Positions 1 through 47,512 of a stretch of DNA of 47,512 bases are shown here, one piece after another (positions within the stretch are counted from its first letter, which is position 1; each line of letters starts with the position of its first letter). The stretch covers positions 1-47,512 of the forward strand of contig JAFSEW010000064.1 in the NCBI GenBank assembly GCA_017435525.1. The letters are read 5' to 3'. Position numbers and translations under genes: made by a program. Below the pieces are notes generated by a model. That model was given only the letters and a program-made list of their open reading frames with translations. It ran no database searches and was not told where the DNA came from. This DNA is from Oscillospiraceae bacterium. GTDB taxonomy: Bacteria; Bacillota; Clostridia; Oscillospirales; Oscillospiraceae.

Positions 1-29
1 AGCCGACTGCATTCGCAGTCGGCTTTTTC
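1..29 (+). terminator. rho-independent terminator of an upstream gene
   Basis: Perfect 10-bp stem (AGCCGACTGC / GCAGTCGGCT) with an ATTC loop, followed by a T run. It probably ends a gene lying left of the window. Confidence 0.8.
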
Positions 30-60
30 TGGCAGATGCACGGACTTGAAAGATCAAATC

Positions 61-244
61 GCGACATGCCGGTGGCATGTCGCTGCCACCAGTGCAAACA
101 CTGGTGGCTCCCTTTATTTTTCGCAAAGCGAAAAATGCAAACAAGTCCTTGTGCCCTTCCCCCGTCATCCCAACAGCCTGCGAAACACTGCAAACGTCCA
201 TGGACATCCGAACGCACCCGGTACGGGTGTGGGTGGATGTCCAT
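61..244. repeat. array of four perfect hairpins
   Basis: Four successive inverted repeats lie between the first terminator and the MmeI-like gene: 61-83 (10-bp stem, GGT loop), 85-108 (10-bp stem, CAAA loop), 116-136 (9-bp stem, AAA loop) and 200-244 (10-bp outer stem ATGGACATCC / GGATGTCCAT with an inner CACCC/GGGTG hairpin). No credible gene is here. The first hairpin shares its CCGGTGG centre with palindromes at 47176, 47339 and 47372. Confidence 0.7.
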
Positions 245-263
245 CTATTTTGCGACGCTTTTC

Positions 264-292
264 TTGATATGTACGGCGGAATATGCTAAAAT
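264..292 (+). promoter_or_regulatory. sigma-A-type promoter of the MmeI-like gene
   Basis: TTGATA at 264-269, 17-bp spacer, TAAAAT at 287-292 preceded by an extended TGC. It lies about 34 bp before the start codon, whose ribosome site GGGAGG is at 313-318. Confidence 0.65.
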
Positions 293-325
293 AATAAAAA
301 TATCTTCCGAAAGGGAGGCATCTGC

Positions 326-3094
326 ATGACTGATGTTCAGCAAAAGACCGCAGCCAGACAGTTTGTGAAAAACTGGACAGGCCACGGCGATGAAAAACAG
401 GAAACCCAGCGGTTTTGGATCGACTTGCTTCAAAATGTTTTTGGTGTGGAGCAGGCTACCAATGCCATAGAATTTGAAGTGCGGGTAAAGCTGGACCATA
501 CCAGCTTCATTGACGGCTATATCAAGGACACCCATGTACTGATTGAGCAGAAAGGCATGGATATTGACCTGAAGAAAGGCTATAAGCAGTCCGACGGCTC
601 TATGCTGACCCCGTTTCAGCAGGCACGCCGTTATGCCGGCTATCTGCCCCACAATCAGAATCCCCGCTGGATTGTGGTCTGCAATTTCAAAGAGTTCCAT
701 ATCCACGATATGAACCGCCCCAATGACACTCCGGAAATTATTAAGCTGGAGGATTTGGAGAAAGAGTATACCCGCCTGCAGTTTCTGGTGGATACCGGCA
801 ACGAGAGAATCCAAAAAGAAATGGAAATCTCCCTGCAGGCCGGTGAACTGGTGGGCAAGCTCTACGATGCCTTGCTGAAGCAGTATAATGCCCCTGCCAG
901 CGATGCGGAATTAAAGAGCCTGAATATGCTGTGTGTCCGGCTGGTGTTCTGCCTGTATGCGGAGGACGCCGGAATCTTTGGCGCACCCCAAATGTTCCAT
1001 AATTATCTGCGGGGCTTTCAGCCGAAGAATGTCCGCAAGGCATTGCTCGAACTGTTTAAGGTTCTGGATACCAAGGTTGCAGACAGAGATCCCTATATGG
1101 ATGAAGATCTGGCTGCTTTCCCCTATGTCAACGGTGGCCTGTTTGCGGATGAAAATATCATTGTCCCCCGGTTCACTGAGGAAATCGTCGATCTGCTGCT
1201 GACCAATGCCAGCGAGGATTTCAACTGGTCTCAGATTTCCCCCACCATCTTCGGCGCTGTGTTTGAAAGTACCCTGAACCCGGAGACCCGCAGATCCGGC
1301 GGTATGCACTATACCAGTATCGAAAATATCCACAAAGTCATCGACCCGCTTTTCTATGACGCACTGGCTGCGGAGCTGGAAGAGATTGCCGCTGTCCCTG
1401 TGAAGAGAACCCGGGATTTAAAGTTGGCAGAGTATCAGAAGAAGCTGGCTTCCCTGACCTTCCTGGACCCTGCCTGTGGCTCTGGCAACTTCCTGACGGA
1501 AACTTACCTTTCCCTGCGGCGCTTGGAGAATAAGGCCGTCACGCTGCGGCTGGGTGACCAGATCGTCATGGGCGATACTGCCGATTTCAACCCCATTCAG
1601 GTTTCCATCGGTCAGTTTTATGGCATCGAAATCAACGACTTTGCCGTGACTGTCGCCAAGACTGCCCTGTGGATTGCGGAAAGCCAGATGATGAAGGAAA
1701 CGGAAGAAATTGTCCACATGCACCTGGATTTCCTCCCCCTGACCAGCTATGCCAACATCGTGGAGGGCAATGCTCTGCAAGTCGATTGGGAAAGTGTTGT
1801 CCCCAAGGATAAGCTGAACTACATTATGGGTAACCCGCCGTTCGTTGGCTCCAAGTTTATGACAGCGGTTCAGCGGAGTGATATTACTCGTGTCTACGAG
1901 GGGTGCAAGAACAGCGGAATCGTCGACTATGTTTCGGGTTGGTTCTATAAAGCTGCCGAAATGCTTGCGAACACTAAGATAACGGCTGCTTTCGTGTCCA
2001 CTAACTCTATAACCCAGGGTGAACAGGTTGCTGCCGTGTGGAAGCCTTTGTTTGATAGATTTGGCATCCACATTCATTTTGCACACAGAACATTCAAGTG
2101 GGGCAATGAGGCGAACTCCAAGGCACTTGTTTATTGTGTCATTGTAGGCTTTGGCGCTACTAACATCGGGGCAAAGACAATCTTTGAAAATGGACAAATT
2201 AAGCAGGCAAAGAATATCAATGCATACCTCTTAGATGCTGATGACATTTTTGTTGAAAGTCGCAAAAAGCCGCTGTGCAATGCGCCTGAAATTGGTATCG
2301 GTAATCAGCCTATCGACGGTGGGTTCTATCTGTTTGACGAAGATGAAATGAATGCATTTATTGCAGAAGAACCCCAATCAGCAAACTACTTCCGACCCTG
2401 GTTTGGCGCAAATGAGTTCTTATACAATAAAAAGAGATTTTGTTTATGGCTTGGTGAGTGTTCTCCAAGCAGTTTGAAGCAAATGCCCAACTGCTTAGAG
2501 CGAGTGAAAAAAGTAAAAGAATTTAGGAGTTCCAGCAAGAGAAGTTCGACATTGAAACTAGCCAATACACCTACCAGATTTCAAGTTGAAAACTTTCCAA
2601 AGGATAGCTATATTCTTATTCCAGAAGCTACCATAGCGACTAGACGGTATGTTCCTATGGGATTTCTCACTCCTGACAAGCTGTGTAGCAACCTGGTTAA
2701 AATTATCCCTGAGGGTAACATCTACCATTTTGGTGTCCTTACCTCCAATGTTCATATGGCATGGATGCGAGCAACCTGTGGCTATTATGGACCCAGCTAC
2801 AGATACTCTAAGGATATTGTCTATAACAATTTCCCTTGGCCCACCCCCACCGATGCACAGAAAGCAAAAATTGAGCAGACCGCACAGGCAATTTTGGATG
2901 CACGAGCATTGTACCCCGATTGCAGCCTTGCTGACCTCTACGACGAGGTGACTATGCCCCCTGAACTCCGCAAGGCCCACCAGCAGAATGACAAGGCAGT
3001 TATGCAAGCCTACGGCTTCTGGGGTAAGCTCAACACCGAAACCGAATGCGTCGCCGAACTCATGAAGATGTATCAGGAGCTGACATCAAAATAA
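326..3094 (+). CDS. MmeI-like type IIL (IIG) restriction-modification enzyme
   Basis: Single-chain endonuclease plus adenine-N6 DNA methyltransferase. The 922-aa length matches the MmeI family (about 920 aa). Around residues 62-78 there is a PD-(D/E)XK-type nuclease core (DGYIKD then LIEQKG). A helical spacer follows, then the methyltransferase core with SAM motif DPACGSGNF near residue 380 and catalytic NPPF near residue 502. The last third should hold the target recognition domain and C-terminal helices. Such proteins methylate one strand of their site and cut at a distance, with no separate specificity subunit. The start at 326 has a GGGAGG site 7 nt upstream. The stretch 1850-2820, which should contain the recognition domain, is visibly AT-richer than the rest, suggesting exchange of the specificity module. 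The family call is firm; the recognition sequence is unknown. Confidence 0.9.
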   Translation: MTDVQQKTAARQFVKNWTGHGDEKQETQRFWIDLLQNVFGVEQATNAIEFEVRVKLDHTSFIDGYIKDTHVLIEQKGMDIDLKKGYKQSDGSMLTPFQQARRYAGYLPHNQNPRWIVVCNFKEFHIHDMNRPNDTPEIIKLEDLEKEYTRLQFLVDTGNERIQKEMEISLQAGELVGKLYDALLKQYNAPASDAELKSLNMLCVRLVFCLYAEDAGIFGAPQMFHNYLRGFQPKNVRKALLELFKVLDTKVADRDPYMDEDLAAFPYVNGGLFADENIIVPRFTEEIVDLLLTNASEDFNWSQISPTIFGAVFESTLNPETRRSGGMHYTSIENIHKVIDPLFYDALAAELEEIAAVPVKRTRDLKLAEYQKKLASLTFLDPACGSGNFLTETYLSLRRLENKAVTLRLGDQIVMGDTADFNPIQVSIGQFYGIEINDFAVTVAKTALWIAESQMMKETEEIVHMHLDFLPLTSYANIVEGNALQVDWESVVPKDKLNYIMGNPPFVGSKFMTAVQRSDITRVYEGCKNSGIVDYVSGWFYKAAEMLANTKITAAFVSTNSITQGEQVAAVWKPLFDRFGIHIHFAHRTFKWGNEANSKALVYCVIVGFGATNIGAKTIFENGQIKQAKNINAYLLDADDIFVESRKKPLCNAPEIGIGNQPIDGGFYLFDEDEMNAFIAEEPQSANYFRPWFGANEFLYNKKRFCLWLGECSPSSLKQMPNCLERVKKVKEFRSSSKRSSTLKLANTPTRFQVENFPKDSYILIPEATIATRRYVPMGFLTPDKLCSNLVKIIPEGNIYHFGVLTSNVHMAWMRATCGYYGPSYRYSKDIVYNNFPWPTPTDAQKAKIEQTAQAILDARALYPDCSLADLYDEVTMPPELRKAHQQNDKAVMQAYGFWGKLNTETECVAELMKMYQELTSK

Positions 3095-3142
3095 TGATTC
3101 CATGCCTGTTTTATGGAAGTATTTAGAATAGAGGGAAAATGT

Positions 3143-3334
3143 ATGAATGACTATGCAATTAAACTTGATGTCGAGCCAAAAGATAAGTATCAAAAAGCAT
3201 GGAAGGCATTGGTTGAAGCCGAGATAGCATTTTCTGATTTAGAGCCGCAAGAGCAACATCGGTTAGCAGAAAACTACTTTAAGGTAAAAGGTATGTACTC
3301 ACTTTTTAATGCATTGCAGCATTATAGTAAATGA
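3143..3334 (+). CDS. small uncharacterised protein, 63 aa
   Basis: I do not recognise this protein. The start at 3143 is preferred over an in-frame ATG at 3113 because GAGGG at 3131-3135 lies 7 nt before it and nothing suitable precedes 3113. It is a charged, probably helical cytoplasmic polypeptide (AEIAFSDLEPQEQHRLAENY) with no signal or membrane segment. It sits 48 bp after the restriction-modification gene on the same strand and is clearly AT-rich. It may be co-transcribed with its neighbours as part of an accessory cassette, but a function cannot be given. Confidence 0.6.
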   Translation: MNDYAIKLDVEPKDKYQKAWKALVEAEIAFSDLEPQEQHRLAENYFKVKGMYSLFNALQHYSK

Positions 3335-3410
3335 GACATGCTTTTGGAAATGTGTCAAAATCAACGAAATGAGTGCGGAATAGCAAGAAATAGAGATGAG
3401 GGATGTTGTA

Positions 3411-4415
3411 ATGGAGGATGCTGTTGTCCGTAATTTCAGGGAATTATACCGAAAGCATGAGTTTGATAATCAAAAGCTCATTTTTTCACCATTGTGGCAC
3501 TACACAAGCGGTAATGGATTACTTGGAATTATTAGATGCAATTCTTCTGATTGCGGAAAACTCCATTTTTGGTTCACAAGAAGCGATTGTTTGAATGATA
3601 CCTCTGAGGGTAATCACATTCTGGATTTGTATAAAACAGTCTGTGAAACACTTTACAAGGAACACATCATTAACGATGAATTCTATGAGCTCATTAAGGA
3701 TTTGGAGATATCTGCACATCAGTTTATCAACTATCCTGTCCCCTCGGATGATGGTGTAACTCATGCGAGCGTATTAGATTGTACCCCTTGTCATGCCTTT
3801 ATTTGTTGTTTTTCTTTGAAAGAAGATTCTCTGGACATGTGGCGGTATTATTCTAAGGGAGATGGTGGATATGGCCTAAAATGTGCGCCATTTTTGTTTG
3901 ACACATATAAGGAGTTTGAATATTCTGACTATGACGAGAAAGCCGTATTCAGCATGATACGAGCTTACAAGGTTATATACGAATATTCTGAGAAAATCTC
4001 TATTTTGCGAAAAATCATACAAGATACCTATTCTGCTTATCAAAAATCTACTGATTCCAAAGAAAGAAATGTTGAAAATGCAAAAGGGTTTATTCGGCAT
4101 GCACTAAAGGTTTTACAATTCCAATTCAAACATGAGTGTTATGCAAGTGAACAGGAATACCGCTTTGTGTTTTACAGACCATATAACAAGCCGAATAACC
4201 TTCAAAATGAACTACCGCCTGTCAAATTCAGGTCGCAAAATGGCGTGATTGTTCCGTATATTGATCTTGAGATTGAAAACGGAGCGGACTATTTAGAGGA
4301 AGTACTTATTAGTCCACATATCAATAGCGATTTTGCTATTGCAACAACACATGAATATCTTGAAGAATGTGGTTTTTCTTGCAAAACTCGAAAGTCTGTT
4401 TTGCCTGTTAGATAA
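3411..4415 (+). CDS. DUF2971 family protein
   Basis: A 334-aa cytoplasmic protein of the DUF2971 family, function unknown. Family hallmarks visible: an N-terminal segment LWHYTSGNGLLGII, then FWFTRSDCLND, the central FSLKEDSLDMWRYYS followed by GGYGLKC, and a C-terminal EYRFVFYR. The start at 3411 is chosen because GAGGG at 3398-3402 is spaced 8 nt from it; an upstream ATG at 3396 lacks a good site. The gene is much more AT-rich than the core genes of the window and, with the MmeI-like enzyme and the 63-aa gene, forms an accessory block. DUF2971 genes often turn up in variable or defence regions, so a defence role is possible but unproven. A terminator follows at 4447. Confidence 0.8.
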   Translation: MEDAVVRNFRELYRKHEFDNQKLIFSPLWHYTSGNGLLGIIRCNSSDCGKLHFWFTRSDCLNDTSEGNHILDLYKTVCETLYKEHIINDEFYELIKDLEISAHQFINYPVPSDDGVTHASVLDCTPCHAFICCFSLKEDSLDMWRYYSKGDGGYGLKCAPFLFDTYKEFEYSDYDEKAVFSMIRAYKVIYEYSEKISILRKIIQDTYSAYQKSTDSKERNVENAKGFIRHALKVLQFQFKHECYASEQEYRFVFYRPYNKPNNLQNELPPVKFRSQNGVIVPYIDLEIENGADYLEEVLISPHINSDFAIATTHEYLEECGFSCKTRKSVLPVR

Positions 4416-4446
4416 TATAAGGATTTATTTTATCGGATAATGGCAC

Positions 4447-4483
4447 AAGGGTAGTAACCTTTGTAGCTGCTACCCTTGTTTTT
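4447..4483 (+). terminator. terminator after the DUF2971 gene
   Basis: Stem AAGGGTAG (4447-4454) / CTACCCTT (4470-4477) followed by GTTTTT. Confidence 0.75.
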
Positions 4484-5385
4484 CGGTTATCAATCACCAC
4501 CCCATAGCTTGTGAGGCAGGCAGTTCTTTGCTAAGCTAAAAAGTATGATCCTACACCGCGCCGAAGCCTCCCTTGTGTAAAGGGAGCCTTGGGTGCTCCC
4601 GCACCAAAGGGTTTTCGACACACTGCAAAAAAAGAGGGAGCATAACGCTCCCTCTTTCAGTTTGTCGAAAACATGTAGGGGCGACCATTGGTCGTCCGGC
4701 AATTTTGGAACAAAATTGCATCGCAAACGGCGATCTTTTTTGTTTTCTTCGAAAACTGCAACAATTGCCTCGCAATTGTTGCACGGACGAGCAATGCTCG
4801 CCCCTATGGTGTTTGACGAAACGGACAGCTGATAGCCTCCCCTACAGATGGGGTGACGATGCCGGGGATACGGATTGCCGCGTCGCTCCTGGCAATGACA
4901 AAGAAGGCTTGATAGCCATCTCCATTGCCATGTCATTCTGAGCGGAGGGCGGAGCCCGGAGTCGAAGAATCCGTAGCCCTGTGCAGGTGACGATGGTGCG
5001 GCAAGGGGCGTCGAGGGCGCTGCCCCCTACGAAGCGGAATGTAGGGGAGGGTTTTAACCCTCCCGATACCGGGCAGCAGGATCGCACTCGGGCAACGGGG
5101 ATGCGGATTGCCACGGCGCTTTGCACCTCGCAATGACAGAGAAGACCTGAGGGCTTTCCCCATTCATCCTGTCATTCTGAGCAAGCGCAGCGCGTCGAAG
5201 AATCCGTTACCCTTTGGGGAATTCGATCTGGAGGGTCAAGACCCTCCAGATACCGGGTTGCAGGATCGCACCCGGGTAATGGGGATGCGGATTGCCATGT
5301 CGCTGCGCTCCTCGCAATGACTGGGGAAGGGGGCGGCACGCCGGCTTGCAATGACAGAGGAAAATGGGAACTTCTTTGACAGACA
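4484..5385. repeat. gene-free block of intergenic repeats
   Basis: About 0.9 kb without a credible gene. It contains a long hairpin at 4611-4672 (outer arms GTTTTCGACA / TGTCGAAAAC, inner stem AAAGAGGGAGC / GCTCCCTCTTT); a GTAGGGGCG-type inverted-repeat element at 4675-4806; and a tandem direct repeat of about 185-240 bp with two complete units (about 4860-5096 and 5097-5280) and a partial third from 5281. Each unit begins with a GGGATrCGGATTGCC segment and carries GTCATTCTGAGC and GAAGAATCCGT. Reading frames here are repeat artefacts. Confidence 0.75.
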
Positions 5386-5390
5386 GACTA

Positions 5391-5420
5391 AAAGAGGGAG
5401 CATAACGCTCCCTCTTTTGC
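5391..5420 (-). terminator. terminator of the BIG2 protein gene
   Basis: Stem AAAGAGGGAGC (5391-5401) / GCTCCCTCTTT (5407-5417), just beyond the stop codon of the minus-strand gene. The same hairpin core also occurs at 4631-4657. Confidence 0.75.
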
Positions 5421-5433
5421 GTGATTATGTAGT

Positions 5434-6645
5434 TTAGCTGTGCTCAGCAACATACATCCGGTGACCCAGGCGCATCATTTCCTGGTCCTGGGGATCATCA
5501 TAATAGGAACTCATGTTGCCCTGGCCGGTACCGAATTTCAGCAGGTTATTCATACCTGCGCCGAAGCAGACGGCTTCTTCAGAGAAGACCACCGCGCCCA
5601 CATAGCCGAAATGGATGTTGCCGGGATCGTCCATGCGCAGTTCCTTGCCGTCATAGATGTAAGTCTTTCCTGCCTGGAACTTCCATTCGTCCTGCAGCTT
5701 GATATCCCAGTCGCCGCCGTCGGTGACCTTATTGTAGAAGTACAGGGCAGCATATGTATTGCCGTATCTTGCCAGAACCTTTTCCATGGTGGCTGCGTTC
5801 TTGCGCATCAGGGCGTTGAGCTTTTCGGTGATATCGATCACATTATCATCGGGAGCGGGTGCTTCGGGAACAGTCTCTTCGGGAACGGTTTCCTCGGGAA
5901 CGGTTTCCTCGGGAACAGTCACCTCGGGGACAGTCTCTTCAGGAACGGTTTCCTCAGGAACGGTCTCCTGGGGCTTATCGGACAGCACGGTTACCTCAAA
6001 ATTGGTTCTGGTAATGGTGGTCTTGCCGCCACGCCAGAAGAAGAGGCGGAAGGTGCCGGTGGTCTTCTTAACAGCTGCGGTAATGGTAACGCTTCCTTCG
6101 CCCACGCCGGTAACCAGGCCGTTGCTGTTTACGGTAGCCTTGCTTGCATCGGAGGTAGTCCAGGTGACGCCCTTACCCTTATCTTCCAGTTTCAGCTGCA
6201 GAGACTGCCCCACCTTGACAGTGAGCCCCTTGTCTTCCTCAACAGGCTTTTCCACGGGCTTCTGGACAGGTGCCTCGGTGGGCTTATCGGCAGGTGCATT
6301 CACAGGCGCAGTAACGGTCACGGTAAAATGCTCCGTCTTATAGCCGCTGCCAAAGATCTTGAATACACCCAGGAAATTCTTGCTGGTGGCAATAATGGTG
6401 GCAGTACCGGCGCCGACAGCGGTTACGGTACCGTTGCCGGATACCTTGACCACAGAAGAATTGGAAGAGGTCCAGTTTGTGGTGTAGTATTTGTGGTTAA
6501 CCTTCAGGGTGACTTTTTCACCCACTTCCATGGTAACCTTATTGCCTTTCACTTCAGCTGCGTTGGCAACCACAGGGGTGAAGAATGTAAACACCATTGT
6601 CAAAGCCAGAAGCATAGTCAGCAAACGAGTGATTTTGGATTTCAT
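5434..6645 (-). CDS. secreted Ig-like (BIG2) domain protein with PEETV repeats
   Basis: A 403-aa exported protein. Residues 1-29 form a signal peptide (LLTMLLALTMVFTFF then VVANAA). Two bacterial Ig-like group 2 domains follow (about residues 35-112 and 140-220), each with the VTAVGAGTATI / VTGVGEGSVTI signature and linked by a Pro/Lys/Glu segment. About seven PEETV-type pentapeptides come next, then a C-terminal domain of about 130 residues that I do not recognise (YGNTYAALYFYNK...). No LPXTG motif or C-terminal anchor is visible, so it is probably secreted or held non-covalently. The ATG is preceded by an AGGAGG-like site. Promoter and 13-bp inverted repeat lie upstream. Monocistronic, ending in the hairpin at 5391. 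Likely surface or matrix role; no enzymatic motif seen. Confidence 0.8.
   Translation of the reverse strand: MKSKITRLLTMLLALTMVFTFFTPVVANAAEVKGNKVTMEVGEKVTLKVNHKYYTTNWTSSNSSVVKVSGNGTVTAVGAGTATIIATSKNFLGVFKIFGSGYKTEHFTVTVTAPVNAPADKPTEAPVQKPVEKPVEEDKGLTVKVGQSLQLKLEDKGKGVTWTTSDASKATVNSNGLVTGVGEGSVTITAAVKKTTGTFRLFFWRGGKTTITRTNFEVTVLSDKPQETVPEETVPEETVPEVTVPEETVPEETVPEETVPEAPAPDDNVIDITEKLNALMRKNAATMEKVLARYGNTYAALYFYNKVTDGGDWDIKLQDEWKFQAGKTYIYDGKELRMDDPGNIHFGYVGAVVFSEEAVCFGAGMNNLLKFGTGQGNMSSYYDDPQDQEMMRLGHRMYVAEHS
5866..5970 (-). repeat. 15-bp tandem repeat coding PEETV pentapeptides
   Basis: About seven consecutive 15-bp units encode PEETV with single variants (PQETV, PEVTV), forming a flexible acidic spacer between the Ig-like domains and the C-terminal domain. 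Copy number is likely to vary between strains by slippage. Confidence 0.8.
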
Positions 6646-6731
6646 GCTTATTTCCTCCTAATGCATTGGGCTGGGTTCTGCGCAGTTACAGGAAGAATCC
6701 AGTCATCTTGTAAAAATAACCCTTTGCAGTA

Positions 6732-6775
6732 AAATACCGCCTGTGTATTGTAGCAAATACAGGCGGTATTTGCAA
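6732..6775 (-). promoter_or_regulatory. promoter with perfect 13-bp inverted repeat, BIG2 gene
   Basis: Minus-strand TTGCAA (6775-6770), 17-bp spacer, TACAAT (6752-6747). A perfect inverted repeat AAATACCGCCTGT (6732-6744) / ACAGGCGGTATTT (6759-6771) brackets the -10 box, so it may be a repressor operator or fold in the transcript. Confidence 0.65.
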
Positions 6776-6846
6776 CGGTTATTTCCATTATATGCCACAG
6801 CACAAACTTTTTTAGCACTTTCTTTACCAAGTTGCTTTCTCCTGCC

Positions 6847-6876
6847 TTGACAAGCCATTCCCCTGCCCTTTATAGT
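6847..6876 (+). promoter_or_regulatory. promoter of the 6915 gene
   Basis: TTGACA (6847-6852), 18-bp spacer, TATAGT (6871-6876), 38 bp before the start codon. Confidence 0.65.
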
Positions 6877-6914
6877 ATTGTCATCCGGAATCCGTGGAAC
6901 GAAAGGAGTAGCCT

Positions 6915-7385
6915 ATGGAAAAGAATTACTGGAAAGAAGCCGGAGCGCTGAATTTTCAGCTTTCCGAAGAAATCGTGGGCGGCTTTGATATTGGCTTTGA
7001 GGCCAGAATCCCGGTGGAGACTCAGGATGCCCTGATGCGCTTCGCCTACTGGGTGGAGAACAACTATTCCCTGCCCATTACATTGTGGGTGGATTTCAAA
7101 AACCGGCACTACCTGATGGCCCCCGGCAAAGGCCGGGTGGACTACAAATTCTATTGGGTGGCGTTTGCCGATTACCCGGTGTTCCTGAAGGAAGCGGATA
7201 TCCCCGTGATTGAGCTGCCGGTAAAAACCGGCCGGCGATCTTTGGAAGAAATTCTTCGCACCTTTGCTCAGGCTCTCACCCATTATTTTGCCTGGCTGTG
7301 CAACGCCTACACGGAAGACTTTGTGCCGGACAGTGCGCTGGCGGAAGCCGTGCTGCAGGCATACTTAGCCCAGAATTCTCTGTAA
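6915..7385 (+). CDS. uncharacterised 156-aa protein
   Basis: I do not recognise this protein. It has no signal peptide or membrane helix and looks like a soluble alpha/beta protein rich in aromatic residues (YWVAFADYPVF, HYFAWLCNAY). The start follows AAAGGAG with 6-nt spacing. It is the first gene of a two-gene transcription unit with its own promoter and a terminator after the second gene. The short gap (10 bp) to the next gene suggests the two products act together. Base composition and codon use match neighbouring core genes, so it is probably a resident gene. No function assigned. Confidence 0.75.
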   Translation: MEKNYWKEAGALNFQLSEEIVGGFDIGFEARIPVETQDALMRFAYWVENNYSLPITLWVDFKNRHYLMAPGKGRVDYKFYWVAFADYPVFLKEADIPVIELPVKTGRRSLEEILRTFAQALTHYFAWLCNAYTEDFVPDSALAEAVLQAYLAQNSL

Positions 7386-7395
7386 GGAGGCAGCT

Positions 7396-7623
7396 ATGCG
7401 GGAATATGAATTGGTACGGGAAATCCCCAATCTGTGCCGCAATAACCAGATGCGGGATGTATTTTTCGACGAAGTGGAAACCGATGACCCCGTGGCCTAT
7501 GTCCGCAGCTTTTTAAAGGAGAAGGCTGTGGAAATCACCGCGGATGTTCGCGCCGACGGCGGCGTGACGGTGTACGCCGTCAGCGACGGCCTGACCCAGA
7601 AATTTACTTTCACTCCCATTTGA
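7396..7623 (+). CDS. uncharacterised 75-aa protein
   Basis: Second gene of the pair beginning at 6915. It has a strong AAGGAGG site at 7384-7390, five nt before the ATG. The acidic N-terminal half (LVREIPNLCRNNQMRDVFF) is followed by a predicted beta-rich C-terminal half (EITADVRADGGVTVYAVSDG). There is no signal peptide, and I cannot place it in a family. A rho-independent terminator begins a few bases after the stop. Confidence 0.7.
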   Translation: MREYELVREIPNLCRNNQMRDVFFDEVETDDPVAYVRSFLKEKAVEITADVRADGGVTVYAVSDGLTQKFTFTPI

Positions 7624-7628
7624 CATGC

Positions 7629-7660
7629 AGCCCCGCCGCAATCACGGCGGGGCTCTTTAT
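7629..7660 (+). terminator. terminator after the 6915-7623 gene pair
   Basis: Perfect stem AGCCCCGCCG (7629-7638) / CGGCGGGGCT (7645-7654), then a T-rich tail. Confidence 0.85.
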
Positions 7661-7757
7661 TTCTTTTGTTTCTGCGTGGCTCTTCTCTATTGATTCCGTA
7701 AATTATTCGGTGTATAATGTTATATGCAAAAAACTTTTCGGCATTTGTGCAAATCTA

Positions 7758-7787
7758 TTGAAAATTACACTGCCATTCTGCTATAAT
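7758..7787 (+). promoter_or_regulatory. promoter of the lrp-pnt operon
   Basis: TTGAAA (7758-7763), 18-bp spacer, TATAAT (7782-7787), about 30 bp before the regulator start. Confidence 0.7.
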
Positions 7788-7817
7788 GCAGGCAGAATAG
7801 CCAGAAAGGAAATCCCA

Positions 7818-8270
7818 ATGGACAAAATCGATGTGAATATTCTGCGCTGTTTGACAGAGGATGCCCGGATGAACGCATCTCAGATCGGTGCACGGGTCAA
7901 TCTCTCGGTTTCCGCCGTGATTGAACGGATGAAAAAGTTGGAAGCTTCCGGCCTCATCCGAAACTACACGGCAGTGATTGACGAGCGGTTGGCGGGCTAC
8001 GACACCCAGGCGCTGATCTCCGTACGACTGGAACATCCCAAGTACAACCAAAGCTTTACCCAGCAGATGCATGCCATCAGCGCCGTGATGGAATGCTTCT
8101 ACATCACCGGCGATTTCGACTATATGGCCCGGGTTTGCGTCAGCTCCACGGAAGAGCTGACCCATGTTCTGAACCATATCAAAGAGATCCCCGGCGTATC
8201 CCTCACCCGTACTTATGTGGTGCTGGAGAGCATCAAGCAAGGTACCCCCGTATTCCCAAAAATCAAATAA
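7818..8270 (+). CDS. Lrp/AsnC family transcriptional regulator
   Basis: A 150-aa feast/famine regulator. The N-terminal winged HTH occupies about residues 1-60 (DKIDVNILRCLTEDARMNAS, then LSVSAVIERMKKLEASGLI). The C-terminal RAM (ligand-binding, oligomerising) domain follows (VMECFYITGDFDYMARVCV, about residues 85-115). The start at 7818 follows GAAAGGA at 7804-7810; a longer frame upstream has no ribosome site and overlaps the promoter. Only 25 bp separate it from pntAA on the same strand, with no terminator, so it is probably co-transcribed and may control the transhydrogenase operon, perhaps in response to amino acids. The effector is not visible from sequence. Confidence 0.88.
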   Translation: MDKIDVNILRCLTEDARMNASQIGARVNLSVSAVIERMKKLEASGLIRNYTAVIDERLAGYDTQALISVRLEHPKYNQSFTQQMHAISAVMECFYITGDFDYMARVCVSSTEELTHVLNHIKEIPGVSLTRTYVVLESIKQGTPVFPKIK

Positions 8271-8295
8271 ACATTATTCTCAGGAGGTAACTATT

Positions 8296-9453
8296 ATGAT
8301 CATCGGTATTCCTAAGGAAATTATGCACGAAGAGGCCCGCGTGGCCGCTACCCCCGACACCGTTAAGAAGTATGTGGCTGACGGCCACAAGGTCCTGGTA
8401 GAAAAAGGCGCCGGTATTGGCGCGCTGCATTCCGACGAAGCTTATGCCGCTGCCGGTGCTCAGATGTGCGACGGCCCCCAGGAGATTTACGATGCCGCCG
8501 AGCTGATTCTGAAGGTGAAGGAACCTCTGTTCAATGAAGCCACCGGCAAGCACGAAGTGGATATGATGCATGCAGGCCAGTACCTGATTACCTTCATCCA
8601 TCCTGCCGCTCCCGTAAACCACCAGATGGTTAAGAACATGGCCGCTGCCGGTATCATCAGTATGGCTATCGAAGGCGTGCCCCGTATTTCCCGCGCCCAG
8701 TCCATGGACGCTCTGACCTCCATGAGTACCTGCGCCGGTTACAAGGGCATGCTGATGGCTGCCTCCGATCTTGCCAAGTTCATGCCCATGATGCCCACCG
8801 CTGCCGGTATGATCAAGCCCTGTAATGTGATGGTCGCCGGTGTTGGCGTGGCAGGCCTGCAGGCTCTGGCCACCGCAAAGCGCCTGGGTGCCAAGACCTT
8901 CGCCATCGACATCCGTCCCGCCGCCGCTGAGCAGGCTACCTCTCTGGGTGCCAAGCTGGTGGAATCCGGTGTTGACCCCGCGCTGGCTATCGGTCAGGGT
9001 GGCTACGCTCTGGAGCTGCCTGAAGATGTTCTGGCTGCCGAGCGTGAGCTGATTGCCAAGGTTCTGCCCGACATGGATGTGGTGTTCCTGTCCGCACTGG
9101 TTCCCGGCCGTCTGGCTCCCATTCTGATCACCGAGGACATGGTCAAGACCATGAAGCCCGGCTCCGTCATCGTTGACATTGCCATTGACCAGGGCGGCAA
9201 CTGCGCCATCACCACCCCCGGCGTCCGGGATGTGAAGCACGGTGTGGTTCTGGAAGGCATCAAGAACATCCCCGGCATGCTGGCTGCCTCCTCCACCTTC
9301 ATGTACGCTGCCAATATGTATAACCTGGTGAAGTACCTGACCAAGGACGGCTACCTGAACCTGGACGAAAGCGACGACATCGTCAGCGGCATGCTCACCA
9401 CCAAGGACGGCAAGGTTGTCCACGCAGGCGCCCTGGCTGCCATGGGAGGCTGA
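8296..9453 (+). CDS. pntAA: NAD(P) transhydrogenase subunit alpha part 1 (domain I)
   Basis: Soluble NAD(H)-binding domain I of the proton-translocating Re/Si-specific transhydrogenase, which moves hydride between NADH and NADP+ coupled to the proton gradient. At 385 aa it matches split-alpha systems. Visible: the N-terminal IGIPKEIMHEEARVAATPDT signature shared with alanine dehydrogenases, the Rossmann loop MVAGVGVAGLQALATAKRLGA (about residues 177-197) and the conserved VDIAIDQGGN segment. The start at 8296 has CAGGAGG spaced 8 nt away. The stop is followed 2 nt later by pntAB, indicating translational coupling. Neighbours are an Lrp regulator upstream and the two membrane subunits downstream. 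Confidence 0.95.
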   Translation: MIIGIPKEIMHEEARVAATPDTVKKYVADGHKVLVEKGAGIGALHSDEAYAAAGAQMCDGPQEIYDAAELILKVKEPLFNEATGKHEVDMMHAGQYLITFIHPAAPVNHQMVKNMAAAGIISMAIEGVPRISRAQSMDALTSMSTCAGYKGMLMAASDLAKFMPMMPTAAGMIKPCNVMVAGVGVAGLQALATAKRLGAKTFAIDIRPAAAEQATSLGAKLVESGVDPALAIGQGGYALELPEDVLAAERELIAKVLPDMDVVFLSALVPGRLAPILITEDMVKTMKPGSVIVDIAIDQGGNCAITTPGVRDVKHGVVLEGIKNIPGMLAASSTFMYAANMYNLVKYLTKDGYLNLDESDDIVSGMLTTKDGKVVHAGALAAMGG

Positions 9454-9455
9454 TT

Positions 9456-9752
9456 ATGAACCCTGTATTGCTGGTGGTTCTGTTTGTGGTGTCAGCAGTG
9501 CTGGGCTATCTGATCATCCGTAATGTTCCCGCGCTGCTGCACACCCCCCTGATGTCCGGCATGAATGCCCTTTCCGGCATCACCGTGCTGGGTGCCATCA
9601 TTGCTGCGTTCCAGTCCCGGGGCATCCTTGCCCTGGTTCTGGCACTGGGCGCCGCTGTGCTGGCTATGATCAATGTGGCTGGCGGCTTCGCTCTGACTCA
9701 CAAGATGCTCAGCAGCTTTGTAAAGAAGGGAGCGAAGAAAGAAGATGCCTGA
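9456..9752 (+). CDS. pntAB: NAD(P) transhydrogenase subunit alpha part 2 (membrane)
   Basis: A 98-aa membrane subunit supplying the alpha-chain helices of transhydrogenase domain II. About three transmembrane segments: residues 3-22 (VLLVVLFVVSAVLGYLII), about 38-55 and 57-80 (ILALVLALGAAVLAMINVAGG). The conserved HTPLMSGMNALSGI motif is present, as is the GGFALTHKML C-terminal signature. It overlaps pntB by 8 nt (ATGCCTGA), consistent with stoichiometric synthesis. Length and order pntAA-pntAB-pntB are typical of three-gene transhydrogenases. Confidence 0.93.
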   Translation: MNPVLLVVLFVVSAVLGYLIIRNVPALLHTPLMSGMNALSGITVLGAIIAAFQSRGILALVLALGAAVLAMINVAGGFALTHKMLSSFVKKGAKKEDA

Positions 9753-12243
9753 TTTGATCTACTACCTTCTTTGCGCGGTCTGTGTGGGCGCGGTGCTTCT
9801 GGGCATTAACATGATGAGCAAGGTGAAGACGGCTGTGCAGGGCAACTCCCTCTCCGCGGCCGCCATGGTGATGGCCATTGCCATGATCTTCTTCACCCGA
9901 GTTGGCGGCACCCCCGCCGGTATCATCATTGCGCTGCTCCTTGCCCTGGCTGCAGGCGCTGCGGCAGGCATCTACGGTGCTGCCAAGGCGAAAATGATCG
10001 ATATGCCCCAGATTATCGCCCTGCTGAACGGCTTCGGCGGCGCGGCTTCCGCCCTGGTGGCCGCTGTGACCGCCGTCAATGGCGCTGCCAATGTATTTGA
10101 CGGCGTTACCGCAGCGCTGGCGCTGACTGTGGGCGCCCTGACCTTCACCGGCAGTGTGGTCGCCGCCGGTAAGCTGGCACGGATTCTCAACGCCCGTCCC
10201 CAATTTCTCCCCCGTCACAGCCTGATCACCGGTATTCTGGCAGTTGGCTGCGTGGTCGCCATTGTGCTGCAGACCGTTTCCGGCCCCTGGGCCATTGTCA
10301 ACGCGCTGCTTTCCCTGGCCCTGGGCGTTGTGTTCGTGATGCGTGTGGGCGGTGCGGATATGCCCATTACCATTTCCCTGCTGAATTCCCTGTCCGGTGT
10401 GGCAGGCGGCATTGCAGGTATGGCTATCAATGAGCCGCTGCTGGTAGCCATCGGCGGTATCGTGGGTGCCTCCGGCCTGATCCTGACCCAGGATATGTGC
10501 AAGGCCATGAACCGCAAGCTGATTACCATCCTCACCGGCCAGACCACTGCTGCCGCTCCTGCGGCTGTTAAGAAAGAAGAGCCTGTGGAAGAAGCCCCCG
10601 CCGAGCCTGAGAAGCTCACGGTGGAAGCTGTAGGTGCCAAGCTCCGGGAAGCCAAGAAGGTGATTATCGTTCCCGGCTACGGCATGGCCCTGTCCCAGGC
10701 TCAGGAAGATGTGGCCAAGTTTGCCGCAGCTCTGGAAAGCCGCGGTGTGGATGTGAAGTTTGCCATCCATCCTGTAGCAGGCCGTATGCCCGGCCACATG
10801 AGCGTGCTGCTGTGCGAGGCTGACATCGATTACGACAAGCTCTTCATGATGGAAGACATCAATGAGGAGTTTGCCTCCTGCGATCTGGCTGTGGTCATCG
10901 GTGCCAATGATGTCACCAATCCCGCTGCCAACACTGCGGAAGGTACACCCATCTACGGCATGCCCGTGCTGAATGTGGTGGATGCTCCCATGACCGTGTT
11001 CTGCAACTTCGATACCAAGCCCGGTTACGCAGGCGTTCCCAACCCCATGTATGAAGCCGACAATGTGCTGCTGATGCTGGGTGACGCCAAGGCTTCCGTG
11101 GGTCAGCTCCAGGGTATGCTGGAAGGCACTGCCGCCGCGCAGCCTGCGGAAGAAGCCGCACCCGCCTCTTCCGGCAAGGTCACCGCGGACGCTGTAGGCG
11201 CTGCTCTCCGGGAAGCCAAGAAGGTCATTATCGTTCCCGGCTACGGTATGGCCCTGTCCCAGGCTCAGGAAGATGTTGCCAAGTTTGCTGCCGCTCTGGA
11301 AAGCCGCGGCGTGGATGTGAAGTTTGCCATCCATCCTGTGGCAGGCCGTATGCCCGGTCACATGAGCGTACTGCTGTGCGAGGCTGACATCGATTATGAT
11401 AAGCTCTTCATGATGGAGGACATCAACGAAGAGTTCGCCTCCTGCGATCTGGCTGTGGTCATTGGTGCCAACGATGTCACCAACCCCGCCGCCAACACCG
11501 CAGAAGGTACTCCCATCTACGGCATGCCCGTGCTGAATGTGGTGGACGCTCCCATGACGGTATTCTGCAACTTCGACACCAAGCCCGGTTACGCAGGCGT
11601 TCCCAACCCCATGTATGAGGCAGACAATGTGCTGCTGATGCTGGGCGACGCCAAGGCTTCCGTGGGTCAGCTCCAGGGCATGCTGGACGCTACTGCCCAG
11701 GCAGCCCCCGCCGCGGAAGCTTCCGGCAAGCTCACCGCCGAAGCTGTGGCCGCTGCCATGCAGGATGCCAAGAAGATCATCATTGTCCCCGGCTATGGCA
11801 TGGCTCTGTCCCAGGCGCAGGAAAATGTGGCAAAGCTGGCCGCCGCGCTGGAAGCACGGGGCGTGGAAGTGAAGTTCGCCATCCATCCCGTGGCAGGCCG
11901 TATGCCCGGCCACATGAGTGTGCTGCTGTGCGAAGCCGATATCGATTACGAGAAGCTCTTCATGATGGAAGACATCAACGAAGAATTCGCCACTTGTGAT
12001 CTGGCTATCGTCATCGGTGCCAACGATGTTACCAACCCCGCCGCCAACACCGCAGAGGGCACCCCCATCTACGGTATGCCTGTTCTGAGCGTGGTGGATG
12101 CCCCCATGACGGTATTCTGCAACTTTGACACCAACCCCGGCTATGCCGGTGTGCCCAACCCCATGTATGAAGCCGACAATGTGCTACTGATGCTGGGCGA
12201 CGCCAAAGCCTCTGTGGACACCCTCCTGGGCTATGTAAAATAA
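9745..12243 (+). CDS. pntB: NAD(P) transhydrogenase subunit beta with three tandem NADP-binding domains
   Basis: Normal PntB has about 460 aa: a membrane domain II and one C-terminal NADP(H)-binding domain III. This protein has 832. Residues 1-270 are the usual hydrophobic part (about nine helices; IDMPQIIALLNGFGG and GGADMPITISLLNS are recognisable). Then come three domain III copies: about 290-459, 478-647 and 662-832. Each retains PGYGMALSQAQ, HPVAGRMPGHMSVLLCEA, VIGANDVTNPAANTAEGTPI and GDAKASV. Ala/Pro/Glu-rich linkers of about 14-20 residues separate them. Copies 1 and 2 are almost identical as protein but differ at many third codon positions; copy 3 is slightly diverged (NPGYAGV for KPGYAGV). 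In all three the residues aligned with E. coli Lys424-Arg425 (KRS before GYAGV) are Asn-Phe. No stop or frameshift. A terminator follows. Confidence 0.95.
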   Translation: MPDLIYYLLCAVCVGAVLLGINMMSKVKTAVQGNSLSAAAMVMAIAMIFFTRVGGTPAGIIIALLLALAAGAAAGIYGAAKAKMIDMPQIIALLNGFGGAASALVAAVTAVNGAANVFDGVTAALALTVGALTFTGSVVAAGKLARILNARPQFLPRHSLITGILAVGCVVAIVLQTVSGPWAIVNALLSLALGVVFVMRVGGADMPITISLLNSLSGVAGGIAGMAINEPLLVAIGGIVGASGLILTQDMCKAMNRKLITILTGQTTAAAPAAVKKEEPVEEAPAEPEKLTVEAVGAKLREAKKVIIVPGYGMALSQAQEDVAKFAAALESRGVDVKFAIHPVAGRMPGHMSVLLCEADIDYDKLFMMEDINEEFASCDLAVVIGANDVTNPAANTAEGTPIYGMPVLNVVDAPMTVFCNFDTKPGYAGVPNPMYEADNVLLMLGDAKASVGQLQGMLEGTAAAQPAEEAAPASSGKVTADAVGAALREAKKVIIVPGYGMALSQAQEDVAKFAAALESRGVDVKFAIHPVAGRMPGHMSVLLCEADIDYDKLFMMEDINEEFASCDLAVVIGANDVTNPAANTAEGTPIYGMPVLNVVDAPMTVFCNFDTKPGYAGVPNPMYEADNVLLMLGDAKASVGQLQGMLDATAQAAPAAEASGKLTAEAVAAAMQDAKKIIIVPGYGMALSQAQENVAKLAAALEARGVEVKFAIHPVAGRMPGHMSVLLCEADIDYEKLFMMEDINEEFATCDLAIVIGANDVTNPAANTAEGTPIYGMPVLSVVDAPMTVFCNFDTNPGYAGVPNPMYEADNVLLMLGDAKASVDTLLGYVK
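10612..12240 (+). repeat. three tandem domain III-coding repeats inside pntB
   Basis: Units at about 10612-11123, 11176-11685 and 11728-12240, each about 170 codons, joined by short Ala/Pro-coding linkers. Differences between units 1 and 2 are mostly synonymous, so they are not a simple assembly duplication. Confidence 0.9.
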
Positions 12244-12256
12244 CCATATTCCTAAC

Positions 12257-12292
12257 CAAAAACCGGCAGACCGTATTGGTCTGCCGGTTTTT
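12257..12292 (+). terminator. terminator of the pnt operon
   Basis: Perfect 13-bp stem AAACCGGCAGACC (12260-12272) / GGTCTGCCGGTTT (12278-12290) with flanking A and T runs. It may also serve the minus-strand operon ending at 12297. Confidence 0.9.
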
Positions 12293-12296
12293 ATAT

Positions 12297-13208
12297 TCAC
12301 GCAACTTTAATTTGAATATCGCCTGTGTTGGTAATGATCTCACACTTTCCGCCGGTTGCTGCTTTGGGAACATCCACATCGCCTGTATCGGTTTTTGCAG
12401 CAAACACCTTTTCTGTAAGCAAAGTGCCGGTAACATCTCCCGTATCCGTCTGCACAAAAATCTCAGCAGCATCCGTACCGTCGAGCCTTATATCCCCCGT
12501 ACTTCTCTGCATCGAGATTTTTCCTGTTGCAATCACATGATCCAGAAAAATATCACCTGTGCTTCCCTGGGAAACTATACTGCTGCAGGTAACATCCGTC
12601 AAGTATATTTCGCCTGTGCTAACGGAAAGGTCAAGTTCGCCGGCATATATTTCTTCTATACGGATATCTCCGGTGCTTGTTTTTATCTGCAGCTTCTCAG
12701 ACGCAGAAGCAAAGAAATCAACATCCCCTGTGCTTAAAGAGACAGCAGCATCCTTGAACATAAACCCCTTAGGTATTACGGCATCTGCGGTATCTCCATA
12801 GATAAGAAGCGAAGTGTACTGCGTTTCAGGAAGATAAACTGTTATCCGTGGTGCACCAATGTTGATCCCAACATAACGAATATAGTCAGCAGCGGATCTT
12901 TCATCCATCAATGCAACGGCTAGTGTGCCGTCTTCCACGGAAACAGTATGCTTTGCATTTTCTTCCTCGTAACACACCACTTTGCATTTTCCATCATTTG
13001 AAAACGCAAATACGATATCTGCGGTATCTGTGTTTACAGATATGCTGTCGAATGCTTCGCTGACTTCATAAGTCTTTGTTTCGTATTGCACCGTTGCCAG
13101 TTTGGTGAAATCCCATCCCAGCGTCCACATGACGCCTGCAAAGAGAATACATCCAATCAACACAAGAAAAGCTGCTATCATAAGCCACACTTTTGTTTTC
13201 GTTCCCAT
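12297..13208 (-). CDS. DUF4097 family beta-strand-repeat membrane protein
   Basis: A 303-aa membrane-anchored protein. Residues 8-30 are one transmembrane helix (WLMIAAFLVLIGCILFAGVMW). The rest is a right-handed beta-helix-like domain built from STGDI/TDTGDV repeats spaced about 20 residues apart (at least eight copies), the hallmark of DUF4097. The start at 13208 overlaps the stop of the DUF1700 gene by one base (TAATG) and has AGGAGG upstream; a longer frame exists but would read into the previous gene. Third gene of a PadR-DUF1700-DUF4097 operon, common in Firmicutes and associated with envelope stress or antimicrobial sensing. The exact molecular role is unknown. Confidence 0.88.
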   Translation of the reverse strand: MGTKTKVWLMIAAFLVLIGCILFAGVMWTLGWDFTKLATVQYETKTYEVSEAFDSISVNTDTADIVFAFSNDGKCKVVCYEEENAKHTVSVEDGTLAVALMDERSAADYIRYVGINIGAPRITVYLPETQYTSLLIYGDTADAVIPKGFMFKDAAVSLSTGDVDFFASASEKLQIKTSTGDIRIEEIYAGELDLSVSTGEIYLTDVTCSSIVSQGSTGDIFLDHVIATGKISMQRSTGDIRLDGTDAAEIFVQTDTGDVTGTLLTEKVFAAKTDTGDVDVPKAATGGKCEIITNTGDIQIKVA

Positions 13209-13807
13209 TACACTTCCTCCTTCCTGATGAAGCATTTCTTGATCCATATTGCCACTTTCTTTGTGAGGATCAAATTGCCATTGGTTGCTGCCTTACAGCC
13301 GCAGAATGCAAAGATGGAAAGCCCTGCACAAATCAAGCCAATCGCAAGCGTGGCAGCACCCGATGCGCTATAGCCGCCTACGAAAAAAATGGCACATGCC
13401 AGCACACCACCAACGGAACAAGCGGCAAAGGAAGCAAAGACCGCCCACAGGGAAATAATCACAGCCCACAAAGAAATGTACAGGGAGAAAGCAACAGCAA
13501 GCGCGGCGATCCCCAGGGAAAGCCATATGGGAGATCCCAGCGCCAGCAGCACGATTGCGACTGGGCTTAGGCTTCCTTTCGGTTTGATTCTTTCCTTGGC
13601 AATCTTCGTAAGCGGAAGATCTGCTACAGCTTGCGCAACAATTGCATCCACAGAGCCTGCCGCCGCAACAGCTTCCTCCTCCGAAAGGCCTTCTTCCATC
13701 CGGTCTTCAATCATTTCGCTGTAAAAGTTCAGCCGTTCCTTTATATCCTCCTGCGACAGCCCGGACAAGCCTTTGCGCAGCCGCGCCAGAAATTCCTGTT
13801 TACGCAT
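13208..13807 (-). CDS. DUF1700 family membrane protein
   Basis: A 199-aa protein with a soluble N-terminus (MRKQEFLARLRKGLSGLS then NFYSEMIEDRMEEGLSEEEA, the DUF1700 signature) followed by about four hydrophobic helices from residue 80 to 175. It overlaps the PadR gene by 8 nt and the DUF4097 gene by 1 nt, so the three are translationally coupled. DUF1700 proteins are thought to work with their DUF4097 partner in the membrane; nothing catalytic is visible. Confidence 0.88.
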   Translation of the reverse strand: MRKQEFLARLRKGLSGLSQEDIKERLNFYSEMIEDRMEEGLSEEEAVAAAGSVDAIVAQAVADLPLTKIAKERIKPKGSLSPVAIVLLALGSPIWLSLGIAALAVAFSLYISLWAVIISLWAVFASFAACSVGGVLACAIFFVGGYSASGAATLAIGLICAGLSIFAFCGCKAATNGNLILTKKVAIWIKKCFIRKEEV

Positions 13808-14120
13808 TTCCGGTATCCTCCTTGGTTACAAATCGATAGATCGCTAAAATTTCTTTCCACTCGTCCTTGAAATCCTCGATGCGACGCAGGCCTTCTTCGG
13901 TAATATGGTAATACTTTCGCAGTCTGCCGCCGTGTTCAGTGGTACGAACCGTCAGCATATTCGCTGTTTCCAAGCGTTTCAGAATGGTATATAAAGTCGA
14001 TTCGGAAAGTTCCAGATACGGCTTCATATCCTTTATGATCTTATAGCCGTAGGAATCTTCGCTCTTGATCGCCGCCAACACGCAGACATCCAGAAGGCCA
14101 CGCTTCAGTTGAATATCCAT
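13800..14120 (-). CDS. PadR family transcriptional regulator
   Basis: A 106-aa PadR-type repressor: a winged-helix domain (GLLDVCVLAAIKSEDSYGYKI then ESTLYTILKRLETANML and the wing GGRLRKYYHITEEGL) with a short C-terminal dimerising helix. The start has AGAAGGAGG upstream. It heads the operon and overlaps DUF1700. PadR repressors typically autoregulate; a dyad lies across the -10 region of its own promoter. The ligand is unknown. Confidence 0.92.
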   Translation of the reverse strand: MDIQLKRGLLDVCVLAAIKSEDSYGYKIIKDMKPYLELSESTLYTILKRLETANMLTVRTTEHGGRLRKYYHITEEGLRRIEDFKDEWKEILAIYRFVTKEDTGNA

Positions 14121-14140
14121 ACTATACCTCCTTCTGTGTA

Positions 14141-14173
14141 ATACATCGTATCACGAAGTATTGAGCCTGTCAA
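14141..14173 (-). promoter_or_regulatory. PadR operon promoter and candidate operator
   Basis: Minus-strand TTGACA (14173-14168), 17-bp spacer, TACGAT (14150-14145). An imperfect dyad ATACATCG (14141-14148) / CGAAGTAT (14154-14161) covers the -10 box and is a good candidate for PadR autorepression. Confidence 0.7.
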
Positions 14174-14190
14174 TGATTTCTCCGGACATA

Positions 14191-14225
14191 AAAACAGCAT
14201 GGCATTATGCCATGCTGTTTTTATT
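14191..14225. terminator. bidirectional terminator between padR and gdhA
   Basis: Perfect stem AAAACAGCATGGCA (14191-14204) / TGCCATGCTGTTTT (14208-14221), T-rich on both strands. It most likely ends gdhA transcription. Confidence 0.85.
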
Positions 14226-14235
14226 ATGTAATTCC

Positions 14236-15585
14236 TTAGAAAATACCCTGTGCCATCATAGCTTCTGCTACACGCTTGAAGCCTGCGATGTTGGCACCGG
14301 AAACCAGGTCGTAGCCCAGGCCGTACTCTGCGGCGGTATCCACGCACTGGCGGTAGATGTTGTTCATGATGCCCCGGAGCTTCTCGTCCACTTCCTCGGC
14401 GCTCCAAACCAGGCGCTCGGAGTTCTGGGACATTTCCAGCGCGGAAACTGCCACGCCGCCGGCGTTGACAGCCTTGGAAGGTGCCACCACGAAGCCTTCC
14501 TGCTTGCGCAGGTAAGCCAGTGCATCATTGGTAGTGGGCATGTTGGCAACCTCGATGTAATACTTAACGCCGTTGGCAACCAGTTTTTCGGCAGAATCCA
14601 TCTTCACATCGTTCTGCATAGCGGCGGGCATGGCGATATCTGCCTTGACGCCCCAGGGCTTCTCACCGGGGAAGAACTGAACGCCGAACTTATCGGCATA
14701 GTCCTGCACGCGGTTTCTGCCGGATGCGCGCATTTCCAGCAGGTACTCCACCTTCTCTTCGGTGGCAACGCCGTCGGGATCGTAGATGTAACCGTCAGGG
14801 CCGGAGAGGGTGACAACCTTGGCACCCAGCTGCATAGCCTTCTTGCAGATGCCCCAGCACACATTGCCGAAGCCGGAAGCCGCGATGGTCTTGCCCTGGA
14901 TGCTCTCGCCATGGTCCTTCAGCACATTCTCCAGATAGTACACAGCGCCGTAGCCGGTAGCCTCGGGGCGGATCAGGCTGCCGCCGTAGCTGAAGCCCTT
15001 ACCGGTGATAACGCCGTTTTCCCACACACCCTTCAGGCGGCGGTACTGGCCGAACAGGTAGCCGATCTCACGGCCGCCAACGCCGATATCACCGGCAGGC
15101 ACGTCGATGTCGGGTCCGATATAGCGGTACAGAGCGCTCATGAAGCTCTGGCAGAAACGCATAATCTCTGCATCAGACTTGCCGGTGGGGTCAAAATCGG
15201 AGCCACCCTTGGCACCGCCGATGGGCAGGCCGGTGAGGGCATTCTTGAAAGTCTGCTCAAAGCCCAGGAACTTCATCTCGCCGGGATACACGGTGGGACG
15301 GAAACGCAGGCCGCCCTTGTAGGGGCCGATAGCGCCGTTGAACTGGCAGCGGTAACCGGTGTTGGTGTGGGCAATGCCCTGATCATCGGTCCAGACGACC
15401 CGGAAAGTAAACATTCTCTCGGGCTCTACCAGACGGCCCAGAAGATCTGCCTTCTCATACTCGGGATGGGCATCGATGACAAACTCCAGAGATTCAAAAA
15501 CCTCTTCCACAGTCTGAACGAATTCAGGCTCGGCAGCGTACTTGGCTCTCACATGATTCAGTACGCGTTCCAGATATGCATTCAT
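14236..15585 (-). CDS. gdhA: NADP-specific glutamate dehydrogenase
   Basis: Catalyses 2-oxoglutarate + NH3 + NADPH to glutamate, the main ammonium-assimilating or glutamate-oxidising step. The 449-aa length is typical of the hexameric bacterial enzyme. Substrate-binding GPYKGGLRFRP (about residues 87-97) and GGAKGGSDFDPTGKSD (about 122-137) are present, as is the dinucleotide-binding ASGFGNVCWG. The start at 15585 has CAGGAGG directly upstream; the longer frame to 15669 would cross the promoter. Transcribed alone from a sigma-A promoter, with a strong terminator after it. It supplies glutamate and draws on NADPH, linking it metabolically to the transhydrogenase operon 2 kb away. Confidence 0.95.
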   Translation of the reverse strand: MNAYLERVLNHVRAKYAAEPEFVQTVEEVFESLEFVIDAHPEYEKADLLGRLVEPERMFTFRVVWTDDQGIAHTNTGYRCQFNGAIGPYKGGLRFRPTVYPGEMKFLGFEQTFKNALTGLPIGGAKGGSDFDPTGKSDAEIMRFCQSFMSALYRYIGPDIDVPAGDIGVGGREIGYLFGQYRRLKGVWENGVITGKGFSYGGSLIRPEATGYGAVYYLENVLKDHGESIQGKTIAASGFGNVCWGICKKAMQLGAKVVTLSGPDGYIYDPDGVATEEKVEYLLEMRASGRNRVQDYADKFGVQFFPGEKPWGVKADIAMPAAMQNDVKMDSAEKLVANGVKYYIEVANMPTTNDALAYLRKQEGFVVAPSKAVNAGGVAVSALEMSQNSERLVWSAEEVDEKLRGIMNNIYRQCVDTAAEYGLGYDLVSGANIAGFKRVAEAMMAQGIF

Positions 15586-15647
15586 TTTTCTTTCCTCCTG
15601 CAATTTAAATGGGCATCTCCTAGAAAAACCCAAAAATTCATAGGGAC

Positions 15648-15676
15648 AGGATAGCACATCATGCAGCATTCGTCAA
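15648..15676 (-). promoter_or_regulatory. gdhA promoter
   Basis: Minus-strand TTGACG (15676-15671), 17-bp spacer, TATCCT (15653-15648), about 60 bp before the gdhA start. Confidence 0.7.
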
Positions 15677-15694
15677 GCTTTCTTGCAAAATTTC

Positions 15695-16615
15695 TTACGA
15701 AAAGAAATCACGCAGTTCTTCCAGATAGCGCTTCGGCGCCACAGGGTAGCTCAGACCATGGCCTGCACCGGGGATCGTAACCAGCCGCTTGGTGCAGCTG
15801 CAGGCTTCATACATTTCCCGGCTCATGTCGCAGGGGACAAAATCATCGTTCTCTCCGTGGAAGAAGATCACCGGCACCTTGCACCGGGCCGCACCCTCTA
15901 TGGGAGAAGTCTCGTCCAGATCAAAGCCGCCCCACAGCCGGGCACCCAGCTTTACAAAGGGGTAGGAAAGGTTGGGCGGCAGCTTCATATCGCACCGAAT
16001 AACTTTTTTGATAATGTCCTTGGCGGAAGTGTAGCCGCAATCCGCCAGCACGCCGATGACATTTTCCGGCAGTTCTTTACCTGCCGCCATCATCACCGTA
16101 GCAGCGCCCATGGAAATGCCGCACAGAATAATTTTTGCATCGGGGCCGAAGCGCTGCTGCATAAATGCCAGCCAGCTGTGGCAATCCCGGTGCTCGTTGA
16201 TGCCGAAGCTGATCACATGGCCGTCGCTGCCGCCGCTGGTCCGCTGATCCACCACCAGGGCGCTGTGACCCAACGCAAAGCAGCGCTGCACACCGCCGCA
16301 GAGGTCCCGGTCCGCATTTCCCCGGTAACCGTGGAACATCAGTTCGATGGGCGCGCCCGGCGCGAATTCATAATACCGGCCTGTGAGCTTCAGCCCGTCA
16401 AAGGAGGTAATGGCCATATCTTCCCGGGGCAGCGCTCTGGTCTGCTTCATCCAGCCCACCATCTTTTCCCGGAAGGGCTCATAAATCTCCCCCTCGGGAA
16501 TGTCAAACTCCGGCCGCACTTCCTTACGGCCGGCATAGAACGCAATGCGGAAGCAAAGATAACTGATCAGCAGCACCAGCAATACCAGCGCCAGCAGAAT
16601 CCAGAAAACAACCAT
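15695..16615 (-). CDS. membrane-anchored alpha/beta hydrolase
   Basis: A 306-aa protein with an N-terminal transmembrane helix (residues 2-24, VVFWILLALVLLVLLISYLC) followed by an alpha/beta-hydrolase domain. Nucleophile elbow GISMG around residue 178, oxyanion segment FHGYRGNADRD near residue 100, probable acid in FHGENDDFVP and histidine in GAGHGLSY near the C-terminus, so the triad looks complete. Likely an esterase, lipase or peptidase-like enzyme acting near the membrane; the substrate is not predictable. The start at 16615 has AAGGAG at good spacing. Divergent from the acyltransferase gene, each with its own promoter, and 110 bp upstream of gdhA. Confidence 0.88.
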   Translation of the reverse strand: MVVFWILLALVLLVLLISYLCFRIAFYAGRKEVRPEFDIPEGEIYEPFREKMVGWMKQTRALPREDMAITSFDGLKLTGRYYEFAPGAPIELMFHGYRGNADRDLCGGVQRCFALGHSALVVDQRTSGGSDGHVISFGINEHRDCHSWLAFMQQRFGPDAKIILCGISMGAATVMMAAGKELPENVIGVLADCGYTSAKDIIKKVIRCDMKLPPNLSYPFVKLGARLWGGFDLDETSPIEGAARCKVPVIFFHGENDDFVPCDMSREMYEACSCTKRLVTIPGAGHGLSYPVAPKRYLEELRDFFS

Positions 16616-16646
16616 GTCTGCATCTCCTTTTTCATTGATAGCAAAT

Positions 16647-16675
16647 ATTGTAGCACCGCAGGCCGCTTTTGGCAA
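16647..16675 (-). promoter_or_regulatory. promoter of the alpha/beta hydrolase
   Basis: Minus-strand TTGCCA (16675-16670), 17-bp spacer, TACAAT (16652-16647). Confidence 0.65.
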
Positions 16676-16700
16676 TAGGTTTGGAAAATCATGTTTTTTC

Positions 16701-16729
16701 TTGCTTTTTTCCTGATTATCCTGTAGAAT
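16701..16729 (+). promoter_or_regulatory. promoter of the acyltransferase gene
   Basis: TTGCTT (16701-16706), 17-bp spacer, TAGAAT (16724-16729). Confidence 0.6.
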
Positions 16730-16751
16730 ACCCGTGAAAAGGAGTGACACG

Positions 16752-18026
16752 ATGGAACAAAAGGTCAATTACAAAAACCCCCGGCGCTATAATACCGCCC
16801 GATATCCCATCCGCCAACCCCTGTTCTTCACAGGTCTTATCTGGGTGCTTTCCAAATTCGCCCTGATCGGCAAAAAATACAAAGTTGAAAAAATCAATAT
16901 GGAAGAGCTGAAGCCCCCCTACATGATCCTGAGCAACCACATGTACTTCGTGGATTTCATGCTGGGTGCCATGGGCACCTTTCCTCACAGGGTCAACAAT
17001 GTAGTCAATATCGACGGCTACTACCGCCGCCCCTGGCTGATGGAACTGATCGGCTGCATCTGCACCCGCAAATTCGTGGCAGACCTGCATCTGGTGAAAT
17101 CCATCCGGAAGGTGCTGCAGCGGGGCGATGTACTGTGCATGTACCCCGAAGCCCGCTACTCCCCCTGCGGCGTTACCTCTTATCTCCCGGATTCTCTGGG
17201 AAAGCTGATCAAAATGAACAAGGTGCCGGTGGTAGTCACCATCCATCGGGGCAACCACCTGTATTCCCCTTTCTGGAATTTCCGGAAGAAGCGCAAGGTG
17301 CCGCTGCACACCACCATGACCAAGATCCTCACCCCGGAGCAGATTGAAGCCATGTCTGTGGAAGAAATCAATACCGTGCTGCGGCAGGCTTTCGCCTATG
17401 ACGATTACCGCTACCAGAAGGAAACCGGCATCCGCATCACAGAGCCTTACCGGGCAGAAGGCCTGCACAAGGTTCTGTATCAGTGCCCCCACTGTCTGGC
17501 GGAATCCAAGATGGATTCCAAGGGCACGGAAATCTTCTGCGGCAGCTGCGGCAAGCGCTGGAATCTCAACGAGGACGGCACCCTCACCGCCCTCAGCGGC
17601 GAAACGGAATTCTCCCATGTGCCGGACTGGTTTGCCTGGGAGCGGACACAGGTGGAAAAGCAGATTGCAGCAGGCACCTATGCTTTCCAGGATGATGTGC
17701 AGATCTATTCCCAGCCCCGGGCCATGAATTTTATGAAGCTGGGCCCCGGCAAGCTGACCCATACCATCCAAGACGGCTTCACCATCGAAGGCTTCCACAA
17801 CGGTGCCCCCTTCCGGATCTGCAAGAAGCCCCTGCAATCCAACAGTCTGCACATTGAATACGACTACTGCTATCTGGAGCCCAAGGACTGCGTGGAAATC
17901 TCCGTGCCGGATGATTCCTTCACCTGCTATCCCCAGACTCAGGAAAATGTGGTAACCAAGTTGGGGTTCGCCACAGAGATCCTCTATCAGAAGCACCTGG
18001 CTGCCAAGCAGAAGGTCAGACGCTGA
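16752..18026 (+). CDS. PlsC-like acyltransferase with C-terminal zinc ribbon
   Basis: A 424-aa protein. The N-terminal half is a glycerolipid acyltransferase domain: motif I SNHMYFVDF (NHx4D, about residues 58-66) and motif III YPEARYS (about 132-138). About residue 245 begins a zinc ribbon with two CxxC pairs (CPHC and CGSC, about 18 residues apart). A C-terminal domain of about 140 residues follows that I do not recognise. The start at 16752 has AAAGGAG at 7-nt spacing; an in-frame GTG at 16734 would overlap it. Probably acylates a lysophospholipid or other lipid at the inner membrane face. It is longer than ordinary PlsC (about 240 aa), and the zinc ribbon extension is unusual. Confidence 0.82.
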   Translation: MEQKVNYKNPRRYNTARYPIRQPLFFTGLIWVLSKFALIGKKYKVEKINMEELKPPYMILSNHMYFVDFMLGAMGTFPHRVNNVVNIDGYYRRPWLMELIGCICTRKFVADLHLVKSIRKVLQRGDVLCMYPEARYSPCGVTSYLPDSLGKLIKMNKVPVVVTIHRGNHLYSPFWNFRKKRKVPLHTTMTKILTPEQIEAMSVEEINTVLRQAFAYDDYRYQKETGIRITEPYRAEGLHKVLYQCPHCLAESKMDSKGTEIFCGSCGKRWNLNEDGTLTALSGETEFSHVPDWFAWERTQVEKQIAAGTYAFQDDVQIYSQPRAMNFMKLGPGKLTHTIQDGFTIEGFHNGAPFRICKKPLQSNSLHIEYDYCYLEPKDCVEISVPDDSFTCYPQTQENVVTKLGFATEILYQKHLAAKQKVRR

Positions 18027-18050
18027 GCAGCAACGCCAATTCCCTATCCG

Positions 18051-18155
18051 TAGGGGCCGATTGAGGCACATCGGCCTGTTTTGGGGCGGCGTTTCGCCGC
18101 CCACGATGCAATTTTGTTCCCAAAATTGCCGGACGACCAATGGTCGCCCCTACAG
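18051..18155. repeat. GTAGGGGC-type intergenic inverted-repeat element
   Basis: Begins GTAGGGGCCGATTG and ends GGTCGCCCCTACA. The internal portion (GATGCAATTTTGTTCC then AAAATTGCCGGACGACCAAT) is the reverse complement of 4681-4730, so this is a second, inverted copy of the 4675-4806 family. Confidence 0.75.
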
Positions 18156-18201
18156 AGCATTCCACCGATTTAGGATATATCGGTACTTTTTTGACACACT
18201 A

Positions 18202-18449
18202 AAATGCCGCACAGCCCAGGCGGCCATTCATAGGGATTTATACGGTTTTGACGGAATCTTTTCTCCATTGGAACGCTTTTCCTCAAAACTGCGAAGCACT
18301 CCAAAGCGAGAGATTTTCCTGTAAGACAAGAAAAAAAGTCATGGCAAGGCTGACGCCTGCCATGGCTTTTTTGCGCAGTATTACGGGAAAAGATCCGGTT
18401 TGGAGCGTATAAATCCCTATGAATGGCCGCCTCTAGCTGTGCGGCATTT
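18202..18449. mobile_element. MITE-like element with about 44-bp terminal inverted repeats
   Basis: Left arm 18202-18244 and right arm 18406-18449 are near-perfect inverted repeats (AAATGCCGCACAGC ... GCCATTCATAGGG). Weaker pairing extends inward for about 20 more bases on each side. The element is about 248 bp, has no coding capacity and carries a terminator hairpin in the middle. The right arm stops 1 bp from the stop codon of the exonuclease gene. No clear target-site duplication is visible. Confidence 0.6.
18331..18372. terminator. terminator hairpin inside the inverted-repeat element
   Basis: CATGGCA / TGCCATG-based stem with A-rich 5' and T-rich 3' flanks, between two convergent genes; probably works in both directions. 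Confidence 0.7.
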
Positions 18450-18450
18450 G

Positions 18451-19443
18451 TTATTCTTTGGGTTCTGCAGTGGGCAGCTTGCTGCGGCGTCTGCGGCGGC
18501 GGCTGGAGGATTTGCGCTCTTCGGGATCTGCCTTTTCCGCTCTGCGGGCATAGGCCTCCGCAGCTTCGGAGGTTGCTTCATAGGTAAGGCGGCTGACACG
18601 GATGGTGCCGTCGGGCTGCTCGGACAGGCGCACCCGAATCAGGAATTTTCCGTGATCGGGGCAGGTGGCCAGATCCATGTACCGGTGGCCGGGTTGCGCA
18701 AACCAGCGGGAGCCCAGCATCTGTCTGCCACAGACGGGGCACTGGTTCTCTTCCCCGGTCATGGCACCCAGGGCAGCCCGCTTGTCCGCATAGTCATAGA
18801 ACACTTTTCTGCTGATGCAGCCGGGAAGCTCCGCGCCGTGGAAGCCGTTCTCATGGCTTTTCAGGGCCTGGTCATATTCCATCGCGCCACGCTTCAGATC
18901 CAGCCGTGCGCAGATCAGCGCCGTGTGATAGGCATCACCCAGAGCATCGTGAGCGGGGCGGGTAGCCTCAATGCCGAAAATCTCCATGGCGGTTTTCAGG
19001 GCTTTCTGGGCATTGGAGCCGTCAGTCTGGGCGTTGAAAATCATCTGGGCATTGTACCAGCGCTCCGTCCAGCCTTCATCCAGCTGGTACAGCCGCAGGT
19101 TTTCCCGGAGGATCGTAATATCGTCAAAGCCCCAGGTAAGGAAAATAATGTCCTGGCCGCACCACTGCCGGAACTGCTCCATAGCCTCCGGGAAGGCTAC
19201 GCCTTCTTCCCGCAGCTGGGATTCTTTGATACCTGTCAGCTTACTGACCCTGCGGTTTAAGCGGCGGTAATACTTGGGCTTGATCATTACCTGGAATTCA
19301 TCTGTCACCTGCTGATCTTCCGTAACCCGCACGGCGCCGATCTGAATGATCTCACCCCGGATCTGCACCGGCAGCACTTTCTTCGCAGAGGGGGAACCGG
19401 GCCAGGGCTGATTCCATTCCATATCCAAAACGATATAATTCAT
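18451..19443 (-). CDS. DEDDh-type 3'-5' exonuclease domain protein
   Basis: A 330-aa protein. Exonuclease motif I YIVLDMEWN at residues 3-11, motif II around TWGFDDITIL (about residue 105), motif III AHDALGDAYHTA (about residue 165) with the His-Asp pair typical of DEDDh enzymes. The domain resembles the KapD/ExoX-like group acting on single-stranded nucleic acid ends. The C-terminal 100 residues contain CPVCGR and a later C..H pair (TCPDHGKF), a probable zinc site, then a basic tail (SSSRRRRRRSKL). The start ATG at 19443 has GAGG at 7-nt spacing; the GTG just before it is less likely. Monocistronic; its 3' end abuts the inverted-repeat element. Confidence 0.85.
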   Translation of the reverse strand: MNYIVLDMEWNQPWPGSPSAKKVLPVQIRGEIIQIGAVRVTEDQQVTDEFQVMIKPKYYRRLNRRVSKLTGIKESQLREEGVAFPEAMEQFRQWCGQDIIFLTWGFDDITILRENLRLYQLDEGWTERWYNAQMIFNAQTDGSNAQKALKTAMEIFGIEATRPAHDALGDAYHTALICARLDLKRGAMEYDQALKSHENGFHGAELPGCISRKVFYDYADKRAALGAMTGEENQCPVCGRQMLGSRWFAQPGHRYMDLATCPDHGKFLIRVRLSEQPDGTIRVSRLTYEATSEAAEAYARRAEKADPEERKSSSRRRRRRSKLPTAEPKE

Positions 19444-19605
19444 CACATAACCTCGTTTGAGTTCATACTTTCGTATGGTATATCATATCACATCCGCGAT
19501 GCCTCTGTAAACCCTAAAAACACATAAATAGGGCGCATTTCCGGCTTGCCTTTATCTGGCCTTATTTTATATGTTTATTTTGGCTATGTATTTATTGCCA
19601 GTTCA

Positions 19606-19614
19606 TGCTATAAT
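19606..19614 (+). promoter_or_regulatory. extended -10 promoter of the ECF S gene
   Basis: TGCTATAAT (19606-19614) about 30 bp upstream of the start; no good -35 at normal spacing, so probably an extended -10 promoter. Confidence 0.55.
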
Positions 19615-19646
19615 GCAGCTATCATCCATTTCCGGGAGGAATTATT

Positions 19647-20195
19647 ATGAAAAAGAACACAGCCAAACAACTGGCTTTTGTGGGCATTATGGCCGCGCTG
19701 GTGTATGTTACCTCTGCTTTCCTGCAGATTCAGATTCCCACAGCCATCGGTTCTACCCGGCTGCACATGGGCAATGTGATGTGCCTGCTGTCCGGCTTGC
19801 TGCTGGGTCCTGTTCCCGGTGGTCTGGCTGCGGGTATCGGCTCTGCTTTTTTTGATCTGACGAACCCCGCCTATATTGCGTCCACCCCCTTTACCTTTGC
19901 CTTTAAGTTCCTGATGGCCTTTGTATGCGGTGTGATTGCCCACAAAATCGGAAAAGAAGCACACTGGAAAACCGTTGTGGGTGCCGTCATCGGCGCTGCT
20001 ACCTATGTGATTTTGTATCTGGGCAAAACCTTTGTGGAAGACGCTTTCATCATGGGCGTTCCCCTGAACACCGTATGGCTCACAGTGACCCAGAAGGGTG
20101 TCGTATCCACTGTCAACGGCATCATTGCCGCGGTTGTGTCCGTGCCCCTGTATCTGACCTTGAAACCCCTGCTGCAAAAAGCCAAACTGCTGTAA
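19647..20195 (+). CDS. ECF transporter S component
   Basis: A 182-aa integral membrane protein with about six hydrophobic segments, the size and pattern of substrate-binding S components of energy-coupling-factor transporters. The N-terminal KKNTAKQLAFVGIMAAL helix matches the Ala-rich surface by which S components dock on EcfT. The segment STRLHMGNVMCLLSGLLLGP followed by AAGIGSAFFDL is typical of group II S proteins. No ATPase or EcfT gene is nearby, so it must share a module encoded elsewhere. The substrate (a vitamin or precursor) is not predictable; I saw no convincing riboswitch in the short leader. The start follows GGGAGG. Confidence 0.85.
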   Translation: MKKNTAKQLAFVGIMAALVYVTSAFLQIQIPTAIGSTRLHMGNVMCLLSGLLLGPVPGGLAAGIGSAFFDLTNPAYIASTPFTFAFKFLMAFVCGVIAHKIGKEAHWKTVVGAVIGAATYVILYLGKTFVEDAFIMGVPLNTVWLTVTQKGVVSTVNGIIAAVVSVPLYLTLKPLLQKAKLL

Positions 20196-20225
20196 GCGGC
20201 ACATACGGATATCCGCTGAAATAGC

Positions 20226-20253
20226 TTGCTATTTCTCCGTTTCCAGGTATAAT
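20226..20253 (+). promoter_or_regulatory. promoter of the barstar gene
   Basis: TTGCTA (20226-20231), 16-bp spacer, TATAAT (20248-20253). Confidence 0.65.
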
Positions 20254-20294
20254 AAAAGCAGAATCTGCAAAATACCTGTATGGAGAACGATGCT

Positions 20295-20567
20295 ATGAAC
20301 GAAATTACCATTGACTGCGGCGCTGTGGAAAATATGGCGGACTTTCACGCCGCGCTTGCGGATGCCTTTTCTCTACCCGCCCATTCCGGCAAAAGTCTGG
20401 ATGCCCTGTATGATTACCTGACGGAAATCACCCAGGATACCCGCCTGATCCTGAACAACTGGCACCACGCGGAGTACCGCATGGGCGATTATTCCGGCAA
20501 AGCGGTGTATGTGTTCCACTGTGCCATCCGGGAGAATCCCCATCTGACGGTATTCCTGGTTCCCTGA
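20295..20567 (+). CDS. barstar family (ribonuclease inhibitor) protein
   Basis: A 90-aa protein with the compact barstar fold signature: ITIDCGAVENMADFHAALADAF, then LDALYDYLTEI, which corresponds to the barnase-binding helix, and LILNNWHHAEYRMG. Barstars block barnase-type RNases by covering the active site. The start at 20295 has GGAG at 20282-20285; an in-frame ATG at 20280 lacks a site. It has its own promoter. No barnase or polymorphic toxin is encoded nearby, so it is an orphan immunity-like gene or regulates an RNase encoded elsewhere. A MITE-like element starts 4 bp after its stop. Confidence 0.85.
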   Translation: MNEITIDCGAVENMADFHAALADAFSLPAHSGKSLDALYDYLTEITQDTRLILNNWHHAEYRMGDYSGKAVYVFHCAIRENPHLTVFLVP

Positions 20568-20570
20568 CAG

Positions 20571-20763
20571 AAATTGGGGTTGTCTCAAATCTTCTTTCGT
20601 AGGGACACCGCTCCTGCGGTGTCCGCAGCCAACCCATAAAAATAGCACAAAATTTGCGTAAGCCACGGAAATTTTGTGCTATTTTTGTGTCTCGGACACC
20701 CGGGGACGGGTGTCCCTACGATTCATAATGGATAATTTTGCCTTAATGAGACAGCCCCAATTT
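20571..20763. mobile_element. MITE-like element with 17-bp terminal inverted repeats
   Basis: Ends AAATTGGGGTTGTCTCA (20571-20587) and TGAGACAGCCCCAATTT (20747-20763) are inverted repeats with one mismatch. Inside is a second inverted pair, GTAGGGACAC.../...GTGTCCCTAC (about 20600-20720), and in the centre a terminator-like hairpin. The element is 193 bp and codes for nothing. The end sequence resembles IS/transposon termini, so a transposase elsewhere may mobilise it. Confidence 0.65.
20636..20686. terminator. bidirectional terminator in the centre of the MITE
   Basis: AATAGCACAAAATT (20641-20654) / AATTTTGTGCTATT (20670-20683) flanked by A and T runs; probably ends both the barstar and the rsgA transcripts. 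Confidence 0.8.
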
Positions 20764-20769
20764 TTGCAG

Positions 20770-20871
20770 TTATCTAAGGCATTCGTAATCGCTGTAGCAC
20801 ACCTGGCCATGGATGCCATCCAGACCGCCGGGAACCAACGGCCGCACCATCACTTTGATTGTTCTGTTCAT
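20770..20871 (-). CDS. 33-aa ORF translationally coupled to rsgA
   Basis: Starts with an ATG overlapping the rsgA stop (TAATG) and has GGAG 8 nt upstream inside the end of rsgA. The product begins MNRTIKVMVRPLVPGG and contains one Cys pair. It ends 7 bp from the edge of the MITE. It is too short to recognise; it could be a microprotein or the beginning of a gene cut by the element. Confidence 0.4.
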   Translation of the reverse strand: MNRTIKVMVRPLVPGGLDGIHGQVCYSDYECLR

Positions 20872-21893
20872 TACCATATCTCCTTATTTCTCTGCCGGGT
20901 AAATTTGGCTACGCCTTTGCTCCATTCCTGCTTTCTGCGGAGCATTTCCTCTCTATCCACCGCTTCTTCCTGCAGCTTTTGATAGCTCTCCCAGCGATCA
21001 AGATCCAGCTCTCCTGCGGCAATGGCTGCACGAATGGCGCAGCCGGGCTCTGCCGCATGGCGGCAATCGGAAAAGCGGCATCTGCCCAAAAACTTCTCCA
21101 CATCCGAGAAGGCATCGCCCAGACCTTCCGAAATATCCCACATGCCCAGTTCCCGCATGCCGGGGGTATCCATAATCATCACGCCGGTGTTCAGGCGGAT
21201 CAGCTGCCGATGGGTGGTGGTATGGCGGCCCTTGCTGTCATCTTCCCGGATGGCGCTGACAGCCATGATTTCCTCCCCTGCCAGGGCATTGACCAGGCTG
21301 GATTTTCCCACGCCGGAAGATCCCAGAAACACCACGGTTTTTCCCGGCTGCAGATAGGCATTGAGCCGGTTCAGGCCATAGCCCGTATGGGCGCTGACCA
21401 CATGGGTATTGACACCCGGGGCCACCCGCTCCACCCGGGTCAGATAGTCCCAATAGTCCTCCACCAGATCTGCCTTGGTCAGCAGAATCACCGGTGTGGC
21501 ACCGGACTGCCAGCCAAGGGTCAGATACCGCTCCAGGCGCTTGGGGTTAAAGTCCTGATTCAGCGACTGCATGATAAATACATAGTCAAAATTAGCCGCC
21601 ACCGCCTGATCTCTGGGCACAGGCCCCGGCTCCCGCCGGGTAAAGCATGTGCGCCGGGGCAATGTGGCAAGAATCCGGCTGTCGCCGTTTTCGATATACT
21701 CCACCATGACAAAGTCACCGGCTGTGGGGAACTGCTCCGTACCGATGTAATATTCTTTGGTTTTCAGCCGGGCATGGGTGATGCCATGCTGACACACGAT
21801 CTCATAGCGCTGCTTATGCACCGCCGTAATTCTTGCGGGAATACCCGGCAGATTTTCCGTATTGGGTACGATTCCGTAATCGTTGATATTCAA
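20871..21893 (-). CDS. rsgA: ribosome small subunit-dependent GTPase A
   Basis: Circularly permuted GTPase that tests 30S subunit maturation. Order of motifs: N-terminal OB-fold, G4 LLTKADL (about residue 142), G1 GSSGVGKSSLVNAL (about 190), switch region GRHTTTH (about 220), G3 DTPGMREL (about 240), then the Cys/His zinc knuckle CRFSDCRHAAEPGCAI (about 275). The start is taken as TTG at 21893 because GGAGG at 21902-21906 lies 8 nt before it; a TTG at 21908 is in frame but has no site. This gives 340 aa. The promoter is about 260 bp upstream, leaving a long leader with a long-range stem and small ORFs. Confidence 0.92.
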   Translation of the reverse strand: MNINDYGIVPNTENLPGIPARITAVHKQRYEIVCQHGITHARLKTKEYYIGTEQFPTAGDFVMVEYIENGDSRILATLPRRTCFTRREPGPVPRDQAVAANFDYVFIMQSLNQDFNPKRLERYLTLGWQSGATPVILLTKADLVEDYWDYLTRVERVAPGVNTHVVSAHTGYGLNRLNAYLQPGKTVVFLGSSGVGKSSLVNALAGEEIMAVSAIREDDSKGRHTTTHRQLIRLNTGVMIMDTPGMRELGMWDISEGLGDAFSDVEKFLGRCRFSDCRHAAEPGCAIRAAIAAGELDLDRWESYQKLQEEAVDREEMLRRKQEWSKGVAKFTRQRNKEIW

Positions 21894-21928
21894 GTTGTTT
21901 TCCTCCAAATTCAGTTTTTATAAATTGC

Positions 21929-22080
21929 TAACTGAAATGGGCGCAAAAATACCGCAGCAAAGCAGCTCCCGTTCATGGCTGCATCCTGCGGCTACCATTA
22001 TTCGAAAGTCACTTCAAAAAGGGCGCAACAAGTCCAGAGGCCTGAACCCCTATCTTTCTTCGAACCCATATTCAGTTAGC
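21929..22080 (-). promoter_or_regulatory. structured leader of rsgA
   Basis: In the transcript, GCTAACTGAATATGGG near 22080 can pair with CCCATTTCAGTTAGC near 21929, closing a domain of about 150 nt. Inside are short frames with ATGs (19 aa from 22069, 26 aa from about 21998). I match it to no known riboswitch. Confidence 0.5.
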
Positions 22081-22153
22081 CGGTGAAGACCTCGCGTGCA
22101 ATCATATTTTTAATCTCCTTTCCCGCCTGACTGTGCAGACTATTGATAATTGA

Positions 22154-22182
22154 AATATAGCACCACCGCAGTACCTTGTCAA
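22154..22182 (-). promoter_or_regulatory. rsgA promoter
   Basis: Minus-strand TTGACA (22182-22177), 17-bp spacer, TATATT (22159-22154): a near-consensus promoter far upstream of the rsgA start. Confidence 0.75.
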
Positions 22183-22258
22183 TGCCAAATGTCTACGGTT
22201 CATAGGTTGCTTCCTGGGCGCAGCCGTGATAGTCTAAATGCGAAAGGATGTGGCTTTT

Positions 22259-22843
22259 ATGAATGCCTATGTAACAAGCGCTGCCATCCGGCAGCTTCGG
22301 GAAAAACAAAATCTGACCCAGGCGGAGCTGGCTGAAAAAATCGGTGTCAGCAGCAAAACCATCTCCAAATGGGAGACCGCAAAGGGTCTGCCGGACATTT
22401 CTTTGCTGCAGCCCTTGGCCCAGGCCCTGGGCATCTCCGTCATCGAACTGATGAACGGCGAGCATATTACCAATCAGAATATTTCTGCCAATATGCGCCG
22501 AACAAAATTCTATGTCTGCCCCGTCTGCGGCAATATCATCCACAGCACGGGAGATTCTCTGGTCAGCTGCTGCGGCATTACGCTTCCGGCTCTGGAAGCA
22601 GAAGAAGCGGACCCCGCCCATGTGCTGCACATAGAAGTCGTGGAGGACGAGCATTTTCTCACATTGGATCACCCCATGACCAAGCAGCACTATATTTCTT
22701 TCCTGGCATTTGTTACTACCGACCGGCTGCAGCTGATCAAGCTGTACCCCGAAGGCAATGCCCAGACCAGACTGCCTTTGCGCAGGCTTGGCATCTTATA
22801 TTGGTACTGCAACCGCCACGGGCTGTTTAAGGCAAGATTATGA
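22259..22843 (+). CDS. XRE regulator fused to a superoxide-reductase-like domain
   Basis: A 194-aa fusion. Residues 5-65 are a Cro/C1-type HTH (IRQLREKQNLTQAELAEKIG then SSKTISKWETAKGLPDIS). After residue 80 there is a CPVCGNIIHSTGDSLVSCCG segment like the N-terminal part of desulfoferrodoxin-type proteins. The C-terminal part resembles the desulfoferrodoxin iron site: LDHPMTKQHYISF supplies two His positions and YCNRHGLFK the Cys and His ligands. This suggests a redox- or iron-sensing regulator, or an enzyme attached to its own regulator. The start at 22259 has AAAGGA upstream; an ATG at 22238 is also in frame. A terminator follows. Confidence 0.8.
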   Translation: MNAYVTSAAIRQLREKQNLTQAELAEKIGVSSKTISKWETAKGLPDISLLQPLAQALGISVIELMNGEHITNQNISANMRRTKFYVCPVCGNIIHSTGDSLVSCCGITLPALEAEEADPAHVLHIEVVEDEHFLTLDHPMTKQHYISFLAFVTTDRLQLIKLYPEGNAQTRLPLRRLGILYWYCNRHGLFKARL

Positions 22844-22851
22844 GCATACAG

Positions 22852-22883
22852 AAGGCCCGTGCAGTAGCCTGCACAGGCCTTTT
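22852..22883. terminator. terminator between convergent genes
   Basis: AAGGCCCGTGCAG / CTGCACAGGCCTT stem followed by TTTCTT; serves the XRE fusion gene and possibly the converging AraC-kinase gene. Confidence 0.8.
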
Positions 22884-22884
22884 C

Positions 22885-24159
22885 TTACAGATCCCGCAGT
22901 CTGTCAAAGATCTCTATGAGCCAGACTGTCATTTTTTTGTTGATTTCCAAGATTTCCGCGTACTTTTCCTGCTGGGCAAACCATGCCACGCACACAAACT
23001 GATTAGCCAGCAGCACATAGGGAATGGCTCTGCGCTCCGATTCCGTCAGGTGCGCCACAGTATCATAGCCGCAGATCAGATCCCGGTAGATCTCCAGCCA
23101 CCCGGTATTCTCTTTCCCGAAGGTCTCCGAAAGAACAGCGGTTGCGGCATAGCACGGATCATAAATCCGCACATTCCGTTCTGCCAGTTCAAAGTCCAAA
23201 AATCCCCAGTTCTCCCGGCTGCGAATGATATTGCCGGGATTGGGATCCCGGTGGATAATCTGCCTGGGCAGCTGAGGATACAGCTGTGCAAACACATCCA
23301 GATATTCCCGGCAAAAAGCATCCGAAAGCCCCAGGGCTTCCTTTGCCATGGGCAGCGCCCAGTCCCGCACCGTAGCCAGCAGGTCTGCCTCACTGACGCA
23401 GCCATCCATGTTTTCCAGCACCAGGTGGAGCTGTCCCAGAATTTCCCCCACAAACCGTCCGTCGCCGCTGTCAAACCGGCATGCTGCCAGCGGCTTTCCC
23501 GGCAGACGGCGGGTCAGATAGTAATATACCTCTCCATCGCGTATATACGCCGCGCCGTCCGCCGCAGGGATCGGCACCGCTGCCAGCAGGCCCACATTCT
23601 CCAGCGCCTGGGATACCGTAATATGCTTTTTCAACTTGCCAAAATCCGTCGTGAATTTTAAAATATACCGTTCGCCCACAGCGCAGGCATTTTCATTTTT
23701 GTTGCCGGTACCCTCATGATAAATATCCGCAACGGCTTCTGCTTCCAGATTCCAGTTTTTCAAAACCTGGGCTGCTTTTTTGTGCGTCATAGGGATATAC
23801 GCCTCCTTGGTAAGATCAATTCGATAAGGCCGTTTGGCCCGGCAGGAATCCAGAAAATGAGAAGGCGTGTCCCCAAATTCCCGGCAGAACGCGCGGTAGA
23901 AACCGGCGTAGGTATCGAAGCCATAGGTCAGGGCGGCTTCGATTTTCGTCTGCCCCTGTTTCATGGCATACACGCCATGGAGCAGCCTTCTGCGCAGGAC
24001 ATACTGCATCACCGGAAGCCCGGTGGCCTGCTGAAACAGCCGATAGTAGTGAAACAGAGAAAAACCTGCCTGCTGCGCCAGTTCCGCTGCTGTGATCTCG
24101 GATCGCAGGTTTTCCTCAATGTAGTCCAGGCTTTTCTGCAGGATTGCCCGGTAGTCCAT
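22885..24159 (-). CDS. AraC-type HTH fused to an aminoglycoside/choline-kinase-like phosphotransferase
   Basis: A 424-aa fusion. Residues 1-100 are a double helix-turn-helix AraC domain (ITAAELAQQAGFSLFHYYRLFQ then AALTYGFDTYAGFYRAFCREFG). Residues about 135-400 are a protein-kinase-like phosphotransferase: a strand-rich N-lobe, catalytic loop IIHRDPNPGNII and metal loop FLDFELAE. The HxD...N and DxE residues are present, so it may be active; substrates of relatives include aminoglycosides, choline and homoserine. The start at 24159 follows GAAAGGCGG; upstream in-frame ATGs lack a site. AraC domains here usually sit with sensor domains; a kinase in that position suggests ligand sensing or an enzyme regulating itself. 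Monocistronic. Confidence 0.82.
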   Translation of the reverse strand: MDYRAILQKSLDYIEENLRSEITAAELAQQAGFSLFHYYRLFQQATGLPVMQYVLRRRLLHGVYAMKQGQTKIEAALTYGFDTYAGFYRAFCREFGDTPSHFLDSCRAKRPYRIDLTKEAYIPMTHKKAAQVLKNWNLEAEAVADIYHEGTGNKNENACAVGERYILKFTTDFGKLKKHITVSQALENVGLLAAVPIPAADGAAYIRDGEVYYYLTRRLPGKPLAACRFDSGDGRFVGEILGQLHLVLENMDGCVSEADLLATVRDWALPMAKEALGLSDAFCREYLDVFAQLYPQLPRQIIHRDPNPGNIIRSRENWGFLDFELAERNVRIYDPCYAATAVLSETFGKENTGWLEIYRDLICGYDTVAHLTESERRAIPYVLLANQFVCVAWFAQQEKYAEILEINKKMTVWLIEIFDRLRDL

Positions 24160-24300
24160 ACGGCCACCGCCTTTCTGTTTTCTTGCTGCATGTGCATCAT
24201 ACCATACAGGAAGCGAAGATCCATTTCCGTTTTTGCGAAGTTTCCCCCCGGCAAAACATCCTGACATGCGCAACGGGCGGTGACTCACCGCCCGTTGTCT

Positions 24301-25182
24301 TCATTGTGCTTCTATCACGCTCTCCGGCACAAAGCCGTTGGAAGCACCGCTTACTGTAATCTTATGGGCCGCAAACAGCTGTGCCCGGCGCAGCGCTTCC
24401 ACAGGAGAACAGCCCTTGGCATAGAAATGCAGGAAGCTGCCAAACAGTGCATCTCCGGCGCCTACGGTGTTCACCACGGGGCCCGCTGATGCTGCGCCCA
24501 TTTCCAGAATCTCTCCGGTTTCCCGCTGATACATGGCAGCGCCTTTGGCGCCTCTGCCCATGACAATGATCTTGCAGGGATAGGTATCCGCCAGGCGCAT
24601 CATAAACGCATACCAGTTCTCTCCCACAGCTTCATCGCTGAGGAAGAGAATATCGGCACATTCCATAAACTCCCGATTGTAGCCATCGTAGAGATCCGAC
24701 AGCACATGGACATCCGTGGCAACGGTTTTGCCTGCGGCTTTTGCCAGATGCAGCAGCGGGCGGTTAAAATTGATATTGCAGGCCACCACCAGGTCGATGC
24801 CATCCAAAACAGCATCCGGGAATTCACAGGCTGTTTCCTGAATGTCCTTCAGATCGCAGTAGATCTGGCGTTTCCCCTCCGGGTCATATAGTACCACGGA
24901 GCTTGGTGTCTGCCGCAGCCGCGGCTGCAAGAATTCCGCACTGACACCTAACGCTTCCAAATCATTGCGAATATAGGCAGCAGAAAAATCATTGCCGGTC
25001 ATGGAAACCAGCCGCACCGTATCTGCCAATGTTACAAGGGCTTTGGTCAGATTAAATGCCACACCGGACACGGCGGTGTTCACCCCGAAAAAGGCATAGT
25101 CAATGGGATAATAATGGATAGGAAATCCCCGCACCGCTGCGGTGGTTTCCGTGTTTACCAGTCCGCTTACCAGAATATGCAT
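24301..25182 (-). CDS. PfkB family carbohydrate kinase
   Basis: A 293-aa ribokinase-type sugar kinase. N-terminal substrate region FFGVNTAVSGVAFNLTKALV, and the C-terminal PfkB signature NTVGAGDALFGSFLHFYAKG, which holds the anion hole and catalytic Asp. Last gene of a three-gene operon; only 2 nt separate it from the epimerase stop. It probably phosphorylates the sugar or sugar derivative produced by the two dehydrogenase/epimerase enzymes upstream. The exact substrate cannot be read from the sequence. Confidence 0.88.
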   Translation of the reverse strand: MHILVSGLVNTETTAAVRGFPIHYYPIDYAFFGVNTAVSGVAFNLTKALVTLADTVRLVSMTGNDFSAAYIRNDLEALGVSAEFLQPRLRQTPSSVVLYDPEGKRQIYCDLKDIQETACEFPDAVLDGIDLVVACNINFNRPLLHLAKAAGKTVATDVHVLSDLYDGYNREFMECADILFLSDEAVGENWYAFMMRLADTYPCKIIVMGRGAKGAAMYQRETGEILEMGAASAGPVVNTVGAGDALFGSFLHFYAKGCSPVEALRRAQLFAAHKITVSGASNGFVPESVIEAQ

Positions 25183-25184
25183 GC

Positions 25185-26192
25185 TTATCTCTTGGGCAGG
25201 CCTGCACGGTAGGTGGCAACCAGATCATCCATATCCTGATCCCACTCGTAGTCCACGATGGCTCTGGCGGCGGGGTCAGCATCAAACCAGGCAACCACCC
25301 GCTTGGCACCCTCTTCAAAGGGAACTTCGCAGTGGAAATCGGGCACAAACTTCTTGATCTTGCTGTTGTCAAACACGGCGCTGCAGGAATGGTCACCCAG
25401 CAGGCTTTCCCGCAGATCCGCCCGCCATTCGCCCAGATAATCGGAGGCAATGTGGATCAGGTTAGCGTCCACGCCTGCGGCATGGGCCAGATACGTATAG
25501 ATCCGATCCCAGTCCAGCACTTCGTCGCTGGTGATGTGGAAGGCTTCGCCGATGGTGTCGGGATTTCCAAACAGGCCCACAATACCCCGGGCAAAGTCGG
25601 TGTTATGGGTAATCGTCCAAAGAGAAGTGCCGTCGCCGTTGACCACGATGGGCTTGCCCTTACGCATCCGATGGATCAGGGTGTAGGGATGCTTGCGGCT
25701 GTTAAGAGAGGTCAGGGGGTTGAAATCGGAGTAGGTCAGAGAGGGGCGAACGATGACGCCGGGGAAGCCCTTGTCAATATGGCGGCGCAGAGCATACTCG
25801 GCGGCCAGCTTGTTCCGGGCATAGGCGCTGTGGATATTGCCCAGGGGCGCATCCTCTGTAATGAGATAGCTGGGCAGGGGCTTCTTATACACCGTGCCGG
25901 AGGAAATGAAGATATACTGCTTGGTATGGCCGGAGAAAATACGCACAGCTTTTTCAATGCCTTCCACATTCATGATCCGGAAATCCACCACGGTGTCAAA
26001 CACATGGTCCTTGATAACCTTCTTGCAGGCTTCTTCGTCATTGTAATCCGCCACCAGGACTTTTGCGCCGGGGGTGACCCGGGCGGTGGAATTGCCGCGG
26101 TTCAGCAGGTACAGCTCATAGCCGCGGGAGAGAATTTCAACATGGGAACCGGAGCTGATGACACCGGTGCCGCCAACAAGCAGAACTTTCAT
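25185..26192 (-). CDS. NAD-dependent epimerase/dehydratase (extended SDR)
   Basis: A 335-aa extended short-chain dehydrogenase. Nucleotide loop VGGTGVISSGSHVEIL at residues 6-21 (GxxGxxS-like), FISSGTVYKKP in the middle, catalytic YARNK (Tyr-x3-Lys) near residue 144. The family includes sugar-nucleotide and sugar epimerases. Middle gene of the operon, 15 nt after the dehydrogenase; AAAGGAG precedes the start. The second Gly of the classical GxxGxxG is replaced at the end by Ser, seen in some family members. Confidence 0.85.
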   Translation of the reverse strand: MKVLLVGGTGVISSGSHVEILSRGYELYLLNRGNSTARVTPGAKVLVADYNDEEACKKVIKDHVFDTVVDFRIMNVEGIEKAVRIFSGHTKQYIFISSGTVYKKPLPSYLITEDAPLGNIHSAYARNKLAAEYALRRHIDKGFPGVIVRPSLTYSDFNPLTSLNSRKHPYTLIHRMRKGKPIVVNGDGTSLWTITHNTDFARGIVGLFGNPDTIGEAFHITSDEVLDWDRIYTYLAHAAGVDANLIHIASDYLGEWRADLRESLLGDHSCSAVFDNSKIKKFVPDFHCEVPFEEGAKRVVAWFDADPAARAIVDYEWDQDMDDLVATYRAGLPKR

Positions 26193-26207
26193 AGGTTTTC
26201 TCCTTTC

Positions 26208-27230
26208 TTACTTTCCAATCTCCATGATGATTTCCATGCCTTCGCCGGATTTCATCAGGGCAATGCCTTTGTCCAATTCTTCCAGGGGCAGAATGTGGGT
26301 CACCAGAGGGTCCAGATTCAGCATGCCGCTTTCCAGAACGGTGACGGCCCGGTGCATGGAATCGTTGATAATAAAGGAGCCCATGATGGTCAGCTCTTTG
26401 CCCTGGATGGGGCCGAAGTTCCAGCCCTCTTTGGCGGTTCTGGGACCGGCGAAGCACAAAATGGTGCCCCGGTATTCCGCGTAATCAATGGCGGTAACCA
26501 ACTGACCGCCTGCGGCATCGATGCAGAAGTTGGCCCGGCGGCCCCACTTTTGCATCAGTTTTTCCTTCACATCCGGCCCGGCCATATACACATCCAGCCC
26601 AAGTTTTCTGGCAATGGCCATGCGGTTTTCCTTGATCTCTACGCAGGCAACTCTTGCGCCGGAGGCTCTTGCCAGCTGCGCAAACAGCAATCCGATGGGG
26701 CCGCAGCCGAAGACCACACAGGTATCGCCGGGGGTGATATTCAGCCGGGAGAAGCCGTTCATGGCACAGGACAGAGGCTCTGCAAAAGCTGCATGGTTCA
26801 GGGGAACATCCTGGGAAATGGGAAATGCCAGAAATTCCTTGGTTTTGACATATTCCGCGAAGCCGCCCGCCACAGTCAGGCCCATGAGCTTCATATTCTC
26901 GCAGTGATTGCGATACCCTGCCCGGCAGGAGGGACACTTGCAGCAATAGGAATTGGGATTCACCACCACCCGCTGGCCTACACGCAAGCCGGTAACGGCG
27001 CTGCCGGTTTCCACGATCTCGCCCACCAGCTCATGGCCCAGGATCTCGCCGTGCAAATCCTTGCTGCCATAAGCCATGGTGCCGGATACATTCACATCCG
27101 TGCCGCAGATGCTGCACACCAGCACCTTGATCAGCACCTCATCCGGCTCGGTAATTTGAGGCTTGGGTACCTGCTCCACTTCAAAATGGGCAACATCTTT
27201 CAGAATTGCCGCCCGCATCATTTCTGTCAT
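26208..27230 (-). CDS. zinc-dependent medium-chain dehydrogenase (sorbitol/threonine dehydrogenase type)
   Basis: A 340-aa MDR enzyme. Catalytic zinc residues in CSICGTDVN (about residue 40) and GHELVGE (about 66); a structural-zinc Cys cluster CCKCPSCRAGYRNHC (about 96-110); Rossmann loop FGCGPIGLLFAQLA (about 173). It probably oxidises a polyol or sugar alcohol with NAD. First gene of the dehydrogenase-epimerase-kinase operon; AAAGGAGG precedes the start. Divergent from the RpiR regulator, which is the likely controller. Confidence 0.9.
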   Translation of the reverse strand: MTEMMRAAILKDVAHFEVEQVPKPQITEPDEVLIKVLVCSICGTDVNVSGTMAYGSKDLHGEILGHELVGEIVETGSAVTGLRVGQRVVVNPNSYCCKCPSCRAGYRNHCENMKLMGLTVAGGFAEYVKTKEFLAFPISQDVPLNHAAFAEPLSCAMNGFSRLNITPGDTCVVFGCGPIGLLFAQLARASGARVACVEIKENRMAIARKLGLDVYMAGPDVKEKLMQKWGRRANFCIDAAGGQLVTAIDYAEYRGTILCFAGPRTAKEGWNFGPIQGKELTIMGSFIINDSMHRAVTVLESGMLNLDPLVTHILPLEELDKGIALMKSGEGMEIIMEIGK

Positions 27231-27308
27231 AGCTACCTCCTTTGCCGAAAGATCGGCTTACATAGAAGATTTTGCTGAATGCGGCCGCATTAAGCATTTT
27301 ATTTTGGC

Positions 27309-27374
27309 TTTACATTCGTAAAGATTCCAAATATAATAATCCTATTCCATCAAAGAAATTGGAGGATTCCAAAT
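27309..27374 (+). promoter_or_regulatory. rpiR promoter and candidate operator sites
   Basis: TTTACA (27309-27314), 17-bp spacer, TATAAT (27332-27337). GATTCCAAAT occurs twice (27323-27332, 27365-27374), and AATAATCCTATTCC (27335-27348) recurs at 28334-28347 after the gene. A TTTAC-N4-GTAAA dyad overlaps the -35. These are candidate RpiR sites in the divergent region. Confidence 0.55.
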
Positions 27375-28260
27375 GGCGGATATCATCAAGCTGATCCGGG
27401 AAGCTTACCCCGGTCTATCCAGCGCAAAAAAATCAGCAGCCAGTTACTTTTTGAATCATTACACCGCCCTGCAGTTCAGCACCGTCACGGAGTTGGCCGA
27501 GCAGATCGGCGTCAGCGATACCACAATTATCAATCTCTGCGCCGACCTGGGCTTCGGGGGGTTCTCCTCTTTCAAGCGGGCTGTCCGGGAGGATCTCCAG
27601 CAGGAGAAATCCTCCCCCATTCCATCCCAGCTGCCTGAAAACAGTGGTGCAGCTATGGTGGCAGAGCTGGCAGCGCCGCTCATCGAGAGTCTTCAGACCA
27701 CCTTCAGCAGCTCCGAAAATATGATGAGCATTGCAAAAGGCGCTGAGCTGATGGCAAAGGCAAAAACTGTGTATGCCATCGGTTTCTGGTCTTTCTCCGC
27801 GCTGGCAAAGGAGTTTTGCCTGCATTTACGGCGGCAAGGATGGAAAGCGGAAGCCATTTATCCGGATATGGGGGATCATATCGACAAAGTCCTGCAAATC
27901 ACATCGGAGGATGTGGTTATCGCCTATGATTTTTCCCTGTATATCAACAGCATGATGGAGATCTGCCAGATTCTGCGTAAGCAGAATGTGCCGATTATTC
28001 TCATTACCGACATGGGTCCCTGCCCTTGCCTGCCCTATGCCACCCTGGCGCTGCACTGCCATGTGGAAACATCCGCTACACCGTCTCCCAAATATGCCTT
28101 TTCCCACGGTGCCATCGCTGGCTACCTGCTGATGCGCTTGGCACATCAGCTGAAGCCCCAGCCCCTGCATGATTATGAGCAGCTACGGGAAGGCGTTTTC
28201 TCCCGGTTCAATCCCTATGGCGTGGTGGAACCGAAAGGCGGTTACACGGAGCGGATATGA
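27373..28260 (+). CDS. MurR/RpiR family transcriptional regulator
   Basis: A 295-aa regulator: N-terminal HTH_6 domain (residues 1-77, SAKKSAASYFLNHYTALQFS then TVTELAEQIGVSDTTIINLC) and a C-terminal SIS sugar-phosphate-binding domain (about residues 115-260; AIGFWSFSALAKEFCLHL, then VIAYDFSLYINSMMEICQIL). Ligands are usually phosphosugars, which suits its position divergent from the dehydrogenase-epimerase-kinase operon. The start has TTGGAGG 7 nt upstream. A terminator follows at 28368. Confidence 0.9.
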   Translation: MADIIKLIREAYPGLSSAKKSAASYFLNHYTALQFSTVTELAEQIGVSDTTIINLCADLGFGGFSSFKRAVREDLQQEKSSPIPSQLPENSGAAMVAELAAPLIESLQTTFSSSENMMSIAKGAELMAKAKTVYAIGFWSFSALAKEFCLHLRRQGWKAEAIYPDMGDHIDKVLQITSEDVVIAYDFSLYINSMMEICQILRKQNVPIILITDMGPCPCLPYATLALHCHVETSATPSPKYAFSHGAIAGYLLMRLAHQLKPQPLHDYEQLREGVFSRFNPYGVVEPKGGYTERI

Positions 28261-28367
28261 CTTTCTGGCTTCACTATAGCACATTATATTAATATTGCAA
28301 TATCTGTAAAGCATAATATTTTTATTATTCCAGAATAATCCTATTCCTGCTTTTTACCCATAAGAAA

Positions 28368-28398
28368 CGCCCCCGAACGTCCGGGGGCGCTTTGATTT
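28368..28398 (+). terminator. terminator after rpiR
   Basis: CGCCCCCG / CGGGGGCG stem followed by CTTTGATTT. Confidence 0.75.
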
Positions 28399-28400
28399 AC

Positions 28401-28493
28401 TCAGTCTTTCTCGTAATCCATGATGGTCATAGCTTCCTTACCGGGGAGCCGCTGTCCGGTTTTGCGGCAACCCATTTTCGTATCCCTCTGCAT
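28401..28493 (-). CDS. possible 30-aa ORF after the methyltransferase
   Basis: Frame from ATG at 28493 to TGA at 28401, starting 17 nt after the methyltransferase stop. The product is short and basic, ending MTIMDYEKD. No good ribosome site; may be non-coding. Confidence 0.2.
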   Translation of the reverse strand: MQRDTKMGCRKTGQRLPGKEAMTIMDYEKD

Positions 28494-28509
28494 TGCCGAA
28501 TCAAGTCGC

Positions 28510-29364
28510 CTACGGTCTCTTCCGGGACACCGCCAGCATGTGGCCGGATAGCCCTATAATCTCTTCGTGGGTATCCAGCATTCTGATGGTTTTCATCAGC
28601 ACTTCCTTTGTCTCCGGGTTTTCCAGCAGCGCATCCAGGTTGGGCGCAAGCCATGCGCCGCCCATAACCCCATGCACGGAATCCGTGTCAAATCCGCCAC
28701 GCAGCAGTTCTTCCCGCAACGCTTTTGCCGTGTGCAGATGGGATGAACCCAGTCCGCTGGCAATGCGCTTCTCCGGATTCTCATAGCAACCATCCTCCAG
28801 AGCCCGCTCAATAATTGCGATCACCGCAGGATCCTCCAGCTCTCTTCGCTTTTTCGTATCGTCCACGCGATACACATCCAACCGGGAAACCAATACGCTG
28901 TAAGGTGTCAGGGCAGCTGAGAACAGCAGGCCGTTATCCTTAAGCAAGCGGCGGCTTTCTTTGATGGCAAGAATCCGCTCCTCATACTCCGTAATGGAAT
29001 ACAACGGCCCCATCAGCAGCACAGCATCGGCGCTTTTCTCCGGCATGGGCACAGAGCGGGCGTCGCAGACCACAGCAGATGCCAGTTTTGTTCCGGGATA
29101 TTCCGCAGCCAGCTCCGCGCTCATGGCAATATGCGTTTCCGACAGGTCAAACAAATGCACCGTATAGCCCAAGGAAGCCAGCCACCAGGCATATTCCCCG
29201 TAGGCGCCGCCGATGTCATAAATGACTGCCGGCGGTTTGGGCAGTTTCTCCAGCAGAATTTCCTTGGTGCGTTCAAATTCCAGAATGCCAATCCCGGTTC
29301 TCAGACGGTCTCTTTCAATTCCGGCATTGTAGCCTGCCAGAACAGCTTTGTCGATAGTTTTCAT
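28510..29364 (-). CDS. class I SAM-dependent methyltransferase
   Basis: A 284-aa methyltransferase. SAM motif I is VIYDIGGAYGEYAWWLA (residues 47-63), then HLFDLSETHI (acidic motif II), VVCDARSVPMPEKSADAV and LLMGPLYSITEYEERILAIKE (motifs IV-V). It is UbiE/Coq5-like in general shape; the substrate is unknown. The start at 29364 has AAAGGAG. It lies at the end of a transcript that first reads a 34-aa ORF, then a strong terminator, then a 43-aa ORF overlapping its start codon, an arrangement like attenuation-controlled resistance genes. Whether the target is rRNA, a small molecule or a drug cannot be told from sequence. Confidence 0.85.
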   Translation of the reverse strand: MKTIDKAVLAGYNAGIERDRLRTGIGILEFERTKEILLEKLPKPPAVIYDIGGAYGEYAWWLASLGYTVHLFDLSETHIAMSAELAAEYPGTKLASAVVCDARSVPMPEKSADAVLLMGPLYSITEYEERILAIKESRRLLKDNGLLFSAALTPYSVLVSRLDVYRVDDTKKRRELEDPAVIAIIERALEDGCYENPEKRIASGLGSSHLHTAKALREELLRGGFDTDSVHGVMGGAWLAPNLDALLENPETKEVLMKTIRMLDTHEEIIGLSGHMLAVSRKRP

Positions 29365-29446
29365 GATGATCTCCTTTACATTGTATCAATTTATTTTGTT
29401 GGTCAGATTCCATATCCCTTTGGGGGTGAACGGGCTGTTCCGGCAT
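29315..29446 (-). CDS. 43-aa ORF overlapping the methyltransferase start
   Basis: ATG at 29446 follows AAAGGAGG at ideal spacing. The frame reads MPEQPVHPQRDM..., passes out of frame through the methyltransferase start at 29364 and ends 50 nt inside that gene. Its translation should affect initiation at the methyltransferase. Possibly a regulatory uORF rather than a functional protein. Confidence 0.45.
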   Translation of the reverse strand: MPEQPVHPQRDMESDQQNKLIQCKGDHHENYRQSCSGRLQCRN

Positions 29447-29467
29447 GATACCTGCCTCCTTTCTGAG

Positions 29468-29511
29468 AAAAATAAAAACGGTGCAAGCGGAAGCATCCTT
29501 CGCCTTGCACC
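29468..29511 (-). terminator. strong terminator between leader ORF and methyltransferase
   Basis: CGGTGCAAGGCGAAGG pairs with CTTCCGCTTGCACCG, followed in the transcript by TTTTTATTTTT. The leader ORF segment TTTCGCCGGGCTTG is partly complementary to the 5' arm, so an alternative antiterminator fold is possible. Confidence 0.8.
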
Positions 29512-29545
29512 GTCATAATCCGATCATTTCTAATCCGTAATGGAA

Positions 29546-29650
29546 TTATTCACAAATCTGGGTACGACAATACAAGCCCGGCGAAACCTGTGCGATTTCG
29601 ACGCGCTGCTGTGCGGTAGCCATATAGAACATAGCGCCATACACTGCCAT
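29546..29650 (-). CDS. 34-aa leader peptide or small protein
   Basis: ATG at 29650 preceded by GGAAAGGAG; stop at 29546. Product begins MAVYGAMFYMATAQQRVEIA and ends CRTQICE. It has its own near-consensus promoter and a terminator 35 nt after the stop, so it is a complete miniature transcription unit of about 200 nt. It may be a leader peptide controlling the methyltransferase downstream, or an independent microprotein/sRNA. Confidence 0.6.
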   Translation of the reverse strand: MAVYGAMFYMATAQQRVEIAQVSPGLYCRTQICE

Positions 29651-29678
29651 TGCCGTATCTCCTTTCCAAATTTTCATC

Positions 29679-29707
29679 ATTGTATAACGCCCGCCACCCT
29701 TTGTCAA
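29679..29707 (-). promoter_or_regulatory. promoter of the leader ORF/methyltransferase unit
   Basis: Minus-strand TTGACA (29707-29702), 17-bp spacer, TACAAT (29684-29679). Confidence 0.8.
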
Positions 29708-29727
29708 GGCAGAATTCCCCCGCGTCG

Positions 29728-29756
29728 TTTACACCGGGATTATCCTGTGTTATACT
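29728..29756 (+). promoter_or_regulatory. promoter of the isomerase/epimerase-like gene
   Basis: TTTACA (29728-29733), 17-bp spacer, TATACT (29751-29756); back-to-back with the methyltransferase leader promoter. Confidence 0.7.
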
Positions 29757-29780
29757 GAGGAAAACGAGGAGGTGACGCCC

Positions 29781-30641
29781 ATGTGTCAGATTGGTTTTTC
29801 CCTGCAGGCAAACTACCCCCTGCCTATGGAGCAGGTTCTTGAGCTATTAAAAGAAGCCGGATTTTCCGCGGTGTCTCCCCTGTGGTCGCCGGAGCTGGAT
29901 CTGGCTGCCATCGACGCCCAAACCAAGGCGCTGGGTATGACCATCCAATCGCTCCATGCCCCCCACAAGCGCATCCAGCTTCTATGGGAGCCGGATACCC
30001 GGGAGTCTGTGGAAATTCAGGAGAATATTCTGCGCTGCATCGATGCCTGCGCCCGGTATCGCACCCCCACCATGGTCATCCACGGCTGGCAGGGGCTGTT
30101 CTACACCTTCTCGGCAGAATCCCTGGATTTCCGGTTTTTCGACCGCATGGTGGCCCACGCGCAGCAGCAGGGCGTCCGGATTGCTTTTGAAAATCTGGAG
30201 GGAGAAGAATATCTGCTGGCCCTGCTGGAGCGCTATGCAGATCAGCCCCATGTGGGCTTCTGCTGGGACTCCGGCCACGATCATTGCTATCCCCACAGGC
30301 TGGACTTCCTGAAAAGTTTCGGCCACCGGCTGATCATGACCCACCTCAACGACAATTACGGCCTGCGGGACCCTGACGGCGTTCCCTCCGGCAACGACGA
30401 TCTGCACTTGCTGCCCTATGACGGCAATATTTGCTGGGAAGAAGCCCTTCGCAGACTCTCCGGCGCACCCAGGCAAGCCATCCTGAATTTCGAGCTGAAA
30501 CGCAGCTCCCATTCCAAAAATCCTGCCGATCTACTCTATCAGCAGCTGCCTGTGGAAGAATTCGTTCGCATGGCCGGTCAGCGCGCCCGGCGCATCGCGC
30601 AGCTTTATCAAGCCTGCATCGCAGCAGGAGACGGCGCGTAA
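29781..30641 (+). CDS. sugar phosphate isomerase/epimerase (xylose isomerase-like TIM barrel)
   Basis: A 286-aa AP-endonuclease-2/xylose-isomerase-like TIM barrel. Characteristic pieces: an N-terminal EQVLELLKEAGFSAV, metal-binding strand ends SLHAPH, VIHGWQG, IAFENLEGEEY, FCWDSGHDH and MTHLNDNYG. The start is ATG 29781 with GAGGAGG eight nt upstream; the GTG at 29772 is part of that site. It probably isomerises or epimerises a small sugar or cyclitol. Monocistronic, with its own promoter, and not adjacent to a sugar operon, so the substrate remains open. Confidence 0.85.
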   Translation: MCQIGFSLQANYPLPMEQVLELLKEAGFSAVSPLWSPELDLAAIDAQTKALGMTIQSLHAPHKRIQLLWEPDTRESVEIQENILRCIDACARYRTPTMVIHGWQGLFYTFSAESLDFRFFDRMVAHAQQQGVRIAFENLEGEEYLLALLERYADQPHVGFCWDSGHDHCYPHRLDFLKSFGHRLIMTHLNDNYGLRDPDGVPSGNDDLHLLPYDGNICWEEALRRLSGAPRQAILNFELKRSSHSKNPADLLYQQLPVEEFVRMAGQRARRIAQLYQACIAAGDGA

Positions 30642-30689
30642 GCTTTCCGGTAATTCCATCAAATTGTACGAGATATTCGGATTTCAAAA

Positions 30690-30736
30690 TACAATCGATA
30701 GAGCGTATTGTAATTTGAGAATCGAAGTGATATGAT
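30690..30736 (+). promoter_or_regulatory. promoter and candidate operator of the purine permease
   Basis: TTGTAA (30708-30713), 17-bp spacer, TATGAT (30731-30736). A TACAAT (30690-30695) / ATTGTA (30707-30712) inverted repeat overlaps the -35 and could bind a repressor. The leader is too short for a purine riboswitch. Confidence 0.55.
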
Positions 30737-30770
30737 AACAGAGAAATATCAAAACAGGGGGCTTTTTAAT

Positions 30771-32135
30771 ATGTTGGATCGAATCTTCAAGCTTTCAGCC
30801 AATAAAACCACCGTAAAAACGGAAGTTATGGCCGGTATCACAACATTCATGACCATGGCCTATATTCTGGCGGTTAATCCCAGCATCCTTGCCGACGCTG
30901 GCATGAATCCTTCCGCAGTCCTTCTGGCAACCGCCATTGCATCCTTTATCGGTACATGCTGCATGGCGTTCTTGGCAAATCTTCCCTTTGTCCTGTCTGC
31001 CGGTATGGGTTTGAATGCTTATCTTGCCTACACCGTTGTTGTTGGCTTTGGTTACAGTTGGCAGGTCGCCCTGCTTGCTGTATTTATTGAGGGTATCATT
31101 TTCATTGTCCTCTCCCTGACAAATGTGCGGGAAGCCATTTTCAATGCCATTCCCCTGACGCTGAAGCGTGGTGTTTCCGTGGGTATCGGCCTGTTCATCG
31201 CGTTTATCGGTCTGCAGAATGCCGGTCTGGCCGTTGATTCCTCCACCCTGGTCACCATTACCAACTTCACCGAGAATTTCTCAACCCATGGCATCTGCGC
31301 GCTGCTGGCTCTGATTGGCACCATGATCACCGCCGCTCTGCACATCAAAAATGTCAGAGGCTCCATTCTGTGGGGCATCGTTGCAACCTGGATCATCGGT
31401 ATCCTCTGCCAGCTGGCCGGAATCTATGTCCCCACCCCCGAAGCCGGTTTCTATTCCCTGATCCCCGCAAAGATCCTCTCTGCAGATTTCTCCAGCCTGG
31501 GTCAAACCTTCGGACAGTGCTTCCGCGTGGATTTCTCCGTGGTCAAGCCTCTGGACTTTCTTGTTGTGGTCTTTGCTTTCCTGTTCGTGGATCTGTTTGA
31601 TACGCTGGGCACATTGATCGGTGTTGCCACCAAAGCAAATATGCTGGACAAAGACGGTCACCTGCCCGGAATCAAGCCCGCGCTCATGGCAGATGCCGTC
31701 GGCACAACTGTTGGCGCTGTTTTGGGCACCTCCACCATCACAACATTCGTGGAATCCGCTTCCGGTGTCAGCTCCGGCGGACGCACCGGTCTGGCAGCGC
31801 TGACTGCCGCGCTGCTGTTCCTGCTGAGTACCCTGTTTGCGCCGCTGTTTACGGCCATCCCCTCCTTTGCCACTGCCCCCGCACTGATCATGGTGGGTTT
31901 CCTGATGGTCAGCTCCGTCACCGAGATTCGGTTTGATGATGACAATCTGGGGGAAGCTATTCCTGCCTACATTGCCATCATTGCCATGCCCCTGTTTTAC
32001 TCCATCTCCGAGGGCATCAGCCTGGGCATTATCTCCTATGTGATTCTGAATGCCGTAACCGGAAAAGCAAAGAAAGTCACTCCCCTGATGTATATTCTGG
32101 CGCTGCTGTTCATCCTGAAGTATATTTTCCTGTAA
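30771..32135 (+). CDS. NCS2 family (AzgA-like) purine permease
   Basis: A 454-aa membrane protein with the expected 12-14 hydrophobic segments. AzgA/PbuG-type signatures: EVMAGITTFMTMAYILAVNP at residues 18-37, LSAGMGLNAYLAYTVV about 79-94, and FVDLFDTLGTLIGVA followed by ADAVGTTVGAVLGTSTITTF (about 280-330), which form the substrate site. It imports guanine/hypoxanthine or adenine with protons. The start at 30771 follows AGGGG at 10-nt spacing; the upstream ATG at 30732 lies inside the -10 box and is rejected. A strong terminator follows; no purine enzymes are adjacent. Confidence 0.9.
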   Translation: MLDRIFKLSANKTTVKTEVMAGITTFMTMAYILAVNPSILADAGMNPSAVLLATAIASFIGTCCMAFLANLPFVLSAGMGLNAYLAYTVVVGFGYSWQVALLAVFIEGIIFIVLSLTNVREAIFNAIPLTLKRGVSVGIGLFIAFIGLQNAGLAVDSSTLVTITNFTENFSTHGICALLALIGTMITAALHIKNVRGSILWGIVATWIIGILCQLAGIYVPTPEAGFYSLIPAKILSADFSSLGQTFGQCFRVDFSVVKPLDFLVVVFAFLFVDLFDTLGTLIGVATKANMLDKDGHLPGIKPALMADAVGTTVGAVLGTSTITTFVESASGVSSGGRTGLAALTAALLFLLSTLFAPLFTAIPSFATAPALIMVGFLMVSSVTEIRFDDDNLGEAIPAYIAIIAMPLFYSISEGISLGIISYVILNAVTGKAKKVTPLMYILALLFILKYIFL

Positions 32136-32173
32136 AATTGGTGAGTTTGTTGGCAGAATCCTTCCGCACATAT

Positions 32174-32206
32174 AAAAGGACTTCTTTTCAAAGAAGTCCT
32201 TTTTAT
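32174..32206 (+). terminator. terminator of the purine permease gene
   Basis: AAAAGGACTTCTTT / AAAGAAGTCCTTTTT stem with a T run. Confidence 0.88.
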
Positions 32207-32232
32207 TTTGGTTGACCAAAGTTAACCAAGCA

Positions 32233-32271
32233 AAAGGGCGTTGCGCAGAGGGATTTCCGCAACGCCCTTTA
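32233..32271 (-). terminator. terminator hairpin facing the NlpC/P60-like gene
   Basis: Perfect 13-bp stem AAAGGGCGTTGCG (32233-32245) / CGCAACGCCCTTT (32258-32270), 75 bp after the minus-strand gene ending at 32345. Confidence 0.75.
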
Positions 32272-32344
32272 TGTTTCACAAATTGGACTACCCCGGAATA
32301 AAGTGGGAATGCATCATTGCCCTTTCCGCTTTACACACTGCATA

Positions 32345-33592
32345 TTAGATTTTGATCATGGTATGGGTCCACATGCCGTAGGAATTCTCGAAATAGACCT
32401 TAAAATGCGCTGCATCTTCCGGGATCGCTCTGGTAAACATGCCGGATTCCTTTTCCGCATCTGTCAATTCTTCCACCTTTGCCAGGGAAGCGCACTGATT
32501 GCTGTAGAACACATCGGTGCGTCCGCCATCCGGCACGGAGCCGCTGCCATACATCTCTTTGCATTTTTCCCGGAATTCCATATGCACGATCTTGCTTTTC
32601 GGATCACAGGCATCGGCCTTCACGGTGAGCATGCCGTTTGCCACGCTATGGCTGATTTCCGGGGCTGTGACGCAAAACGCCACGCTTTCGCCGCTTTCTT
32701 TATGCCGGGCTGTATAGTAGCCCCGGTGGAAGCGCCGGGAAACCTGGCCTCTGCCTGTGATGGTAATATTTTCTACCACTTCCCCATCCCGACAGATCTC
32801 AATTTCGTTTTCCCCATCGGCAAAGACGGAGATCACCACATCCTCATAGGTACGGTAGTTGGATTTATCACCGTAATCCACTGCGATCACAGGCAAGCCC
32901 GGCACGCCCTGCATCAGGCACCGGTTCTGGGCTTCATCGGGCATGGGAACATCATCCACAAAATCATACCGGCAAATTTGATACTTTTTGAATTTCTCAA
33001 AGAAGGTTTCCAGGTCGTACTGCGCCCGCTTGCAGACAGGACGAACGCCCTCAGAAACCTCGATCTGGCAGATGGTTCCTGTTTCATCCCGGAGAATATC
33101 CGTGATCAGCGCCACATGGCTTACGCCTTTTTCAAAGGCCCGAAGCACATCGCAAAGTTCAATTTCCTCAGCGGTGTAGGTTCCGGCATCGTAGATCTTA
33201 TGCATGCCCGGAATGTCCAGAAACCGCTTTGTGGAAAATCTGCGCCGAATATTCAGCGCATACCGCACGAAGCCGTTGCACACAATTCCAAAGTACGCCC
33301 AGGAGTTGTTATGTCCGTTGAGATCCTTGGTATACAGGGCGCTGTCGGGGTTTGCAACGGCGGTGAGGAAGGTTTCAAAGGAGATGTTTTCGCCAATAAA
33401 TTTGTCAGTAGGTTCCGTTGACGAATAGATCATTCCCTGCTGCTGCTCACCGGCGGGAAGTTTTGTCTTGCCCGTGGCTTTGGTGTAAACGGGAATATCT
33501 CTCAGCGGGGTCCAGCGAAACTCTGTTAATTGCCGACCACGGAACAGCACCGCTTCTTTGCCTTTGGAATCCGGTTTTGTACTGATAAGCAT
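32345..33592 (-). CDS. uncharacterised protein with NlpC/P60-like cysteine site
   Basis: A 415-aa protein I cannot place firmly. Around residues 105-120 SWAYFGIVCNGFVRYAL resembles the nucleophile segment of NlpC/P60 peptidases (C followed by xGFV), and about 55 residues later GVSHVALITDILRDE resembles their catalytic His strand. Another segment, GLPVIAVDYGDKSNYRTYEDV, precedes a C-terminal part that looks beta-rich (FRGYYTARHKESGESVAF-like strands). There is no signal peptide or transmembrane helix, unusual for a wall hydrolase. The start at 33592 has AAAGG upstream; a TTG at 33601 is in frame. It may be a cytoplasmic thiol peptidase or amidase, or may use the fold otherwise. Confidence 0.55.
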   Translation of the reverse strand: MLISTKPDSKGKEAVLFRGRQLTEFRWTPLRDIPVYTKATGKTKLPAGEQQQGMIYSSTEPTDKFIGENISFETFLTAVANPDSALYTKDLNGHNNSWAYFGIVCNGFVRYALNIRRRFSTKRFLDIPGMHKIYDAGTYTAEEIELCDVLRAFEKGVSHVALITDILRDETGTICQIEVSEGVRPVCKRAQYDLETFFEKFKKYQICRYDFVDDVPMPDEAQNRCLMQGVPGLPVIAVDYGDKSNYRTYEDVVISVFADGENEIEICRDGEVVENITITGRGQVSRRFHRGYYTARHKESGESVAFCVTAPEISHSVANGMLTVKADACDPKSKIVHMEFREKCKEMYGSGSVPDGGRTDVFYSNQCASLAKVEELTDAEKESGMFTRAIPEDAAHFKVYFENSYGMWTHTMIKI

Positions 33593-33636
33593 AACAACCA
33601 ACCTTTCATGATTGCACTCAAGCCAAATTCTTCGCG

Positions 33637-33670
33637 ACCAACGGTGCGGCTTGCACCGTTGGTCGGCTTT
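33637..33670. terminator. hairpin after the cit-type operon
   Basis: GACCAACGGTGC / GCACCGTTGGTC perfect stem immediately beyond the PrpD gene; T-rich tail is weak on the minus strand. Confidence 0.5.
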
Positions 33671-33673
33671 CTA

Positions 33674-35017
33674 TTATGCCAGATATTTCATCAGATCGGA
33701 AACCTTACCGTCAAAGGTCAAGACCATATCAATAATCTGCCGGATATCAGACTCGGTTCTGCCTGCGTACTGGGCCAATTCCGTTACCTTGGCGCAGAAA
33801 TCCTCCATAGACATGGGCAGTTCCGGCTCGCCCAGGGCATAGTCTGCCTGTACCGCAAAGGTCTCACCGTTTTTCATGGTCACGGTCACCCGTGCAGCCC
33901 GCTTCTTGGGTGTCCAGGAAGTCATTTCCGCATCCGCCCGGACAGAAACCTTTTCCGTCAGCGCCATGATATCCGGATTCTTCAGCGCTTCCTCCGTAAA
34001 GGAAGAAAGGCCAATGTTACCGGTGATCAGCGCCAGAGCGATGCAGAACGGCGTGGACATCTTGCCCGCCACGGGGCTGGGGATCTGGGTATGGTCGTGG
34101 CCGTTAACGCCCTGCCCATACATATCCACCTGAATCTTTTCCACTTCACGCCAGTCCAAACGGTTCTCGCGGAACGCTTTGATGGCTGCATAGACCGCGC
34201 CGTGGGTATGTCTGCAGGAGGCATAGGGCTTGTGATAGCTGCCGCAGATATTGTAGCGGCTGTCCGTCTCCAGAGAAAGGACCTCCGGCTTATAAGTCTC
34301 ACCGGCTGTACGCAGGAAGCCAAATTTACCCTCCAGGGTATCCTGCGGCCCCTTGAAACCGGCTCTGGCAATAAATGCAGCGGTAATGCCGTCATGGGTA
34401 GCCCGGCCAATGTTATACGGCTTTAAGGTGGAAGTGTTTTCCATCATTTCCAGGATACCGCCTGCGCTGGTGCAGGCGGTGGCCATGGCTGCCGCAAACT
34501 GCTCCCTGTCAAAATCCAGCAGAGCCGCCACACCCATGGCAGCGCCGATGGTGCCAACCGTGCCGGAGGAATGGAAGCCCCGGGCGCGGTGTGCCGGCTG
34601 GACGCAGTTACCCATACGGATGGCTGCTTCGTAGCCAATGACGATGCCGCGGATCACATCCTCCATGGACAGATTTTCTTTCTCCGCCACCGCCAGAACT
34701 GCCGGAATCACAGCAGAGCCCAAATGGACGGTAGAAAACCGGTGACCGTCATCATAGTCCATAGCGTGGCCGCTGATACCGTTGACCAGTGCTGCATTTT
34801 GCAGCGATGCCTTTCGGCCCAGGCCGATTGCCGTTGCCTCATCCCCGGAGAACATATCCAGATAGGTTTCCAGCTGACCTTGCAGCAACTTGGCACCGGC
34901 AAACATCACGCCTACCTGATCCAGCAGGCATTTGCGGGCTTCTTCCTTTACTTCTTTCGGAAGCGGCTGGGATTTCAGGGTATACAGTGTGTGCACAAAA
35001 GTATCTGTCAGATTCAT
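33674..35017 (-). CDS. MmgE/PrpD family protein
   Basis: A 447-aa member of the family that contains 2-methylcitrate dehydratase (PrpD), cis-aconitate decarboxylase and iminodisuccinate epimerase. Visible landmarks: NGISGHAMDYDDGHRFSTVH (residues 75-94, active-site region), the GFHSSGTVGTIGAAMG segment about 145-160, and KPYASCRHTHGAVYA about 265-279. The start at 35017 has AAAGGAGG. Last gene of the LysR-associated operon. Given an adjacent Fe-S hydratase and CitDEF, it may dehydrate, decarboxylate or epimerise a branched C5-C6 di- or tricarboxylate. Family membership is firm, reaction is not. Confidence 0.88.
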   Translation of the reverse strand: MNLTDTFVHTLYTLKSQPLPKEVKEEARKCLLDQVGVMFAGAKLLQGQLETYLDMFSGDEATAIGLGRKASLQNAALVNGISGHAMDYDDGHRFSTVHLGSAVIPAVLAVAEKENLSMEDVIRGIVIGYEAAIRMGNCVQPAHRARGFHSSGTVGTIGAAMGVAALLDFDREQFAAAMATACTSAGGILEMMENTSTLKPYNIGRATHDGITAAFIARAGFKGPQDTLEGKFGFLRTAGETYKPEVLSLETDSRYNICGSYHKPYASCRHTHGAVYAAIKAFRENRLDWREVEKIQVDMYGQGVNGHDHTQIPSPVAGKMSTPFCIALALITGNIGLSSFTEEALKNPDIMALTEKVSVRADAEMTSWTPKKRAARVTVTMKNGETFAVQADYALGEPELPMSMEDFCAKVTELAQYAGRTESDIRQIIDMVLTFDGKVSDLMKYLA

Positions 35018-35039
35018 ACACAGACCTCCTTTCGCAGGA

Positions 35040-36158
35040 TCACTCCTTGATCCGCTGCAGTGCATCGTAAATAATGGGCCAATGTGCCTCAGGACGCTTG
35101 CCCCAGACCACCATCATGCAGTCCACCAGTTCCTTAATACTCTTGTCGCTGGTGTCCAGACCCAGATCCTTCAAAGACATGGGCTGGTTGATGGCCTTCA
35201 TGAACCGGGCAAAGTTCTTGGTTTCATACTCGCCGCGCTGGTAGGCATACATGGAAGCCTGGCAGCCCAGGCCCACGATCTCACCGTGCAGCCATTCCTT
35301 CGTCTCTTCTGTGTACTTGGCCTTGCAAGCATAGTACAGCGCATGGGCAAAGGTAGCGCCCTTACCGTTGCCGCTGTGGATCAGAGAATGGTTGCTGTAG
35401 TTCACAGCTGCGGCAATGGCTGTGGTTGCCACATTGGCAAACACGCAGGCATCAAAATCATCGGTCACCTGATGGGCGACACAATCCCGGTAAGCCTTCT
35501 CGCCGCGATTGAGGATGATCTCATTGGTGGTACCGGCCATGACCTTGGAGGTATACATACCGGCGGGGGTATTGTTGACGGTGTAAGACTCGTCCATCAG
35601 GCCTGTCTCGATGTACTTGGCAAAAGCATCGGCCATACCGGAAGCAAACAGCTTCACAGGCGCATCGGCCAGCACCTGGGTGTCGATGACTACCGCGTCG
35701 ATCTCGGTGGGATGCCAGATCCGGTCAATGGGCTTATGATCGGGTGTATACATGACGCTCATGGCGGACCAGCAGTTGAAGGTTGCCACAGAGGTGGGCA
35801 CATTCATCACGGGCAGACCGCTGCACTTACCGGCGGCCTTGGCCATGTCCACCACTTTACCGCCGCCGCTGCCGATCACCAGATCCACCTTCTGCTGGGG
35901 GATCAGGGTGTTGCGCAGATAGTCCAGGGTTTCATAGGTGCAGTCGGAGGTCATGGTGTAGAAATAGGGCTCTACACCGGCTTCCTTCAGGCTGGCTTCC
36001 ATCTTGGTGCCCACAGAATCCAGTGCCTGCTTGCCGCCGACGATCAGGGCCTTCTTGCTCTTGAGCATGGCAGCTTCTCTGCCGACAATCTCAACAGCAC
36101 CGGGGGCCTGCACATATCTGCCGCAGCCAAACTTCATGGGCTTAAATTCTTTACTCAT
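35040..36158 (-). CDS. iron-type alcohol dehydrogenase, GldA-like
   Basis: A 372-aa group III alcohol dehydrogenase. NAD-binding IGSGGGKVVDMAKAAG (about residues 95-110), PTSVATFNCWSAMSVMY (about 121-137), metal ligands in the region KLFASGMADAFAKYIE (Asp) and later His residues in NHSLIHSGNGKGATFAHAL and EWLHGEIV. Resembles glycerol dehydrogenase and glycerol-1-phosphate dehydrogenase. Within the operon it could reduce an oxo- or aldehyde intermediate or oxidise the entry hydroxyacid. AGGAGG precedes the start; gap of 22 bp to the PrpD gene. Confidence 0.88.
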   Translation of the reverse strand: MSKEFKPMKFGCGRYVQAPGAVEIVGREAAMLKSKKALIVGGKQALDSVGTKMEASLKEAGVEPYFYTMTSDCTYETLDYLRNTLIPQQKVDLVIGSGGGKVVDMAKAAGKCSGLPVMNVPTSVATFNCWSAMSVMYTPDHKPIDRIWHPTEIDAVVIDTQVLADAPVKLFASGMADAFAKYIETGLMDESYTVNNTPAGMYTSKVMAGTTNEIILNRGEKAYRDCVAHQVTDDFDACVFANVATTAIAAAVNYSNHSLIHSGNGKGATFAHALYYACKAKYTEETKEWLHGEIVGLGCQASMYAYQRGEYETKNFARFMKAINQPMSLKDLGLDTSDKSIKELVDCMMVVWGKRPEAHWPIIYDALQRIKE

Positions 36159-36187
36159 TATCCTGTCCTCCTTATATCCGTATCCGG

Positions 36188-37045
36188 TTACAGCTCTACG
36201 CTGGCGATACGGGGTTCAAAGCAGCAGCCGGGACGCATAGCCACCACACGGACACCGCTTGCACGCTGGGGGCCAACCTTCATAAAGGTAGCCAGAACGG
36301 TGGTCTTACCGTTGAGGCCCAGAGGACCCACATCGGTTTCATTGACCTTTTCTGTGATGTAGCGCTCCATCTCGTTCTGCTTGTTGAAATCGCCGTAGAC
36401 CATGGCTTCCATCATCAGAGCCGTAGCCTCATACTGGGAGCGGCCCACACCAACCGCCACAGCGCAGGGAGTGCAGCCCAGCAGCTTGGTAGCGTCCTTG
36501 GTACGCCTTACGATTTCATCCAGCACCACCTGCAGGCTGTGCTTGTGGAATACTCTGTGGGTAATGCCGCGGATAGCGGGGCCACCGCCCAGCATCAGTA
36601 CATGGACCCGCAGAACATCCTCTTCCACTTCCTTGATCAGGAAGGGTGCAGGCACCAGAGCATCGGAATCGGGGCTGATGCCGCCGGACATATCGATCCG
36701 GGCAGCATCGTCGCCCATGATTGCCATGGGGCGGCCGGGGAGCTGACGCAGGCCTTCCAGAACACCTTCCTGAATGGCGGTCATCATGCTGCCGCTGAGG
36801 GTGCGATTGGGGCCGATTTCAATAAACACATGGGGAATGCCGGTATCATCGCACAGAGGGCTGCGGTTGCACTGGGCAACCTCGGCATTTTCCAGAATGG
36901 TTTCCAGATTCCACTTTGCCCGGGTCAGCTCCTCAGAGGCGATGGCGCGGCGGTAAGCCTCTTTTTTGTCCTCACGGAAGGTAGAGCCTGCTCTGACCAG
37001 GGTATCGGCCACCTTGGCCACCACTTCATTGTAATCAAAAGACAT
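36188..37045 (-). CDS. class I fumarase/mesaconase-type hydratase, alpha subunit
   Basis: A 285-aa Fe-S hydratase subunit corresponding to the N-terminal part of class I fumarase, L-tartrate dehydratase alpha or mesaconase. Probable [4Fe-4S] cysteines: Cys65 in SPLCDDTGIP, Cys191/Cys194 in GCTPCAVAVGVG, Cys274/275 in RPGCCFEP. MLGGGPAIRG and KVGPQRASGVRVVAM are family segments. The start at 37045 has AAGGAGG. The beta subunit gene lies 13 bp upstream in the operon. The two-subunit form occurs in anaerobes, including mesaconases of the methylaspartate pathway, and coupling to CitDEF favours mesaconate or fumarate as substrate. Confidence 0.88.
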   Translation of the reverse strand: MSFDYNEVVAKVADTLVRAGSTFREDKKEAYRRAIASEELTRAKWNLETILENAEVAQCNRSPLCDDTGIPHVFIEIGPNRTLSGSMMTAIQEGVLEGLRQLPGRPMAIMGDDAARIDMSGGISPDSDALVPAPFLIKEVEEDVLRVHVLMLGGGPAIRGITHRVFHKHSLQVVLDEIVRRTKDATKLLGCTPCAVAVGVGRSQYEATALMMEAMVYGDFNKQNEMERYITEKVNETDVGPLGLNGKTTVLATFMKVGPQRASGVRVVAMRPGCCFEPRIASVEL

Positions 37046-37058
37046 GGTTTCTACCTCC

Positions 37059-37568
37059 TTAAAACATACTCTCACCGTGGGCGGCGGCGATGATGCAGGG
37101 GAATTTCTCCACCTGCAGTTCATAAAATGCCTCCATACCCAGTTCCGGATGGGCCACACAGCGCTTGGCGGTGACCTTGCTGTTCAGCAGGGCCGTAACC
37201 GGAGCAATTACCGCGTACACGGCATTATACTCCTTAAACATGGCGATGGTCTCCGGCTTCAGGGCACCCTTGCCCAGATGCATCCGGATACCGGCAGCGG
37301 TAAGCTGCGGCATGGTACCCTCGATTTCCAGCTTGTTGCTGGAAGTGGGGCCAACACCGGCAGGGCTCACAGCGGTGTGGAAAATGACGCCGCCCTGCAG
37401 GTGGATATCATTCTCTTCCAGCGTGCCTGCGTCGATCATCTGCACAATCTTCGGCAGCACGGCATCGCGGCCGGCATAGATGGTGCCGGACACATTCACA
37501 ATGTCGCCTACCTTCAGCTGGCTAAGCACTTCATCGGTAAAGGGTGCTGTGATTGTTCTGATTTCCAT
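37059..37568 (-). CDS. class I fumarase/mesaconase-type hydratase, beta subunit
   Basis: A 169-aa subunit matching the C-terminal domain of class I fumarases. Signatures: VGDIVNVSGTIYAGRDA (residues 19-35), GGVIFHTAVSPAGVGPTSS (about 59-77), GIRMHLGKGAL (about 93-103). It partners the alpha subunit to hydrate an unsaturated dicarboxylate. Spacing (13 bp to alpha) and order beta-alpha are operonic. AAAGGGG precedes the start. Confidence 0.9.
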   Translation of the reverse strand: MEIRTITAPFTDEVLSQLKVGDIVNVSGTIYAGRDAVLPKIVQMIDAGTLEENDIHLQGGVIFHTAVSPAGVGPTSSNKLEIEGTMPQLTAAGIRMHLGKGALKPETIAMFKEYNAVYAVIAPVTALLNSKVTAKRCVAHPELGMEAFYELQVEKFPCIIAAAHGESMF

Positions 37569-37614
37569 GGGAAGTACCCCTTTCTGTTTTCAGCGTTGGA
37601 AGCTGGCTATCCGA

Positions 37615-38520
37615 TTAGTGGTTCAGGGAGCCCTTGGGAGAGTAGGTAGCCTCGGGATAGTAGGAATCGATCACGCGCTTGACCAGCAGAACCTGCTTTG
37701 CACGCTTCTTGGCATCTGCCTCGGTGGAGTCCCAGCTGTGGGTCTGTGCCACGGAACCGCCGGTCTTCAGGTAGATGGGAGAAGCAACGCGGATCATCTC
37801 AGGAACCTCGTAGTGACGGATGAAGCCGCCGGAAGAAGCGGGGTTCTCGGTATGGCAGTCGATGGGAATGTCAATGGCGGCACGGACAGCAGCCAGGTGC
37901 TGCAGCTGATAGTCGCGGACGATATTGAAGGAGTCAGCACCGATGTCCTGCATCAGCTTTGCGGAGCAGGGGTTGCCATGACCGGCATGGGCAGACATCT
38001 TGAACTTGCAATCCGCAGGCAGCAGACCGGCCTTACGAGCCTGATCCAGAGCCCACAGACAGCCTTCGTCGTACACCAGGAAGGTGCGGGTGCCCAGACG
38101 GGCAGCACGGCGAACATCCTCGATGGCACGGACAACCTGATCCTGACCACGCAGGCGGTAACCCATACGGACACCCTCAGGGCTCTTGACGGAAGCACTG
38201 GTATCGGTGGTAGCACGGGGGCCGATAGCCAGAACCAGCTCTACCTGATACTGCTTGGCCAGCTCCACCATGGCAGTGATATCGCTGTCAGACAGGGTCC
38301 AGATACCCTTGGTCTGGGTCACGCGGTGAATGTAGAAGCCCAGACGGTCGATCTCTTCCAGCAGAGCTCTCATAACATTGGGGCTCTGAATGCCGGGAAC
38401 CTCAAAGCGGTACTGGCAGCCGTCGTCAAAGCGCTTGTCAGAGTCGGGCAGGGTATACAGGTCGCCGCCGGGCTGACCGATAGACTCCAAAAACTTTCTG
38501 GTTTCTTCCATGGTATTCAT
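37615..38520 (-). CDS. uncharacterised TIM-barrel-like protein in the cit-type operon
   Basis: A 301-aa soluble protein I do not recognise firmly. The pattern of alternating strands and helices (VELVLAIGPRAT, TRTFLVYDEGCLWALDQA, ADSFNIVRDYQLQHLAAVRAA, DIPIDCHTENPASSGGFIRH, ASPIYLKTGGSV) suggests a TIM barrel. The general look is of U32-peptidase or lyase/epimerase-type barrels, but no diagnostic motif of those is certain. Cys residues at SAHAGHGNPCSAKL and DCHTEN may matter. AGGAGG precedes the start. Position between citF and the hydratase genes indicates it belongs to the same pathway. Confidence 0.6.
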   Translation of the reverse strand: MNTMEETRKFLESIGQPGGDLYTLPDSDKRFDDGCQYRFEVPGIQSPNVMRALLEEIDRLGFYIHRVTQTKGIWTLSDSDITAMVELAKQYQVELVLAIGPRATTDTSASVKSPEGVRMGYRLRGQDQVVRAIEDVRRAARLGTRTFLVYDEGCLWALDQARKAGLLPADCKFKMSAHAGHGNPCSAKLMQDIGADSFNIVRDYQLQHLAAVRAAIDIPIDCHTENPASSGGFIRHYEVPEMIRVASPIYLKTGGSVAQTHSWDSTEADAKKRAKQVLLVKRVIDSYYPEATYSPKGSLNH

Positions 38521-38555
38521 AATTTTTCCTCCTAAAAATATAAATTGGGGTTGAT

Positions 38556-40121
38556 TTATACTTCACCTTTGCGCTGGTAAATCACATCCATTACGGTGCC
38601 ATCCCGGTATTCTACGATACAGGTGACCTTATCGCTAGTCTCCACAGGCTTGGGGAAGCCGGTGAGGGAGTAGGCCATGTCCCGCAGATACCGGATAGAA
38701 ACAGTCTTGACACCGGCCTTTTCCAGGTCTTCCTTCAGCATTTCATAATTCTTATGCTTGGGGTTCAGGGCAATACCGGCTTCCGTCACCACCACAGCCA
38801 CAGAAGAGCCGGGTGTGCAGCAGGTAAACACCCTATCCACCACAGAAGGGATTCGTCCGCGGATAATGGGCAGCGTGACAATGGAAATATCCGCGCCGTC
38901 CGCCACATCGGGGCCGCCACCCAGTCCGCCCATCATCTCACCGCTGGAGCCGGTAAGAATATTGATATTGAAATCCGTATCCACTTCCAGGGCACCCAGA
39001 ATGCCAAAGTTCAATTTATCCAGGGCGCAGCTTTTATTGAACATATTGGCATACATGGAATTGTCGATTTCCAAAATGGTGGGGTTCTCCGCAATGGCAC
39101 GGGCCGCCACCACATCAAAGGACTGGGAGCAGAGCATACTGCGCAGCAGCCCCCGCTTGTGCATCTCCACGATGGCGCCGGTCATGCCGCCCAGAGCAAA
39201 ACTTGCCTGAATGCCGGCATTTTCGGTGTAGTCTGCCAGATAGTTGGTGCAAGCCACAGGAATGGCACCGGCACCGGTCTGGAAGGAGTAGCCGTCCTTG
39301 AACAGGCGGCTGGCAGCCATGATATCCGCGCAGCGCTGGGCAATCAGCAGATCCCGGGGATTCTTGGTCATACGGGTGGCACCGGCACCGATCTTCTTGG
39401 GATCGCCGATTTGTGCAACCTTCACCACATAATCCACATACATCTGAGAAATGGACATGGGCACGCAGGGATACGGCACCAGATTATCCGTAATGACCAC
39501 CACATGCTCGGCGCTGGCAGCATCGATAAAGGAATATCCCAAAGAGCCGCAGGCATTGGGGCCAATCTGACCGGTACAGTTGCCGAATTCATCCGCAGCG
39601 GAAGCGCCGATGAACGCCACATCAATGGACAAAGCGCCGGTTTCGATGGCATGGGGTCTGGCACCGTGGGGCCGCAGGATCACCGGCTCAGCCAGTTCCA
39701 GCCCATCCACCACCGCGTCACCCAGTTCGCCGCGGATGCCGCTGGCCTGGATGCGGTTGATGGTGCCGTCTTTCACAAAATCCACAATGGAAGGATTCTT
39801 GATATTGACCACAGCGCTGGGGGCAAAGCACAGTCCCCGGATTCCCAGTTCCTTGATGGCACTCAGAACCTGTCCGATGATCTTGTCGCCCTCACGGAAG
39901 CTATGGTGGAAGGAAATGGTCATGCCGTCTTTCAATCCGCAAGCCAAAATCGCAGCCTTCAGATCCGGCAGCAGCTTGGTACCGGCAGCGGCACATTTCG
40001 CGGGTTTTCTTCTGGAACAAACCGGTGCCTCAGCTTCAATAGCTTCCTGGGGGCCGGCATAGGGTTTTACGATGTAATTGCCGATTCTCTCCGGCAGTTC
40101 CCGACCGACTGCATTGATCAT
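38556..40121 (-). CDS. citF: citrate/citramalate lyase alpha subunit (CoA-transferase)
   Basis: A 521-aa acyl-ACP transferase subunit: exchanges acetyl on the acyl carrier protein for the incoming hydroxyacid. Full family length. Landmarks: DGMTISFHHSFREGDKII (about residues 65-82), SGIRGELGDAVVDG, FIGASAADEFGNCTGQIGP, TGAGAIPVACTNYLAD, and the GSSGEMMGGLGGGPDVADGA loop (about 395-415). It overlaps citE by 4 nt. Citrate lyase and citramalate lyase alpha chains are homologous, so the sequence alone does not fix the substrate; the adjacent mesaconase-type hydratase makes citramalate plausible. Confidence 0.93.
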   Translation of the reverse strand: MINAVGRELPERIGNYIVKPYAGPQEAIEAEAPVCSRRKPAKCAAAGTKLLPDLKAAILACGLKDGMTISFHHSFREGDKIIGQVLSAIKELGIRGLCFAPSAVVNIKNPSIVDFVKDGTINRIQASGIRGELGDAVVDGLELAEPVILRPHGARPHAIETGALSIDVAFIGASAADEFGNCTGQIGPNACGSLGYSFIDAASAEHVVVITDNLVPYPCVPMSISQMYVDYVVKVAQIGDPKKIGAGATRMTKNPRDLLIAQRCADIMAASRLFKDGYSFQTGAGAIPVACTNYLADYTENAGIQASFALGGMTGAIVEMHKRGLLRSMLCSQSFDVVAARAIAENPTILEIDNSMYANMFNKSCALDKLNFGILGALEVDTDFNINILTGSSGEMMGGLGGGPDVADGADISIVTLPIIRGRIPSVVDRVFTCCTPGSSVAVVVTEAGIALNPKHKNYEMLKEDLEKAGVKTVSIRYLRDMAYSLTGFPKPVETSDKVTCIVEYRDGTVMDVIYQRKGEV

Positions 40122-41017
40122 AGTTGGTCACCTCCGATTTTCATACCGGCAGCTTCCGCCTGCGCCAGAGTGGTGCGCGCCCGCAGTTCCATAGGCTTGT
40201 CGATCATGCTGCCGTCCAGGGTAACAGCGCCCTTCTTCTGCAATTTGCCCTGCTCCACTGCTTCCAGCACCCGCAGCGCATATTTGATTTCCTTCTTACT
40301 GGGAGTAAAGAAGGAATTGACCACATCGATCTGCCGGGGATGCACACAGGTCTTTCCGTCAAATCCCAGATTCCGGGTCAGGGCAGTATCCTCCTTCAGG
40401 CCTTCCAGATCGTTAATGTCGGAGAACACGGCATCGATGGCTTCCACACCGGCATGGCGGCATGCAGTGAGCAAGGCATTGCGGGCATAGAAGATTTCCA
40501 TACCGGCCTTGGTTCTCTGGGATTTCATGCTGGCAGTATAGTCCTCCGCGCCCAGGGCCAATGCCACAATTCTGGGATCTGCAGTGGCGATCTCATAGGC
40601 ATTGATCAGGCCCAGGTAGGATTCAATGTTGCACCAGACCTCGGTCTGGCCCACTTCCATACCGGCGGCAGTCTCGATTTCTGTGATCCGCTGGCAGATC
40701 CGCACGGCTTCTTCCCGATACTCCACCTTGGGAATCCGGATGGCATCGGGGCGGGCCCGCACAGCAGCTTCCAGATCTTCGTCGATGTATTCGGAATAAA
40801 TGCCGTTAATGCGGATAATCACATATTTTCCGGCAGGACGGTGATACCGCACGGTGTTATACACCAGCAGTCTGGCTGCGTCCTTTTCCGATGCGGGAAC
40901 AGAGTCCTCCAGGTCATACACCAGGCAATCCTCGTTATAAAACGCCGCCTGGATCATATTCACAGGGTTGGCACCGCTGGCATAGAGGGAGGTACGCTTC
41001 AGTTTCGCAGTTTGCAT
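40118..41017 (-). CDS. citE: citrate/citramalate lyase beta subunit
   Basis: A 299-aa CitE-type lyase: cleaves the hydroxyacyl-ACP to acetyl-ACP plus oxaloacetate or pyruvate. HpcH/HpaI-like TIM barrel. Landmarks: LYASGANPVNMIQAA near the N-terminus, YDLEDSVPASEKDAAR (about 33-48), IIRINGIYSEY (about 67-77), EVWCNIESYLGLINAYEIA (about 125-143), LALGAEDYTASM and FDGKTCVHPRQIDVVN. It overlaps citD by 1 nt and citF by 4 nt, in the canonical citDEF order. Confidence 0.94.
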   Translation of the reverse strand: MQTAKLKRTSLYASGANPVNMIQAAFYNEDCLVYDLEDSVPASEKDAARLLVYNTVRYHRPAGKYVIIRINGIYSEYIDEDLEAAVRARPDAIRIPKVEYREEAVRICQRITEIETAAGMEVGQTEVWCNIESYLGLINAYEIATADPRIVALALGAEDYTASMKSQRTKAGMEIFYARNALLTACRHAGVEAIDAVFSDINDLEGLKEDTALTRNLGFDGKTCVHPRQIDVVNSFFTPSKKEIKYALRVLEAVEQGKLQKKGAVTLDGSMIDKPMELRARTTLAQAEAAGMKIGGDQL

Positions 41018-41313
41018 TACTGATCCTCTCCTTTCCAGTCAAACTTGATCCCGGTTGCCCGGCAGCAAGCTGCCTGCATACGGGCACGAATGACCCAGTC
41101 CAGCGCGCCTCTGTCTGCCGCATCCACCAGGGCCTCCGTAATTCCGAAAGAATTCAGAACCTCCGTCATGGTGGCAATAATGGCATCGCCGTACTGCGCT
41201 TTTACAACACTTTGCAGTTGGATTTCCAGGCCATTGCCGGGATTGGGAAAGATGCTGATCTGGATATCACTGGATTCCAGCGTTCCCACAATTGCTGCCT
41301 GCTTAATTTCCAT
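41017..41313 (-). CDS. citD: citrate/citramalate lyase acyl carrier protein (gamma)
   Basis: A 98-aa acyl carrier subunit, exactly the usual length when ATG 41313 is used (AAAGG site 10 nt upstream; the GTG at 41322 is too close). Ser14 in GTLESSDIQI is the expected attachment site for the phosphoribosyl-dephospho-CoA prosthetic group. LVDAADRGALDWVIRARMQAA is the conserved C-terminal segment. First gene of the operon. No citC, citX or citG (prosthetic group and acetylation genes) is in the window. Confidence 0.94.
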   Translation of the reverse strand: MEIKQAAIVGTLESSDIQISIFPNPGNGLEIQLQSVVKAQYGDAIIATMTEVLNSFGITEALVDAADRGALDWVIRARMQAACCRATGIKFDWKGEDQ

Positions 41314-41364
41314 TGACAACACACCTTTCTGCGAAAATGCATGATTCTTCTGCTACTATTTTAT

Positions 41365-41400
41365 ATAAAATCCTGCTTACAGGGAATTACAAAAAAGTCG
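41365..41400 (-). promoter_or_regulatory. citD promoter region with candidate LysR site
   Basis: Between the LysR terminator and citD. The dyad CCTG-CTTA-CAGG (41372-41383) lies just upstream of an AT-rich TATATAAAAT stretch likely to hold the -10; TTGTAA lies upstream at slightly long spacing. Plausible activator-dependent promoter. Confidence 0.45.
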
Positions 41401-41430
41401 AGGATACTTTCACCAAACTTTATGCATATT

Positions 41431-41458
41431 AGAAAACGGCACCCAAAAATGGGTGCCG
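41431..41458 (-). terminator. terminator of the LysR gene
   Basis: CGGCACCC / GGGTGCCG stem with TTTTCT tail on the minus strand; separates the regulator from citD. Confidence 0.8.
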
Positions 41459-41471
41459 CAGATACCGGTAT

Positions 41472-42350
41472 TTACATGTGATAAAACTCCTGCGCGAAGG
41501 TTCTGAAAGCCATTTCGTCTTCCGTCAGGGGACGGTTGTGCCAGTAAAGCTTCATTTTCCAGGAGGCGCAAATATTGTCAATGGGAATGTAACGAATGTT
41601 GGAACGGTCATTCCGGCCGGTATGCTCCGTGCTGAAGGCAATACCCATCTGATCTTCCACCAGATTCCGGTAAAACTGATACGAGCAGGAAGTGGCATTG
41701 GGAAACGCCACGCCATTGGCAATAAAGAGTTTGACAAACCGCTCATACTGGGCCGTACCCTGCATGGGCAGAAACAGGGTCTGCTGGGCCAGTTCCCGGA
41801 TATCCACAGAGGTTCTGGACGCAAAGGGGTGATTGGGATGCACCATAACCGCCGGACGATCCTCGAACAGCAAAATGCTTTCCAGCTCATCTGCGGAAGA
41901 ACCCGGAATATCCTCCTCTGCCGCCAGAATAAACGCATACTGGGCAGAAAGGAACCCCATGGACAGTTTGTCCAGATTCAGGTTGGTGCACGACAGCGTA
42001 TACTGGGGGCATGCCTGAGAAAACTCCGTAATCAGATCCATCCACAGATTGGAAGTGGTGGTGGCGATCCAGATGTGCTTTCTCTGCTGGATGGCATGGC
42101 GCAATACCTCTTTTTTGCCGCACTCCAGCGCATCAAACATCTGATTGACATACCGAAGGAAAATCTCACCCTGGGGATTGAGCATAATGCGCTTGGCATA
42201 ACGGTCAAACAGCTGCACACCCAGTTCCTTTTCCAGGCGGGAAATGGAATTACTCAAGGCAGGCGCGGAGATATAGAGCGCTTCCGCAGCCGCGGAGATT
42301 TTCCCCAGCTCCGCTACGGTTTTAAAATATTTCAGCTGCAGCAATTCCAT
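41472..42350 (-). CDS. LysR family transcriptional regulator
   Basis: A 292-aa LysR-type regulator. N-terminal HTH (residues 1-60: LLQLKYFKTVAELGKISAAA then ALSNSISRLEKELGVQLFDR). The C-terminal inducer-binding domain follows with the typical IWIATTTSN and EDQMGIAFSTE segments. The start at 42350 has GAGGTG at 8-nt spacing; the longer frame upstream overlaps its promoter. It lies upstream of citD on the same strand with its own promoter and terminator, and is the likely activator of the citDEF-hydratase operon in response to a carboxylate. Confidence 0.9.
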   Translation of the reverse strand: MELLQLKYFKTVAELGKISAAAEALYISAPALSNSISRLEKELGVQLFDRYAKRIMLNPQGEIFLRYVNQMFDALECGKKEVLRHAIQQRKHIWIATTTSNLWMDLITEFSQACPQYTLSCTNLNLDKLSMGFLSAQYAFILAAEEDIPGSSADELESILLFEDRPAVMVHPNHPFASRTSVDIRELAQQTLFLPMQGTAQYERFVKLFIANGVAFPNATSCSYQFYRNLVEDQMGIAFSTEHTGRNDRSNIRYIPIDNICASWKMKLYWHNRPLTEDEMAFRTFAQEFYHM

Positions 42351-42384
42351 AGCGTACACCTCACCGCAAAATCTCGTTGTTTCC

Positions 42385-42413
42385 ATTATATACGACAGCC
42401 TCCGAAAATACAA
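42385..42413 (-). promoter_or_regulatory. LysR gene promoter
   Basis: Minus-strand TTGTAT (42413-42408), 17-bp spacer, TATAAT (42390-42385). Confidence 0.7.
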
Positions 42414-42469
42414 GCCCTCTGCCGGTGGCAACTTGCGGCATCCACCGCAAAGCAGGTCTGCTAAGAACA

Positions 42470-42497
42470 TTGACATTGCAACGCCGTATGCTATAAT
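42470..42497 (+). promoter_or_regulatory. promoter of the HAD hydrolase gene
   Basis: TTGACA (42470-42475), 16-bp spacer, TATAAT (42492-42497). Confidence 0.8.
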
Positions 42498-42555
42498 GTG
42501 TGAAACGGATACTGTCACTGTACCCGACCCTACTACTTAAAGGATCTTTCGTACT

Positions 42556-43197
42556 ATGAAAAACGCTTATCTTTTCGATTTTGACGGAACATTGGTAGAT
42601 TCCATGCCAACCTTTGTTTCCGCGATGCTTCGTATTCTGGACGAAAACCACATCTGCTACGATACCGGCGTCATCAAAATCATTACCCCCTTAGGGCTGA
42701 ACGGAACGGCGGAATACTACATCAACCAGCTGGGCGTGCCCATGTCTAAGGAGCAGCTGATGTCCGTCATGAAGGAATATATGCTGGATGCCTATTTCCA
42801 CACCATCCCCGCAAAGAAAAATGTTCCCGAAGTGCTGAAGGCGCTGAAAGCACAAGGCGCCAGTCTGAATGTGCTCACCGCCAGCCCCCATATCACCCTG
42901 GACGCCTGCCTGAAGCGGCTGGGCCTGTGGGAATTGTTTGACAATATCTGGTCCTGTGACGACTTTAACACCACCAAAGCAGATCCCCAGATTTATGTCC
43001 GCGCTGCAAAGAGGCTGAACCGGTCTGTGGAGGAAGTTTTGTTCCTGGATGATAATCTGAACGCCGATCTGACCGCGAAAGCCGCAGGTATGCAGGTCTG
43101 CGGTGTATACGATGAATCCTCCGCGGATTATGTGGAGCAAATGAAATCTGCCGCAGACTTTTACATTTACGATTTCCGGGAACTTTTGGATTTGTAA
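42556..43197 (+). CDS. HAD superfamily phosphatase (phosphoglycolate phosphatase/beta-PGM type)
   Basis: A 213-aa HAD hydrolase with all catalytic motifs: DFDGTLVDS (nucleophile Asp at residue 9), NVLTAS (motif II Thr), the Lys of TTKADPQIY (motif III) and FLDDNLNADL (motif IV). The cap inserted after motif I is helical (about residues 15-80), class C1. Likely removes phosphate from a small sugar phosphate or phosphoglycolate. Monocistronic, own promoter, terminator at 43245. Confidence 0.9.
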   Translation: MKNAYLFDFDGTLVDSMPTFVSAMLRILDENHICYDTGVIKIITPLGLNGTAEYYINQLGVPMSKEQLMSVMKEYMLDAYFHTIPAKKNVPEVLKALKAQGASLNVLTASPHITLDACLKRLGLWELFDNIWSCDDFNTTKADPQIYVRAAKRLNRSVEEVLFLDDNLNADLTAKAAGMQVCGVYDESSADYVEQMKSAADFYIYDFRELLDL

Positions 43198-43244
43198 ATT
43201 TTGAAATACCGTTAGAGAAAAAACGCGTAACATGTTAATACCAA

Positions 43245-43274
43245 AAAAGGCTTGACCTCTCGGTCAAGCCTTTT
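43245..43274 (+). terminator. terminator after the HAD gene
   Basis: Perfect 13-bp stem AAAAGGCTTGACC (43245-43257) / GGTCAAGCCTTTT (43262-43274). Confidence 0.9.
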
Positions 43275-43368
43275 CCCGTAGGGACACCATAACCGTCCCT
43301 GCTATTGTAAACATCTTCGCACCGACACCCAGAATGAAGCACTCTGCTTGTGTCCAGTCAGGACCCAT
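43264..43368 (-). pseudogene. relic fragment of a spoVAC-like gene
   Basis: The frame ECFILGVGAKMFTIAG here matches EGFILGVGAKMFTIAG in the spoVAC gene at 44912-45349, and DNA identity is obvious over about 40-60 bp. The flanks do not match and there is no ribosome site. A short GTAGGGAC repeat edge lies within it. Best read as a decayed piece of a duplicated gene. Confidence 0.6.
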
Positions 43369-43432
43369 ATATTCATGTTCTGTTAGGACTAAATGTAGTC
43401 GCATAATGGTAGATAATCGCGAATAAGTAGCA

Positions 43433-43462
43433 GAACAGGCTTACCTATCGGCAAGCCTGTTC
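43433..43462 (-). terminator. terminator of the HEAT-like protein gene
   Basis: GAACAGGCTT(A/G)CC stem (43433-43445 with 43450-43462) just beyond the minus-strand stop codon. Confidence 0.75.
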
Positions 43463-43467
43463 CTTCA

Positions 43468-44760
43468 TTATCTTAATCGTTTTGCTGCCATGCGGCGAAT
43501 GTCGTCATTGCTATCGAATTGGCACTCTTCCAAAGTTTCTTTTGTCAGCATCCGGTGTTTGGACATATATACCAGCGCAGATTCCCGGCAAAAAGAGCAA
43601 GGATTGTATTCGTACAACAATGGTAGCAAGTGCTTCAGATGTGGGATGCCGCTGCTTTCACGAAAAGCTCGGTAGATATCCATACCGGCTGCATGGATAT
43701 CGTCCCAATCCTTCTGCGAAATCAGATCTCCCAAAAGAGATTCCAGCAGCATAGCATCTTCAGGGATGTAGTTTGTCACCAACAGAGCAAAATTCTCGAA
43801 TGTCCGGTCGCCTTTCGTAACATTGTTATGAGCGAAGTCCCGGACAGCAGGATGACGCAGGTTTTCCAATGCCTGCCAAGCGGTTCTCCTCAGTTTTTCA
43901 TCCGCAGACCGGGTATCCTCCAGAATAGGGCTGGGATCCCAGGGATAAGGGCACCAGGTGAAGGCTTCCAATGCTTTTACCCTGGCTTCCGGCTCTGTTT
44001 GCATCTGGTAGGCGCGGGCATAGCGCTCCACCGTTTCGCTGTCTGCCTTTTTCGCAAGCCAGCGGGAAAGACGGAATCCGGTCAGATTCTCCTCGGGTTT
44101 CTCTGTTCGTTGCTGTCTGAGTTTCTCCTGAGTGTCGATATCTGACTGCTCTCTTTGCATAAAACAGGCGACATTCTTATCCTTTCTGGCAGCAGCTTCC
44201 ATGGTTCTTCTGTATTGTCCGCCCTTGGACGAAAAGAACCACGCAAAATCACCATCGCACATGTATTTCTTTTCCCGATACAGACGACCAAAATCCCCCG
44301 CTATTCGCAGAAAGGATTTGCTGTCAACAGTCAATACCAAACCAAGCTGCTCTAAATCCGACAGTTCGTGAAATACACGGTTTGGTCTGCGTTTCCGCGC
44401 AAACATCCCTGTCAGTACTTCCTGATACTTCTCCTCCAAGGCATTTCGGGCAGATTCATAGCCGTCCATCACAAAGAACATCAGGATTTCACTCAAGTGC
44501 ACCAAATCCCAACTACCATTAGGTCGATACCGTTTGAGTGCATCTGCCGTAGCGTCAATAAAAGTTTCCTTATCGGGATAGGCATTTACCATCGTATAGG
44601 TATACCACGACCTCGTGCCCTCACTTTGGGCATCGTAAGCAAAATTTCTTTTGCAAGCCCAAAGTACAATATCACGATATTTCTCCGGTTCTTTCCTGAC
44701 AGCGATCACGCATCTGCCAAGACCACGGAGCATAGCTTCTTTGAAATCTTTTCTCGTCAT
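43468..44760 (-). CDS. large helical HEAT-repeat-like protein
   Basis: A 430-aa soluble, almost entirely helical protein. Repeated helix pairs such as DEKLRRTAWQALENLRHPAVR, HLKHLLPLLYEYNPCSFCRES and FDSNDDIRRMAAKRL resemble HEAT/armadillo-type repeats in the C-terminal half. The N-terminal half (KDFKEAMLRGLGRCVIAVRK then HLSEILMFFVMDGYESA) is helical too. I recognise no catalytic motif; protein scaffold or binding roles are likely. The start is ATG 44760 with GGAGG close upstream; an in-frame TTG at 44826 is less likely because a short ORF with its own strong site occupies that stretch. Confidence 0.65.
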   Translation of the reverse strand: MTRKDFKEAMLRGLGRCVIAVRKEPEKYRDIVLWACKRNFAYDAQSEGTRSWYTYTMVNAYPDKETFIDATADALKRYRPNGSWDLVHLSEILMFFVMDGYESARNALEEKYQEVLTGMFARKRRPNRVFHELSDLEQLGLVLTVDSKSFLRIAGDFGRLYREKKYMCDGDFAWFFSSKGGQYRRTMEAAARKDKNVACFMQREQSDIDTQEKLRQQRTEKPEENLTGFRLSRWLAKKADSETVERYARAYQMQTEPEARVKALEAFTWCPYPWDPSPILEDTRSADEKLRRTAWQALENLRHPAVRDFAHNNVTKGDRTFENFALLVTNYIPEDAMLLESLLGDLISQKDWDDIHAAGMDIYRAFRESSGIPHLKHLLPLLYEYNPCSFCRESALVYMSKHRMLTKETLEECQFDSNDDIRRMAAKRLR

Positions 44761-44779
44761 AAAACCTCCGGTAAAACTC

Positions 44780-44830
44780 TTATTTTGCCGGAACCTTTCC
44801 GGCGGTTTCCAAGCTACAATGTACAAACAT
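44780..44830 (-). CDS. 16-aa upstream ORF
   Basis: ATG at 44830 preceded by GGGAGG at 8-nt spacing; stop 20 nt before the HEAT-like gene start. Product MFVHCSLETAGKVPAK. May act as a leader peptide or by translational coupling. Confidence 0.4.
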   Translation of the reverse strand: MFVHCSLETAGKVPAK

Positions 44831-44860
44831 AGAAAACACCTCCCATATTGTTATGAAATA

Positions 44861-44889
44861 ATTGTAGCATAAGAAAAAGTACACCGCAA
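44861..44889 (-). promoter_or_regulatory. promoter of the HEAT-like gene
   Basis: Minus-strand TTGCGG (44889-44884), 17-bp spacer, TACAAT (44866-44861) with extended TGC. The -35 box lies inside the 3' arm of the spoVAC terminator. Confidence 0.6.
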
Positions 44890-44912
44890 CCCAAATGATT
44901 GCGGTGTACTTT
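44876..44912 (-). terminator. spoVAC terminator
   Basis: Perfect 14-bp stem AAAGTACACCGCAA (44876-44889) / TTGCGGTGTACTTT (44899-44912) followed by T residues on the minus strand. Confidence 0.85.
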
Positions 44913-45349
44913 CAAAACAGGGTTGTTATCCAATAAATAAGGCCATAAACTACGCTTGCACTCACACCATACACGATCACAGGGCCGGCGATGGTGAACA
45001 TCTTCGCGCCGACGCCCAGGATGAAGCCTTCTGTTTTGAATTCGATGGCCGGAGAAGCGATAGCATTGGCAAAACCGGTGATGGGAACCAGAGTACCGGC
45101 GCCTGCGTATTTTGCGATATTGTCATACAGGCTAAACCCAGTCAGCAAGGCGGAGATGGCCACCAAGGTCATGGATGTGGCCGTACCGGCATCGGTTTTG
45201 TCCAGCCCCAACGCGCCATAGCAATTTGTCAAAACCTGCCCCAGTGTGCAAATCAACCCGCCGATCCAGAACGCATTGATGCAGTCCTTCACCAAAGGAG
45301 AATTGGGAGACAGCTCCTTGATCAGCTTACCGTATTCTTTTTCCGTCAT
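44912..45349 (-). CDS. spoVAC: stage V sporulation protein AC
   Basis: A 145-aa membrane protein of the SpoVA channel, which moves dipicolinic acid into the forespore and releases it at germination. Matches SpoVAC rather than AE or AD: N-terminal KEYGKLIKELSPNSPLVKDC, helix FWIGGLICTLGQVLTNCYG, then LVAISALLTGFSLYDNIAKYAGAGTLVPITGFANA and EGFILGVGAKMFTIAGPVIVYG. About four membrane helices. The ATG at 45349 has only a weak ribosome site; GTG codons upstream are in frame. spoVAD and spoVAE are not adjacent, so it is a solitary copy. Implies a spore-forming lineage. Confidence 0.88.
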   Translation of the reverse strand: MTEKEYGKLIKELSPNSPLVKDCINAFWIGGLICTLGQVLTNCYGALGLDKTDAGTATSMTLVAISALLTGFSLYDNIAKYAGAGTLVPITGFANAIASPAIEFKTEGFILGVGAKMFTIAGPVIVYGVSASVVYGLIYWITTLF

Positions 45350-45458
45350 TTCAATCACCCATGACAGTATTCCCAAAAGCACATATTATATGTGGAAATT
45401 GACGCAGCAAACGCCCTTGGGTCAAGTGAAATCACATGTTTCGGCAGAGAGATCATCG

Positions 45459-45487
45459 TTGCGCCCCATATGTTTTTATGATAGTAT
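45459..45487 (+). promoter_or_regulatory. candidate promoter of the lipoprotein gene
   Basis: TTGCGC (45459-45464), 17-bp spacer, TAGTAT (45482-45487), about 50 bp before the start. Confidence 0.45.
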
Positions 45488-45535
45488 GTTAGCAGACAGG
45501 CAAAAAACAAAGTCTGGCTTAGGGGGCATAGGATA

Positions 45536-47044
45536 ATGAAACAAAAGTTTATTGTTATAATGGTATCTTTCATGGTACTTCTAACTTCATGTTCCACAAC
45601 ACCCGACATTCAAGCTACAACTATACCGATCAGCATAAACTATGTTAGCACCGAAGTCACTTATTCCGAGCCGCACGCACAGACCGGTTTTAGGATTAAC
45701 ATGGACTCTACGGAAACTGAATTGGCCAAATATTTTTTCGAGTCAACTATTGATGTTACAGAACGAGAGGCGTGTATCGAAGCAACGGAGAAAGTGTTGT
45801 CAGCTCAGGCCCTGGAAAATACAATTCCCGAAATCTATATTTTTTCTCAAGACAGATATGATTGCAAATGGATAAGCAATCATAAACTGTATTCCACGCT
45901 CCAAGCGTGGAAATCTGCTGAATATATAGCTGATGTTTTACTTGTTGCATACGGCGAAACAGCGCATTACGGAACGGCTTTCGGATATGCTGCTTATTTG
46001 GCCAAGAGCTACCACTGGAGTAGCTATGACGGAAAATTCTCAAATCCTTCCGTTGGCGACATCATGGACTTGAATTGTTTATGCTTTGACGAAGCCTTTG
46101 CAACATCTGATGATATTACTGCTGCGAAAGGAATTGCCTGTGCTTTTGTTGAATCCTACATCAGTCAACACGGCCAGCAGCCACTCCAACAGCTTTTAAC
46201 TTCCCACGCCAACGCAATAGATGTGCTTGCTGCATACTATAAAAACAGCGGCGTGTCATATACCCCCTCAGCAGTTCAATATGGATATGGCGGCAAAAAA
46301 TACGATTATTTGGTTTACTCTGATTGCGGCACTTTCTACATTGCCAATGATTGGGTTGATATGAACGCGGAATACAATCCGTTAATAACTGAGGATTTCC
46401 TGCACGCCAATTATCCAGATACGAAAGCATTTTTTGAAACAAACCTTAAGCAAATGAAACAGTATCAAGATTTATTTCACCTTGAGGATTATAATCATGA
46501 TTTAGATATTGTTTTCACAAAACCAATGGACGCATCCAAAACCTCATTCTATCAAAGTGTAATTCACCGCATTTACCTATATAATGTTGATTCCTTAATG
46601 CACGAATATATCCACGCTCTCACTATGCCGACATCTTCCATGCAAAACTGGAAATGTGAAGGATTTGCAAGATATTTTTCTTACTATTATGATTTCTACG
46701 GAATGCCATTTTTGAATCAAGATTACAATAACACGCCTGACACACCCACAACGAAGTATATTCACGAATATTTAGCCACAATAAATAGACCCATAGATAT
46801 GGAAAAAGATTATTGTGAATTAGAGAATGTTGCTGTGTATTACTTCGGCTTTACTGACCCCAATGCAAATTATTTAACTGGCTCTTCGTTCGTCCAGTAT
46901 TTGGTAAAACAATATGGCGAAGAAGCAGTTATCAATTCCATTTACGGAAACGGTGATTTGTTACCTAAAACATATGCCGAATTGGTAAAGGAGTGGAACG
47001 AATATATAGAGAGTACTTATGCGGGATACAGTAAGTACAAATAG
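45536..47044 (+). CDS. lipoprotein with HExxH zinc-metallopeptidase motif
   Basis: A 502-aa exported lipoprotein: signal peptide MKQKFIVIMVSFMVLLTSC with lipobox LLTSC (Cys19 lipidated). Around residue 360 LMHEYIHALTMPTS contains HEYIH, and about 20 residues later WKCEGFARYFSYYYD supplies a Glu, the pattern of gluzincin peptidases (HExxH ... E), related in layout to the peptidase MA-like group. The N-terminal 250 residues are probably helical and unfamiliar (YGTAFGYAAYLAKSYHWSSYDGKF). The gene is distinctly AT-rich and isolated, so it may have been acquired. Likely an extracytoplasmic protease or peptide-binding lipoprotein; activity is inferred. Confidence 0.75.
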   Translation: MKQKFIVIMVSFMVLLTSCSTTPDIQATTIPISINYVSTEVTYSEPHAQTGFRINMDSTETELAKYFFESTIDVTEREACIEATEKVLSAQALENTIPEIYIFSQDRYDCKWISNHKLYSTLQAWKSAEYIADVLLVAYGETAHYGTAFGYAAYLAKSYHWSSYDGKFSNPSVGDIMDLNCLCFDEAFATSDDITAAKGIACAFVESYISQHGQQPLQQLLTSHANAIDVLAAYYKNSGVSYTPSAVQYGYGGKKYDYLVYSDCGTFYIANDWVDMNAEYNPLITEDFLHANYPDTKAFFETNLKQMKQYQDLFHLEDYNHDLDIVFTKPMDASKTSFYQSVIHRIYLYNVDSLMHEYIHALTMPTSSMQNWKCEGFARYFSYYYDFYGMPFLNQDYNNTPDTPTTKYIHEYLATINRPIDMEKDYCELENVAVYYFGFTDPNANYLTGSSFVQYLVKQYGEEAVINSIYGNGDLLPKTYAELVKEWNEYIESTYAGYSKYK

Positions 47045-47078
47045 GTAGCAAAATTTCAGATCCCAATGAAAATTTGAA

Positions 47079-47122
47079 AGCAGCCTGCACAGCTCACTTG
47101 AAAGAGCAGTGCAGGCTGTATT
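47079..47122 (+). terminator. possible terminator after the lipoprotein gene
   Basis: CAGCCTGCAC / GTGCAGGCTG perfect stem with a long loop about 40 bp after the stop; the T run is weak. Confidence 0.5.
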
Positions 47123-47175
47123 GATATGCAGTGAAAAGTTGGGTATACCGTGCCTGTTTTTCTATGTGCCATCGG

Positions 47176-47490
47176 AAGTGTCCGGTGGACACTTGCAGGC
47201 GTCTGATAAATGTCAGAACTAGGCAAAGAAAAAACCTCCACATTTCTGTGGAGGTTCTGTGTTTGCGTAACCTGGTTTCACGGTTAGGGCAAGCTATCGT
47301 CATGCCGTGGTGCTCCGCGCAGCGAATCTGTAATCTTTATGATTGCCGGTGGCAATCATACTTCGATTTATGCAAGTGTCCGGTGGACACTTGCAGGCAT
47401 CTGGTTAATTCTCAGAATATAGAAAAAGAACCAAGCCTAAGCTTGGTTCTTTGTGTTTGCGTTACCTATTTTGCGGTTAGGGCAACTATC
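47176..47490. repeat. two tandem copies of a palindrome-terminator unit
   Basis: Unit 1 (47176-47310) and unit 2 (47372-47490) each contain AAGTGTCCGGTGGACACTT, then GCAGGC(G/A)TCTG, a terminator-like hairpin (AACCTCCACA at 47233-47256; AGAACCAAGC at 47427-47450) with a T run on the minus strand, then TGTTTGCGT and GGTTAGGGCAA. A further palindrome ATGATTGCC-GGT-GGCAATCAT lies between them (47339-47359). No gene is seen in 47045-47512. Confidence 0.7.
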
Positions 47491-47512
47491 CTTTGCCATT
47501 AAGAAACATGCC

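What the first reader, a model, noticed from the sequence alone, without database searches (positions are those of the whole stretch)
9745..12243. PntB with three tandem NADP(H)-binding domains
Seen: one uninterrupted 832-codon frame with a normal membrane domain and three complete domain III copies joined by Ala/Pro/Glu linkers. Known: proton-translocating transhydrogenase beta subunits carry a single domain III. The copies differ at many synonymous sites but hardly in protein, so all appear to be under selection and are not a recent or artefactual duplication. Inference: the linkers recall the swinging lipoyl domains of 2-oxoacid dehydrogenases; several domain III units per membrane domain could raise NADP(H) loading, buffer bound nucleotide, or let extra copies dock with other dehydrogenases.
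Basis: partly seen in the sequence, partly recalled or inferred. Interest (0 to 1): 0.88.

Follow-up and report, generated by a model that had tools for sequence, protein, structure and literature searches.

The report
Transhydrogenase with three tethered nucleotide domains
A gut bacterium's membrane transhydrogenase carries three nucleotide-binding domains in a row instead of one; relatives with two to four copies recur in related bacteria, in a variant that has lost the usual NADP-recognising residues, so it may work with a different nucleotide, NAD.

Summary
Window 9745-12243 encodes an 832-aa PntB with a membrane domain and three complete domain III (dIII) copies on Ala/Glu/Pro-rich linkers. 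An assembly artefact is unlikely: the copies differ at 28-53% of synonymous sites, and four single-contig genomes carry 2, 2, 3 and 4 copies.

It is not unique. I found 27 multi-dIII genes complete in one frame (13 with two copies, 10 with three, 4 with four). Of 88 KRS-type genes examined, none is multi-dIII. The clade also lacks His at the two known channel positions.

'Three NADP(H)-binding domains' is therefore doubtful. Best reading: an NxD-type transhydrogenase whose dIII probably prefers NAD(H), in which dIII multiplied more than once and is kept by selection as tethered mobile carriers. Specificity, proton coupling and role are inferred, not shown. Ten searches of an open-access library listed no description of it.

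The parts
7812..8270 (+). Lrp/AsnC-family regulator directly upstream; ORFs related to it lie in the fetched loci of 14 genomes, the window's included
   Evidence: Pfam AsnC_trans_reg 66.4 bits for this one; ORF clustering by BLASTP for the others
8296..9453 (+). pntA1: soluble domain I (NAD(H) site), 385 aa, AGGAGG at 8282-8287
   Evidence: Pfam AlaDh_PNT_N and _C; start read from sequence; Asp200 and R-Q-D loop residues conserved, catalytic Ser replaced by Thr
9456..9752 (+). pntA2: 98-aa membrane subunit (first part of domain II)
   Evidence: Pfam PNTB_4TM 89.9 bits
9745..12243 (+). pntB, 832 aa, overlapping pntA2 by 8 bases: domain II plus three domain III copies
9745..10515 (+). membrane domain II, about aa 1-257, to the Arg equivalent to E. 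coli R265
   Evidence: alignment to E. coli PntB
10516..10629 (+). dII-dIII connection, Ala/Pro/Glu/Lys-rich
   Evidence: sequence; clade comparison of spacing
10630..11124 (+). domain III copy 1; CNFD at 11002-11013 in place of the KRS site
11125..11193 (+). linker, 23 aa (GTAAAQPAEEAAPASSGKVTADA)
11194..11688 (+). domain III copy 2; CNFD at 11566-11577
11689..11745 (+). linker, 19 aa (ATAQAAPAAEASGKLTAEA)
11746..12237 (+). domain III copy 3; CNFD at 12118-12129; 88% identical to copies 1 and 2; no K/R/H in the loop (CNFDTNP)

Best explanation
This is a PntA1-PntA2-PntB complex of an 'NxD' clade of transhydrogenase-like enzymes, seen here in the window's phylum (Bacillota). SHOWN: the clade replaces K424-R425-S426 of dIII by N-(mostly L/Y/F)-D while keeping the other pocket residues checked; dIII has been multiplied to 2-4 copies, more than once; copies are joined by Ala/Glu/Pro-rich linkers, and copies with much synonymous divergence keep their protein sequence. 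INFERRED: the clade's dIII has given up NADP(H) specificity and binds NAD(H), the Asp taking the ribose 2'-hydroxyl. INFERRED: each dIII is a mobile carrier that shuttles bound nucleotide between dI (hydride transfer) and dII (membrane docking, release), and several carriers on flexible tethers serve one dI/dII, so that one can dock with dI while another is at dII. Whether the membrane part still moves protons, and what the cell gains from NAD(H) at both sites, is open.
For: Architecture. KRS site: K 22/22 vs N 98/98; R 22/22 vs L/Y/F in 91 and R in 3 of 98; S/G 22/22 vs D 95/98 and S 3/98. Pocket residues G314, Y315, G316, H345, R350, D392, Y431 kept in 98/98. No gained basic column at loop E is invariant; 18 of 98 copies have no K/R/H at 423-430. 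dI keeps Asp200 in 65 of 65. KRS and NxD lie on two sides of one branch in a dII tree (SH-aLRT 100) and in a dIII tree without the loop columns (97). On the dII tree multi versus single takes 10 changes, of which well-supported branches force 4. dN/dS is below 0.5 in every intra-protein pair with a finite estimate, and below 0.1 in G1261, G1269 and the window. Copies labelled first in G1261, G1269, G1299 and G1561 cluster (98). PMC9529548 (passages and two sections): KRS is in the NADPH site; loops D and E define NADP(H) over NAD(H) specificity; dIII changes face during the cycle.
Against: No structure or binding datum; the structure predictor was off. If dI and dIII both used NAD(H), the reaction would have no chemical driving force and proton coupling would be a leak. 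K428 (71/98) might contact a 2'-phosphate in many copies. Reading the tables, no genome that could be typed carried both KRS and NxD genes, which weakly suggests a shared role. 23 of 50 NxD genes have one dIII, so multiplication is not required. KRS-to-NxD is one event on the tree, so its link with multiplication has no independent replicates. Some pairs have dN/dS of 0.3-0.5 with few changes (G457, G1188, G212, G1420), so selection on those copies is not shown strongly. The catalytic Ser of dI is Thr in 45 of 53 NxD sequences, so dI may be altered too. The gene is rare in the window's genus (2 of 136 genomes).
Confidence: 0.5

Rival explanations
1. Still an NADP(H)-specific proton-translocating transhydrogenase. 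NxD dIII holds the 2'-phosphate in another way, more weakly, and extra dIII copies make up for low occupancy.
For: The operon, dI and most of dIII and dII are conserved. K428 in 71 of 98 copies. No genome that could be typed carries both types (tables). NADPH production is the known use of the family (PMC9529548, introduction).
Against: D426 in 95/98 should repel a 2'-phosphate (recalled principle); K424 is lost in 98/98 and R425 in 95/98; 18/98 copies, including all four of G1427, all three of G1095 and the window's copy 3, have no K/R/H at 423-430. 23 NxD genes have one dIII.
Confidence: 0.32
2. The extra dIII copies are a nearly neutral by-product of a repeat that expands and contracts and is homogenised by gene conversion; one copy does the work.
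For: Copies within a protein are often each other's nearest relatives; G1095 and G1427 have nearly identical copies and linkers; copy number changes within one genus (3, 3, 4); some pairs have dN/dS of 0.3-0.5.
Against: In G1261 pS is 0.55-0.79 while protein identity is 74-87% and finite dN/dS values are below 0.1; copy positions are kept across genera in part of the tree; all 98 complete NxD copies retain the pocket residues checked. None of 88 KRS-type genes shows it.
Confidence: 0.15
3. The locus is an assembly artefact (false expansion of a repeat).
For: The window lies in a 67-contig genome of 77% completeness and 5% contamination; assemblies do break here (G349, L. ceti), and G1208 and G1355 have runs of N inside dIII.
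Against: The copies are diverged (pS 0.28-0.53); close relatives show 2-3 copies; four one-contig genomes show 2, 2, 3 and 4 copies.
Confidence: 0.01

Closest known systems
Proton-translocating NAD(P) transhydrogenase, three-subunit form PntA1-PntA2-PntB (as in Thermus thermophilus)
   Same: Same gene order and domains; dI with Asp200 and R-Q-D loop residues (65/65); dII with D213 (56/56), N222 (55/56), S139 (56/56) and R265 (50/56); dIII homologous to solved R. rubrum dIII at 177 bits.
   Different: KRS replaced by N-x-(D/S) in the 98 copies aligned; His absent at E. coli beta-91 and, where readable, at the TM3 position; catalytic Ser of dI mostly Thr; 1-4 dIII instead of 1. Scores below NCBI's PntB equivalog cut-off despite three dIII (684.8 vs 689); a one-dIII NxD protein scores 353.
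Dihydrolipoyl acyltransferases (E2) with tandem lipoyl domains on Ala/Pro-rich linkers (recalled, not tested)
   Same: Repeated mobile carrier domains, one to several copies, on Ala/Pro-rich tethers serving one catalytic core.
   Different: Lipoyl domains carry a covalent cofactor; dIII binds a nucleotide non-covalently and itself docks with two partners. No relation tested.
Tandem nth genes of Porospora (PMC7614955, passages seen)
   Same: Repeated transhydrogenase genes.
   Different: Whole genes repeated, not one domain within one polypeptide.

Membership tests
Proton-translocating NAD(P) transhydrogenase (PntAB) | dI + dII + dIII homology in one operon | tested here: met
   Pfam AlaDh_PNT_N/C, PNTB_4TM, PNTB; gene order A1-A2-B
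Proton-translocating NAD(P) transhydrogenase (PntAB) | NAD(H) site of dI (Asp200, role recalled; R, Q, D of the RQD loop, PMC5026163 passages) | tested here: met
   65 of 65 dI sequences (53 NxD, 12 KRS) keep D, R, Q and D
Proton-translocating NAD(P) transhydrogenase (PntAB) | Invariant catalytic Ser of dI (human Ser193, R. rubrum Ser138; PMC5026163 passages) | tested here: not met
   Thr in the window (DALTS) and in 45 of 53 NxD sequences; Ser in 8 of 53 NxD and 12 of 12 KRS. A conservative change
Proton-translocating NAD(P) transhydrogenase (PntAB) | NADP(H)-specific dIII with the KRS motif (K424-R425-S426; KRG in some KRS-type genes) | tested here: not met
   N-F-D in all three window copies; K424 absent in 98/98 NxD copies
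Proton-translocating NAD(P) transhydrogenase (PntAB) | Protonatable channel histidine (E. coli beta H91, or TM3 position as in T. thermophilus alpha2 H42) | tested here: not met
   N at beta-91 in 55 of 55 NxD genomes read; of 53 NxD genomes with a TM3 string, 52 read S and one is masked. TM3 position mapped from recall. Several KRS genes lack both too, so the test is weak
Proton-translocating NAD(P) transhydrogenase (PntAB) | D213-R265 pair and N222/S139 of domain II | tested here: met
   All four present in the window; D213 56/56, N222 55/56, S139 56/56, R265 50/56 in NxD
Proton-translocating NAD(P) transhydrogenase (PntAB) | One dIII per beta subunit | tested here: not met
   Three dIII
Proton-translocating NAD(P) transhydrogenase (PntAB) | NADH to NADP+ hydride transfer coupled to proton movement | not testable with these tools
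   Needs purified protein or vesicles
NCBIfam NF006974 PntB equivalog | Score above the curated cut-off of 689 bits | tested here: not met
   684.8 with three dIII summed. Relatives: one-dIII NxD 353.3, two-dIII G1420 541.2 (both below), three-dIII G1095 743.3 and four-dIII G1427 907.8 (both above); E. coli 958.1

The most novel reading that the evidence does not exclude
The NxD clade is a separate enzyme class: a membrane hydride-transfer machine whose two nucleotide sites both take NAD(H), which may have lost or altered proton translocation (no His at the known channel positions), and in which dIII has become a tethered NAD(H) carrier module that is multiplied like lipoyl domains, perhaps handing nucleotide to other dehydrogenases.
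Probability: 0.3. Interest if true: 0.88.

Novelty: new variant of a known kind. Interest (0 to 1): 0.72.

Why it matters
How dIII travels between the redox domain and the membrane channel is central to how transhydrogenase couples hydride transfer to protons. A natural series with 1, 2, 3 and 4 dIII on one membrane domain makes that travel directly testable. The N-x-D change is a natural candidate for a specificity switch across a whole clade. Of the five NxD-type proteins scored, the two above NCBI's PntB cut-off got there with three or four summed dIII copies, so annotation as NADP transhydrogenase may be unsafe, with consequences for metabolic models of gut anaerobes.

Tried and rejected
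Assembly artefact: disfavoured (diverged copies; one-contig genomes with 2-4 copies). Frame breaks in G1208 and G1355 looked like inserts in dIII; they are runs of N, i.e. gaps. Swap of specificities (dI to NADP): no sign, dI keeps Asp200 in 65 of 65. Genomic context as a guide to function: an Lrp/AsnC-related ORF (14 genomes) and an isochorismatase-domain ORF (5 genomes; nicotinamidase-like by recall) recur; not decisive. Nfn co-occurrence: TIGR01316 over its cut-off in 5 of 8 multi-dIII genomes, not in the window's genome; not decisive. Structure prediction of the full protein and of dIII: not possible. Plasmid control (E. coli dIII in 295 records, 322 places, 60 records listed): six listed records have more than one place; I looked at one of them, where the fetched stretch holds one dIII; the rest were not inspected, so this control is weak. 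Phyla other than the window's were not searched for NxD genes, apart from plasmids (296 records, all below 60% identity, not typed).

Corrections of my own: searches (PntA2 part; dI) and the tally put six KRS-type genes in the NxD group; regroups PntA2 and dI; the dIII and dII counts (the dII part of 66, the residue counts of 75) were grouped correctly. In one search the single letter printed for TM3 is one residue early; the printed strings show the residue meant. In one search the '10 forced changes' came from labels that split contig-cut genes off; with pooled labels 4 are forced and 10 are needed on the tree as drawn.

Rows left out of the gene counts: genes cut by contig ends, broken or masked (G349, L. 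ceti, G1189, G1192, G1195, G1208, G1258, G1344, G1355, G1418, G1441, G1521, G1533-C132, G1537, G1561, G1574, G1601, G1656; the third, broken dIII of G1283) and matches not fetched (11 of the 41 genomes with a match; 11 of 63; G1379, G1464, G1517 of 49). Two of the 27 multi genes (G1271, G1327) hold masked residues in their frame. Only ten of the 35 KRS-set loci, and no locus, went into the trees and residue columns. Paper searches showed listings only, and for 20 of 69 papers and for 15 of 1,641.
Full report
WHAT IS THERE. The window holds pntA1 (8296-9453), pntA2 (9456-9752) and pntB (9745-12243) in that order on one strand, the last two overlapping by 8 bases (start sites read from the sequence). 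PntB is 832 aa: a membrane domain followed by three complete dIII copies (aa 296-460, 484-648, 668-831) joined by linkers of 23 and 19 aa. Copies 1 and 2 are 98.8% identical in protein but 92.7% in DNA (dN/dS 0.027); copy 3 is 88% identical in protein (dN/dS 0.084 and 0.093).

IT IS REAL AND RECURRENT. The genome is a 67-contig assembly, 77% complete, so artefact had to be tested. Searches with dIII gave matches in 2 of 136 genomes of the genus, 10 of 400 of the family, 16 of 391 of the class, 49 of 398 of the phylum, 41 of 251 of the family of Ligilactobacillus ceti, 1 of 20 of the family of G1095, 7 of 23 of genus g96 and 63 of 154 of the class of G1516 (the sets overlap). After fetching and domain annotation there are 27 multi-dIII genes complete in one frame: 13 with two copies, 10 with three and 4 with four; two of them hold masked residues. 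Four lie in genomes held as one contig: G212 (2), G1420 (2), G1095 (3) and G1427 (4). Further loci are cut by contig ends inside dIII, and two have runs of N there, so short-read assemblies may understate the trait. The gene as such is rare in the window's genus.

ALL ARE OF ONE TYPE. I aligned 120 complete dIII copies. In 22 copies (KRS type) positions 424-426 (E. coli) are K-R-(S/G). In 98 copies (NxD type) 424 is N in 98; 425 is L, Y or F in 91, R in 3 and something else in 4; 426 is D in 95 and S in 3. Seven other pocket residues checked are invariant in the NxD copies (G314, Y315, G316, H345, R350, D392, Y431). No gained basic column at loop E is invariant; K428 is present in 71 of 98, and 18 of 98 copies, the window's copy 3 among them, have no K/R/H at 423-430. 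PMC9529548 (passages, introduction and section 4.4 seen; [quoted passage not shown] coli enzyme. That K, R and S contact the 2'-phosphate, and that an acid at this place is the usual NAD sign, is recalled knowledge.

A dII tree, independent of dIII, puts the 22 KRS genes on one side of a branch (SH-aLRT 100, a quick tree with long branches flagged). With contig-cut genes pooled as multi and two uncertain ones left out, multi versus single takes 10 changes on this tree, of which well-supported branches force 4. A dIII tree without the loop columns separates KRS and NxD again (97). Multi-dIII is seen in 27 of 50 NxD genes complete in one frame and in 0 of 88 KRS-type genes (87 complete, one at a contig end). 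In the class of G1516, where KRS genes dominate, the three multi-dIII genes are again NxD. Because KRS and NxD differ by one event on the tree, this association has no independent replicates.

COPIES ARE KEPT, AT LEAST IN PART. dN/dS between copies of one protein is below 0.5 in every pair with a finite estimate; it is below 0.1 in the window and in G1261 and G1269, and 0.3-0.5 with few changes in some pairs of G457, G1188, G212 and G1420. In G1261, G1269 and G1299 pS is 0.55-0.93 while protein identity is 72-87%. Copies labelled first in G1261, G1269, G1299 and G1561 (the last cut by a contig start) cluster across genera (98), and the last copies of genus g96 are set apart from the earlier ones. 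Elsewhere copies often cluster within a genome, as expected from recent duplication or gene conversion. So both old maintenance and continued turnover occur.

TETHERS. 46 inter-dIII linkers have median length 20.5 (15-48); those (1141 residues) are richer in A (23%), E (13%) and P (10%) than the domains (12, 6, 6%). The dII-dIII spacing is longer in NxD genes (median 44.5 in multi, 42 in single; these two do not differ, p 0.33) than in KRS genes (36.5, range 33-39). PMC5742237 (passages and the section on domain II seen) reports a 14-19 aa linker in all transhydrogenases.

OTHER DOMAINS. dI keeps Asp200 and the R, Q and D of the RQD loop in 65 of 65 sequences, so its NAD(H) site looks little changed; but the catalytic Ser, called invariant in PMC5026163 (passages), is Thr in 45 of 53 NxD sequences, the window's included. 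dII keeps D213 (56/56), N222 (55/56), S139 (56/56) and R265 (50/56). The known channel histidines are missing: E. coli beta H91 is N in 55 of 55 NxD genomes read, and the TM3 position is S in 52 of 53 with one masked (the mapping to T. thermophilus His42 is recalled). Several KRS genes lack both too, so this is a caution on proton movement rather than a clade mark.

HOW IT MAY WORK. In the known cycle dIII alternates between facing dI for hydride transfer and facing dII for exchange (PMC9529548). With several dIII on flexible tethers, one can sit at dI while another is at dII. I think this multi-carrier reading is the most likely sense of the architecture, with NAD(H) as the likelier nucleotide of the NxD dIII. 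The main difficulty: if both sites take NAD(H), hydride transfer has no driving force. That keeps alive the rival that NADP(H) is still bound, more weakly, with extra copies as compensation. Reading the tables, no genome that could be typed has both types, which mildly favours a shared role.

KNOWN OR NEW. The nearest was PMC7614955 (passages seen), which tells of tandem whole genes in Porospora. Most subscription papers are outside that library. NCBI's PntB model gives the window protein 684.8 bits against a cut-off of 689 even with three dIII, a one-dIII NxD protein 353, a two-dIII one 541 and E. coli 958, while the three- and four-dIII proteins of G1095 and G1427 pass. I rate it a new variant of a known kind.

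Noticed in passing
9456-12243 and relatives: NxD genes read, and several KRS-type Bacillota genes, lack His at both known channel positions, although PMC5742237 calls the central histidine conserved with shifting position.
   Followed up: partly
8296-9453 and relatives: The catalytic Ser of dI (R. rubrum Ser138) is Thr in the window and in 45 of 53 NxD dI sequences.
   Followed up: partly
14236-15669 (-): Glutamate dehydrogenase scoring above NCBI's NADP-specific GDH equivalog cut-off (655.8 vs 536) about 2 kb downstream of pntB.
   Followed up: partly
5434-6645 (-): Protein with Big_2 domains and a C-terminal Ntox44 domain, with an acidic Pro/Glu/Thr/Val repeat (tandem array 5849-5973); looks like a secreted polymorphic-toxin-type protein.
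   Followed up: no
12297-14120 (-): Cassette of PadR regulator, HAAS-domain protein and DUF4097 'toastrack' protein next to pntB.
   Followed up: no
L154:3456-4193 and four related loci: Isochorismatase-domain (nicotinamidase-like by recall) ORF next to NxD pnt genes in five genomes of one family, a possible NAD-salvage link.
   Followed up: partly
L013, L043 (Ligilactobacillus ceti): The only NxD gene among the 30 loci typed of 41 matching genomes in the 251 searched of its family; contigs end inside dIII copies, and its dII groups with Oscillospiraceae genes (99), suggesting horizontal transfer.
   Followed up: partly
L150 (G1283): Downstream of a two-dIII pntB lies a third, broken dIII stretch (TAA inside; 157-aa frame), perhaps a decaying copy.
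   Followed up: no
L148, L149 (G1533): One genome with two NxD pntB genes, one with a single dIII and one with at least two (the second masked by N).
   Followed up: no
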